Below, one piece after another: positions 1 through 64,000 of a stretch of 64,000 nt of DNA. This DNA is from Lutjanus erythropterus (lineage: Eukaryota; Chordata; Actinopteri; Lutjaniformes; Lutjanidae). The position numbers and the translations under genes were made by a program. The notes beneath the pieces are model-generated. The model had not been told where the DNA came from, did no database searches, and was given only the letters and a program-made list of their open reading frames with translations. The stretch is from NCBI GenBank assembly GCA_020091685.1, contig CM034600.1, positions 7,391,837 to 7,455,836 of the forward strand, written 5' to 3'. Numbering within the stretch: the first letter of the stretch is position 1; each line of letters begins with the position of its first letter.

Positions 1-1212
1 TGCAGGCAACATTGCTGATCTAAGGTTGTACATGTATTATAGTGTAGCCTTTGGGTGCCTCACACTGTCATGTAAATGTGTGAAAACCTTGTAACTACAG
101 TCAACTTTTATTTCCTTAAATGTTTCGCTCATCTTCAGGTTTGTGAAAACCTGTAAATCCAGCGTATTATTTCAACTGACAGCGGTGTTAAAAGCCACTA
201 AAAATGTCTGGCTTCTTTTCTAACCCGTGTAGAATGTATAATTTTTTTTTTTGTCTGCGTTGGCCTTTAACTCCCATCGGCAGCTGAACTGATCCACATT
301 ATCCACAGAATGTGAGCAGTTCATCTTGTCAGCGTTTGTGAAATTTCTTGTTGTGTTTTGGTTCTCTGCAGGACAAATGCAGTGCCTTGTTGAGGTAAAA
401 TCTTCATTATTAACGACTATTCAAATCAGGATTTGTTTGCGTGTGCGGCCGTGGTGATGGAATGCAATGTTTTCAGGTGTTTGCGTGGTTTTTGTTTTGG
501 AAAAAGTTCAAGGTAATATTTGCACCAGGGGTGAAATCAAATCACTTTCAGATAAAACTCAAAATAGATACTTCTGTGTAAGTGTCTCTGGGGAATGTAG
601 GAATAAAATAGGAATTTTATGAAATAACAGGTTCGATCCAAGCTATATAACACTAAGTATTGATAAGGCGTTCAATTTTATACAAAGCTGTCTTTTTATT
701 TGTTTAAGTCACTGTTGGACGCAATCTGATGACAAATGCTATGGAATTTCTGTGGATTAAAAGATTGAAAGTGATTTGACTCCAGCCCTGATCCAGTCGC
801 TGTTAAAAGTGCTTTTAAGGGAAACTTATCCAGCAACTTAACAATCAGTCACATATATTCTGTTTTTTTTTTGTTGTTTTACAAATTATTTTTGTCGCTA
901 CATACTGGGTAAAAAAAAAAAAAGAGAAACATGCAGGTTTGTACTTGTGAATTATTAATGGGCCCCAATATGCCCTTTTGTATCAAAATTTCTTTGACAA
1001 AAATAAAAAGGTTACTATTTTGATTTGACCCATTTGAACCATAATCTTGTCTTTCTGTAATATCATATCTTTAACCATGTGCATTCATTTGACATAACTT
1101 AAAGGGATAGTACACCCAAAAATCATTTAATCATTTCAGCTGCTAAGAGTTCTTTTAACCACAAAATATTAACACAATGAGATTTTTGATAAACTGTCAA
1201 CGATAATGTGGA
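1..1212. other. Upstream non-coding region
   Basis: AT-rich DNA with no frame that resembles a protein and no convincing exon. Short poly(T) and poly(A) runs occur near 240, 864 and 911. The motif AAAGGGATAGTACACCC at 1102-1118 resembles the terminal repeat of a MITE class common in teleosts (compare 12305 and 16192), but I found no matching right end. A short stretch bounded by AG and GT at 373-393 is too small and isolated to call an exon. Confidence 0.5.
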
Positions 1213-1800
1213 TATACACTGATCAGGTATAACATTATGACCACTGACAGGTGAAGTGAATAACACTGATTATCTCTTCTTCATGGCACCTGTTAGTGGG
1301 TGGGATATATTAGGCAGCAAGAGAGCATTTTGTCCTCAAAGTTGATGTGTTAGATGCTGGAAAAATGGGCAAGTGTAAGGATTTGAGCCAATTTGACAAG
1401 GGCCAAATTCTCCAAAACTGCAGCTCTTGTGGGATGTTCCCGGTCTGCAGTGGTCCAAGGAAGGAACAGTGGTGAACCGGCGACAGGGTCATTAATGCAC
1501 ATGGGGAGCGAAGGCTGGCCCGTGTGGTCTGAGCCAACAGACGAGCTGCTGTTACTCAAATTGCTGAAGAAGTTCATGGTGGTTCTGATAGAAAGGTGTC
1601 AGAATACACAGTGCATCGCAGTTTGTTGCGTATGGGGCTGCATAGCTGCAGACCACATCAGAACTGGACCACAGAGCAATGGAAGAAGGTGGCCTGGTCT
1701 GATGAATCACATTTTCTTTTACATCATGTGGATGGCGGGGTGCGTGTGCGTCACTTACCTGGGGAACACATGGCACCAGGATGCACCATGGGAAGAACCA
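1213..1800 (+). mobile_element. Tc1/mariner element, degraded and truncated
   Basis: The left part carries the start typical of fish Tc1-like elements, with a motif about non-moving (ATTATGACC) bases near 1233-1243. A transposase-like frame begins at the ATG at 1365 (MGKCKDLSQFDKGQI). Further on, other frames give SEYTVHRSLLRMGLHS, then QNWTTEQWKKVAWSDESHF with the second acidic residue of the DDE catalytic triad in WSDES, then HMAPGCTMGR. The pieces lie in different frames and a middle block is missing, so it has frameshifts and internal deletion. The reading breaks off near 1800; a small continuation lies at 3119-3157. No active transposase can be made from it as it stands. Confidence 0.85.
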
Positions 1801-3110
1801 TTTTTGTACAAAAATTAAATTTTCTCATCTAACTTCTACAACTAATCTAAAACACAAATTTGAATATTTCTCATTTTTAATTTTACATGAAAATGTGTAA
1901 ATTCCATTTAACTTTTGAAAACACTTTTATGTATTATATATATTGTTAGATGTCATTCTTCACCTGCTGCTGCTCCACAAGTAATGATACTGGTTTAATA
2001 ACTGCTAAAGATGATCAGTACTGGGGTTTGGCTTGCAGCCACAGACAGGTGTGTGCAGAGGAAACCACAAAAATGTTGGAAGCCATTTACGCAGTCATGA
2101 CACCTTTCTTGGGAAAATTGTGTGATATATATGTCACTAAAGAAAAGCACACCCTACTCATCACTCAACACAACATCAAATCAAACCACTGCTCCCACAC
2201 TCTCTTACTGGTTTTAACAGACAACATCACATCACCCCAATCCTGGCTTCCCTCCATTGGCTTCCCGTACGTTTTAGAATTGATTTTAAGATTTTACTGA
2301 TCACTTTTGAAGCCCGCCTGGGTCTGGCCCCTAGCTACATAGCTGAAATGTTAACTCCCTACGAGCCAGTACGCAGCCTCAGGGTCTCCTAGCTGTTCCA
2401 AAGTCGAGGCTTAAATCTGAAGGTGACCGCACTTTCTCCATCAGGGCCCCTCGTCTTTGGAACGACCTGCCTGAGGAGATAAGGCTTGCAGATTCAGTGA
2501 CATCTTTTAAATCACTTCTTAAAACCCATTTTTATAGACTTGCTTTTATGTGATGTTGTCGTATTTAATTTTAATCTTTTATCTGTACTTATTTATACTG
2601 ACATTACATGATGTTGTCTTATTCCATTCCTTTATTTATATTGACTTGACAACATCATGTTATGTCTCTGTAATCTCTGCCCTCTTCATTTTAACTTATT
2701 CTTAGTGTCATGTTTTTCTAGTTTTCTGTTCTTATTTCTTTTATTGTGTTTTATTGTTTTTTCTGTGTTTTAGTGTCTTTGCTTGTGTCTTGTTTTACTT
2801 CAGTCTTAGTTGACTCCTGTTTGGCCCTCTGTTGTTATTTTGCCTCCTTGGTATCCTGCTTTTGTGCTCTTTTACTTTGTCTGTCAAAGCACTTTGTAAA
2901 CTCAGTTTTTAAAGGTGCTATATAAATAAAGTTATTATTATTATAAATTCCACACTCATTTCCAGTGAAAAAGTGTGTGATTCATAAACTTTACATGCCA
3001 TCATAATAAGCTTACATTTAGTTATTCAACAACTGAACATGAGCACATTATGAGGTAGAACATTTTGTTGGTGTTTATGCAGTATACAATGACTTAATTA
3101 AGAAATAAGA
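1801..3110 (+). repeat. Duplicated segment, copy 1 (LINE-interrupted)
   Basis: About 1810-2180 and 2946-3105 match 4365-4915 in the same orientation. Shared blocks include the stretch with TTGTTAGATGTCATTCTTCA and a stretch with CATCATAATAAGCTTACATT. Copy 1 differs mainly by the insertion of an L2-like LINE end (about 2185-2945). The segment is bordered by two 26-bp copies of Tc1 transposase sequence (1772-1797 and 3119-3144, one mismatch). So the unit probably entered the Tc1 element, or the two ends of Tc1 were rejoined around it. There is no coding content. Confidence 0.7.
2185..2945 (+). mobile_element. L2-like LINE, 5'-truncated 3' end
   Basis: This is the extreme C-terminus of a non-LTR retrotransposon ORF2. 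Frames give ITPILASLHWLPVRF-like sequence near 2232-2275, then ARLGLAPSYIAEMLTPYEPV near 2311-2370, then RAPRLWNDLPEEIRLADSVT near 2443-2502, and FKSLLKTHFYRLAF. Frameshifts and stop codons interrupt it. A 3' UTR rich in T follows, ending in ATAAATAAAGTTATTATTATTA at about 2922-2943, a short-repeat tail typical of L2-type LINEs. It is inserted in copy 1 of the duplicated segment and absent from copy 2, so it arrived after the duplication. The clade assignment rests on memory of the C-terminal motif. Confidence 0.8.
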
Positions 3111-3118
3111 AATCACCA

Positions 3119-3160
3119 GGCACCAGGATGCACTATGGGAAGAAGGCAAGCCGGCAAGGA
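3119..3160 (+). mobile_element. Tc1/mariner fragment, continuation of 1213-1800
   Basis: The block GGCACCAGGATGCACTATGG and the following GAAGAAGGCAAGCCGGC repeat and extend the point where the Tc1 transposase breaks off at 1797. The first 26 bases duplicate 1772-1797 with one mismatch. This suggests one element split by the intervening 1.3 kb rather than two separate insertions. Confidence 0.6.
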
Positions 3161-4359
3161 AAAGACGACATGTATCAATAAATAACGAAATCTAAAATAT
3201 AAGGCAAACTCTAGTCTCAAATCACAGTATTTATATTATATCTTTTATTACCTCTCCCCAAACACGAACTGCAGCTGGAGAAAAAATGCTCTGATCCTTG
3301 TTTGACACTGCAAAATCATGGTAGCGTCTAGATGCAAATATGTTTGGGTGTCGCTATATCATTGACATCATGAGATGACGCTTTTTATCACACAAGAATT
3401 TATACCAATGCTATCCTGGACGGTGTGATATAGCACAGCCCTAGTTTTATGCCTGTTTAAAAATCAATCGTATCATAAAAACAATCATCAGATATTGTTT
3501 GTTTTATATTTTGAAGGCCTTTAATGTATTTTTAAATGATTTAAGGCCGTGTCAAGGGTGTTTTCTGGCACGGAGCAAGTTTAGAAAGTCAGACAGATGA
3601 TGAAGCAGGTCATTCTCAGTGCAGCATACTGTGCTCACAAACCTCAGATCAATATGTAAAACTAGATAGTATCGATCAATATTCTGTTACTGCATTGCTT
3701 ATTTCTCACCTAAAATCTTCTCAGAAAGTGGTACATTGTTACACTGAAGACACAAACACAGAAAAAGGTGATTAGACAAGTTGCAGTGGTGTCATCTGTC
3801 CACCAGATGTCAGGATTCTCCTCTCTATAAATTATATTAACTGTTTGAATGAGCGGCTGTGACATCTGAGGAGTAAAAACATCTGGAGAATCTATGACAC
3901 ACACGTATTTAACAACAATATATCTTAACATTTCTGCTGAGGGGTCACAGAGGTGAATTTTTAACAGGTAATTAGTGTAACACTTTAGATTACAGCCCGC
4001 AACCTACTGCATAATCACTCCGGAGTTAGTGAGATAAATTAACAAGTGTTTTCTGATGCTGTCATGCTGACCGGCTGTCAGTTGCTTCTTCATTTATTGT
4101 TGATGATTGATAATAATTGTGGTGATGGCGGAGTTGAACTTCTCTCATGCCAGGCATGCCAGAAAAAAATTGGGAACCACTGCCATAAATTAAGATCTTT
4201 AAGTAATAGTTTGAAATTTTGTGATGAGCACCTTGACAACAAATAAGCTAATTTCACTGCTTGACATATTAATATGTCATATCTCATGAAATTTGTACAA
4301 AAACTAAAAACAAGCTGTAGTTAAATAAAGCTACCCATCTCCTGATTCTAGAGAGGTGT
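3161..4359. other. Non-coding spacer
   Basis: AT-rich sequence without a recognisable exon. The short stretch 4130-4190, ending in TTGGGAACCACTGCC, resembles the terminal part of hAT-type MITEs, like the element at 5171-5663. Nothing else stands out. Confidence 0.4.
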
Positions 4360-4920
4360 TGATTTTCTCATCCAACTTTTGGCAAAAAGCAAATTTGAAT
4401 ATTTCCCATTTTTAATTTTACATGTAAATGTGTAAATTCCATTTAACTTTTGAAAACACCTTTGTATATTATATATATTGTTAGATGTCATTCTTCACCT
4501 GCTGCTGCTCCACAAGTAGTGATATTGGTTTAGGAACCGCTCATGACACCTTTCTTGGGAAAGTTGTAATAAGTTTATACATTACTAAAGAAAGCGCACC
4601 CTAATCATCGCTCAACACAACATCAAATTACACACCCATTTCCAGTGAAAAATATGTGTGATTGGTGTGAGTCATGTCAGTGTGTGAAAGTGAGTGACAT
4701 TATGACATTAACTGTCTTTATTCTTGTGTATGGATTCTATTGGTTCAAAAACATGCATTTAGATGCTGCATTAAAGCACTTTAAATTTATAATCATAAAC
4801 TTAACATGCCATCATAATAAGCTTACATTTAGTTATTCAACAACTGAACATGAGCACATTATGATGTAGAACATTTTGTAATTGGAGTTTATGCAGTATA
4901 CAATGACTTAATTTAGAAAA
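4360..4920 (+). repeat. Duplicated segment, copy 2 (no LINE)
   Basis: Direct repeat of 1810-3105 without the LINE insertion. Around 4615-4650 the sequence reads continuously across the place where copy 1 carries the LINE, so it preserves the pre-insertion site. It also has a block around 4655-4790 that copy 1 lacks. Confidence 0.7.
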
Positions 4921-5162
4921 ACAACTCAAACACTATATATCCTCATCACAAAGCACTTTGAAAATACTAGAAGGGTTTACTTAGTAAAGATCACATCTCT
5001 GCCAGGCACTCTGAAAAGAATATCTGGATGTAACCCCTTTGTAATCGCCAACATTTTGATTAGTAAATGTACTTTAATAACAGATTTTTCCCAGTGACTG
5101 TAATGAATCCCACTTTGCATTTTAATTACATGCAATTACACTACCACTCACAAATCTGAGTT

Positions 5163-5671
5163 ATCTAAAGCAGTGGTTCCCAAACTGCTTTCCTTGGAGC
5201 CCTCACTACTAAAAGCTGAGACCCCCCAGCCCAAACACAGACTTTTGTATAAATTGCGGGGTCCATAATGGTGCTGGAAATCCTTGCCAATTAAACATAT
5301 TTATTGATAATTATCCAATAGTCTAGAAATGGCAGTAATTGCACCCCATTTGACAAAATACATAATTTTGGTTTGGTTTGAAAAGCACAATAACATTTGA
5401 TTTAATGCGATGAAGAGGTGAAATAATAATTTTGTACATAAATATGTTATTTACCACAGTAGTTAAGTGCTGGGAAAGCTTGAAAATCTTGAAGAGAGCT
5501 TCAATTCGATTTTGGAAAAGGTGCAGGAACCTTGAAATGTGATTTTAGTTGACATGTGCAAATCTGACTTTGAGGTTCTCAGAAAAGACAAAGTCTTTAG
5601 GGACCCCTTATGATTTCTGGCGCCCCTCAGAGGGGGACCTGGACCCCAGTTTGGGAAACAATGATCTAAAC
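5163..5671. mobile_element. hAT-like non-autonomous element (MITE)
   Basis: The left terminus CAGTGGTTCCCAAACTG (5171-5187) and right terminus CAGTTTGGGAAACAATG (5647-5663) form an imperfect terminal inverted repeat. They are flanked by ATCTAAAG (5163-5170) and ATCTAAAC (5664-5671), an 8-bp target duplication with one change, which is the size hAT transposases make. No transposase is encoded. It lies about 200 bp upstream of the proposed transglutaminase start codon. Confidence 0.75.
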
Positions 5672-5882
5672 TCGAGACCCTCAGTGTTGTATATTATTGT
5701 AAACTGTACGGTGAGATACCACCACTTGCGGCTGCAATCACTTGTTGTTAACTTCATTGACCAATGGGAGCAGAAGACAGGAAAAAAAAAGAAAAGAAGG
5801 CAGGAGAGTGAGATATTTATCAGTGGGAAGGTGTAGCCTGTTTGTCATTCTTTCAGTCACCTGTAACTCCTGCAGTCAGACA

Positions 5883-5919
5883 ATGGACTACATGCAACAG
5901 ACGGTACAAAACATATGTG
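5883..5919 (+). CDS. Transglutaminase exon 1 (proposed start)
   Basis: The ATG at 5883 has A at -3 and G at +4, a good start context. It reads [12 protein letters not shown] plus one base, then the donor GTGAGT (5920-5925). The phase-1 end is exactly what exon 2 needs (G + GC = Gly13). A very short first coding exon ending in phase 1 is usual in this family. The peptide is too short to verify by similarity; another first exon further upstream is possible. Confidence 0.55.
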
Positions 5920-8900
5920 GTGAGTTCATGCTTAAAACTCTTAATTCTCCAGAGAAAGGTCTGTGCATGCTTTTGAGTTACTTTTTGTTCCATATTGTTA
6001 ATGGAATTTCTTTTTTTTTTTTTTTTTAATTACTTACTCACTTCATTTCTGGCTGGCAAGACACTTTTAAACAAACTTTTACTGTCCCAGACCATGAATG
6101 AAGTATTATTTCAACTCAAATCAAGTCAAGTTAAAATGAGTGACTTTTTTTTTCTTCTTACTACCACTTGGTTGAAACACGTGTTTGACTTTGTAAGTAT
6201 TTTAGTCACTGAGGTGCTAATAAATTCACAAAGACAGGCTGTAAAGTCATGAATGCAAATAACATGGTTGCAAAGCAGAGTATGTGACAGAATGTGAGGA
6301 TGGTCTGAGCAAAGGTATGTGACAAAACAGTGCAGCTTTTCAACGTGTGAAAAGGAACAGCCGAGCAGAGTTAGTAGTAACTATTTAGTCCAATATTTCT
6401 CCTGAACTAAATACTGTATCATTTTGTGTTTTATTCTTTTACCCACTGTCTGTCACCCTCTTTGACCTTCATCTCCAAAACTTAACACGTCTTTTATTTC
6501 AGCTCCTGCTTCTTCTCTAGTTCTTGACTGATCTTTGTGACTTGTCCTGTGAGTGAAAACGGTGTTTCTTCGCCAGTCTTTGGATCAGTGTATTTTTCGT
6601 AATACATCATCTGTTTCCCAGGCACCGATGAAGGCTGCTGCCGACTGAGGCTGCTCAACTTTCATGCTCATGAAAACCACATTTCCCACGAGACAGAGGG
6701 CCTCAGCAAAAAGCAGCTGGTGGTGCGACGAGGGAAACCGTTCAAACTCACTCTGCTCTTCAACAGCCGTTCGTGGAATCCTCACACTGAGATGCTGGTC
6801 CTGGAGGTTTGGCTAGGTACCAAAGATGAGATTAAATCTGCTCGCATTTAAAGGTGGGGTAAGCAATTCTGGAGATAGTGAGACTCTAGTATCTGTCTCC
6901 TGAATCGCTTACCCCACCTTAAAGCACATCCGTGTCATTTATCAAAGATAAAATAACGGCCTTACCCTGACAAATGAAAATTTACATTTATGACTTACTC
7001 AGTAGCTCTGGGGGAAATCTTAGCTATTGTTAGCAAACTTTGCAGTAGAGGTATTACTGATACTACTGATTCCCTACTTCCAGTTTTTATGCTATGCTAG
7101 GCTAACAAAGTCCTGACTCCAGCCTTGTACTCACTTGGTTGAGACCAAGTCAAGACCAAGTCAGGATGAGAGCGAGTCACATCTCCAGTGCTCTCACCCT
7201 GGTGAGGGGATGGTACTGCAGCATATAACGTTTATATTAAAACTAACATCAGTTAATGTTGTCTGTGAAGATTCTCAGTCATCCAGGTCATGGTATTCGC
7301 CAAGGGTTATCATAGGCAGCTGGACTTGGTTAGGTTCTTGAAGACGTTTCACCTCATCTTTAAGAACCTAAGCAAGTCCAGCTGCCCACAATAACGCTTA
7401 CCTTAATGTTGAAGTAACATAACTATTTAAACATTATCCACATAGTTTTATGTGGCCTGTTTTTTGTCACCAGCAAAAAACAAAACTTAGCTAACTGGCT
7501 TTGCTAGTATCACATTAGCTTACCTTTCTTTAAGCTTCCTGTCTAAATGCTGATATAAGTTTGATGGTCCCAGCTGTCTCAGTAAGTGCTGCATTGCAGA
7601 ATTTACCTGGTGTTATGTGTTTTCTTTTGGATGCTGTTTTGCAGATGAACTCTTTAGGGTTTAGGTATGTTAGCCAAATTTTATTACAGATGATTTGGTT
7701 GGCATATCATTGGCAGCCACAGCTTCTTCTCCTGTCTCCCACATTCACTTTTTTTCATTCAGGGGTAGGGAGGGGAGCGGTGACAACTGGTAACGGTAAC
7801 AAAAAATATCCAATTAGAAATTAGCAAAGTTATTACTTGCATTTAGAGCAGTTTTAAATTCAAACACAGTCATGATCAAATAAATCAGACATTATTGCTC
7901 CCAAACTGAACATTTCCTTTGTAAGATGGAAGCAATTTTATTTCTTCATTTACAAGATAATCTCATTTTAAGTAAACTCCAAACTCCACTTTTCTTCACT
8001 ATACAGGCGATATGTCAGAGAGGGTCCCAGTCCAGTTCCCTGAAGAGAGGTCCAACCCCCTCAGGTGGTCAGCCAAAGTCTACCCAGAGGACATGCATCC
8101 TCAGTCAGTCACCATCCACATCTGCTCCCCTGTTCTGTCCTCGGTGGCTCTGTATCACCTCACGGTCCACATAGAGACCATGAGGACAAGAAGGAGCTAT
8201 ACAGTGGGAACATTTGTGCTGCTTTGCAACCCTTGGCTGAAAGGTGGGTCCATGTATTTAGGTTCCTGTTATTATCCACAGTTTTTGTTATTATCTTGTT
8301 ATAAAAGTCGTTCCATACCACTGTTTTTGCTTTTCAGATGATCCAGCCTACATGCCACTGGATGCCCAAATAGAAGAGTACATCAAGAGTGATTATGGGT
8401 TGGTGTACATGGGCACCAATCAAAACATTACTAGGCGGCCCTGGTCGTTTGGTCAGGTATGTGACATTCTACTGTTGTATAGTGCTAGGTTCATCTATGT
8501 TGAAAAGAAAAGCAGAATGTCCGTGTTTCAGGTCATTTTCAGGTCGTAGTGGTGTTTGACACAGGGACAGTAGAGTGGACATGCCCCCAGTGTTTTAGAG
8601 CAGAAAGAAATGCTATTTTTGCATAATTTTGACACAAAATTTTATATACTCAGTTCAAATGTGGCTTGGTGGTTGACAACACATTTCTGTGTTGTGACAA
8701 ACTGAGAACACACATTTATTGTTGCTTTACATGATCTTTAAAAGTTGCTGAGGAGCCTCTGAAAGTGACATAAAGTCACATCTTAAGTTAGCTAATATTA
8801 CCAAAAAGTTCACTAACTAGCTAGCTAATCTACATAAATTGTTAGCTAACTCAGCATTTTGTTAACATTAGCTATCAAACTAGCTAGCTAATATACATCA

Positions 8901-11900
8901 ATAATGACCTAGGTAGTTACATTTGATAGGTAATGTTAGAAAAATGCTACCTAAGTAGCTAGCTAATCTTCATCAATCATAAGTTAGCTGGAGTTTTGCT
9001 GATATTAGCTAACTTAAAATGTGACTATGTATTTTTCACTTTTACAGGTCCCCTAGCAACATCTTTTAACCATCCTCAAAATCTGGCTTTCTTTTCGACA
9101 AAGACAAGCCTAGCACATAGCATATCTGTCAATCACAAAAGGAAAGGAGGAAGATGATTAAGGTTCTGCCGGGTACTAAGCTTGCTCAGCTGTTATTGAA
9201 GTGTAGAGCAAAAAGGGGTGAAATTCAGGAAAGGTCAGTTAAGTATTTTATTAGAAATAACCAGATTTTTACAAAGTAGTATGGCTTGTGGAGGGCCAGT
9301 AGTGATGGAATGTATGTCAGTGATGCAGGCAGCAAAATCTTTTACTAAAACAAAACCTGGAAGTGTAGATCCTAAGGAGAGAGAGGACTACAGCCTTGGT
9401 AGAAGTCTACACAGGAGCCACGAATCAGTGTAACGACCAACCTCAAATCCTGGCTCTTGCAGGAGAAGACAAGTTTGCCTTGTGCAGGCAGAATGGGAGG
9501 GATTGTACCAATTATTGGCTGGTAAAAAAAAATATCAGCACAGCTACACTTGTGTTTCCATGTGTGCAGTATGAGCCTGGAGTTCTAGAGGCATGTCTGC
9601 AGCTCCTGCAGGTCAGCCCGCAGCACCTCAGTGACAAAAACAAAGACTACGTTCTACGAGCAGACCCCGTCTACATCAGCAGGGTGGTCTGTGCTATGGT
9701 GAGATAACAATCGATAACATCCCTGGAATTTATTGAGTGATTTTCTCCACAGCAAAGAAAGAAGTAAAGGTCAGTAATGTTGCCTTCCTGTTCAAGGTGA
9801 ACTGTAACGATGACCTGGGTATTTTGATGGGGAAGTGGCAGGGCAGCTACAAAGATGGTGTCAGGCCCACAGACTGGAGTGGCAGCGCTGATATCCTTCA
9901 CCAGTGGGTCTCGTCCAACTACAGCCCTGTGCGCTATGGGCAGTGCTGGGTCTTTGCAAGTGTCCTCTGCACAGGTACTTTGAAAAACTGCAACACAAGA
10001 GTGTATTTATACGGAAACCATGGGAGACCTTTCAATGTTACTGAGTCATTTCCAAAGCAAGGCAGTTGCTCAACACCTCATTGAAATTTATTGGCCAGTA
10101 ACACAGAGAAGCACTCATAGTTCTCAAGGTTTCAATTTCATACAGTGTTCCAGATAGTTTTTTTTTTCATTTATCACTCATCTGTATTGTGCAAGTGTGA
10201 TGTATTATCCACTGTCATTCTTATTCTGCAGATGACTTAACAATCGTAAATATGCAGTTTGCACTTAAAGTAGATCACTGAGTTTTTTCTCAGAGGTTAA
10301 ATAATGTCTTTGTTAATCTGATTAATAGGAAACATTAACATCACAATTTAGGCCTTGGCTTTGTTAAATTGTTCTGTATAGCAGACGGTTACTATGAATA
10401 AGACACTGTTGCTATGGACAGAGTTCTGATCATGGACTCTAAAGCAGAAATACAATCCAAAATATTTTTTTTAATTAATATTTTGTGTCCAATTCTTGAC
10501 TTTTTTGGCCACTAACCATTTAATAAGAGGGATAATGTACAGTGAGCAGCGTATTATTGCTAAATTAACCCCTTCAAGATGATTCAAGACCCCTCCGCTT
10601 CATGTACGGGTCCTGCAGCACCTTGACTGGGTTTATTTTGCAATAATGACCCGCTCACTGTGCATTATTCCTTACATGTTGGGATCTATGGTTTTCTTTC
10701 ATTACAAACAAATGTATTTTCTCACTTTCCACTGTTGGTGTCTGCTGATAGACCATGATGATACAGACTGGCTCTGTGTTGTTGTAAAAATTAAAATAAG
10801 TAATAAACCTTTTTATAGGTTTGATTGAGTTTTTTTTCTTACAATTTTGTCAAACTGAACCTAAAAACATCATCATCAACATTTCTTCCGTGATTTTTTT
10901 GTGACTTTAAGGCTAATGTTTTTCTTCCAGTGATGAGAGTGCTGGGGATTCCCTCCAGGGTGGTGACAGTTTTTAATGCAGCCCATGACACAGATGGCAA
11001 CTTGACAATTGAAGAATACTACTCAAGCTTGGGGGAAAAGCTCAACCTCTCAAAGGACAGCATTTGGTTGGTGTCTATTGCTCTCATATTGATGAAAAGG
11101 ATTTTTTTTACAGTTCGGTATATTGTTAACATTATCCATATTAAAATTTTAACATAGCCTGTTTTAACATTAAGCTAATGACAATTTTATATGAACATAT
11201 GAATCCACAGAAAAGTAGAGGCCCACATTTCTGTGGATCGTTGTCAACACCTTAGTTATATTTGTAGTGTTTAGTCATTTGTTGAGTGTGTGTGTGTGTG
11301 TGTGTGTGTGTCCTCTTGCAGGAACTTTCATGTGTGGGTGGAATGCTGGATGACGAGGCCAGACCTTGGCGTAGGGTTTGACGGCTGGCAGGTAGTTGAC
11401 CCGACGCCCCAGGAGAAGAGTGCAGGTGGGTCCATCCACAAGTGGGCTTCCACATGGTGCTGTCATTTATTCAGATACCAGTTTTTATAACTTAATGGAT
11501 TTATTTCACTCCTGTCAGCAGATATGTTGTATAACCCAGAATTTATCACTAATTTATCATTTTAACTGTGCAATACATACAGCATAATTATTTACATATT
11601 TATTACATATTAATTACATGATTCTTATTTTGTTATTTTTCTATTTCCCCTTTTCTATTTTATATATATTGTTGTTACTTGTTAATAAGGCACATATTTT
11701 ACATACTTTGTTTTTTAATTTGGTATATTCTTATTGTTAAATAATTGTTGGTTATATATTGGACATTTTTACATTCATTTCTTACAATTTCTCTATGCTT
11801 ATATTTATTTTTATTCTTGAATTGAAGCACCTGTAAAGTGACCCAGTTTTCTGATTTACCTTTTCAATTAATCTTGCTGGAGATACCAGATCAAAACTGA

Positions 11901-14900
11901 ATAATTAAGGTCTGTCTCCTTGTGTAAATGTCACAGAAGGTGGAAAATAATGAATAATGTGACTTATATATGACTGATAACTACCTAAAAACATCATTCT
12001 CTGCAGGGATATTCTGCTGTGGCCCTTGTCCAGTAGTTGCCATCCAGCAACATTACCTCCGTGCCCGTTATGACTCCTCGTTCATCTATGCCTCTGTTGA
12101 CGCCGACATCGTCCGGCTGATTGTGCGCAATGGACTGGTGGTGGGGAGGACGGTGGACACTGAGTCTGTGGGACAGCTCATCTACACCAAGAGCATCGGC
12201 TCAGACAGACCAGAGAACCTGACTCACACTTACAAGAGACAGAAAAGTGAGACACTGTCCTCTACTGTGTGTGAGGCTTTCCATAGAGAGAGATTTACAG
12301 AGTTAAAGGGACAGTTCACTCCAAAACCAAAAAGCATATTCAGAGATATCTGTCTTCTCTCCAATATGGTGGGACAAAATGACAGAAGTCTTGTATTGTT
12401 TTAAGCACCAAAAAATAAATTAAAAAATTCAAATCCAGCATCACTTTCCAAAAATCATGACCTCATTACTCAAGAAATTTCACAGACCTTGTGGTGAGTA
12501 GTTTCATGTAGGAACTACTTTCTCTCTGTTAGAAAGGAAGTTGTTCTAGTAGATTCTAAAGTAGTTCCAGTAGATTCTACTCCAGAAAAAAAGTAGTTTG
12601 AAGACAAAACTGCTCACAACAAGGTCTGTGAATTATTTTGAGAAACTGGGTCATGATTTCTGTAAAGAGACACTGTTTTTTAATTTTTCTAATGTAGTTT
12701 TTGGTGCTTGAAGCAACACATGGCTTGTGCCATTCAGTCTCATTATGTTTGAGATAAGGTAGAAATCTCAATGGTCAATATTTCCCTAACTCTGCAACTT
12801 ACACCAAATCAGTACAGATGAATAAATAGCACTACACCGGAGGAAAAATTTATATTTTTGATTGTGGGGTGAACTGTCCCTTTCACAAAACAGGTTAGAT
12901 ACAGTACAGTGTATCTTCTTAAAAAAGCTGCCAATTTGCGCAATGAGAGGAGTCATCATGATGCAAACACAACATACAGACAGTAGTAGTAGTGTGCTCT
13001 CCCTCTTTTTTCTCAGTTTACAGTATGTTTAAGTTTTTGTTTTCTGTCCATTTTCAGGGCAGAAACCAGCAGACACCTCAAGATGCGGGCAGTTTGGTTA
13101 GTAGCATCTTCACCCTGCACTCTGTGCAGAACACCCACACAAATACCTTAAAATGGAAGGTATTTTGCAACTTAAAAGTTAAAAGTTTTTCCCCCTCTAG
13201 TAGCAGTATGGTGCTGTTTTTACATTCTTTGGTTCCTGTTCTGTTTGTCTCGCCTCACACAAGCACATACACAATACATGTTGCCAATGGCTTTACATTA
13301 TTGCCCTGATGTACGGATGGCGGTTACACGCCCAGAAATGTGAAGGGTAATAGAGGGTGTGGACATGATGTTACAGCAGGCGGAAGTCACTGCAGTTACA
13401 CCCACTGTGGCAGTGTTAGCTTTCAGCTTGAATGCTGTGAAAACATAAGAAAAGAAAGATATCCTTTTATCTTCTTCATGACAATTTAATACTCTCACTT
13501 CTTTCATGAGAAAATCTCTCTCATTTTTACAGTTCAGATGTCTGGTGTGCGGTCCATGAAAATGCAGGCTGGACCAGGTAAGCTTCCAATCTACTCAAAC
13601 TATCACAAAGCATGTGCTTAGACACCATATTGGCTTTATTTTTACAATGCCTCCATAGACTTGTGACTTCACTTGGACTTGAACATTTAAAATTGTTATT
13701 TGTCAAATCACATCATAAATGAGAAAGTTGTGTGATTGAGTGTACAAAAAGATTTGACAAGAAGTTGACAGAACAAACTGACAAAAGCCAAAGAAAGAGA
13801 AGAAAATTAAAAAGAGAAGAAAATAAAAAAAAAGAAAAAGAAAGTTAATGTGGTGGTGACATTCTGATGCAAATTATCACGTCCAATAATTTTCACATGG
13901 GCATGAAGAGATTTCCTGGAGGCCAATTTAATTTCAAGTAGCCTAAGCTGCACAACAGATAATTAACAGCTGTTTCCATCACTCAGACATCAACTTGAAC
14001 GTGATTGGACAAATGCAAAACCCGCTGGTGGTCTTTGTTTTCCATTTTTAACCTACAATAAAGCTTGTCAGATGTTCCAGAGACCTCACATTCCTTCCTC
14101 TTTATTATCCACATATTAGTTACTAAATAATTCAAAAACAAGAAATAGGTTGCGCATTTCCAAATGAAGCTGCACGTCCAAGCCCATTTTATGTGCACAA
14201 AGAACGAGCTCAGAGCACGTAGTCAGGCTGAGCAAGTGTTTTGTTCTCTTCCAGAAATATATCCTTTTATCTTCTTCATGACAATTTAATATTCTCACTT
14301 CTTTCATGAGAAAATCTCTCTCATTTTTACAGGTTTTTATTCTGGTGTGCAGTCCATGAATAGGCAGTCTTTCGCAGGTAAGCTTCCAATCTACTCAAAC
14401 TATCACAAAGCATGTGCTTAGACACCATATTGGCTTTATTTTTACAATGCCTCCATAGACTTGTGACTTCACTTGGACTTGAAGATTTAAAATTGTTATT
14501 TGTGCCATGAACCAATTCAAGTCCCTTTATTTTCTAAATGTTAACCCACCGCTGGAATATAGTAAAATTATCTGTGCAAATGAGGAACTTTGAATGAAAA
14601 CATTTTAGACTGTCTATTCACACTGTCTGAAATCAGCCGCTTATCCATTCATCCACTATTTCCCACATAATAATAAAGCCTCAATATTTTTTCTTTTAAA
14701 TTTCTTATATTTACGAGTAATCATCATGTCACACATGTCCCCACTGACTTCTCCTAGACTGGCAAACTTCTATCAATGGTGAAGATTTGCATTTTTAGTA
14801 TTCAATTCAAAATATGTTATGTGTCCAACCAAAGCAAGTCATTTAAGACCACAGCTTTCCAATGTGACAGGAACGTTTGAGTCAGTCTGCATGTACGCAG

Positions 14901-17900
14901 CTTGTACTGATTATTAGGTTCAGGAAATATACACAAACAGCCCGATTCAAGTAATATTTGATTTATAATGACATGCTTTAAAGGAGAAATCTGTAATATA
15001 TTTACTGTAATAAATAATATAATGAACATTATATGTCATGAGAGCTCAATAAAACATGTTGAGTTGAAATACTCACTTCTCTGACTTCAACTCAGCAGCT
15101 ATGGTGTCCCCCTTTGAAATTTCTATTTTGGGCCGGAATAATAGATTTTCATATGGCTATTTAATATTAATTGGAGTTCAAATAAATGCCAAATGTTCAC
15201 TAAATGAATTAGTGTCTCTTTATGAGTTGTAAGTGAACAATATGTTAATGGAGTTCAGCAGGCAGTGATACAGGCAGCCACTTAACTCAAAGTCCAAAAA
15301 TCTCAAAGTGTGAATTTACAGAGCAGTGGAATTTTGGCTTAACTTTACATTGAAAAACAAATGAAAGTTATAAGCAGCTGATCAGCTTGCAGTGTAGGAC
15401 TTGTCATTACTTTCTCTTGTCAGTTTACGATGTTGCATGCGTCTTGCATTCCTGTGAAGCTCCTGCAGCCTGCCTGAGCTTCCCTGAGTATGGGGAGGAG
15501 GGGGCAGAGGAAACAACTCACTTCAACCGTAGGTCGTATATTGTATAGGATTTCAACCTATTTAATATACCGTCTATGGCTCCATCTCACTATTTGGACT
15601 GCTGTGCTCATTTTTGCATATCCAATTGCTACATATTGTTCCTGTAAGTGTGTGAGATTTATGGGGATTTGTTGAAAGGATATGACAGAAATGGAATGAA
15701 ACACTCAGCATTTATACCTCTCTTCCACGGAGGCCACCATGTTGTGCTGCCATGTTTCTACAGTAGCCCAGAACAAGTTTAAGGCCACTGTGGGTTCTCC
15801 TACACACTTGGAATGGGAGGGTGAGGTGAGGTGTTTGCTGTTTGCGTCTAGTTCACCACTAGATGCCTCTAAATTTTACACAGTGTGTCTCTACGGGGAG
15901 GTTAGATGTCAAATGTAACATGCTTCAAAGTAGTTGTGGTGACCACAGAATTTCATGCATCAACTACTTTCTTTTTGCAGTTGAAAGTGACAATGATCTT
16001 GAGCTTTTGTTTTATGGTGCTTTGAGTACCACAAACCAAGTGCCATTTAGTTTCATTTGGCTTGATAGAAGGCAGACCTCTCTACAGCCAGTATCTCCTT
16101 AACTATGCAACTCACACCAAAAAAATCTATATGGATAAAAATATGGGGGGAAAAATTTGTATTTTTGGTTTTGGGGTGAACTGTCCCTTTAAGATTGCAA
16201 TGTCGTGTACAGTATCGTAGTGTTACCAGTGGAATATTTTCCCCACTGGTTTGTCTGGTACTTATTTTTAGCAACGCTCACATCTCTTCCTTTCAGCTCC
16301 AGAAGCGAAGTCACCTGGTTTGGACGTGTCCCTGAACATAGATGGGGTGCCATCAGTGGGCGACAGCATCGTCATGTGTGTGACGGTCACAAACCAGTCA
16401 AGCAGCCCCAGAATCCTCATGGAGCACGTCAACGCTCAGCTGAAGGAGTACAACAGCAACCCGCAGGAGAGCTTCTGGAAATCACACAAAGAAGTGCACA
16501 TACAGTCGAATGAAGGTGAGGAGTGTTCTTTCAATACATTTTTCAAATTACATTTTTTGTACAATTTACTCTACTGGCTTGGGTGCAGTTATATTACTGT
16601 TTGATGAATTGAATGGCTGAAGAACTTTGAGATAAGATAGAACTTTATTAATCCAGAAGGCGATTCTTGTGTTGAAGATTGCTCCAAAATTAGAGTAACA
16701 GAATCAAACAATAGAGCAGCCATTCCCAAACTTAAGAATGCCAAGGGCAAATCTGAAATCTGGAAATCTTCTGAGGCCCACAACAACTTTAATCACAACT
16801 CTGATCAACACATGAGATTAATCGTGTCAACGACAAGATACATGATACGGAAAAATTAAGAATAAGTCATTTAAATGCCATGGCTTGGGTTTAGTCATGA
16901 TTATTTTTATGAGTTGATCGTAAATATTTTATGGTCATTTCAAACTCAAAAAAATCAAACTTAAAAATATTTTTATTAATTCTTTTTCATGATGAAAAGA
17001 AAGCAGAATTCTGCAAAAAATATTGTAATAAGTAATAATAAAACAAACACTAAAGATTATTTGTAATTTCTGTTTGATTTGTTTCTTTCATGTTAATTTT
17101 TCCACATCCTTTACGTTCTCTGCAGTGTTGAAGCTCTACCACACCATCCCTCTCTCTGAGTATGAGTCAGTGGTGGCAGCTGAAGACATTGTGAACGTGG
17201 CGGTGGTGGTGAAGGACGTGAGGACAAAGGAAAGAGTCCTGGCTGTGCAGGAGTTCAGGATGAGCTCACCAGAGATCACCATAGAGGTACAGCAGCATCC
17301 AGCATCCCTACTCTTCAGCTCTTAAATAAATGATGCAGTGTTGTCTTCCCTTCTCTTTCTTTTTCATCTTTGTTCACTTTGATCTCTTTTGTGGGTGTCA
17401 GTTGGACATGACAATATGAAGTTATTATTTTTATTTTTTATTTTAATGAGTACAGACAGAACTTCATATCAAACTTCATATTCAGCCCCCCCCCCCCCCG
17501 TGCATCCATGCTTGGTGACCTAGATGTTAGAACCTTTCACAATCACTAAATAATATCATGATATTTATAATACATCATTATACACACAAAATTTGCCATG
17601 TGTGACAGTTTATTTCCCTCATCACACAGTCTTACAGTCTTGGAGGTTAATATTGTACACTAAAAATGGTCTGAGGGTAAAATTATTTTTCTTTATTCTT
17701 TATTTCGATCCCTTTAGCCTCTACAAAATGTTTGCTCATCTTCCAGGGTTCCACACAAAAGCAGCATCAGTAAAAACTAACTACAACTTAAAATCACACA
17801 CTGTCAAAAGAAAAGGCAAAACAAGCTGGATCCGTGAAATAATTTTCTACATATGAAAAGGTAGATAACAGGAGCGTGCAATGAAAACACACAAACCAAA

Positions 17901-20900
17901 AGAAAATGGAAAATCAAACCAGGTCCAAACAGCAATAACTGAAAAATGTGTGAAATTTGTAAACTTTTGTGACTTCTACTTTTGAAACTAACAAAGGAGC
18001 AAATTCCAGGCAAAGGAAACTTTATAGAGAACAGTTCTCATCATGCATGTGAAAATGCCACTAATAAGATGGCCAGTGCTCACTTGACATGTATCAAACT
18101 GTCTTCATGACAAGAACTTATTCATAATATGACAAGTTGCATAAGTAACAGATGACTACATGAATTCATCCTCTACATTTAGCTATGATAATCATCGGCA
18201 CATCTCACACATACATGCATTGAATGGAAAATGAAGAGAACAAAGAACTTATCTCGCTGCTCTGTTCTGTGCAGCGTGATTATTTCCTAAATGCTTCTCA
18301 GCAGCTAATGTCAAATGTCTGGGCAGTACTGTGTTACGGAGAAATTACAACAGAAGAAACTGCAATGCACATTTTCGTCATGGAAACAATATGACCAATC
18401 TCAAATTAAGGCAGTAAATTATGCAGTTTAACACCCAACAATATGGTCTTTGTGACAACTGATATTTCATCTATAGACAGGTTGAGAGGAGTGGTTTTAG
18501 TAAGAAATTTCCTGCAAAAACAATACATTTAGTTTTGACAATGTTCAATACTAAACTGCTCATTCTCATCCATTTAGTGGTATGCAGCTCAGCATATAGA
18601 GTCAGTCTTATTAATGTTGTTGAACAGAATTGAGTCATCTGCATACATTACTACAGAGGGGTACCAGCCACCAGCCAAATGCTGGTAAAATATTCAAGTG
18701 TCCTGGTACATTTGCTTCACTCACCAGCCCAAAAACAATGCTAATGAATGGCTGGTAAAATCTGAACAATGACTAGCCATTATGCTGGTGGATGAAGAAG
18801 TTAATTACAGACCCTGTAAGAAGAGGTGGAGGTAACTAATTACAACTGCTCAAATTACTGTAATTAAGTAGGTTTTTTTTTCTTGATACTTTTTTCTTGA
18901 TGCTTTTATGAGTACATTTTCAAATCTGTACTTTTACTTTAAGTATGCATTACAAGATATAATCTACTTAGTTACTTTTAAAATCATAGTTGAGTACTGA
19001 GTACAATTTGAATTAATATCCAAACCTTTCATCTGCATTTTAGTAGCCAGTAAGGTGATTTGATCACAGATGGACCAATGAAAACCTGAACATATGGATG
19101 AAAAACAAAACAAAATGCTGCAGCAGCTCATGTTTGGAGTAAGGAAGTTAATGATCAATCATTAATCAATTAATTGCCAGCAAGAATTTAACCAAATAAA
19201 AATGTTTTCATTGATATTTATTCAATAGTCATAGCAGTAACTGCACCTCATTTTCTGGAGGAGCCGTTTGTTGATTAAGGAAAATTTAACTTAGACTTAA
19301 AATGACAAGAAATAAGAAATAAAAAAGAAAATAAGGGGAAAAACTTGTTTTGTATCTTGTAATTTACAAGATACAAAACAAGTTAATCAACTGTTGTCAT
19401 TTTCAACAATGGGTAACTATGTAACTATGGTGTTTCCACAGATCGAAGGAGGGGACAGCATCCAGGTGAAGAAGGAGTACACTGCCCACGTGTCCTTCGT
19501 CAACACATTTACCAAAACTTTGAGCGAAGCTGTGCTGACTGTAGAGGGATTTGGCTTGTTACAGGGCAAACAAGTAGCCAGGTAAGTCTGTTTATAGTTG
19601 GACTGAAAGACAGACAATAAATCATCATTTTAAAGAGATATTTCTGGTTACACAAAACTCCAACTTTAGTTGAGTTCATTGGAGTTTTTTGTGATTTTCC
19701 AAAGAGCAACTCAAACAAACTCATCAAACTCAGGAAGTGAAACTACCCAAACATTTTTTTTTATATTTCTGGTTGTTGCCTGCGTGGCTCGTTAAGATAA
19801 CAGAGGTGTTCTTCAAAAAAAAAAAAAAAAAAATACAGTCCATCCTGCGATCACATTCTGGTGATGTCATGCATGTCTTCCTCATTTGAGGTGAGAAGGA
19901 AAGATCGGTTTATGCTTGAAGTGTCTGAGGAATGTGGTTTGGGAATGCTGTCAGGTATGTTGTTGCAGCAGTGGGAACATAAAGTTGTTACAACTGAACG
20001 TGGCTGCATAACTTTGTGGGCAGAGGAAACTGCTTCTACAGATAACTAAATCACAGAATTTATATATTAAAAGAAAAGTGAAAATAACTTCATAATTGAA
20101 AGTAATGATGAGTGCATCAGAAAAAAAAAACAAGAGAAGACATAAAATAAAAGCCACAGCACAGTTCAGATTGATGTGCAGTGTGTCTCTCTGGCTGTGA
20201 CATGCACTGTCATTTTTTAATAATTCATCACAACCATTCCATGGGTAATTTCAAATATTCCAAACACATTTTTCAAAACAGTGTCTGTTCCTTAAAATAT
20301 ATACCATTATAACCCATGACCAGCTTCTTAAATCTACAGCTGACCTCAAGGTATCCCTCCTTAAACTGTAATTTGCATTGTTGTATATTATATTATTGTA
20401 ACGTTACTGTTCATTTCAAACAAACCTAATCCACTGCTCTCTACAGTGGTCGCCTTATAGTTGCAGCATAGCTGAAACACATTAATCTGCACCTTCGCTC
20501 TGTGTGCAAGTTAGAAAATGTGTGTTTTTCCACATGTAAATATTTAATTTTGTTTTGGTCCGAGAGTGTGTCATATTATTAGTATTGTATTTATTTTCAT
20601 ATGGGAGACTAGGGGCAGTTTTAACAGGGGGCAAGTGTAACACGCTTTATTTGCCTAATCACAAACAAGCTAGAGTGATGACACTTAACACTGCACTGGA
20701 ATTTATAATCTAGTTACCACTACAGTAGCCTTGCTTTGAATGCATATGATGCCTGACATCTAAAATAATTTGAAAAATCTTAAGTGATACTATCAGATAC
20801 TGCAGCAATAATGTGATTAATTTCAGGTTCATTTGTATTTGAGATACAGTGGGTTAATATGACTTGCTCTAACAGTGCAACTGTAATACTCTTTTTGACG

Positions 20901-21657
20901 CAGACATTTGACTAATAGACTTTTTGCATTTAACATTATAGTCTTGTATTTCTTAATGAAAATATATCAGTTGTGTTATTAATTAGCATCAAAAGATTAT
21001 TGGTGTACAATTGAGTTATGAAGGAAAGTGTTAAATATGTTACAACTGTCCCCAGTCTCCCCTAAAGAGCTTGATTCCTCTGTCTTTAATCAGTGTTGAA
21101 GGACGTGTTGTCTTGTTGTGACTCCTGTTAGCAGAGCTTAAACATCTGTTTTCTTTGGGTTGCCAGGTTTTGTCTGCAGTCAATATTCCATATTTGCATT
21201 TTGCGGTTTCCTTGTTTGCAGTTTTAAGATGTAATCCAATTTCCTCTGTTCCTGTCCTCTCCTACTTCTTTTATGGCTTTTACAAACTTTGTTAATGAAA
21301 GTTTTTTTTTTTTTTATTTCTTCTTTTCCTGCTTCAGTATTTGCCCCTTATTTCAGTCCCCTGGAGACACGGTGGCTTTTTATTGGCACAGACAATGAAT
21401 CAAAAGTTTCACCCCAGAGACGGGTAAGCTAGCTAATTAGAGAAGAAATTCAGCAGAGCCATCTAGTTAAGAGGTAATACATCATCATGCTAAATACTGG
21501 AACAATGAAAGTACTTTGGCATTTGCTTCTTTGGCCTGGGAAAGGGCAGAACGTGAGGTCTAGGAGCCAGAAAAATCTCTGTACCTGGACATGGATTTGT
21601 TGAATAATTGGTGGTATTAATCAGCACTCATCACCCACCCACACACACACACACCCA

Positions 21658-21719
<62 letters not shown>

Positions 21720-22051
21720 TATATTTTCTGCTGTGGAACATAAATATCAAGCTAATTGCCCATTTCATTCATTGTCCAATATCATTGTCAGCTCTTTGGC
21801 AAAAGAATGGATCTCCAGACTGTTTCAGGGCTGCTCAGGAGATACTTTATGAGAGCCGCAATTTGGAAAGATTACATTTCTCTTCCCTCTCTCTCAGATT
21901 GGTTCTCCTGCAGCCGGGCGACAAAATAGAGAAGACAGTGTCCATCATGGCCACTTCACCGGGCACTAAACTGCTGATGGCCTCTTTCTCACACAGCCAC
22001 AGCCCCAGCATCGTTTCGAGGAGCTTCCACAAAGTCTCCATCCTGCCTTAA
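5883..22051 (+). CDS. Transglutaminase gene (TGM2/TGM5-like), 14 coding exons plus one duplicate
   Basis: Calcium-dependent protein-glutamine gamma-glutamyltransferase, which joins glutamine side chains to lysines or polyamines through a cysteine thioester. Exons: 5883-5919 (proposed), 6622-6816, 8007-8243, 8338-8456, 9570-9698, 9797-9974, 10931-11066, 11322-11425, 12007-12246, 13533-13577 or 14333-14377, 16297-16515, 17126-17286, 19442-19581, 21898-22051. All introns are GT-AG and phases agree throughout. One exon 10 gives 697 residues; both in tandem give 712. Domains: N-terminal beta-sandwich about 14-155, catalytic core about 156-460, linker about 459-474, beta-barrel 1 about 475-600, beta-barrel 2 about 601-697. 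Trp253, Cys289 (YGQCWVF), His347 (NFHVW) and Asp370 (VVDPTPQE) match TGM2 Trp241, Cys277, His335 and Asp358 with identical spacing. No signal peptide or membrane segment is seen. The family is certain; the exact paralogue is not, so no symbol is given. Confidence 0.95.
5920..6621 (+). other. Intron 1
   Basis: Non-coding stretch between the proposed exon 1 and exon 2. It has a poly(T) run near 6010-6027 and no recognisable element. It ends in CTGTTTCCCAG at 6611-6621. Confidence 0.5.
6622..6816 (+). CDS. Transglutaminase exon 2, N-terminal beta-sandwich
   Basis: 195 nt, entering and leaving in phase 1. It encodes residues 14-77, including [14 protein letters not shown], then [16 protein letters not shown], the family signature (LxVRRGQPF), then VLEVWL. 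It ends before the donor GTACCA. Confidence 0.93.
6851..6920. mobile_element. 70-bp hairpin MITE in intron 2
   Basis: AAGGTGGGGTAAGCAATTCT (6851-6870) pairs with the reverse complement of AATCGCTTACCCCACCTT (6903-6920). The roughly 25-bp arms have two mismatches and enclose a short loop. Confidence 0.7.
7255..7405. repeat. Fish dispersed repeat with hairpin, intron 2
   Basis: The stretch with GAAGATTCTCAGTCATCCAG (7268-7287) is a motif I know from a very common teleost repeat. Further on, GGCAGCTGGACTTGGTTAGG (7315-7334) pairs with a complementary arm ending in AGTCCAGCTGCC (about 7376-7387). No coding content. Confidence 0.6.
8007..8243 (+). CDS. Transglutaminase exon 3, beta-sandwich
   Basis: 237 nt, phase 1 at both ends. 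It encodes residues 79-156. The end [12 protein letters not shown] matches the family block (FxLLFNPW) that closes the N-terminal sandwich and starts the core. Acceptor ATACAG (8001-8006), donor GTGGGT (8244). Confidence 0.95.
8338..8456 (+). CDS. Transglutaminase exon 4, start of catalytic core
   Basis: 119 nt, phase 1 in and phase 0 out, residues 158-196. It reads [17 protein letters not shown], then DYGLVYMG, then RPWSFGQ, the conserved PWxFGQ block of transglutaminases. Where TGM2 has Lys173 and Phe174, which contact GTP, this protein has Gln and Asn. The intron before it is only 94 bp. Confidence 0.95.
8480..9235. repeat. Composite dispersed repeat in intron 4
   Basis: 8515-8600 (GTGTTTCAGGTCATTTTCAGG and following) matches 62390-62470. 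9048-9235 (AGGTCCCCTAGCAACATC onward, then ACTAAGCTTGCTCAGCTGTT) matches one arm of the hairpin element at 54190-54590, and a further relative lies at 28490-28620. The middle, 8785-9010, is dense in GCTAGCTAA/TTAGCTAGC words. Probably a partial copy of one element family. Confidence 0.6.
9570..9698 (+). CDS. Transglutaminase exon 5, catalytic core
   Basis: 129 nt, phase 0 at both ends, residues 197-239. It reads [15 protein letters not shown] and ends [12 protein letters not shown], matching the family block PVYVxRVVSxMVN. Acceptor GTGTGCAG, donor GTGAGA. Confidence 0.95.
9797..9974 (+). CDS. Transglutaminase exon 6, active-site cysteine
   Basis: 178 nt, phase 0 in and phase 1 out, residues 240-298. 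It contains [14 protein letters not shown] (Trp253, transition-state stabilisation), [12 protein letters not shown], then [15 protein letters not shown] with the nucleophile Cys289. The spacing from Trp253 to Cys289 is 36 residues, as in TGM2 (241 to 277). Cys242 matches TGM2 Cys230, a redox-sensing residue. Confidence 0.97.
9975..10930 (+). other. Intron 6
   Basis: Non-coding, 956 bp. I see no recognisable element in it. It ends in TTTTTCTTCCAG. Confidence 0.5.
10931..11066 (+). CDS. Transglutaminase exon 7, catalytic core
   Basis: 136 nt, phase 1 in and phase 2 out, residues 300-343 with split codons Val299 and Trp344. It reads [19 protein letters not shown], the conserved LGIPxRVVTxxxSAHD block, and ends KDSI before the split Trp. 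The exon ends ATTTG, donor GTTGGT. Confidence 0.95.
11286..11311 (+). repeat. (GT)13 tract at the exon 8 acceptor
   Basis: An uninterrupted GT repeat of 26 bases is followed directly by TCCTCTTGCAG and then exon 8. The pyrimidine tract left between the repeat and the splice site is very short. Confidence 0.95.
11322..11425 (+). CDS. Transglutaminase exon 8, catalytic His and Asp
   Basis: 104 nt, phase 2 in and phase 1 out, residues 345-378. [15 protein letters not shown] holds His347, and [14 protein letters not shown] holds Asp370. With Cys289 these complete the triad at the same spacing as in TGM2. Donor GTGGGT. Confidence 0.97.
11426..12006 (+). other. Intron 8
   Basis: Non-coding, 581 bp, very AT-rich in the middle. 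It ends in CATTCTCTGCAG. I see no element in it. Confidence 0.5.
12007..12246 (+). CDS. Transglutaminase exon 9, end of catalytic core
   Basis: 240 nt, phase 1 at both ends, residues 380-458. It begins [13 protein letters not shown], where the vicinal pair Cys382-Cys383 corresponds to TGM2 Cys370-Cys371. It continues [27 protein letters not shown] and ends LTHTYKRQK, the usual THTYK end of the core. Donor GTGAGA at 12247. The open frame runs on to about 12404 into a MITE, but that part is intron. Confidence 0.96.
12305..12893. mobile_element. Palindromic MITE in intron 9
   Basis: Terminal inverted repeats AAAGGGACAGTTCACTCCAA (12305) and GGGGTGAACTGTCCCTTT (about 12876-12893). The inner parts also pair: TTTTAAGCACCAAAAAA near 12399 against TTTTTGGTGCTTGAAGCAA near 12698, and ACAGACCTTGTGGTGAG against CACAACAAGGTCTGTG. 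The element is therefore a long imperfect hairpin of roughly 290-bp arms. A right end of the same type lies at about 16158-16192. Confidence 0.8.
13454..13703 (+). repeat. Exon 10 duplication, unit A
   Basis: Direct repeat of 14254-14503, offset exactly 800 bp. The intron parts (13454-13532 and 13578-13703, 205 nt) differ from unit B at only 3 positions by my count. The enclosed 45-nt exon differs at 15. The 550 bp between the units show no similarity to each other. Confidence 0.9.
13533..13577 (+). CDS. Transglutaminase exon 10A, linker cassette
   Basis: 45 nt (15 codons), phase 1 at both ends, between TTTTTACAG and the donor GTAAGC. Joined to exon 9 it reads Ile459 then [14 protein letters not shown], then Ala474 shared with exon 11. 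This is the surface linker between the catalytic core and beta-barrel 1, and including it restores the usual linker length. Not confirmed by transcript; phase, splice sites and the paired copy support it. Confidence 0.7.
14254..14503 (+). repeat. Exon 10 duplication, unit B
   Basis: Second copy of the 250-bp unit. Its acceptor region, donor GTAAGCTTCC and about 120 bases of downstream intron are nearly the same as in unit A. This keeps intact splice signals on both copies. Confidence 0.9.
14333..14377 (+). CDS. Transglutaminase exon 10B, alternative linker cassette
   Basis: 45 nt, same phase and splice signals as exon 10A. Joined to exon 9 it reads Ser459 then [14 protein letters not shown], then Ala474. 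It shares SGV, SM and Gln with exon 10A but differs at 8 of 14 full codons. It is open only in the phase the gene needs; the next frame has a stop at 14358-14362. It could replace 10A or follow it in frame (A then B gives a Gly junction). Which is used cannot be read from the sequence. Confidence 0.68.
14504..15719 (+). other. Intron 10, unique part
   Basis: Non-coding AT-rich sequence with no recognisable element. Confidence 0.45.
15720..15882 (-). mobile_element. MITE fragment, inverted, intron 10
   Basis: The reverse strand of this stretch (around GCCACCATGTTGTGCTGCCA and GGTTCTCCTACACACTTGG) resembles the common percomorph MITE whose other copy is at 36866-37226. Only part of it is present. 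Confidence 0.5.
15883..16192. mobile_element. Truncated MITE, right end of the 12305 type
   Basis: Ends in GGGGTGAACTGTCCCTTTAA, the same right terminus as the element in intron 9, with the internal stretch ACTCACACCAAAAAAATC resembling 12800-12813. No left terminus is seen. Confidence 0.6.
16297..16515 (+). CDS. Transglutaminase exon 11, beta-barrel 1
   Basis: 219 nt, phase 1 at both ends, residues 475-546. It reads [20 protein letters not shown], then [18 protein letters not shown], which fits the start of barrel 1 in the family. The TGM2 GTP-contacting arginines Arg476 and Arg478 have no arginine counterparts here. A second frame across the same exon is also open but has no family similarity. 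Confidence 0.92.
16625..16800. repeat. Probable dispersed repeat, intron 11
   Basis: The stretch TAGAACTTTATTAATCCAGA followed by AGGCGATTCTTGTGTT resembles a widespread fish repeat that carries an ACTTTATTRATCC motif. The boundaries are approximate. Confidence 0.45.
17126..17286 (+). CDS. Transglutaminase exon 12, end of beta-barrel 1
   Basis: 161 nt, phase 1 in and phase 0 out, residues 548-600. It ends [18 protein letters not shown], aligned with TGM2 LLAERDLYLENPEIKI. The TGM2 GTP-binding residues Arg580 and Tyr583 are Gln and Arg here. Acceptor TCTCTGCAG, donor GTACAG. Confidence 0.93.
17287..19441 (+). other. Intron 12
   Basis: Non-coding. It has a run of 14 C at 17486-17499. Around 18660-18790 there are repeated words with CCAGCC/GGCTGGTAAAAT that look like a MITE remnant. 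Just before exon 13 is a perfect palindrome (19342-19384). Confidence 0.5.
19342..19384. repeat. Perfect 43-bp palindrome upstream of exon 13
   Basis: The arm of 21 bases at 19342-19362 is the exact reverse complement of 19364-19384, with one base (T) between. It is 57 bp before exon 13. Confidence 0.95.
19442..19581 (+). CDS. Transglutaminase exon 13, beta-barrel 2
   Basis: 140 nt, phase 0 in and phase 2 out, residues 601-646. It reads [20 protein letters not shown], then [19 protein letters not shown], matching the NPLxxxLxxxxxxVEGxGL block of barrel 2. Acceptor TTTCCACAG, donor GTAAGT. Confidence 0.95.
19582..20602 (+). other. Intron 13, first part
   Basis: Non-coding AT-rich sequence with a poly(A) run near 19815-19833. 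No recognisable element. Confidence 0.45.
20603..21062. mobile_element. MITE-like element, intron 13
   Basis: GGGAGACTAGGGGCAGTTTT (20603) pairs with AACTGTCCCCAGTCTCCCC (about 21044-21062) as terminal inverted repeats of about 23 bp. No coding content inside. Confidence 0.7.
21638..21718 (+). repeat. (CA)n microsatellite, intron 13
   Basis: CA repeat with CCCAC interruptions at the left end, then about 28 uninterrupted units. It lies 180 bp before exon 14. An open frame across it gives a His-Thr peptide that is not real. Confidence 0.95.
21898..22051 (+). CDS. Transglutaminase exon 14, C-terminus and stop
   Basis: 154 nt, phase 2 in, residues 648-697 then TAA at 22049-22051. It reads [18 protein letters not shown] and ends [11 protein letters not shown], at the place where the family ends with a short beta-strand. 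The pyrimidine tract TCTTCCCTCTCTCTCAG is strong. Confidence 0.95.
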
Positions 22052-22281
22052 TGACGCTGACAACAACCTCTTCAACCTTTTGAGTGGCGTTAGACCAACA
22101 GCACACATCCATTTCTTTGCAGATACATGCAAAACTACGCTTTTTTATTCTTGAATTACTGTATTTTGATTTTTGATGTATTATTTGCATTTCTCAGAAA
22201 AGTGTAAAGAGGCAGTCTCTACTCAGTGACCCATTTTGGATAATGGATATACTTTGCGTATATTTCTTTATTTTACCACAC
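22052..22281 (+). other. Transglutaminase 3' UTR (start)
   Basis: Sequence after the stop codon. No AATAAA lies in this stretch. The nearest candidate signal is ATTAAA at 22787-22792, inside the next repeat; AATAAA also occurs near 23303. The true end cannot be decided here. Confidence 0.4.
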
Positions 22282-22859
22282 TGTCATGTCCAAGTAGTCA
22301 GGTTAAGTTATGTTTAGTTTTTGTCTTGTGTCTATGTTGTCTCGTGGCTTCCTGTTTTATTTTGACACCTAATTCTCCTCTCGTTTCAGGTAACTTGCTC
22401 CTTCCCCCCTGTGTGATCCCACTGGTCTGATTGTCTGCCCTGCCCTGATTGTTTCCACCTGTTTCCCATTACCTCATGTGTGTGGGTATATAGTCTGTGT
22501 TTCCCTTTGTCCTGTGCCAGTTCGTCTTGTCTTGTGTACCAGAGAACCCACGTCTGTTTGCACCACTATCCTTGTGAATCCAGGTTTCGTATTCTTTGAT
22601 ACTTTGTTTTGCCTTAGACTTGCCTTATGCTATTTTGATACTTTGTCTTGTTATTTTTCTCAGCCATAGCTTTTTTCCTCGAAAGAGTGATTTTGATTTC
22701 TTCTGTGTTCTTAGTATTTTTTCCTCAGAGTTTTTTGCTAGTTTAAGTTCTTCCTCGATCGAGTGATTTTCCTTTGATACTTTGATATTAAAAGATTGTA
22801 TATTTGAACCTCGTCTCTAGAGTCGTGCATTTGGGTTCAGTCCTAGTTCGGTTGTGACA
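22282..22859. mobile_element. Probable DNA-transposon-derived repeat with TGTCA/TGACA ends
   Basis: Begins TGTCATGTCC and ends TTCGGTTGTGACA. The inside is T/C-rich on this strand with GTATATAGTCTGTGTTTCCC and a final GCATTTGGGTTCAGTCC. A repeat of the same plan is at 33845-34147. This resembles a dispersed repeat found in many fishes; I cannot name the family. Confidence 0.55.
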
Positions 22860-24119
22860 CACACATCATTCTAAACTTTTTTATTACACAGCTAAAGTTG
22901 TTAAATACTTGATACTGAGGCCCTGCGGCCGTATCAATAGACAGAAATAAGTAATTAAATGTAACAACGCCTGCGTGCTAGTTCAGGGAGTCAACTCGAG
23001 CTGCACCGCAATCACGCACGTGACACGCCTCACGCTTTATAGTACCAAATGCACCCTTCCAATCTGGTGGTCTATTTAAACCGCTAAAACCTCCCATCTT
23101 GCCAGTGCCATAGCTGCCTTGCAGCAGCATCGCTGCCTGTTCATTCAGCTCCACCACCACCACCCCAGCACCCACCTGCAGGCTCTGACAGGGTGTCCAA
23201 CATATGTGTTCATCACTCCTCAATATCTCTATGTAAACATAATCTGCAAGGAGTGATGAGGTCAGAGCCTAGACGCCAAAGTCTAACTGTGTTCTGCTGC
23301 CGCAATAAACATTCTTAAACGCATCACTGGGCAGTAATAACGACAGAAAAATTGTTATGTAAAGAATACAATGCAACACTATCATCTCCTTTCTTCAAAT
23401 TTCTCTTTGTATTTTATGTATGGGCCCTTCATCAGACACAAACAGGCTCAGGTGTGTGTCAATGACTACTTTTACATGCATGCTAATATACCACTATTAT
23501 GTGGTCATGAATGTTATATGGCATATTCATTTTAATATTCATTTTCAGATTAAGACGTGGGATCTGTATTTTATAGTTTTTAGGAGCTTTCTTCGGATAT
23601 GTGGAATATGCATCTTAATCTCAGTTATTTATCACAGTTTGTGTATCAAAATATTCTTACCTTATCAGCAGAACTTGTCACACGTAGTTAGTAGGTCAGA
23701 AGCAGCTGCCTGTCCTGTCAACGTCCATCAACATGCCCGGTCACCTTTGACTTCCTGCTGGCACGGTTAGTGAGTTGACACCTGTGAACTTGTCAAATGT
23801 ACAAGACTTAAAGCCAGAGAAGTTTGTTTGCTGCAACAAAGGCTGAGATACAGTTGAATTAGCTTCTAATGTTTTTAATGTGCACAGTCTTGTACCTGTG
23901 AATTTTCTTAGATGAACCTGAATTATTTCAGTGCGGTTGCTTTTTGTTTGTACAGTGATTCAACTGAGAGAGTTTCATCCCCATCCATGTGTTTAAAACC
24001 CTGACCCTGTAGGGACCACATGATCTTTCTACTGGTGCCACTCCCAGGCCAAAATGTATAAACCTCGCTCCACTACTTACATTCCCCCTGACAAGTAGCA
24101 GCAGTGGATCTCCCACACT
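22860..24119. other. Intergenic; unassigned CpG-containing stretch
   Basis: 22960-23310 is more complex and CpG-containing than its surroundings, with TCCACCACCACCACCCCAGC at 23149 and CCGCAATAAACATTC near 23300. A minus-strand frame of 81 residues crosses it but has no recognisable motif. The rest is AT-rich with nothing to report. Confidence 0.35.
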
Positions 24120-24620
24120 TTTTATTTATTTATTTATTATTTTTTAATCAAAGGAAGTAATTAACTGGATGAACTGATATTTTCAGTATAATATACGAAA
24201 TACTCACATTTCAAAGAGCCCACTTCAAGTATGGATTTTTTAAAAAGTAGGTTTTAATTAAAAAAAACATTTGAAATGCTTAAAAATAAGTAAATCAAAT
24301 AAAGTCTTATATATTTCTTATCTGATTACTCGATTAAACGCCAGAATAATAATAATAATTATTATTAATTATGCTTTAATTTTACTGGTCCGGCCCACTT
24401 GAGATCAAATTGGTCTGTATGTGGCTCCTGAACCAACATGAGTTTGACACCCCTGATGTAGACGTTGATACAGCTACTACACTACTTCAGTATATATCAC
24501 TCTCATAACACAAGTTAGACATTATGATGTTCTGGACCTTTGCTTTAGGAAATTTTCTCTAACTGGACCTCTTTGAATTTTAGTTGAATACCCCTGGTCT
24601 AAACCCAAGTGGTGCCATAA
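24120..24620. mobile_element. hAT-like repeat remnants
   Basis: GTCCGGCCCACTTGAGATCA at 24389 and TGAGTTTGACACCCCTGATG at 24438 are typical of Charlie/hAT-type MITE ends. A related end, TTGAATACCCCTGGTCTAAA, is at 24583. The order is disturbed. Confidence 0.55.
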
Positions 24621-25499
24621 TTTACTGTTGTGACTTTATAAAGTTTCTACAGAGATGGAGAAGAAGTTATGTAACTGTTTCACAGGCTTCACATAGTTTG
24701 TTAATTGATTTTGCTGTGTAAAATTGGTGGATTGCCCCTTTACAGCTTAAGCTGGCTTGTGCTGCATTGCTGTAACTGAATTTTACCACTAGATGGCAGC
24801 ATTGGAGTGTGCACTTCTATGTTTGTGTCTGATTTTTCTCTCTAAAATTCACTCTGAAACTGTTGAATTAATGAGGTGAAGAAAATAAAACATTACTCTG
24901 TTTTTGTAGTTTCATGTTTCCTCTCTGGTTTTATCATCACTTTTCATTTGACTGTGCCTGGTTTCTGTGATCATAATGGGGGAATTAAAGGTTTAATCTC
25001 AATTTAGCATCAATTTTATTAAGTTTTCCTTTATCTTTCATGCAATGATGAACTAAGCGTGGACGTTCTTTTTGGCCTGTTTTAACCCTGTATGTGCTGT
25101 CAGAGAAACTGCTGGTGACTGAGGGGACACAATGCAACGACAAAATTTCACAAGATTTACTCTCAGAATTTCTCACTGCACAATGCCTCATTCTTTTGCT
25201 TTACACAGAGTTGACTTCATCAATCATCTGTAATTTGTTAAATGGGAACAATGTCTTAAAAATGCAGTTATCATTGAAAAAAGTGTAGACAAAAGGTAAG
25301 TCTGGGAAGGTTAAGTGGAGAAAAAGTCATTTATAATCAACCCTAACAACCCACAGTCAACTTTCAGATTTTTTTTTTTTTTTTTTTGTCAGACCTTTTT
25401 CAGAGTTGATAAGTTTTTTTTTTCTGGCTTGAAATGATGAGTTGAGTAAATGTACTGATAGAAAATGAATTCATGACTGTAGACATAGCTCCGAGGTCT

Positions 25500-25935
25500 G
25501 AAAGGTAAAGTGCTTTGAACCTGCATTCTCTTTCATGGCCACCAGGGGACGACTCCTCACATTCTTATTCTCATAGTCTGATTGTCTATGAGAAAATGAC
25601 CCCACTTATTGATTTACTACCTCAGTAAACATTTTTTCTAATTAGTCAGTCACTAGATTCAAGTCTTCTTCCATACAGCATGACATTCATTTTGTAAATT
25701 AAGGTCCCATTTAGATTAAAATAGATGATAAAGCAGAATATGCTTTAGTGGCTGGCTACCTTGTGATTGACAAGTCACTATGACAGCCTTCACAGCTCCG
25801 CCCTCTCGTCCAAATATGGTCACCTCTGACTCCAAAAACACTAGATTGTGATGGCCATAATGCCAAACTTGCAGTCTACAAAGCGATGGGTGACATCATG
25901 GTGTCCACATCCACTTCTTTTACGTAGTTTATGGG
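25500..25935 (+). repeat. Common percomorph dispersed repeat
   Basis: Contains GCCACCAGGGGACGACTCCT at 25539, then TATGAGAAAATGACCCCACTT, ACCTTGTGATTGACAAGTCA and GACATCATGGTGTCCACATC. I recall these words, in this order, from a very abundant fish repeat. Related pieces lie at 37260-37480 and 42950-43345. Confidence 0.6.
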
Positions 25936-27439
25936 CCCTATCATGTGCTGATCTAAAGTTCAAGTTCAAAGCACACAGTGAAGTAGTTTTAATTTATTCA
26001 AGGAGTGTCCAAATCCACCTTTGCCGTCTTGTGCCTGGGCGCAGGGGTATCGCTGTTTAAGGACACTTTACTCAGCCACAATCTTCTGTGGAAACAAACA
26101 TGGACATACTGTGCTGCAGGCTTTGGGCTTTAATGAGGTTTTAGCTGGACAAAGGCGCAGGTGGTTTTGACTTCAATGTGCCGTTGACAAGATACGACAT
26201 GCACCTGGCCACGCCTTCATTTTTAGACCTACCACTCATGGGTGCCATGACAAGGTGTAAGTTTGTTTGCTGTTTTGCAGTCATGAGGCTAATGCCGCTA
26301 ACATTAGCCACGCTGCTAACTTAGCAGCTTCAGGTGAGCACAAATGAAAGACCTGGAAATATTTAATACAATATTATGTAACACAGGGAACAGAAAAAAC
26401 AAACAAGCAGTTTGAAGGAATGGAAACATGGCAAAACAAAACACATGAAGCTATGTTGCTATGGTATTTTGAGTGTATTATGTAATTATTACAGCAATGT
26501 GTACGGCTATAAAATGCTGTGTTCTCTACATATTGTACTGCAAACTTAAACTTAATGTTACATTCCCTGTAAAATGTAAGGTTATTTATTCATTTCCAAC
26601 ATGAATAGTGAAAGGAGAACTGCACTTTGTGTATCCCATCTTCATGTTTGGATTTCTTGTAACAACTTGGTATTATTTTAAAGTCTGGTCATATTATTCC
26701 AGGTCTGGGTAAATTCCGTTGCGGAGGACGGTAAAAAGTTTATGTATTTTAACTTTGGATGGCCGTCTACCAACTGCCTGAATCTACGTGAATGCAACAT
26801 AAATGGCCGATGGCCTGAAAAAAACATTGAAGACCCCTGCTGTAAAGGATGCCTAATCATCTTTGGATACTGTCAAGAGAACAACAACAAATGAACATAT
26901 GCACACAATTGGAAAAATCTGACAGAACTGTGTTATTTCATTTGGTAGAGCCATTTCTTCAAGGTTATACTGTGGACATGTGTTGGGCTTCAGTGTGCTT
27001 CTCCATGCTTCTCCTCTAGGCTTCAACACAACTGGCACCAAAGTCTGGCACCAAGCATAGCATGATGGTTTATGGTGTAATGATATTTTCTTTTCTTTCG
27101 TTTTTAGTTTCCTTGGTTTACTGCAAGAGTCCAAGTAATTCCTTCAACCATTCAGAAGAAGGCCCACCAGATAGCCTGTAAAACTATACTGAGTGAGCTC
27201 GGACAAGGGCACTTTACTGCAAGTCCTGCACTTTCCCTGGCAGTATAACAGGCTTATAAATGGAATAATATAGAAGATCTAAAGTCTGTATCTGGGCATT
27301 TAATTCAAGGTAGCTGCGAGAGGTTCAAAGATGCTTTACACAGAGATAATTTGTGTCTGTGCCTTATAGACGGGGATTGTTTTCACCTAAAGGATTCTGG
27401 GCTGACATGTGTGTACCGAACAGCTTGTGATCTCACCTC
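25936..27439. other. Intergenic
   Basis: No exon or named element. Frames are short and show no protein motif. Confidence 0.35.
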
Positions 27440-27600
27440 GGTGTCAGGGAGATTGAGGCAGAGGCATTGGCAGACGGAGACGATAATCAGACTCCACGCT
27501 CGCTGATTTTCAGACAAATTAAACGTCAGGGGAAAGCAGGGAGCGGGACCGCTGGGCTGCTTTGAAAAGCTGAGGCTATCATAAATTATTAATGGCTCCC
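27440..27600. other. Possible conserved non-coding element
   Basis: Complex, balanced sequence without simple repeats or a sensible frame. It includes AAATTAAACGTC and ATCATAAATTATTAATGGCT, homeodomain-type AT cores. Compositional impression only. Confidence 0.2.
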
Positions 27601-28110
27601 CGTCACGGCCTCCCTCCCTTCATCCCTCGCTCTTTTCAACCATCCTGTTCTTCATCCATCTCTCCCTCTTGGCTTCTCGATGTTGATAGCACTTCTTGCT
27701 TACTTTGTTCTTCTCCTTCACTCTTCCTCTGCTTTCTTCCTCCTCTGTGCCAGTCATCTCCTCTTTTCATCCCTCTTTCCTCCCTCCTTTGTCTTCCCTC
27801 CCTCCATTCTCCCCTCCACCTCCCTCCCTGCCTCCTTTTTGACTCCACTGATTTTCATCCCTCCCATCCAGCTGCTCTTCATTACCTCTTCCCTCCTTAA
27901 TCTTGATCACTTTTTCTTCCTCTGCACATCCCTCCTTCCTTTGCTTTCCATCCTCACTCTCTTAATCCCTTCCTCCTTTCCCTTCTTGCCTCCTGTTTCC
28001 TCTTTTTCCTTCATCACTGTCTCCCTGCTCCTGTTTTCAACCCTGCATCCTCTGTCCTCTTCTATTTTTATTTATCATGGCTCCCTTATTGTCTTCCCTC
28101 CTCCATTTGT
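27590..28110 (+). repeat. Long polypyrimidine-rich tract
   Basis: About 500 bases almost all C and T on this strand with repeated CCCTCCCTCC, TTCTTCC and CTCCTT words. Open frames on both strands across it (Pro/Ser/Leu-rich one way, Arg/Glu/Gly-rich the other) come from the composition. Confidence 0.9.
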
Positions 28111-28379
28111 CATTGCTTTTGCTTGGTATTGGAGCATAAAGACTTCCCACAACACACAGAACTCCCTTTCTTGTGTGAAACCATTCCTGCCAATTGACCC
28201 TTCTTATGTCCCGCCTCTTTTCCCTCTTGGTACATGGCAGAACCTGCTCCTTTCCTGCGGTCATGTCTAGAAGAGAACCCCAGACTTACCAAGCACACAA
28301 ATCTCACGAGAGTTTTGCAAATCTAGAGTTCCCTTCTAGAGACGACTCTTTTTGTTTTCCTTAAGAAGGTTAATGTTGG

Positions 28380-28640
28380 CAAAATGCTAGCTAACTAGCC
28401 AACATAGATGTACAATACAAAGCTTAGATACAACATTACTGCTCAGCCTTGCTAGCTAGATAGCAAGCATTTTGCTAACATTAGCTAATTTAAGATGTGA
28501 CTATATGTAACTATTTTTCTTTGCAACACAGACTAGCCTAGCACATGGCATATCTAAGTACACGAAACAGGAAATGAGAAAGTTAACAGAGGTTGTTCAT
28601 GGCTAAACCTACCCAACCCAAACCAACAAAGACAACAAAT
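28380..28640. repeat. Dispersed repeat, relative of the 54190-54590 element
   Basis: Words TGCTAGCTAACTAGCC at 28385 and CACAGACTAGCCTAGCACAT near 28527, then GAAACAGGAAATGAGAAAGT, match 9000-9160 and 54460-54520. Confidence 0.55.
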
Positions 28641-28744
28641 GCAGGCTAGCTAGTGCTAGTCAGAGTAGGTGTGCTCTTGTGGGGGAGAAAAATGCACCAT
28701 GAGCACAGAGCAAAAATGGGTCGGTTGCAAACTTTTGTCATGGG

Positions 28745-29115
28745 TTGTGCAGAAGTATTCAGATCTTGTACGTAAGCAAAAGTGGCAGGGCCATAGTGAA
28801 GAAACATTCTGTTACAAGTAAAAGTCCTGCATTCAGAAATTTACTTAAGTAAAAGTACAAGTGGCAAAATATACTAACCATCAAAAGTAAAAGTACTCAT
28901 TATGCAGAATGGCATGTTTGAGAATAATGTATGTAACTGAATTATTATTTCTGATGTAGTCATGAAGTCGAGCCAATTTTAATTACTTTCTATCCTGCTG
29001 GACAGCATGTGAATTTTGTCCATTAGATTATTATTGTCACATTTGATACACTGTATAGTGGAGCAGAAGTAGAAAGTAACAGAAAAAAATACTCAAGTAA
29101 AGTAGGTAAAAGTTT
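28745..29115 (+). repeat. Common fish repeat (AAGTAAAAGT type)
   Basis: AAGTATTCAGATCTTGTAC, then AAGTAAAAGTCCTGCATTCA and AGTACTCATTATGCAGAATG, then ACTCAAGTAAAGTAGGTAAA near the end. I recognise these as the consensus words of an abundant percomorph repeat. 18840-18960 is a weak relative. Confidence 0.65.
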
Positions 29116-31206
29116 AACTGTTAAAAATGTGTTACCATAATATGTGCTGTGTTGCTCCTCAGGATCTGTGCGCCTCAGCTCTGGGTCCTTCTTTCCCCTC
29201 CTGCTGGTGAATCTGGGGGCCTGCAGCCCATGTGCACCTGTGGATGGGGGCTGTATGCACAGGAGATCAAATTAATGGAAAAACATGGGTCCAGGCAGAC
29301 GTCAAGCTCTCTCTCTCTCTTTAAGACAGGTAACCTACATGACACTATCACAACATGAGCTATAAATTCCCCCTTTCCCTCTCACGCACTCTTTAGCTCT
29401 CTCACAGTCTGACAGCTAACTAGCTGGCTACATCACATATCACATCACTGGCACTGGCATTTATTGTATGTTGTTTTCAGGGGCTTCTATCATGATGCGA
29501 CTTCAACTTAGTCTGACTCTTTTTGTGTTTCTCGACTTAGAGCTGGGGAAGGCAATTTATTTTTGGTGTCAATCGGTAAAAAATTGTAGGTCAAGTGGTA
29601 AAAGTAAGAGATTTCTGTGCCTTTCCCCAGGCCTTAATCCAGCCTGTGATGAGATTTTGGCCAATGACAGGTCAGTTAGATAGTTGATTGTTGAGTCTCA
29701 TTCCCAGGTAGACAAATAATTACATATTGGGTCAAAGCCACCAACCCAGAGCAATGTTATTAGACTTCCTGGGAATGAGACACAACAATTAACAAAGCAA
29801 TCAACCGTCTTTCTCCAGAACTCCTTACCGCACCTTAAACTGAGCCTAACATTGTCCATCTTGCATAACCGGTATCACAGAGCTGGTTATCAATTGGCTC
29901 TGTTAACTCTGGGTTTCCAATCCAGCTACGAGCACGCTGACTAAACATTTGCATTTGTAATTATGGCAGCTAAATTACAGTGTACGGATAGAAGATGACA
30001 GAGGGTATACAAAGTCTCCTAAATAATGTTTGTGTAATTAAAATGCAGCTATAATCATCATTGTGTATTTAGTGTGGTAAACTATCCTCTGTTTGTTAGA
30101 AGCTTACAGTGGATATGGAAAGCCTGGAACAGAAAAGTTATTCTACTGAGCAGTTAAAATATATTTTCCTCTTTGTAACTTGTCACTTTGTCCTTGTCAG
30201 GTTTTAGGAATGATGACTTCAGCGAGCTGATTGGACAGTAGGGGGGCTGCTGGACAAACTGACTCACCATATTCTGCATCCAGTTTTATGTTTCTCCCTT
30301 CTCTTCTAGCTGGAACTGGATATAAAACAAACAAAACGTTGAGGTAATATTTTCTGGCTATAGTTACACAGGCTGCTATCATGTCATGTCATAAAAAAAG
30401 AAAATGCCACGATTCCTAGTGGTGTACTACAAGTACTATAAAGTTGGTGCTTGTTTTGCACTCACTTTTAGCTTAGTGGCCTGAAATGACTGTTCAGCCT
30501 AGAGCACTGCATCATGCAGGAAAAAAAAAAAAGTCTGACATATTTCTGTGAAACCTGGTCTAAGTCTGGCCACCGCTGTGAGACTTGTTTTGCTCCACCT
30601 CTGTTTTTGCATCAATCACTTTTTGCCTTGTCCTCTCTCTGCCCTTCAATGCCTTTGTCCCACCCCTCTTCTTCCTCTCTTGCTTCTGGCACAGCTCCAT
30701 TAATTCTTCTTAACATTTTAAATGCCAACGGAATGATAAGTCACAGTTCTTCACCTCTGAACATCAGGCTGAAGTTGTAGCTGTCCAAAAAAAACTATCC
30801 ATCGCTTTATTTATTCTCAGTTAGTTGGGAACATGAGAAATGACTTACTATCTATGTCATTTGGTAAAGAACAAATAATGCAATGGAATCAGAATAGAAA
30901 CTCCTTCTTCAAGTTGCTTGTTACTATTTGGAAAAAGTCAGCTCAATAAATACCTTGGTATAGTTAAAAAAGGTCACACATCTACCTTAATTAATTACTG
31001 ATTTAATGCAATATTATTCCCTTCAAGTGAAAAATACTAAACCTTTAAAAGTTTGGCTAAAAAGAAAAAGAAAAAGAGATTTAAAAAAAAACTGTAGTCT
31101 AAGGATGTGGATATATATTTCATAATAATTATGCAGCTAGGAAAAGATAACCACGTCACATGTGAATGTGCATTCATATACGCGTGCATGAAATGAAACT
31201 CGCGGC
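29116..31206. other. Intergenic
   Basis: No supported exon. The 69-residue frame at 29149-29358 has no recognisable motif. Poly(A) runs occur near 30520. Confidence 0.35.
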
Positions 31207-31565
31207 ACATTAGTTCATGTTAAATCATGTTTTAATTCATGCAGTAGTTCATTCATTAGTTCATGTTAACTAATGCATTAATTCATGCATTATTTCATGG
31301 TTAAGTTCACGTTAACTAATGCATTCATTTGTGCATTAGATCATGCATTAATTCATGTTAACTAATAAATTAGTTTATGCATCAGTTCATGTTGACTAAT
31401 GTTTTAATCCATGCATTAGTTCATGCATTGGTTCACTTTGTGTTAATGAATGCATTAACTAATGCATGAATTCATGTCTTAGTTCATGTTAACTAATGCA
31501 TTAGTTGATATTACCTCATGTACAAGTTCATGTTAATTAATGTATTAATTCATGCATTAGTTCAC
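31207..31565 (+). repeat. Degenerate tandem array of ATTAGTTCATG-type units
   Basis: About 360 bases built from variants of CATTAGTTCATG and TTAACTAATGCATTAATTCA. The unit is roughly 11 bases, with a longer alternating pattern. TTAACTAATGCATTA is close to self-complementary, so single strands can fold. Confidence 0.9.
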
Positions 31566-32639
31566 TACTGATTACAACTCTGGAAAATTGAAATTAATAG
31601 ATTGACTGATGACTGATTAAATATTGAATTAAAAATCAATTAACATACTAATTACACTGAGCCAAAGCTCAGTGTTGTTAATAATGTTAATATCTTAAGT
31701 TTCTATACAAAATATTTTGTGTATAAAATATATTGTTTATTTTTTTTTTGCTGTATAGATCTACTTATTCTCAGACCAACAGTTGTCCACAATTCATTAT
31801 TCAAATTGCTAAACACTTATTCACAAACATGAATACAGAAAAATGTGATGTATGTTCGTGTGTTTTTTCTTATTCTTTTTGCTCTGCTGGTAAGGTCTTC
31901 TTTCACTGGTGGCTCTGTTGCAAATGGTCTGCAAACCAAATATTACCCCGTGCAACCTGAAAATCAGTAGAGTTTTTCTGAGGTAATTTACACATTGGGT
32001 ATAGGAATAACACCCCCATAGCTTTACAGTAAGAACAGTAATGATTGCTTCCAGGGAAGTCATTAGTCAAGTCACATCACTGCTGTGGAAATTAGGTATT
32101 ATATGACATATTTAATACATTCACCCCTGCTAATCCACTCCTCCCTCTGCTTTGCAGCCCGAGAAACACAAGTTTGTAAACTTCCTGCTGCAAGTCGACA
32201 AGAGAGGGAGCATTGAGGGAGCAGATTGATAGATGCGCGTTTGATGGATTCCACCGAACAGATGGAGCAGCTGCAAAGCCCTGAAGAGGCCGTCCATCGT
32301 CAAACTCGTGTGAGCAAACTGAGACAGGATTTGTAATGGGCCTATTCACCAGATTCAGAGCTGGAGCTTCCACCCGTGATGGTTAAAAATAAAATAAAAA
32401 AGAGGATTCATTCTACGGGGCAAAATGGACTCATCCAAATATTATTGGAAAGTACAGACCTCCTTATTACAGTGGATAAAATATGAGAGAATTCTAGTTA
32501 AAATGCTCGGAGCTATCGTATAGGCGAGGAGATAATTTTTCATAGTATTGTAATGGTCTATAACTGCTTGTAATGCTCTCTGTCTTCTGCTTTCATTTAC
32601 ACACACACAAACACACAAGTGTGCACCTCAACCAGCAAC
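31566..32639. other. Intergenic
   Basis: Nothing recognisable. 32150-32370 is less AT-rich and carries a minus-strand frame of 93 residues without any known motif. Confidence 0.35.
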
Positions 32640-32990
32640 CCCGGCGAGCTGCAATAAAGGCGGCGCTGATAATTATGATAATGAATCTAGCTTCTGTCTG
32701 CCGTCTATTGTCACCTGGTAATGAGTTTGTCCCGAAGGTCACCGCTGTAATAGCTCATTAGCAACGCTGGCTAATGCTGCTCTGTGATGTAGCCCACAAT
32801 TGCCGGAGGTGCATTGGTCAGCCAGGCTATTTGTTTGCCGTAGCGGGTGAATCGCTGCTTGACTGGCCCGTCTTTCACCATTGATCAGAGCGGGTTTCAT
32901 TACCACTGAGGGACAATGTGGCTGCCCATGTTTGTGTGTATGAGCGCCTTTGTGTACTTCCATTTTTTGTGCACACACGAATGCCTGCAT
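32640..32990. other. Possible conserved non-coding element
   Basis: A compact, complex stretch with CGGCGCTGATAATTATGATA at 32661, TAGCTCATTAGCAACGCTGG at 32751 and GCGGGTGAATCGCTGC. Homeodomain-type TAAT cores are frequent, simple repeats are absent and frames are broken. This is the style of vertebrate developmental enhancers, but it is an impression only. Confidence 0.3.
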
Positions 32991-33844
32991 ATCTCTTCAT
33001 GTGTGTTTGGCAGAGTATTTATGTGTATGAAGATTTTATTTGACCTGTTTCTACGTTAAGTGCGTGTGTTCATCAAGGGCAGGTGTTAAGAAATATCCAT
33101 GGGGTGGCGAGAGAGAGACATGGAGACTTTACAGGTGGTAAAAAAAAAAATACTAGGGCTGTCACAGTTTCAATATTAAATTGAAAACTGATCGAAATGA
33201 CCTTTTGATTTCAGTGATCAAAATCAAAGCATCTGGCACGCTTCCACAGACAGAGAGGAAAAAAAATACAAGGCATCAAAGATGACAGTGTAGCTAACCG
33301 CCTGTTATATCACACTTCATACCATAAACACTATTTTTTAAAGAAGAATTTGAAAATGTAATTGACAGTTGTCAGAGCATGAAACCAATGATATGTTCAT
33401 CTTTACAAAACGAGATTGTAGTCTAGCAATGGCATAATCAAAAAAATCAAATTGAATCATGACCTTGAAATCAAAAGTCAAACTGAATTGTGGGTTAAGA
33501 GAATCGTGACAACCCTAAAATATATATAGACTGATTTAACTGCAAACAATCACATGCAGTCTATCAATATTTGCTTGAAAATTAAGATATTTTAATGCAA
33601 AAACATTACATTATTGTGGTACATGAGTTAAGCATTGAATAGAAATATCTAAAGGCAGCGCTGGAAATCAATAAACTGTTTTACGACTCAATCTTCTGAT
33701 TTTTTTTCCAATTAAATGTATATTTTCATTGAACATTACCCTCCTTGGAAAAAAAATTAAATTTAAGGCACATTATTTTTTCAACGAATCTACTTTAATC
33801 CAAAATGAATGGATTAAATTTGACAGCTCAGATGTGGTCATTTC

Positions 33845-34147
33845 CTGTTTTATTTTGTAGGCCTAGTCCTAGTCCATGTGACTTGACTTTACTTCCCGTC
33901 TTTTCCTGCTCTTTTTGATTACCATTTATTTCATCTGTGTCTGATCAGTTTCACTTGTGTCTGATTAAGTCTTTGTCTATTTAGACCTTGTGTTTCTTTG
34001 TGTCTGTGTCAGTCTGTCGTCTCCCTTTGGTGTCATCCTCTGTTCAGCTCTTTGTTGCATTTGCTGGACTTTACTAAAACACATTTTGAGCTCTTTCTGC
34101 TTTGCCCTGTCTGCATTTTGGATCCACCGCCTTGTTTAGTTTTGACA
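33845..34147. mobile_element. Repeat of the same plan as 22282-22859
   Basis: Same order of T-rich words (CTGATTAAGTCTTTGTCTAT, then TTTAGACCTTGTGTTTC, then CTGTCTGCATTTTGGATCC) and the same end, TTTAGTTTTGACA. The left end is less clear. Confidence 0.5.
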
Positions 34148-34450
34148 CACTCCTTGACAGCTTCAAGGGAATTTCTTCAAACTTTGCACGAATTACCTGT
34201 TGGACTCAAGGATGAACTGATTAGCTTTTGGTGGCCCGAGGTCAAAAGTCATAGTCTCTATGACCTCACAAAACACGTCTTTAACTCAAGTATTCCTTAT
34301 AACTAAATCAAGCAAAAAAGATGGTGATTACAGAGGGGTTACATCCAAATATTTTATTCAGGTTGCCTGGCAGAGAGCTGTTCTCTTGAGTGCACTCTTC
34401 TAGTTGTACATGGATTGTTGTATGTCACAATAAAGGCAACCTTAACCTTT
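34148..34450. repeat. Two fish repeat fragments
   Basis: 34148-34300 has TCAAGGATGAACTGATTAGC followed by TGACCTCACAAAACACGTCT, known to me from a common fish repeat. 34326-34385 (ACAGAGGGGTTACATCCAAA, then GGTTGCCTGGCAGAGAGCTG) is the reverse complement of 4990-5050, so it is dispersed at least twice here. Confidence 0.5.
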
Positions 34451-36865
34451 AACCAGATATCGCTCTCTCCAAAACAACCTTATCCGTTCGGAAAATCAGT
34501 CATTTTACCTCACAGAACATGGGAGTTGCTGCAGTTTGTTTGTTTGTGATGTTGTATGACTTTGGTGTTTTAAACAAAAACACAAACTCTACACAAGGGT
34601 AACAAATCAAGGCAGCAGCAGACAAGCAACTCCTGTATTTTGTGTGGTAAAACTACTGATTTTGGCGATGGATTCTGGTTGGTTTGGAGAGAGACATACG
34701 ACGGTTGTTTCCCATTGGAAAAGGAAAAGGTTGTCTGGCAGCATTTCAGGAGAAAAACATTTCAGAAAATAAGTTTCAGCAAACACAATGTTTCAAAAAA
34801 GAAATCTAACATACATACATAATTATATCACAGAAACATTTCATTTCTGAAATACTCCTGTATTTTGCACTTCAGAGCCACTGCAATTCTGACCTATTTC
34901 TCTATCCTATGTGTAAGTGTGTGTCTTCATGAGAGCATGAGCAAGAAAGTGTGTGAGTGTGTTCTAATATGACCAATACTCACCAGCCCAGCACTGCCTC
35001 ATTAGCTCGGTGCAGATGGATGTCCTCGGTCACTGCATTTTCCCGTAGACAAACTCTTGCTATTGCTGCCTATGGGGCATCCTAATATAAATGAATTGGC
35101 CCCAGCAGGTTCTTGCACAGGCACTTGGCAGCCCACCGATAACACATTTTCTCTCTAATGCAGGCCTTATTTTTCAGCCTGGGACCCATATGACAAATTC
35201 ATCCCCATTTTGGGACCAAGGCTCATGAAAACATATGGCTAATTTTACCATGGATACATAGGTCATTTTGAGTTTGTTCATATTTTTTAAACAGTGAACA
35301 GAAAAGGGGGAGTTCAATGAAATCTTGTGAAATGTAATAAAATGTTGACGATATATGTAGGCTATCAGCATAATCCTGTCAGGTGTGATAGTTATAGTTC
35401 TGGCCCTGGAATGAATCACAGACTTACTGCTGCTGGATGCCTGCAGGAAAAATAAAATTTTAACTTAGTGACTGACTGTTTGGATTTACAGAGTACAGTA
35501 TGTGTTATTATCTCTACCAGGCAGTGCAATAGGTTGTGTGTGTGCGTGGCCAACTGGGCTGGACATACAGTCCATGTCCACAGCCAATGGACCCATCAAC
35601 CTAATGTTAATTATTAGTTATTAATAACATTGAAAAACCTTGAAAAATATATTGTTTTATACAGACTACTGACTTCTCACTGCTCTTAACCAGGGCTGCG
35701 AGTCATAAACAACTGCTAGGTATAAAAACAAACATTTTGGCCTGTGTCATGGCTCAAAAACTGATATCTAAAAAAAGTTTGATTTGATCTTAAACTGGAG
35801 CATTTGCAGATTAATTCCATGCACAATTATGATCCACTGAAGTCAGGCACAATCTGACATGAATAAATCCCTGTTTTGTTAGCTTTGCCACCATCTCCAC
35901 TGCATGCATCTTCGCGGTTGCCATATTGTAGTATTCAAGGTCTGCTGAAAAAATGAGACACGCAGAATTCATTACAAAAGCAACTGTAACTCTGGAACTG
36001 ATTTTTATGAATTCTGGTTTGTTATAAACCTGAAAACTTGAACATGATGATGAAAATTAATTAAATTAAATTCATATAAATGTGGCCCAAATGAAAGTGG
36101 GCCAAATGAGTATTGAAAGGATCAGATTCCTTGTGACACTGTCATGAGGAAAAAAAACAGAAAGAAAGAAAAGAAAATCAGATTTGGGCCACTCAGATTC
36201 CATGTAGTAACCTGGTATGTATTTAAAATAAAAAAACATAACATTTATGTAAAGACTGTACAGCTTTTATTCATATATCAGCCTGTGAGAGTAGTAAAAC
36301 AGCTATGCTCCTATGAAAATGTAGACAATGGTTTCTTTAAATTTAGCATATTTCATGGTTAAGCGGTAATGTGTGAGGTCCTGCAGAAGAAGCCTTGCTG
36401 TCTCTTTACATGCTCAACATCATATCTGAAGAAAAGAGGGGAGAAAAAAAAAGTCATAGTGTCCGTAAAAGTCAAAGAAATTGGACTGCAGTCAACCATT
36501 TTGCAACCAGAATATGTGTCACAGTTTAACGAGTCAGTCAGCCATTTTGGCTTCTGGAGACACGACTTAATCAGTCAATTAGAGCAGCTGTTGATTAATA
36601 TGACTGGACTGGGAGCAACCTCAGCCAAGAGAGAAATGGGCCGGTGAATGAATAATCGCCACCGGAGTGCTGGAGCGAAGCTGCGTGAGCAGGGGCGTAG
36701 CAGGGGGTAAACCCAAGTAAAACTCAGGTTGTTTACCTCTTTGAAATGAGGCTGAGAGTTTATTCATCTATTTACAAGCCAGCTTTATCAATCAGTGAGG
36801 GAAACAAGGTGGGTAAACTACATTTACCACTATACCTGTCTACATGAGTCATAGTCATCAAAGAT
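34451..36865. other. Intergenic
   Basis: No exon or named element supported. Frames are short and the sequence is mostly AT-rich. Confidence 0.35.
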
Positions 36866-37226
36866 TAGAGGACCAGTGTGTAGATTCGCTGGTGTCTTGA
36901 AGTGAATTTGCAAACATCTTGACTCGCATTCCCCTTCCAAGCCTGTAGGAGAACCTGCAGTGGCTGTGAAACTTGCTCAAAAGTGTTCTACTGTGGAAAC
37001 ATGCTGTTGCAAGATGGCAGCCTCCACGGGAGAGAATCCACGCCTTCAGATAGAAATTGCTGATCTAAGGTAATGAAAACAAAATGATTATTACTTTCAG
37101 GTGATTATTAACAAATGGAAATATAATAATATATATCTATAATGTCACGTGATGTTTATTTAATATATATTATATTCCATTTCTGCCATAATTTGCCAAT
37201 ACATCCCTGTAAATTTTACACACTGC
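36866..37226 (+). mobile_element. Percomorph MITE (GGACCAGTGTGTAG type)
   Basis: Starts GAGGACCAGTGTGTAGATTC and continues with CCTGTAGGAGAACCTGCAGTG, AAGATGGCAGCCTCC, GCTGATCTAAGGTAATGAAA and ATATTCCATTTCTGCC, ending CCCTGTAAATTTTACACACTGC. The order matches an abundant fish MITE. The opening bases of the window (ATTGCTGATCTAAGGTTG) may be another piece. Confidence 0.65.
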
Positions 37227-37259
37227 ACTTTTGCTAAGCTCTTCTTCCAAACAGCAACT

Positions 37260-37480
37260 GTCCAGTCTGTTGATATATATAGAAATAGACAACATGACAG
37301 CTCACCAGAAGTGAAGCCTAAACATCTTGACCTCCCCCTGGTGGCTGGCTGCAGTATATGTCATAAATTCCATCTCCCCAGTGTTAATAAATAGGACATG
37401 GGCCAAACTTATACATCAAAATACGCCTCAAATAAACTGTTTCTGTCATTTTAGGTAATTCTTGTCATGCTGATGGTTCT
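37260..37480 (-). repeat. Fragment of the 25500-type repeat
   Basis: Words such as CTGGTGGCTGGCTGCAGTAT at 37338 and CCAGAAGTGAAGCCTAAACA at 37304 fit the reverse orientation of the repeat at 42950-43345. Confidence 0.4.
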
Positions 37481-38072
37481 TCAAGTGATCCTTTTTTCTG
37501 ATTAGTTTGGTTTTAATTGGTTAGTTCTTGCATTTAAAAGGGGGTTTCATGTCATGATTGACAGCTGAGCTCTGCTTGTGATTGAGTCGTCCGGCTGTGT
37601 GGGTGGAGAATCAAAAGCACGGCTCTAACACTGATCACTACTACACAGACTTCAGCTCTAAATAGACTGACTCACTGAAAGCACGCTGCGGGTATAAGCC
37701 TGCCATTGGTTGCTTGGTTTCAGTTGGCATGGCGTTTGCTAGCTGCATTTTGAAATACCTTGGAAAACAACCTCTCTCTTGCTTGCTGGGACTTAGACAT
37801 GGACAGGACTTTAAAACTGTCTCCCAGAAAAGTGTCAACATATTTGAATGAGTTTGTGATGTTTTTAAGGCTGCTGTCACAGTGGATGAATATGTTTTAT
37901 AATATGTTTTGTGTGTTTATTTAGTATAATTTGATTAGAAATGTGACTTTTTTGTATTTTTTTTTTTTTTTTTACATTTATGACACAATATAAATACTTT
38001 TGTCAATCATTATGGTTTATTTGCTTACTTAGCCTTTTAGCTGAGTTTGTGCAATGTAGGCACTTTCTGTTT

Positions 38073-38272
38073 TAATTTTTTTGGGGGGGGAGCATTTTAT
38101 GCCTTTAATGACAGGACAGCTGAAGACGTGACAGGAAATGGGGAGAGAGAGTGGGGGAATGACATACAGCAAAGGGCCATGGGTGGGAATCAAACTCACG
38201 GCCGCTGCAGACGACTCACAGCCTCCATACGTGGGGCGCATGCTCTACCAACTGAGCTATCCAGGCGCCCCG
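38073..38272 (-). mobile_element. tRNA-derived SINE
   Basis: On the minus strand the element starts GGGGCGCCTGGATAGCTCAG. It has an A-box region TAGCTCAGTTGGTAGAGC and a B-box region GAGTTTGATTCCC. The tRNA-unrelated body follows, with CCATTTCCTGTCACGTCTTC and ATTAAAGGCATAAAAT, and ends in a short A-rich tail (T-rich on the + strand at 38073-38083). The RNA polymerase III promoter boxes look complete. Confidence 0.85.
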
Positions 38273-38306
38273 CTAGTGGCCAATTTCTATTGCAGAGTTC
38301 AAAGGG

Positions 38307-39062
38307 TTAAAGGACCAGTGTGTAATAATTACAGGAATTTATGTACATAAATGAGATATATTATATATAAGTATGTTATTTATTATTATCAATCAACGTT
38401 AACTCATAATCTATATGTTCCCGTTACTTTAGAAATAGCCATTTTATAGTTACATACTGTCGGGTCAACTTACGGAGATCCTCATCCTGCGCTGTCTACA
38501 GCAGCGCAGAGCGGACAAACTGCACAAACAGTGAGTCTTGGGAAGCCCATGGTGACCTTACGTAGACGCCGCAGCGTAAACATGGAAGTAGACGGGGAGG
38601 ATAGACGCAGGTGATTGCTGGCAGACCATTTAGCGTTGTGAACCTTGACTGGCACAGTTTTGACAAATGGAGGATCATACATACACTGTACCAGAGCAAA
38701 AAGCAGCGGACAGTGAATCCCCGTCATCCAAGAAGCGGAGACGCGAAGAAAGTAAACACAAGCATGACAGGAAACGGCAAAAACACGAATCAACATCGGC
38801 ATAGCGTTTACACGATGGAAATCACTGATGGAGGACAAACGTTTTCACAGTGACGCCGAGGTTGCCTGTTTTCTGCTGGACAGGTAATTCATCCTACACA
38901 CATAATTGTAGGTTGTTGTGAGAAAGCTTTCGCTCGCTATTTTGTCCGCTGACGGCCACCGTACTCTTGGTGAGAGAGGGGCGGTGTCGGGGTAAATCCT
39001 CTTAGTTGCAATCTAAGGTTTGAACACTAGATGCCGCTGGAAATCACACACTTCTCCTTTAA
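38307..39062. mobile_element. 750-bp element with AAAGGA terminal inverted repeats
   Basis: Left end TTAAAGGACCAGTGTGT (38307) and right end ACACACTTCTCCTTTAA (39062) are imperfect inverted repeats. The interior is CpG-rich compared with its surroundings. Several short frames cross it on both strands, none with a known motif. It sits 34 bp after the SINE. Confidence 0.65.
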
Positions 39063-42000
39063 GGGAAATATACTTAAATTTTAAATGTGGTACCAGCTTT
39101 CAGCTACTGAGGATGATGATGTACGGTCCATTTTTCTGAATGAGTAGAGAAGGAAAAAAGTTCAAAGACACTTATTTGCCAATTGAACAATAACGATACC
39201 ACTGAGGGCTATAAGGAAAAAAAAGTAACGAATAAAAAAGTCCTGGCTATAATTCACTCTGTCCTACCTCACTTTTAAAAGGCTGAGTAGCCCTTAGATG
39301 CATGAGAACAGAATCGTGTTTTAATAATCAATATTTTATGAGATACTGAGTAATTTTCATTTCCTCTCAGCTCCTCTTTGGTCATCTTTGAACCAGGATA
39401 TATCATCATTGAGCTACTGCTTTGGAAGGTGCTATTAGACTATCAAAGCTGATCGATTACTAAGGCTGCCTGCGAGGCAGCAACGCTGAAAATTCAATAC
39501 CTAAAATGTAATACCGGAACTTGAGTCCCAACTTTCATACCTTTCAAACAGTAAGTTATTGCATATTGTGCTGAAATTGCATCCGTTGCTCCCCAGTGTG
39601 AGCTGGTGTCATTTAGGAACGAGTGCTAAAAGAATGATTTCAGTCGAGTGCCTCAGTTCTAATAATGTCAGACAGCAGAACTGAGCAACAAACTAGAAGA
39701 ACCGAGCATCAAGCAGCGCTGTTCATATAACATTAATCATAGTGACACACACTATGCGGTACACTGTCCTGACAACGGAAAAGATACTCTCTGACAGGTT
39801 AAAGGTACTATGTGAAATTTCCAGAAAATATTGTATATTATTGTCACTGGTGGCCATTAAGCGAAAAACGAGTAAGTATCCTGTTGCTCAAGTGCATGCT
39901 CACATTCTGTCGGCATCAGCGAGCATCATGGGATTGACCGGCATCATGTTTATTGATGGGGTAATTAAAGTTAGGCTTGTGTTGTGGTGCATGCTGGTCA
40001 TTTGTGGATGTTAGCAGTAGGGCTATCAAAGAGACAGAATTTCCCCCGCGATTATTTCGGTTTGGGGGTCGGGGGAGATCAGCTGTCTCACTGTCAAACA
40101 GGACTACAACCTGAAAACAACCTGAAGCATGGGCGCTCTGTCTAGTAGCTTTAGTAGACATGTCCAGACATGACAGACACAAGAGCCGGAGGATGATGAC
40201 AGGATGGTGTTTTTTCTTCTATGTCAGATTATTGGACCCAAAGTGAGGTGAGGTGAACTTGTGGGGTTACTTTGGACTGACACAGTTGTTAAGAGAGATT
40301 CATTACTGACCATTAGGGAGGAGGATGTGGTGTTGTTTGTGTTTTGGTTCTTATATAGTGTTTGTTTTACCATGGTTCCGGCATGTCACCGAGCCATGTT
40401 TCAGGTCCACCCAAAAAACCCTGAAAATAGAAACCACGATGTACAATGTGTTTAGGAGAAAAACTTGAAAAACTCCCTTTTTTCCTTTAAATGGACTTTA
40501 AGTTGCGTTACAATCTGTTCATACATTGGTAATACAAAGTGATTAGGCCTAATACATGTAAATGACTTCACACAGATAGGCTTACCTTTAAAAGGATAAA
40601 AACACATGTACTCATTACTCCTTCCACCTTCCTCAAGGTGCTCAAACAGTGAATGTAAAAATACCTGTGTAAGTGTTAATGTGAACAGTAGTCAGAAGGT
40701 GTAAGACAAAGCAATAAAGGATCAAGCAAGAAGTAAGATATTTAGTTTTTATTTTGAAGGCAAAAAGTCTTAAGGATAGTTTTGCTTGAAATGTCTTTTC
40801 CTAAATTCTAAACCTGCAGCCTTTTTCTGTCCCTGTTACAAAACAACAAAAGAGACATACTGCTTTATGCACCACATAAAAACTATTCATGTTGATCAAA
40901 AACATACTTGCGAGGATCATACTTGATAATAACCTGGTAAGCTTTACATTAACTGTTGTCTGAAATTGCTTAAATGAGCCCACGCCACGATATCTGACAA
41001 GGGGCTATAAATCAGTTTGTCTCTAACTATTGAAGCTGGAAGAGTAGCCCAACAATGCAAGGTCACTGAATGATGCTGCAGTTGTGTCTTAAAATTCCTT
41101 CCCTTTTCCTACATTGTTTGAAGTTGAGCTATGTGTTGCCTATTTATATATCCTTGAAAAAGAAGTGAAAAATTAACACCTTCAGAGAGTTGTCATTGTA
41201 TGAAAAGTATATTCAAGTTAACAAATGGCCTTGTAGTCCTGGATCCACATTCTTCATATTTATGCAGTGTTAGACTGAGGCTTTCTGAGGGGCAGGGGTG
41301 AAAAAAAAACTGTTTAAAGTTTCCCAACACAAAAAGAGGTTCTTTAAAAAAAAAAGAAGCATCAAAAAATGTTTGAGGCACCATAAGTGGTGCTCCAAAG
41401 AACTTTAGCAAAAATTTTTGTGAAAGTTTTTTGTAGACCTTAACAGTTTCACTGAAGAATCTGAGTTTAAATGAAATTATGATGGGTAGGTTGAAAGACT
41501 AATATATGGACATAATTGTTGGCCATTTTTGATGCACTGACTCTTTGAAGGTAGCGGTCAACTGTATTGTGACATATACAGTTATACGGTTGTGGCAAGC
41601 AGGTGGGTGGTATTAGCTGGAGGTATTACCTTTTTAAACCACCCAAAAGCCAGACAATATCACCTTGGGAATTTTCACTCAATGAAGCAGGAGACATGGT
41701 TCCATTCCAAACAAAAAACAAACAAACAAACAAACAAAAAAAACCCAATAAACTTTATTATAATATTCAGAAATTGCCAAACCCATTAAAACACATTCAC
41801 AACAATTAGTGGGATTACTTTCAATAAAAACACCTAATCTACTAACTGAAAACAAAGTAATTTTCAAGTCTTTTAAATTACTTATGGGTGGTTTGCAGCC
41901 ACATAATTACAAATAAAACAGGATAACCAAATTAACATAAAAACAATCTGAACTGCCAAATATATTCAACTAGTCACAACAAAATAAACAAAACCATCTA

Positions 42001-42949
42001 CCAAAAACAAAGGAAATACTAATTAATCAATTAATCTTATCAAAATTACTGGAATTAAATTAAAGCAATAAAGAGCAAGTCAATAAAATTAAACACTAAT
42101 TACAAGGTATTAAAAACTGTCAACTTCAGAGAAACATAAAATAAGTCAAATGGCCAAACACGAAGACAAAATCAGTCTAGGGGAACATAGAGTTCAACAG
42201 AGAACAAGAACACAACACAACGACAAAACACTTGTGGATCCACAAGTCCTAATAAATGCCACCAAATAACTATAAATAATACTTTTTTTTACCCTGTAAA
42301 GTACTTTAAAGACCCACATGAAGCACACAAAGAACCGTCCCCTAAATAAAGAGGTTTTTCTATCGGTGATAGCTCCTTGTAGAACCAGAGAACCTTATGA
42401 GAACCATTTTTTGAACCATTATTTTTCTGAGAGTGGGGGTACTCGAGGGTCTAAGGGCAGTGGGTGTCACGCTGTTCAAATTGTGAAGTTCCCTGAGGAA
42501 AATTGTGATTTGTGATGTTTTTTTTTTTGTTTTTGTTTTTTCTGGCTATAAAAAATACAATTTGTTTTCACTTAATGAAAAATGTAATGGCACAGGAGTC
42601 GTGTGAGATGATCAGAAAAGTTTTGCATAAACACAGTCTGTTATATCTGTTCTGTTGATTTGATCATAAATCTGTTCAATCCATCTATTTGTTTAGTTGT
42701 TGTCACCTAAATTTAAAAGCCTAACCAAAGATAGTGACTGCAAATGAGCTCCAACTAGACACACTGTGCATCTGTACTTTACATGTTTTTGGTTTATAGT
42801 GAATCTATGCAAATTCAGAGGGGGCGAGTGGAAACTTGTTTTTTGAATAACTGAATTGAAACGGGGATTGTCTTTAGCTTGTGATTGTCAAGAATTCTGC
42901 AGTGCTTTTTAGATAAACTAACAAATAAAATAAGACACACCAGGGACCA
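39063..42949. other. Intergenic with repeat fragments
   Basis: 39800-39870 (TTAAAGGTACTATGTGAAAT) looks like a MITE left end. 41708-41745 is a CAAA-type A-rich run, and 41700-42300 is strongly A-rich on this strand. 42325-42435 (AAGAACCGTCC, then GAACCATTATTTTTCTGAGAG) resembles a hAT-type MITE end. No exon is supported. Confidence 0.4.
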
Positions 42950-43345
42950 CCTCACAGTTGTTGTCAATTTTTGCCTTCAATCCATACACTGTATATAAAG
43001 ATGGAGGACACATCTTTACTTCCTCCCACTGTACAGAAATAAAGCCACAATATCCAGGACACAAGTGCTGCACTGGTAATGCAATTCAGAGCCAGAGTCT
43101 GTACAGCAGTGATCAGGGTCGGAATCGGCCAACCAGACTGTCAATCATGAGGTGAAACCCCCTTTTTATAGCATCAAATACCTAAAAAAAGAACAACCAA
43201 AACTGGCAGAAACTTATTTGACGTGCACAGTGATGTTTTAGTTTGGCCTCTCTGCAAACATGGAGGGGGTGGCCTTTATGACCTATGCTGCAGCCAGCCA
43301 CCAGGGGGTGATGGATATTTTTCTATATATGCCAGCGTGCGACAC
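42950..43345. repeat. Dispersed fish repeat
   Basis: ACACTGTATATAAAGATGGA at 42985 and CAGCCAGCCACCAGGGGGTG at 43291 are known words of an abundant percomorph repeat; the piece is the counterpart of 25500-25935. Confidence 0.5.
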
Positions 43346-44139
43346 ACAGAAAGAAAGCACCTGTTTACCTTGATTAGTGATTTTTACAGCCCATCCTCAT
43401 CATAGACAGTAGAGTTATTAGTGGATGGAGCATCCGTGACGTCACCCATGGGTTTCTGGGTTGTGTGAAAACCAAAATCAGCGTTTTCATTTTAAACTTT
43501 TTTAAAGTTTAAGCTACCTAACCTTAAGTAGCTACATGAACTATGTCATGTGACTTACTCAATTTACGTTGTGACTTTTGTGATGTAACATATTTATTTT
43601 AACACAAACCATGATCTTTTCTCAAACAATGTTTTTTCTTTAGTTTTTGCCTAAATCTAACCAAACGGATGCTCATTATCCTCATTAGCTTCCACAAAGT
43701 GGTCGCTAGTCTTCCTGGGATCCGCACACAAAACAACAATAAACATACATCAATTTAAAATCACACACTATCAGTGAGACAATATTCAATATATCAGCCC
43801 AAAATTAAGAAGAAGAGATGAGTAAAAAAACAACATTGTCACAAACACATTGCACCAAATAAAAAACTCACAAAGATGTTCCAAAACTGCCATAACAAAA
43901 CTTACATGTGATTCATCAGTTTTAGTTAGTTAGTTATTTACTTTGTACTGGTCATGTGTCATTTTGGGAGTTACTGGCACTTGACTTATTCTATCCTTTA
44001 GGTATAAGGAGGTGTTGGTGTTTATATATTTATGTATTTCTTCCTGCAGAATACTTCCTGTTTTCATAATGGGATAAAACTCTGGTTCCTTTGTTTGTTC
44101 CTTTCTTTTTTATTCCTATTTAATCTCCTGATTATTAAA
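43346..44139. other. Intergenic
   Basis: No exon or named element. It includes CATCCGTGACGTCACCCATG at 43430, part of the same repeat family as 25890. Confidence 0.35.
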
Positions 44140-44660
44140 CCAGCACTCATGAATGCCCATGTAAAGGCCACGGCAGGCCTTGAAATTACGTGTCAAATCA
44201 ATACTTTCCCCTTCCATGGGAAAATTGGTAAGAAAAACAAGGATCCTCCAAGACACTGACTGTGCACGAGATCACAGAAATTAATAAATTGTCAGAGAAA
44301 ACAGCGAACTCTTCTCGGCACGGCAGCCACATTCCCAGAGGAAAGAGTCATGTATGCTGAACAATAATAAGCAGCGGATAATTCCACCACGGAGGAAAAT
44401 AAGTGTAAAAAGTGTTTTCATCGCAGAGCCTTGGACCAACTCCAACCTCATCAGAGGGGCAAATTTATTTCGGAGTCAGAAATGCATTGGCTTTAATTTC
44501 ACGCTGCACGCATTTCGATACCAGCAAGAGGGTGGAAAAAGAGCAGCGCGCGGAGAGAGACAAAGAGGAAGAGAGAGAAAATATGAAGTTTAATTTTCTG
44601 CCAAAAGTCACCATACCAAAGAGAATTAAAGTCGATACACTTACAAACAAAGGAGGGAGA
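44140..44660. other. Possible conserved non-coding element
   Basis: A long stretch with few simple repeats, including ATTCCCAGAGGAAAGAGTCA, GCAGCGGATAATTCCACCAC and TTTAATTTCACGCTGCACGC. Overlapping frames of 79-99 residues on both strands show no protein motif. Compositional impression only. Confidence 0.2.
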
Positions 44661-45249
44661 GAGGCAAAATAAGATAAGGGGACAGGGAATAGTTTATATA
44701 TATCGAAGTTATGTAAAGTCGGTGCAGGTAATTGGAATTGTGCTTTGGAAATAACTGAATTCATTCAGTGTTTGATGTTTGTCTTTAACTTTGTGCAACT
44801 GATCGTCAAGAATGCTTTTAAAATTCCTTCATTTCATTTCTGGGAGTGGAGTCAAAGAAAAGGTTATGAACACAGGGAAATTGTTGATGTTGTGGAGAGT
44901 CTTTGTCTGATGGAACTTTCAAAATAGCGGGCAGAGAAATGAGGGGACAAATGGAGGAACACTTATACGCCACAATATGCCTGTGTTTGAAAATGAAATG
45001 TTTACCTCCGAGTGTTCATATTGAACAACGGAACAAATACACAAGCCATGTTACTGTATGGGTGTTCAAAATATTTCTTTAGCTCGCTGGATGGGTTTAA
45101 ATCCTCAGCTTTTATCTCTGAGGACATGCTGCGCCTCAAATTGGGGTGTGTCACGCCTGATACACAGTTCACAACTTCCCAACTACTGACATTAATAAAA
45201 CAACAATTGATAATATGTATTGTAGGTACACTTACCAACTCGGAAGACA

Positions 45250-45325
45250 GCATGAATATCCATCCATTATATAACACCACTTATCCTTTGGAGGGACACG
45301 GGGGCTGGAACTGATCCCACTGGGT
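45250..45325 (+). repeat. Fragment of a common fish repeat
   Basis: AATATCCATCCATTATATAA followed by CACTTATCCTTTGGAGGGAC and GGGGGCTGGAACTGATCCCA is a familiar consensus block. 51455-51500 (AGGGAGAACATGCAAACTCC) is a piece of a neighbouring block of the same consensus. Confidence 0.6.
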
Positions 45326-46406
45326 GTGAGGTACATCATCAGGTCAAAATTTGAATTTGTCCAATGGGAGGGAATGCCAAAAAAACAAAAACAAAAAAAA
45401 AACCCAAAGAAAATGCAGTGGTATGTGGTGGAAAATTTTAAGCAGAGTCATCAAATGACAAATAGACAAATAGTCCAAATTTAATCTATTAGACCCGTAT
45501 AGGCTACATGGAAACACATTTTTCTCATTTTTTTAAAAATTAATCTAGTAGGAATTAATATAAATATATAGAAGTAAATATATAAAATATAAGCATATTG
45601 GTAGGTTGGTAGGAAAATACATTCTATCGTTGTTCTGAGTCCACGGTCAAGTTAGTAATAATACATATGTAACATTCAGTTGCACTTTCAAAATAAAGCT
45701 CTTGCAGGTTCAGACACCGAAACTACATAGTGTAGTTTGGGTTAAAATAACTACTGGCTAAAAAAAAAAATCAATATACTCTTCTCACATAGTAACCAAA
45801 CCCCAGTGTCCTTTTTGAATGTCCTGTGTTTGACCCACCTGACTGTGCTGCCAACTGTGTGTCTCGATGAACGCAACTCCTAATATTCACACAACAGTAG
45901 TTGAAGGAAACTCACATTAACTCCTCTCTCGGCTTGTGTGTGTTTTTGTTCATCTCAGCCACTGACTTCCACTGACTTCCTCTCATCTGTTCGTGTATGA
46001 AGCAGATTCCCGTGATAGGTGCAGGGTTTTTTTGCTCAAGCTGAAACATTTTGAACTTGTGGGGACAAATTTGTGCGACTGTGCCACCTCTAAAATTCTC
46101 CCAGCGCTCTGAGCCCACAGTTGGTCTTGTTTCCATTTTAGATTCTTGGTCGGTGGACAAAATAACACTGTCACGTATAAAGTGCGTTGTGTTGATAGAG
46201 ACGGATATCTTTTTTTACTTCAGCGGTGAAAGTTTGTCTTTTGACAGCAGCTTTGTGTTCTAGCATCGGCTCGTTTATCATGTGGGCTGAGCTGTTGATA
46301 CATAATGTCATCATTTACCACCTCAGCTCACCCACTGTTGACACAAACACAGAGGTATAAGAAGTATTAGGATGGATGAGGGAGAAGATGCCAAATGCTG
46401 TATGCT

Positions 46407-46433
46407 TGTGTGTGTGTGTGTGTGTGTGTGTGT
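46407..46433 (+). repeat. (TG)n microsatellite
   Basis: About 13 uninterrupted TG units. Confidence 0.95.
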
Positions 46434-46569
46434 ATGAAAATATCTTAAATGAGTGAACTAAATGGGAATAAAGCTGCTGGTTCCATATAGCATGTTATTC
46501 CAGATTTTTATTGGGCTTTTACTAAAAGATATATATATAGATATGTTTATATTAATTTATGATATTACT

Positions 46570-47650
46570 GGTTATTAGAGCATGAGCACTGACCGGGCAA
46601 GGATCCTATTGAGATTGCATCAATTATTATTCATAATAATCATATTTTTTGATGGGCTAAACATGCTCAAAAACCTGATTGGCCTACCAAAAGTAGGCCA
46701 GTACATTCATCATATCCAGACCTTAAAAAAAAGCCTCCTGGAGCGATATTCTAAACTAAATGGGTAGTCGGCCATACTGAAGTAGTCATTTTTTGCAATT
46801 ATCAGCCACTGTACTTGAACAAACTCCCACAGAAGTAATCAGACCAACTTCAGAATCAGTGTATCTCATCTGTACACCTTTGCAAAGCTATTAAAAGGTT
46901 ATTTTTTTATTGAATTGTGTGTCCAACAGGAAGTTGTTATAATCTGAGTGTACATGGTCATCAGAATCCTGGCCTGAAGACAAGTACATCTACATATTCA
47001 GTCATAGTCATAGTGCCACCTACTGGCAATAGGGAATGTTTCACATTTGATACGAGTCCCAACCTGAACACATCTACAGGCCAGTATTCAATTAGTGTTG
47101 TGAAAATGATGGATAGAGCTCCAGACAAAATTTCAACAAAGCAGCCCCCAAGGCATGTTTTACCTATGTGTACAGAAATTGGTAGACACATGTATCATGT
47201 ACAGAAAAGCCTCTTGGAGCCATACTCTAAATACAACAGGAATCACATCAGCTTCATAAATGATATGTCCAATCTAAAAACCTTTAGAAATGAAAAGCTT
47301 GTGGTCTTGGAGTGGCACTGACTTTACATATTTTGACATGAAACAGGAAATTACTGCAACTTTTAAATATATAAATGGCCAGATCTCCCCCAGACTTCAC
47401 ATGAGTCCTGGCCTGAACACATCTACATGATAATACCCAGTCATAGTCATAACGCCACCTGCTGGAAACAGGAAATCACATGTTTTATACTGTGACGTGC
47501 TCCTCCAAGCAGGTTCAGATCCAACCCAAATGAGGTTAGAAAAGCCTTGACACTACGATGATGCTGTGCTGTGAACATTGCAAGTTTTCAAAAAAATGCA
47601 GTGTGGCAATTTCGGTGTTTCACCAGGAAACAGGAAGTTGTTGTATCTTT
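46570..47650 (+). repeat. Fish dispersed repeat with internal near-repeats
   Basis: The block with AGTCATAGTCATAGTGCCAC (around 46999) recurs as AGTCATAGTCATAACGCCAC (around 47440). The block AAAGCCTCTTGGAGCCATAC (47206) recurs as AAAGCCTCCTGGAGCGATAT (46730), and CATCTACA occurs repeatedly. I recall a fish repeat with GCCACCTGCTGGCAACAGGAAAT words. The 134-residue frame at 46917-47321 is inside it and is not a gene. Confidence 0.6.
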
Positions 47651-48444
47651 AGTGTAGATTGTCCAGTCTGCCCCAAAACCAGGCTGTGGCTGCCATACAG
47701 CCCGACACACGCGGGGCTGCGAGGGCCTGTTAATCTGCTTACACAATCAGCAACAAATGGATATTAACAGCTGATAAAATAAACATTATCTATTATGGAT
47801 TAAAGAAAACAACAGCTTTTCTTTTTGCAGATCTAGAAAAGAAAAACTATAATTTGGTCTTTATTTCCCCCTCCTTTAAATGAAAACTAAGAAATACATC
47901 CTCAATGGTTGAGCATCCGTCTAAGTATTCTTTCTCCTCCCTGAAATCCACAGTGTGCTATTAGAAAGCCCTCAGTACCCCAGAACTCTCTCTCCAGATC
48001 TGTCACTCTCTCTGCCTCAGCTTGCATCCAGCAGCCTCCTGCCTGCTTTACTGTACCTGCCAAGAGCTGCTGCTATTTATGGAGCTGAGAAACTGCTACA
48101 GGGACCTGCATGACAATACAACACAGGCTTCCACACAACAGCGCTGTCTTCATGTGATTATTGCACTGATGAGAAAGACAATTAGTTACCTACTTATGAA
48201 CAGAAAAAAAATCCACCAAAAATGAAAACAGTATGTTCCTACAAGATCTTATGTGACATAATGTTCATGTAAGACTCAGATCAGCCCTTGACCTTGTCTG
48301 TTTTTATCCGAACCAAATACGCTTTTAAATGCTCTACAGATGATGACTGTACAAGAAGCTTGTTCAACAGGAATGGCTGAGTCACCACTCTGTGTGGGAG
48401 ATGCATGCACAAGGCAGACGTAAGCAGGCTGCAGAGGGCATGCT

Positions 48445-48447
<3 letters not shown>

Positions 48448-48506
<59 letters not shown>
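48448..48506 (+). repeat. (CA)n microsatellite
   Basis: Close to 30 uninterrupted CA units. Open frames across it are artefacts. Confidence 0.95.
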
Positions 48507-48507
<1 letters not shown>

Positions 48508-51500
48508 CAACAACAACACAGGGAGAAAATATAGCAGAGGTCTGTTGATTTTCCAATAGACTTCCAAAATGCTTTTTTGAATTTTTATTAGTCAAACTAG
48601 CGGCATGTGATGTCGTTGGTCCACCACTTTAAAGAAAATTATCTCAACAAATATGGCACTAGTTTCCATGAACTTTGCTACATGACGTAACAAGTTGATA
48701 TTAAATGTGATCGAGATGTGAGCTTTAAGTTCCCCTCCAGACACATTTTGGTTAATATTTTGTTTAACATGGCTTTTCCGATGTAAACAGTTTTCTTACA
48801 AACTCTGAAAGGGGACTGGAAGAAAACCTTCTTTTTCTCCCTCATTGAAAGATCCAGAATAATGCCCACTTGTATATCTATTATCTGATAATAACTTTTT
48901 TTCTGTAGGCTACATTTATTACCCTTTTTGTATTGTGTCATTAACACTTTGACAATATTGTTCACAAGACATTCATGGCAATAAAACATACTGAATTGGA
49001 AACTGAACTGAAATCGAATACAGTTACCTTTTTCTGTCCTAATTACGTAACTCTGTTACATGTAATCCATTACTTCCTAAGCCTGGAAGTGATTAACACA
49101 GCTAATACTAACTCTAATTCTCTGTATTGACAAATCTGCTCTCTGCTGGAGGTTTCAGGTTATTTTGTCTGCAGCGATTTTCCAATTTGTTAGGTACCAA
49201 ATCTATCATACCTCTTGAGAAAAAAACTTTGTACAGATACAAATCACTATAATCAAGGTCAGACATTTGAGGGGACACAAACATAAGAAAAACACCTTTT
49301 TTTTTAGTGGAAAGGATCTTTAAGAGCAGCTACTTCTGCTGTCTTTCTTCTGTACGCACAACAGTGTCGTTGGTAACCATTGCACAGCCACCTTATGCCC
49401 ATGCTGTGGAATAGAGGGCCGTGTGCCACACTTTTCATGTTACTGGACATTGAACACAACTTTACTTTAACATACTTGATCCTTTGAAATAAATATGAAG
49501 ACACTGATGCCAGCGCTGCAGGATAAAAGTTAAAGTTGTGTTGTCTAGAGATGAGAATTTCATGATTAACTGGATCAATTGCTGTGATGACTTTTGATTT
49601 CTTTTTTCTCAGTATTAAATCAACTTTTAAGTACTTTCCAACTTGCTGTTTCTTCATCAGAAATGATGCAACAGTGTGAAAGGCAGCAAAGATACATGAT
49701 TAGACTGTTAACTGTGCAGTCATAGATAGGCCTTCAGCACTGACCACAGTGTCAATACAGCTTAGAGTATAAGCGCGCACACACACACACACACACACGC
49801 CTGGGTATCCATCCTGACACATAAAAGGAGGAAATTGTAGACATCAGAACATAATGTGTATCTATCTTCACCACATGCTCATTTTAAAATTTAATACGTG
49901 CTACAAACAGTGTGATGACACGAGGACAATGATGGATGACTTTATAAACCAAGTCCAGCATGAAGAAACATGTTCTACATGCACAAGTGAGAAAGCAATT
50001 ACAGCAGAGATAATTCTCATATAAACACAAATGTCAGCTCACTCCTCTCTGTCTCCTTCACCCACCGTCGTCTGCCTGTCTCTGTTTCCCTCGCCACCAG
50101 TCATTTTATCAAATACTGGAGCCAGTGGAGCTGCACTGTATGTGTGTATCTGACATGATCAGCCAGCAGGCTTGAAATTAGATACATCTTTTTATGACTT
50201 GGGCGCTGACTTCATTTTAAGCATTTAAAATCAACAAACTCATCAGTTAATCAGTGCACGCCGCCATCATTTCTGAGCTCTTTAACCATCACTGATTCCT
50301 GCAGCTGGAGGAGCGTCGCATCAGGCAGACGAGCAGAGTTTTGAGCTCACTTTGGGTTGGATTTTTCAGGAAAATTAGCCGGAGTAGACTTAGTGGAGCC
50401 AGAATATGGTGTTTTCCAATCAAAGAAAGTGGTTACTTGAAAAACATCTGTTAATATTCTTAACAACCTTTCCTCAGCGCAGTTTGATTTTGAAGAGGCT
50501 AGTCTGTTTCTCTAGTTTGCAGAAGCTGTTTTCCTTCTGATTGCACAATATGGTAGAGGACACCATCAGTTACTTTGATTATAATAATTTAGCACTTTGT
50601 TCTTGTTATTTCTCTGATGTCACACAATTTATTTTACTTCAGCTTGGAGCCAAACTGTTTTGACAGTGTATTCCTACTGAATTCTTATGGGCAAAAAGCA
50701 AGGAAGGCATTTCAGTGCAAAAGATTTTTAAAAAGTTGGATAAGCATCTACAAATTTCTTTCAAATGAATAAATTCTTGTTGGGTTTCTTTGGAAAAAGA
50801 ATCAGGGGTCAGAGTGTCCCAGAATGTACCTGTTATAATTTGTAGGTGAATGTGACTGTTTTACTTTAATTTGTATGTGCGCCTGTAAGTAAAGCAAGAA
50901 ATGACACAATTAATTGGGGTGGTGAACATGTAACGATTCCTGCGTGATTTTTAATTGAATCAAACTCAAATATTTGAATCAAATTTAAAATCCTAGACTG
51001 CTAGACTATATCTGTTTTCTTATATCAATATTTGATGGACATTATCATCCAGCTTTGGTGTTCAGACTGTAGAAGGGAGAGAGGATATATACTTTGGCGC
51101 AGATCCCAGGGAGGAAGGAGGGGACGAGTCCGCCCAACGTCTGATAAACATGAAGTTGCCCCCCCAGTAAATCATTTATATTATGTAAATGAAAATATAT
51201 ATTTAAAAGCAGGCAACTTCACAAATAAAAACTACACTTTTTGAAGGTTTTGTTTATACTACACTTTCCCTTTTGGGCAAAAACAAGGTAAAGGCCAACT
51301 TTATTTTGATCACACAATCAATTATAGTAACCCATCTTTGTATTAGGAGCAGTGGGCAGCTCTTGCACAAGGAAAGTACTCCTGTACAGTGGTCAGGGGT
51401 ACTGGCAGGAAGTATACATGTTTTTGAAGGTGGTGGGGGAAGCTGAGCTCTCAAAGGAAACCGACACAAGCACAGGGAGAACATGCAAACTCCACACAGA

Positions 51501-52554
51501 AGACATGCAAGTTTATGATTTTCATTACTTCCCCAAAGAGCAAAGGATGATGTAACAATACCTCAGTCAACAACAAGTACATTTAGAGAGTTACGCAATC
51601 CTGTGCTTAGCCATGTATACTGTTACTTTGTTGTGCCGAGTACGTTACCAGTCCTTAGAGAAAGAGTGGGTGCTTTGAGGCGCCTGTAAGCAGGTGGTCC
51701 GTTTTGCGAAGGGAGAGTCAGGCTGGAAAAAAGGTAATCCAATGTTGAAGGGAAAGCCTGTCCTTGCTGTTATTCTGGTTGCAGGAGGAGGGACGCTCCT
51801 TTCTTGGCATTGCAGAATTAGTATTCCTGGTGCTAGCTTACTCCTTTTAGGGTGTGGAACTAGTTAGACTTTGGGTTCTAGCTGCTGGTGCCAAGTAGAT
51901 TCACTTCCTTTGTGAAGGTGAAGACAGTGCTGTCTTGAAGAATAACATGCAGTGTGGGTGCTTCAAGCAGGCCGCATGAGGTTTGGGGAGTCCAGAAGAC
52001 GAAGAGCCGAGAGCGGCATGTCTGCACAGACAGGGACCGGTGAGGAGACCTGAGGGAGAAGAGCAGGCAGATGAGAGGAGAGAGAAGAAATGGGGGTAGC
52101 CGGTCTTTGACCTGACTGTGGATTGTGGGTCACACCCATTCAACCAACGGGAGATGATTGCTGGGTCCAGAGGTGCGAACACCTGGAGGATTGTGGGAGA
52201 CTGAGCTTTGTGTTCACAGAAGGACAAAAGGACCATGTGGTCCCATCCACCATTCTGGCGGAAGCCCATAATAAAAGTTCAATTTTATGCAAAGTGAACA
52301 AATTCATCTGTGGAAATCTCTGATAATTCTGATTTCAGGTTTATTATAAATGTACAACACTGTCAAGTTGCAGTGGGTTCTAGAATTTTTGAATGGTCTA
52401 TGAAGAAACTGATGGGAGATGTGGTTCTTCTAACATCTCCCATCTCAGTGGAATACACCTGTTTTCTCTCCTGCACACCCCCCTTGTTAATACTTTTGTT
52501 CTTTCTTTCCTCCCTTTATGATGCAGGATTCAGCAGAGCAAATACAGTAACAGT

Positions 52555-52556
<2 letters not shown>
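48507..52556. other. Intergenic
   Basis: No supported exon. 49304-49657 has a minus-strand frame of 117 residues with no motif I recognise. 50100-50345 is complex and could be conserved non-coding sequence. 51900-52300 is G-rich with frames on both strands. (CA)n at 49777-49798. Confidence 0.35.
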
Positions 52557-52619
<63 letters not shown>

Positions 52620-52746
52620 CCTCTGAACGAGGCCTGAGAGCTGTTCCTCTGGGAGTCACAGCAGCAAACTCTATTGGGTGTTTTAAGTCACAGGTGAAGA
52701 CCTATTTTTTTCTAAGTGTTTTTGTGCTTGAATCATGTACAGTACA

Positions 52747-52786
<40 letters not shown>

Positions 52787-52813
52787 TACACACACACACA
52801 CACACACATACAC
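52557..52813 (+). repeat. Two (CA)n arrays flanking a LINE-like scrap
   Basis: CA arrays lie at 52557-52616 and 52744-52813; the second includes CGCGCG. Between them, 52640-52710 reads PLGVTAANSIGCFKSQVKTYFF, similar in style to the last residues of LINE ORF2 (compare FKSLLKTHFYRLAF at about 2507-2548). The LINE reading is tentative. Confidence 0.6.
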
Positions 52814-54189
52814 GATGCATTGGTACTGCACTGATGTAGGCCGACATAGACAAGAAGGCACAGCTTAAGTGCACTCCTCGCACCACTACAGAGCCACAGA
52901 GATGCACATGCACACGGTCTGCAGAAGACTGGGTTGCTATAGTAACATCAGTAGAGAGATACATAGAGCATCTTGTTTGGTCACTGCCCTTTAGAAATCA
53001 TCATCCCCTGAGGCACTTTTCTGAGGAGATGAAAGTGCAGACTAAAGATACTGTATGGACTATAAGGTGTCCTTCATCCTGCATCTACACCAAAGAGTTA
53101 CACATATTTCTGCTACTACGTCTGAGTGGGCTCATACATGCCAAGATTTAATTAAATGCTGACTTTTCTCACCTTTTCCACTATCTGTGGAAGGGGTGAG
53201 ATTTATTTCATATATTCTCATATACAAACTTTATTTCCAATATTTAAGAAAAATCAATTTTGATCAAATCAAATTTGCATCATCTGCTGGGGCAACCCTC
53301 ACTCATTCAAAGCAGATCAACCAAAACAAAAATCTGTGTTTTTTGCAATTAAAATTTTGACTGGAGCTCTTATGAAGATTACAATATGATATATAACCAG
53401 CAGTTAAGTGAAACTGATGTCACTTTAGGTTAAATGTTGGGGTAAAGACTGTAGCTTGCCTTTTTTTTTTTATTTCTTGAATTACTTGCAACCAGTAATC
53501 TTTTCAGTAAATATTTTGTACTCAAGTAGTATTTTTACTTTAATTTACTACATATTTACTACTATTTACAATCTACTTAAGTACCCATTTTTTTGCAAAG
53601 CAACAGTGCTTTTAGTTAACAGTTTTGGCTTCTCTACCCATCTCTGGTCTCAGCTACAATTGTTCCCTGGCCTTAACCATATCATATACATGTACTGGTA
53701 TTATGGAAATTATCCTGAGACTGAACGTAAAGTAATATGGGGTATTGTGCAATAGAGTCTTGTTTGGCAACAAATACCGAAACACTGTCCCTGATCCAGA
53801 TCATAACTCTCTCATGGTCTTGCTACTAAAGAACAATTATACTCATCTAATAGTATCACCATATACAACAATAGGACATCAGAGGTTTTTTTGGGCTCCC
53901 AGCCAGATGGAAGATCCTGAATGTACTTGCATTTTTCCCCTGTAATCTAGGTCTTATTTTCTTTTTTCTTTTTTATTATTCCTGCCAGTTATGATCAAAT
54001 GTTACTCGCCAAGTTAAGTGATAAAATTAGAATACCAGAAATACAGATTTAATTGCATAGAAAAAAAATATGCATGTACAACTATGGGAAGTCAAAAATG
54101 AACCAATATGTTGTAATATAATTTTGATGTATCAAATGAACAGATTGGATTCTTATTTTCATATTTGCCTTTGTTTTATGCAAGGAGGT
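52814..54189. other. Intergenic
   Basis: No exon or named element. 53490-53590 has ACTTTAATTTACTACATATT and AATCTACTTAAGTACCC, a weak match to the 28745 repeat. Confidence 0.35.
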
Positions 54190-54590
54190 AAAAAAAAATC
54201 CTGTTTGTTCTTTGCTCCAATAATAGTTGAGCAAGCTTGGTAACACACAGAAACTTGGTCAACTTTCTCCTTTCCTGTGCTTGGATGCGATAGGCTGGTC
54301 TATGTTGAAAAGAAAAGCTAATTTTGAAGATGGTTAAAAGATGTTGCTGGACCTGTAAAAGCAATATATAACATCTTAAGTTATATGTTATATAACTATA
54401 TGACTATATTTAGAGGTCCCCCAGCAACATCTATTAACTATCTTCAAAATCTGCCTTTTCTTTTCTACAGAGGCAAGCCTCACGTATACATGCAGGAAAC
54501 AGGAAAGAGAAAGTAGTCAGAGGTGCTGCTGCATACCAAGCTTGTTAAACTGTTACTGGAGCACAGAATAAAAAAAGGCGGGACTTAGGA
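54190..54590. mobile_element. Large hairpin element
   Basis: Left arm about 54195-54354 and right arm about 54414-54575 are inverted copies of each other. For example TGAAGATGGTTAAAAGATGT (54325-54344) pairs with ACATCTATTAACTATCTTCA (54427-54446), and GAGCAAGCTTGG pairs with CCAAGCTTGTT. The loop of about 60 bases is AT-only. Relatives are at 9048-9235 and 28490-28620. No coding content; a MITE of unknown family. Confidence 0.8.
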
Positions 54591-54947
54591 TGGATCAATT
54601 ATGACCTAAAACTACACAAAACATTACCCAGACTGTAAAAGGACGAATATTTCCTTCAAATCCACCATTCTGACAGGGGAGATGCGAAGAAAGACAAATG
54701 TGAAGACTTCTAAGCATCGAAAACATGAATTGTGCATAAGGCAGTACAACTCAATAATAAGAAGGTGTTGCTGTGACAGTGTGTGTTCGCTGTATAGCTA
54801 ACAGGTCTATATGAAAACAGGCAGTGCGGGTGGTGATGCACTGTGGTCGATAGGATTCACAGAGGGCCTCCAATATCACAGCATCACACAGTCTCTTCAG
54901 CTCAAAGCTCCATCTTAACAGAGGTAATCATTTATCCTCTGTGGATC

Positions 54948-54953
54948 CTCTCT

Positions 54954-55010
<57 letters not shown>
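54948..55010 (+). repeat. (TC)n(AC)n compound microsatellite
   Basis: TC units at 54948-54967 followed by AC units at 54969-55010 with one CG interruption. Confidence 0.95.
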
Positions 55011-55011
<1 letters not shown>

Positions 55012-58000
55012 TTAGTCAATTCTCGCTCCCTCTGCTGACACCATCACAGATAGAGTGATGAAATGATTTTCTCCTCCAGTGCTTTTCAATTCACATTAGG
55101 GGGAATATTGTGCTCCCCTTTTAAAACGACCGCAGGTAAATCAAACTATATTGGGTCCACTGAAAGCCAGCCCTTATCTCTTTATCAGAGTGATCTACAG
55201 AGGGCCATATATGTGATTGCACATCTAGCTTTTTAAAGTGGAGAGTAATTTTTATTATATAGTGTAAGTGCAATGGGATTTTTATGTGAAGTCTAAGTTA
55301 TAATCATTTTGCAAGCTTTACCTCTCTTTATAACTCTCTATATGAGTGAGAATTTGCTCCATATAAACTGTATACACTCCTCCGATATAAAGTCTGGATG
55401 CTGGATATGAAGACAGAAATCTGCAGCCAGTCACGCTGTTTTTCTTTCTTTGCTCAGACCTGGAATTGGTACAACTTTGTTAGCAACAACTTACATAAAC
55501 CCCCAACGAGAAGCACACACACACACTGGTACACAAACTCAAAGAAAACAGAGATTTCTGTTAAGAGTGGCTGCAGAGAAGCTGATGAACAAACAGTTCT
55601 CTGAACAAGAACAAAGCACTACAAAGCAAATCAGCACTCGATGCCAGTGTAATGACATCAGGGAATTAAATCACTTTAGAGAGCTGCAGTCAGGTATTAC
55701 CATCCAAACTCAAAAAAAAACCAAAAAAAAAAAACACACCGACAAACTCTGCAATTCAAATTGACGGCATGGAGTCAAAACAGTCTTTCTTTTTCTCTTT
55801 CCACCTGGAAGAGAACTGATGTCCTGACAGCTGTTTCTGGTTTGGGCACTAGCCAACAATTTGTTTATTGGCTCAGGATTTCTAAATGTAGTCTGCTGAC
55901 ATACATACACACTTCTTTTCTTTACCTCCCATAGACAACAGCCTTAAATAGCCTCCCAAAGTGAGCAGCAAATAGAGCTTACCTACTTTAAACGATGACA
56001 AATCTTACTCAAGCAGTATCTTGGAGGAAGTGGCAACGTTTGTTGTCCAGTACACGTTCACTTTACACAAGCTTTGCACACTGTTTCCAACCAAAAGATG
56101 CTAATTTTCAAACACTTAAAGACTGGAGCCAACACATTTATAACAGAAAACCTGTGCTACAAACTGGGAGCATGTAGATTTTAAGATATAGGGTTTTACT
56201 GGGCACTGCAACTCAGTAAGATCTTTTGTTATAGAGCAGCAATATATCTTTATTTATACGAAAAAAATAGAAGAGGAGATATAAAATACGAAATATAAGA
56301 ATTATGCACACAATGTGAATCATGACATGAAAATTATATACTTATGTATTGATGTAAATACAAATGCTATATGCATTGCAGGCAGTAGAGCACAGTACAA
56401 ATTGAATTATTGGATTTCCTACACAGTTCTCCCATTGTTTTGCCTGCCAGATTTTCTTTACTTGCTTAAATTTTGTTGATTTGGTCAGTTTTCCTTGATT
56501 TTTGTTGCTTCTACCATGGGTGAGTAGTCTATGTAATTAAATGGCTTCTTTATTAGCCTGCTTTTACAATCATGAGTCTGTCTAACAAGTAAGTTGTAAT
56601 TGTATTAGAATAAATTTTTAAAGTAACCCTCCCAATCCTGATTATAGCTGAGTTTATCAGCTATTGGCCTCAGGAACTATTGACTTTATTTCTCCACACA
56701 AGCTTTTGCCAGATCATTCACCTTGGTTGGAAGGTAGGGAGAGAGTTGTTGTTCAACAGAGAGCATGTGAAAAAGTACAGGATGTAGTAGCTGCTGATAC
56801 ACAGCAGATACATGACACTCAGTGATTATCACTGAGAGTCACGCTTCAAAACCAAGAATCCAATTATAGAAATCCAATTAATAATGTAGCTATCAATAAT
56901 TCTGATTAGTCTGACCCCAAACCTTAATATATCATGCTCCTTTCTCTAAGTTTTCCTTTATTTTTACTCTAAATTCTATTCCTTTATTATCCCAGCTGTT
57001 CATCAGAGACTACATAGCTTGAGCAGCTTATAAAAGAGAGGAATTTTCAGTTAGTATGATCAAATCATACTGTGGTAATTATTTGGATTGATTTATCTGT
57101 CATAACAAAAGACATTCTCCCTCTCCCACAGCCTCCCTTTCACACACAAATAAGGAGCGATAGGAATGGTGGGAGTTGAGGGCCCAGCGTAATTACCCAT
57201 AGTTCTCCGTGGGACATCTGTTCGTCTGATAAGACTTGGGTTCATTTATCTCCCTTAAAAATCAGTTGGCTCTGAGAAATCGTTGTGGACCCCTGGCCTG
57301 GTGTGGACCAGGGGGTGAGGTTGGTGAATCTGCGTGTGTGTGTGTCTGTGTGTCTGTGTGCGGACAGGCTTTGCATTTTTAGTTCCCTAAGACAGAGAAC
57401 TGACACTGATCACCCTAACACTTTCTCTGCCTTTTACTTTGCCATTCACTAGTTGTCTGTCTCTTCAATATAATAGTGTCCAAATACCCACCCCCACCCC
57501 AAAGAAATGTTTAAAAATTTCAAATTCACATTTACTCTCAATAATACATATATACCTGTTGGTCTATGCTTAGATAAGTTGTATATACTTCAGGTCCCCC
57601 TAAGATGTTACTGTCCTTGCATGCAGGTGTAAGATCAGGTCTAAGGTCCTCACAAACTCTGACTCCATGTTTATTGTATTCATGTATAATATCTTAATGG
57701 AAAAATTACTTAGAAGTGCTTATAAAACTGAGAGCTCACCAGAGACCTTGACCCATGGGTCTGGGTGCATCACAGATGCATCAGCGGAAACGTTCCATTC
57801 TTTACTACATTATTATACAACAGAGAAGCACTTGACCGATAATCCTTGCCTCCTTCACTCCTTCCAGAACCGACATGCTGACTCACAAAGAAGAAGAGTC
57901 TTTGCTGTTTGTGATGGAGACCTCTGATCCCTGCATGCTGAGTCCATTTGTGATTGCTTGAATAAACCTCACAGACAAGCAGGTTTTTGTGTTTTTCTTT

Positions 58001-59365
58001 TAAACACAATTGATACATCCTACAGAAATGCATATTTATACATTAAATAATAAATATATAAATATGAATTATACAGCATTATAAATAACAATTCAATTAT
58101 TTATTTTACTTACATATTTTTCCTTTTGATGAATCCTAATATTGCTCTGGATATGTAGATGCGTAACTATTAGTGACTGAGCATGTTCTCTGTACTGTAA
58201 CAAAAGGTTATAACATATCACTTTCGTGTTCACAGCTTTCTAAGTGTCTGAAAAGAAAATCAATTAAATCAGCTCAGATAAAAACTAAAATGCGCTGTAA
58301 AAATTCTTAAAATGTTAGATAAAAACTTGGAGACTAGGGGTTGATTGTACAGTATTCTGAACTTGTACTGTGAGCTGATAATAGAGGTAATATCCACAGG
58401 AGCTGGCCTGAATCAAGTGCTGTATCTATGTTTGTTTTAAATATAGGCACCCACACGCTCCTCATCACAGGGCTTGTTCAGGGCAAATCCAGCACTGCAG
58501 TTGCCTGTCTGAGGGCCTGCTGTGTGAGCAGATCGACGTGCTTTGGATTCTTAATTTTCCTCAAAGTTATGCAAACATACTGAGTCTGTATGAATGCAGA
58601 CAACAAAGGGCTGTGAGACTTCAGAGAAATGGCAGAAATCACACCGCTGCTGCTCATATCCACAGAACGCCACCAAAAAGTAAAACAAAGCCATTTGGAG
58701 AATTTGCTCATTTACTTATTGGAGCGAAATTAGTCGTGAAACCACTTTCCTGTGATGTACCGTATACAGAGAGTATATCCATAGCAGCATGAAGAAGAAA
58801 TAATGAAATATGCTGCAGCATTATAAGCAGCTGGGTTCATGTGGGAATGGAACATTTAGACGGAGTCATCTGCATTTAATGACTCTGTCAAGCATTTTCA
58901 AAACAAACTAATTCATAGCAATACATCTGTTTTACATCCAGAGGAGAGAGCTGTGAGGGAGCCGGAGAATAAAGAAAAACAGCGCACAGAAAAGACAGGC
59001 AAGTTAAGAGAAACAGAGATTGCCACCTTCAATTCTCTGCCCAGGGATAAAGAGATCGCTACCCTCCATTTCACAAGTCTGTCCCTGATGAGCTGGTTTA
59101 GTCGGTTCTGCTTAGAGGTGGGCCAGCCACAATTACTGGCAATCCACTTAACTCGTGACAGCTTCCCTAAACGTGATAAATTACACTGGCGGGGTAGAAA
59201 TAACATTCTAAACTTTTGTTTGATGAATTTGGTCTCTGTTTTGTTCCAAAACTTTGCAAGGTAATGAGCGAAGTCCCACAACTCCCCAAGTTTTAATTGG
59301 TGTGTTTTGTTTAGATTGGTTTTTCTGAGGGGTGTAAGAGAATGTTATTGACACTCATTTATTTC
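55011..59365. other. Intergenic
   Basis: No exon supported. 55060-55240 and 57120-57270 (TTGAGGGCCCAGCGTAATTA, then GTGGGACATCTGTTCGTCTG) are complex and might be conserved non-coding elements. The pair of frames on opposite strands at 58913-59281 has no recognisable motif. Confidence 0.3.
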
Positions 59366-59413
<48 letters not shown>

Positions 59414-59426
59414 ATCTATCTATCTT
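59366..59426 (+). repeat. (TATC)n microsatellite
   Basis: About 14 tetranucleotide units with a TATATATATA interruption at about 59401-59410. Confidence 0.95.
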
Positions 59427-59439
59427 TGAATTGAAAATA

Positions 59440-60060
59440 AGACATAAGACTGTCATTGCACTGTTATAACCATGTCATGAACATGAGGAAGTCTTTATGA
59501 ATGTTTATGACTGTTGTCATTAAGTGTCATTCAGTCAGTTATCTCATTTGTAATGCAAAGTTGACTTTCAGATTTTTGTTATGACAACTTGACATTAACC
59601 AAGACAACAGAACCTCAACGTTTTTGTCAGGACAACTTGATATTATGAAATTTAAATAAACTATTTAGTTTTGGCACTGGCCGTCCATATTAGGTGTGTC
59701 ATGAATATTCGTCTTGACCTCAAGTAAAATGTTTTGGACATCATAAGGATGTCATTAAGTTTTGTTAGTGTCAAATGCCTTTGTAACAGTCTCATGAATA
59801 ATTCCCTTGACCTCATGTAAAGTGGTACCAATTGGACTTGTCTTAAAGCTGTCATTAAATGTTATAAGGCTAGTTTAATGACAGACACAGTACCAGGGCG
59901 ACTTGGTCTGCAGGGTCAGGTGGTGAACAGACATCTGTTAGCTACTTTACTTGCTAAAGTAGGCTAAATTGCTGTCTGTGGTTACCTGTAGCTGGCATTA
60001 GCTAGTTAGCTTGATTAGCTGTGGAGTTAGCTGCCTAATTAGCTGATTAAGCCTTGTGTT
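59440..60060. repeat. Fish repeat with TGTCATGA modules, then GCTAG-rich stretch
   Basis: Words TGTCATGAACATGAGGAAGT, GACAACTTGACATTA, TGTCATGAATATTC and CTCATGAATAATTCCCTTGA recur at intervals over 59440-59880, as in a known fish repeat. From 59935 to 60060 the sequence is dense in TTAGCTAG/AGCTGATTAGC words like 8785-9010. Confidence 0.5.
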
Positions 60061-62386
60061 GCAAGGAGAGAAACCCACCTCAGTACTGTATTCCCTGTCA
60101 AACTGGCCACTGTTGGTTTTTGAGGTTATCTATCTGTCTGTCTGATGAATGACAGCTGGGAACATTTTTCCATCTGAGAACAATCACTAGAAGAGAAAAG
60201 AATACTTTTTATTCTTCTTCGGGGAAGCTTAGTGTCACAAAATTCATGTCTACTGTCATAGTTGGGTGCCTGCTGGATGTCACAGTAACAATTAAGATGC
60301 CAAGTTGCAGGGTTAGGATATGATGCATCACTTCACAATAAATGTTGGAGTCAAGTCTCATCCTTCCCGTTGTTTATTATTTAGAGCTGAAATAATGTTT
60401 CTGCTGTTATGTTTGACACATATTGCACAGGAAAGTTTGCATGAAGTGACTGTGACACAATATCGATGTGGTGGTTCCTTTTCTTTTCTTTTTCTTTTTT
60501 TGTCTGACTTTGACTTTCGTCTGCAAACATTCAATGACTTTTTAATGACTTCATCGTTTATGATTGCAAATAAAACATAGAAAAAAGCTGGGCCAATATT
60601 GCTTCAAACAATCGTGTCCAAAACACACAACATGTAATTCCACTCAGTAATTCCACAGACGTTCACATTCTTCTGCAGCCAGCCAGTACTGTAGAAGGTC
60701 AACAGCAGGACTATCACTCCCACAACTTCCTCGATGGGCTTTGAAAGCAAATGCCAGTTTTTGGCTCCTCGGTCTCCACAATGTCACGGCAGCCCGCCAG
60801 CTAACATGTTCATGACGGGAGTGCGGAACCAAGAAACACTGGGAAACATCAGAGAAAGGGCTTTGGCTGCAAGGGCCTGGCAAACTGAAAGCCTGTATGC
60901 CTTGGTTATGCAGCAGCAGCAGTGGATTTCTCTCTGAATCCTAAAGACTTCATTAATACAAGTGTAAGCCCACATTCATCACCAGCAATGGATTTGAAAT
61001 TTCTAAAATTGAAATGTAGATAGATTAAAGTATTGCACGCAATGCTATATAATATAGCAGGGCACTATCTTTCTCTGTCTGTCTGTCTGTCTTCATTTCT
61101 GGGACAATAGATTGGTTCCCATTTGTGTTTTCATTCATCCATCCATCTGGCACTGGCACACACAAACACTGCTGATCAGATTTGGATGTCACTGGAGAAA
61201 CGATGCATATCGCCACTGCTCTCCAGCAAAACTGGGTTACAAATATAGTAGTTCAACTATTGCAGAAATGCACTTACTTGCTGTCTTTCCAAAATAAGTT
61301 TAATTGTGATCGAATGTCTGTATGTTAGATGCAGAGCAGAGTTGAGATGTGATTAGCCTAGCTTAGCATAAAGACTATAGAGACTATAATATGGGTATAG
61401 CACTTAAGAATGAGTCTGTTTGTATGACTAGGTCTTGCAAAAGGGCCCATGTATCTAGAGGGTGTGTTTTTAAGGAGGTAACTTTTAGGCAATGCAGTGG
61501 TTTTAATTTCAGTTGCATTTCACCTCATTACAAATATGTCTGAAGGCAACTTCTCCCAGAGTCAGTGGTGTATTAGTTAACACTTCTTACAGCATTCAGA
61601 CTTTTAATGGTGTAACTCTCTCTAGGAAGTTGTTGAATACTTAAGACTTGCCCAAAAGCTCTGTCGGTGTGATAGATGTATCATTGTCATTGACTCTGCA
61701 TTGCAACGCTTTTTCACCCAAAGCTGTCCATTTGAATTTTGTTGGCTGCACCATACATCGTCAATCCACAGTCGATATTCATGATCTGGTCAAGTCTCTC
61801 TAAAGCCACAAACTGTTGCTTTCACATTTTCCATCTGTATGTACATGTTAAGCAAAAGAGATTAATGTTACTTAGTGGGTTTTAGAGTTGCTGGTAGGAG
61901 TATTTTTGAACTTTGGAAAAAGCCAGGGTAGGTCTGTATAAAGGAAAAAGAGATTTTTCTTCTAAATACATTATTCATGTCAGAACATTGTTGCTGAAAA
62001 CGTGAAAAGGCTGAGACCTATGTAGTGCTGAATTAGACCAGGAGATAGTTGTTCACAATTTATGTATCTGAGATTTTTTTGGGCTTACCTGAAACATGGC
62101 TCAGTAACGTGCCAGTGCCATGGCCCCCAATGCTATATAAGGCCCACAAACTGACATAAGAATGACACTGCCTTCCCCAACCCTCACCCTCCCTAACAGT
62201 CAGTAATCACTGCACCTTCAGTGACTCTCTCAGTCCAAAACAGTCCAGCAGTTCACTTCAGCTCACTTCAGTTCCAACAACCTGACGCAGAAGGGAAAAA
62301 AGACTACCAGACTGTCACCGTCCTCTGGCTCTGGTGGCTCAAACATATCTGAACATGTCCAATAAAGCTGCTAGACAGAGCGTCCA
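60061..62386. other. Intergenic
   Basis: No exon supported. 60640-60960 is complex and might be a conserved non-coding element. A TATATAA at 62134-62140 lies about 220 bases before AATAAA at 62361-62366 with no frame between them; chance occurrence is likely. Confidence 0.3.
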
Positions 62387-62475
62387 TGTTTCAGGTCATT
62401 TCAGGCTGTAGTGTTTGACACTGAGACAGTGGAGCAGACACGCCCCAAGCATTTCAGACCAGGAAAAAAAATTAC
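62387..62475 (+). repeat. Copy of the 8515-8600 repeat piece
   Basis: CATGTTTCAGGTCATTTCAGG, then GTAGTGTTTGACACTGAGAC and GGAGCAGACACGCCCC, match 8519-8590 with small changes. Confidence 0.65.
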
Positions 62476-62889
62476 TCATTTCAATTATGATTTTGAGATC
62501 TACTTTTATACACTAGTCTATCATTAACAATAACTGAGGACTGAACTGATAAAAAAGGATTGAATTTTAGTGAAATAAGGTTAGCAGAATAGAACCTGGA
62601 AACTCCTGTTTGTTTATTTCCCCTGCATAGATCATTTTTATTCATCTTTGTTTCACTCTGTTTCTCTCCTGGTCTTCCACACAGTGGCTCTTCATCCCCC
62701 CAGATGATCTTTAATGCACAGATAATAGGTTGATACAAATTTTCTCATCTCACTCTCAGAAAAAAGTTTTTAAAAAGTATTGTTAGTGAAGGATCCAAAA
62801 GGAATTTACAAACACTGTTGCCTTTGCTTTATTTCTTTACAACTGTATTTCTGCTTCTGTCTCTCAGGCAATTTCAGCTTATGGTATGA

Positions 62890-62891
<2 letters not shown>

Positions 62892-62950
<59 letters not shown>

Positions 62951-63175
62951 ACACACACACACACACACACACACAATTGCTTTCATTGCTCACAGTTATT
63001 CTTTCTCTTTTTTGCGCCCTCTGCGATGTCTCTTGTGCGTATCTCCTCTCTGACACGCACAGAATCACTGACATTTTCACCCTCCTTTCTCCCTCTCTCT
63101 TTCTCCCTCTCTCTTTCTCCTTCCCTCCACGTTCAGCCTCTCTCTACCCTCCTCTCCCCCATCTCATTCTGATGC
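62892..63175 (+). repeat. (CA)n array followed by CT-rich stretch
   Basis: CA repeat at 62892-62975 with an AATC interruption near 62947. A pyrimidine-rich stretch with TCTCTTTCTCCCTCTCTC words follows at 63078-63175. Frames across both are artefacts. Confidence 0.9.
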
Positions 63176-64000
63176 ATGGCTGTATATTTGGCCTTTGTAG
63201 AGACAGCCTCGCTCCTGGAGGATTCTCCTGGAATCAATTTACCCTGCCTGTGCCAAGCCACTGATCAACAATTTACAGGCCATCAACTGCTGGGGCTGCT
63301 GGGAGGCTGTTTAACCGGTATATTAGGTGTCTGACATGACAGAGCATTTACAGCAGGTATAGTCCCTGCTTTAAACACAAAGAGTACAACATATCAGGAA
63401 TGCCTTTGATATCGAGTTGCGCCATGTTTGCGCAATTGCATATTATCCACACCAGTTTTATTTAACCTGCAGTCCCTCCGCTGTGGGCTGACATGCTGCC
63501 TTTTGGGACCTGAGTGGATTTAAATCGATGAAGGTGTAGTGTGTAACAAAAATGCACTGCAGCAAAATGTGTTCAGAGTTCAAAGCCTGGAACTTGCAAT
63601 TTAAATATTTTGACATACAGCCAATCAGTCAAGGTTTTTGGTTGCAAGTCAGAACTCTGTTTGGGACTTTGAATTATATTTGTTTAAGTCCACATGAAAT
63701 GGAAATAGACTGCTTTTTTTTTTACTGCGTATTTAAATGTTTTCTGGCAGCTAGGGACGGACCAATAGCACTAATTAAGTAACAGTGCAATGCCCTGCTG
63801 ACTCGTCCCGGACGGGGAGCTCCCAGTGAACACAACCAGACTGGGACCGAACACCACCTCCAAGACAGATGGAGGTTTGACGCCAGGGAATAAAGTACAA
63901 CGGTGGTTTGCTTGTTGGATTTCTCTCCTGGCATGCAGGGGCTGAGTCAGCTAACTTAGCTGTGTGGCTAACTGAGGTAATAGCAGTTACCTGTTTGCTA
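63176..64000. other. Intergenic
   Basis: 63180-63330 (TGTATATTTGGCCTTTGTAG, then AATCAATTTACCCTGCCTGT) is complex and may be conserved non-coding sequence. No exon or named element is supported after that. The end is again rich in TTAGCT words. Confidence 0.3.

Follow-up and report, generated by a model that had tools for sequence, protein, structure and literature searches.

The transglutaminase gene

The window, meaning the whole 64-kb stretch of DNA that was analysed, contains a fish transglutaminase gene (Table 1). Its spliced model exceeds the curated Pfam cut-offs for Transglut_N (81.8 bits vs 27), the core domain (50.6 vs 23) and Transglut_C (39.2 vs 26.6), and the catalytic Cys-His-Asp motifs are present and align with those of TG2. 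TG2, TG3 and TG5 genes have 13 exons and an unsplit exon 9, and the same number, 13, is obtained here on boundaries predicted from sequence and with the mini-exons left out, which fits a gene of the TG2/3/5 type. One report gives 15 exons and a split exon 9 for TG1 and FXIIIA (PMC13073648). Among the best 120 of 2983 protein matches, the nearest is from Symphorus nematophorus, at 81% identity; by name nearly all of these 120 belong to spiny-rayed fishes, and they carry the labels 2-like, 5-like and E-like. Symphorus nematophorus is a snapper. A tblastn search of the window found no second transglutaminase gene.

Table 1. Predicted exons of the transglutaminase gene and the duplicated units within it
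Feature	Position in window	Strand	Basis
Whole predicted CDS, ATG to TAA	5883..22051	+	Spliced model; Pfam Transglut_N, core, C; nearest listed relative 81%
Exon 1 (12 residues and split codon)	5883..5919	+	Fits N-terminal consensus MDxMQQT of 45 aligned relatives
Exon 2	6622..6816	+	GT-AG, homology
Exon 3	8007..8243	+	Spliced model
Exon 4	8338..8456	+	Spliced model
Exon 5	9570..9698	+	Spliced model
Exon 6, catalytic Cys in YGQCWVFA	9797..9974	+	Spliced model; alignment to TG2
Exon 7	10931..11066	+	Spliced model
Exon 8, catalytic His and Asp	11322..11425	+	Spliced model; alignment to TG2
Exon 9, end LTHTYKRQK, phase 1	12007..12246	+	Spliced model
Candidate mini-exon 9b (39 nt, symmetrical phase 1-1, weaker donor gttagt)	13058..13096	+	Resembles KKRGQPAGTVRGTAR-like stretch of relatives
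Duplicated unit A	13454..13703	+	A/B alignment
Cassette exon 10A, 45 nt	13533..13577	+	Spliced model, A/B alignment
Duplicated unit B	14254..14503	+	A/B alignment
Cassette exon 10B, 45 nt	14333..14377	+	Spliced model, A/B alignment
Exon after cassettes, phase 1, beta-barrel 1 start at GLDVSLNI	16297..16515	+	Spliced model; relatives' ..SPGLEVSLNI
Following exon	17126..17286	+	Spliced model
Further exon, C-terminal domain	19442..19581	+	Spliced model; Pfam Transglut_C
Last exon, stop included	21898..22051	+	Spliced model

A duplicated mini-exon whose coding part differs more than its flanks

Two phase-1 mini-exons, 10A and 10B, lie between the catalytic core exons and the first beta-barrel exon, separated by an intron of 755 nt. 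Each is embedded in a 250-bp unit; the second unit lies exactly 800 bp after the first, and the alignment between them needs no gaps. Of the 205 intron positions flanking the exons, 3 differ (two in the 79-nt upstream flank, at 13458 and 13492, and one in the 126-nt downstream flank, at 13684), against 15 of the 45 exon positions (Fisher p = 4e-10). The preliminary description had reported these spacings and counts, which our ungapped alignment reproduces, and had placed the duplicated exon in the linker between core and beta-barrel 1 with the same phase and splice signals in both copies, as the spliced model confirms.

The bases adjoining the splice sites (tttttacag before the exon, gtaagctt after it) are identical in the two copies. 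This identity continues for 40 nt upstream and 106 nt downstream of the exon; all three intron differences are nearer the outer ends of the units. At those ends the similarity stops abruptly in unrelated sequence, and 550 bp of other sequence lies between A and B. We rejected an older, longer duplication, as similarity beyond the units is at chance level (160 and 90 of 200 shuffles as high), and also a dispersed repeat, as blastn within the window returned copies A and B with no third. Judged by the 1.5% divergence of the introns, the duplication would be recent.

The exon changes are clustered, affecting 7 of the first 8 bases and 4 of the last 7. If adjacent changes are merged, 7, 5 or 4 events remain, with one-sided p = 0.0003, 0.006 or 0.02. 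The contrast between exons and introns thus survives, but it is weaker than the raw count, and the earlier claim that the exons have outpaced the introns stands in a reduced form, with 15 differences that may represent only 4 to 7 events. In the frame of the gene (phase 1), 8 of the 14 full codons are changed and all 8 changes are replacements. That count had also been noted, together with the lack of silent changes. However, with 14 random changes and stops excluded, zero silent codons arise by chance with P = 0.20, so their absence is not significant alone and carries little weight. At the intron rate, arithmetic from the A/B counts predicts about half a replaced codon in 14, and 8 are seen.

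The linker in related fishes

We compared the linker, defined as the stretch between LTHTYK and LDVSL, among relatives drawn from the best 120 of 2983 matches and the best 120 of 2219 matches. No other part of the protein is less conserved. The linker exceeds the remaining protein in divergence in all 17 chosen pairs, by 1.6- to 7.3-fold (median 3.5). This set was obtained from a wider and less clean set of 24 hand-chosen pairs by removing 10 by hand (for mismatched isoforms, short overlap, origin in one species, or distance) and adding 3; P0020, P0035 and P0090 are each used in two pairs, P0023, P0072 and P0091 are models from outside the NCBI source, one in each of three pairs, and the start of P0106 resembles read-through. 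In the wider set the linker is less conserved in 22 of 24 pairs, the exceptions being Tautogolabrus/Labrus bergylta, for which 2 linker residues are aligned, and two Larimichthys crocea models.

Because orthologous linkers in the 17 chosen pairs are this much more diverged than their proteins, fast change is normal for the linker, and only the excess over the introns is unusual. Diversifying selection, as earlier proposed, may account for that excess, but so may gene conversion or the capture of alleles. Across the 17 pairs the difference between orthologous linkers ranges from 18 to 50%, and every pair above 30% is one between genera, Channa argus/striata excepted. The A and B peptides differ at 8 of 14 residues (57%), so the ordinary pace of the linker does not explain the difference between them.

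Linker length ranges from 8 to 91 residues, with a median of 43, in 92 of 120 models, the others being excluded by source or by a sign of read-through. Shorter linkers occur in single models of cod, trout and Lepidogalaxias. The linker in the window would have 25 residues with one cassette, 40 with both and 53 if 9b is added (24, 39 and 52 if counted from one residue later). Linkers are rich in S, G, P, A, R and M and poor in I, L, V, F and W, a composition that fits neither the remaining protein nor the translated introns of the gene and thus suggests a loop of non-arbitrary sequence.

Internal repeats scoring above all 100 shuffles are present in 13 of 98 linkers, including two models of one species (P0046 and P0118); about 1 of 98 is expected by chance. 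Strong repeats, with two or three copies of a peptide within one protein model, are found in eight relatives, in the genera Centropristis, Labrus, Plectropomus, Solea, Dissostichus, Cheilinus, Channa and Seriola. The Cheilinus linker has a 15-residue unit in three copies, which is the size encoded by the 45-nt exons 10A and 10B. The repeats of these relatives are near-identical at the protein level and could lie inside one exon. Among the 98, the linker of the window with A and B does not pass the repeat test.

Resemblance of the A and B peptides to particular relatives is slight. Symphorus, the nearest listed relative, has no clear A-like or B-like peptide, with identity at 5 of 14 aligned linker residues (36%), and the mean scores of A and B against the linkers of relatives do not exceed those of shuffled sequences, of which 90 and 46 of 200 reach them. 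In a comparison with 20 cassettes of relatives, meant to polarise A against B, 3 and 6 of 500 shuffles score as high, but the motif that selected those cassettes favours both peptides. A region search based on the linker gave 5 proteins from 25 candidates, all already among the 2983 matches.

Several public models have irregular linkers. In P0009, P0022, P0031, P0049, P0096, P0106 and P0116 the linker begins K/N-SK, as if a gtaag donor were coding. Automatic annotation may often drop mini-exons, and to judge from such models some public linkers may be artefacts. Three related transglutaminases of Cheilinus undulatus (P0011, P0052 and P0081) have quite different linkers; their contigs are given with one and the same length, and they are likely tandem paralogs. 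P0112, a 65% match on a 34-kb contig labelled Lampetra planeri, seems to be fish sequence within an assembly of a lamprey.

Likely use of the mini-exons

The gene has two tandem homologous exons, which is the first feature expected of mutually exclusive tandem exons, and either swapping of the cassettes or their use in tandem had been suggested for this locus. Swapping finds no support here, given that both exons are 45 nt, that a 755-nt intron separates them and that eight relatives have repeated linkers. The lengths of 10A, 10B and 9b are all divisible by three and each exon begins and ends in phase 1, which keeps the frame in any combination. Since including 45 + 45 nt preserves the frame and relatives carry repeated linker peptides, joint inclusion of 10A and 10B looks likelier than swapping, and with an intron of this length we see no anatomical constraint that would force a choice between them. 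The mini-exons would be additions to an older plan of 13 exons.

A third mini-exon, 9b, has modest support as a candidate. Its reading resembles the KKRGQPAGTVRGTAR-like sequence that several relatives carry immediately behind TYK, at the start of the linker, and 2 of 200 shuffles score as high. It was missing from the exon list of the preliminary description. A rule-based scan for cassettes in 12260-16280 gave four candidates. Two of these are 10A and 10B, and the other two (15424-15453 and 15764-15820) look like chance; 9b, with its weaker donor, escaped the rule.

The position of the fish linker corresponds to the interval whose cleavage activates human TG3. In the structural model of a relative, pLDDT is below 50 at residues 458-506, which points to flexibility of the loop between core and barrel 1 in that protein, but three other stretches (9-17, 241-258 and 374-381) are likewise below 50. 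The mini-exons would encode a variable loop at the site where human TG3 is cut. Human TG3 has a YPEGSDQER stretch before its loop that is absent from the fish loop. Unlike that of human TG3, the fish loop is highly variable and seemingly at least partly encoded by mini-exons; it may likewise be cleaved.

Origin of the exon divergence

We tentatively favour a recent exon duplication followed by joint splicing and by rapid coding change that was favoured, although our confidence falls somewhat short of even. One mini-exon would have been duplicated together with its intron flanks. Both copies would have been kept in splicing, as the frame and the relatives suggest, yielding a longer loop with new sequence. 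The coding parts would then have changed fast, in part as clusters of adjacent bases, and altered loop sequences would have been favoured; the advantage would probably be that a different protease opens the enzyme, or that the loop shields it differently. The excess over the introns is about 17-fold by arithmetic, far above the usual 3.5-fold excess of linkers over the remaining protein, and this hints at something beyond ordinary fast evolution. Clustered mutation could contribute to such a burst, as it could to gene conversion or allele capture, or it could be the sole agent.

The strongest competitor, which we nevertheless consider unlikely, is an old duplication in which the exons drifted at the normal pace of linkers and gene conversion kept the intron flanks alike, conversion of the exons being blocked by mismatches or removed by selection. 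By protein the duplication does look old, as the A/B peptide difference exceeds that of every orthologous linker in the 17 pairs, and conversion would fit both the identity of the bases closest to the exons and the outward position of the intron differences. However, on the left the identity breaks off exactly where the exon starts, on the right it returns 3 bases short of the end of the exon, the units end abruptly in unrelated sequence, and three intron differences are too few to reveal a tract structure. Flanks of 79 and 126 nt also seem short for gene conversion alone.

Chance could also have acted without selection, if the ends of the exon in one copy came from a single multi-nucleotide or template-switch mutation, or from two, in an unconstrained loop. 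The concentration of changes at both exon ends is what such mutations would leave, and the strictest merging of events lowers the significance of the contrast to just p = 0.02. Yet even that merging leaves at least 4 events in 45 exon bases against 3 in 205 intron bases, and the linker composition, unlike that of the translated introns, speaks against an unconstrained loop. A search of 9000-20000 for exact 11- and 12-mers that could have served as template for the altered ends found no other copy over either exon except one 12-mer across the copy A acceptor. We regard this explanation as quite unlikely.

It seems to us very unlikely that the duplication brought together two alleles of one exon, differentiated beforehand by balancing or diversifying selection, with recombination homogenising their introns. 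Exon 2 of MHC class II genes has such diverged alleles, with introns kept alike by recombination. An event of this kind would confine divergence to the exon with no burst after duplication, and the linker is strongly variable between species. The excerpted text of PMC12674619 neither backs nor contradicts the MHC parallel. Finally, we give almost no credence to an assembly or haplotype artefact, as 550 bp of other sequence separates the units and each copy keeps its frame and splice sites.

A broader and quite speculative proposal, which we think improbable, is that in spiny-rayed fishes a TG3-type activation loop has become an evolving bait. Such a bait would be made of interchangeable phase-1 exons, repeatedly duplicated and diverging under selection faster than neutral DNA, and each lineage would reset the proteases that unlock the enzyme.

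Comparison with known systems

The closest parallel is ASSET in snake venom three-finger toxins, in which, according to two reports, short exon segments change drastically while introns remain alike, by a mechanism that is unknown (PMC2474615, PMC2711939). The locus shares with ASSET switched exon segments and similar introns (15/45 vs 3/205). Unlike the duplicate toxin genes of ASSET, the duplicates here are exons within one enzyme gene. As the copies belong to one transglutaminase gene, we describe the locus as working in an ASSET-like way and do not class it as a case of ASSET.

Substitutions by tandem duplicated exons in human genes, as summarised in one study, go back for the most part to ancient duplications; the majority of their changes are conservative, and the exons are spliced in a mutually exclusive way (PMC9741552). 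The fish pair likewise consists of tandem homologous exons in one gene, but it is young by intron identity, has many drastic changes and is probably included jointly. In paralogous exons of Dscam, neither gene conversion nor positive selection was reported, in a study whose authors note low power (PMC3236188). As in Dscam, duplicated exons have been kept different, although Dscam has dozens of mutually exclusive exons.

The bait region of alpha-2-macroglobulin is a variable, protease-sensitive stretch that is altered by splicing. Alpha-2-macroglobulin is an unrelated protein and an inhibitor, whereas the fish gene encodes a cross-linking enzyme. Splice variants of the bait region in a tick are named in a title cited in PMC2685406. 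Among the open-access papers listed in our searches, none deals with duplicated or hypervariable linker exons in transglutaminases. To our knowledge, few genes other than those for venom and immunity have exons that differ more than their own introns. In this fish the contrast falls within a single enzyme gene, in two short exons separated by 755 bp, at a site homologous to a known protease switch. As relatives seem to repeat the process, they offer a natural series for weighing selection, gene conversion and mutation clusters against one another, and for asking whether added exons can re-tune a protease-activation loop.

Other elements in the window

Among 10 open frames submitted to Pfam in a survey of neighbouring genes, one matched, as a Tc3-type transposase below the cut-off; one exon of the transglutaminase gene was among the 10 and likewise had no match. 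The matching frame, 1533-1829, resembles HTH_Tnp_Tc3_2 and belongs to a remnant of a Tc1/Tc3-type transposase at 1387-1829. An overlapping frame, 1387-1815, has no Pfam match and was judged by eye to be a transposase remnant. Frame 2347-2550 also has no Pfam match; peptide fragments in 2141-2550 look by eye like the end of what is presumably a LINE reverse transcriptase. The intron before the cassettes contains a fold-back element at 12302-12886, with ends near TTAAAGGGACAGTTCACYCC, which resembles a non-autonomous DNA transposon, and a related fragment is present at 16011-16192, in the intron after the cassettes.
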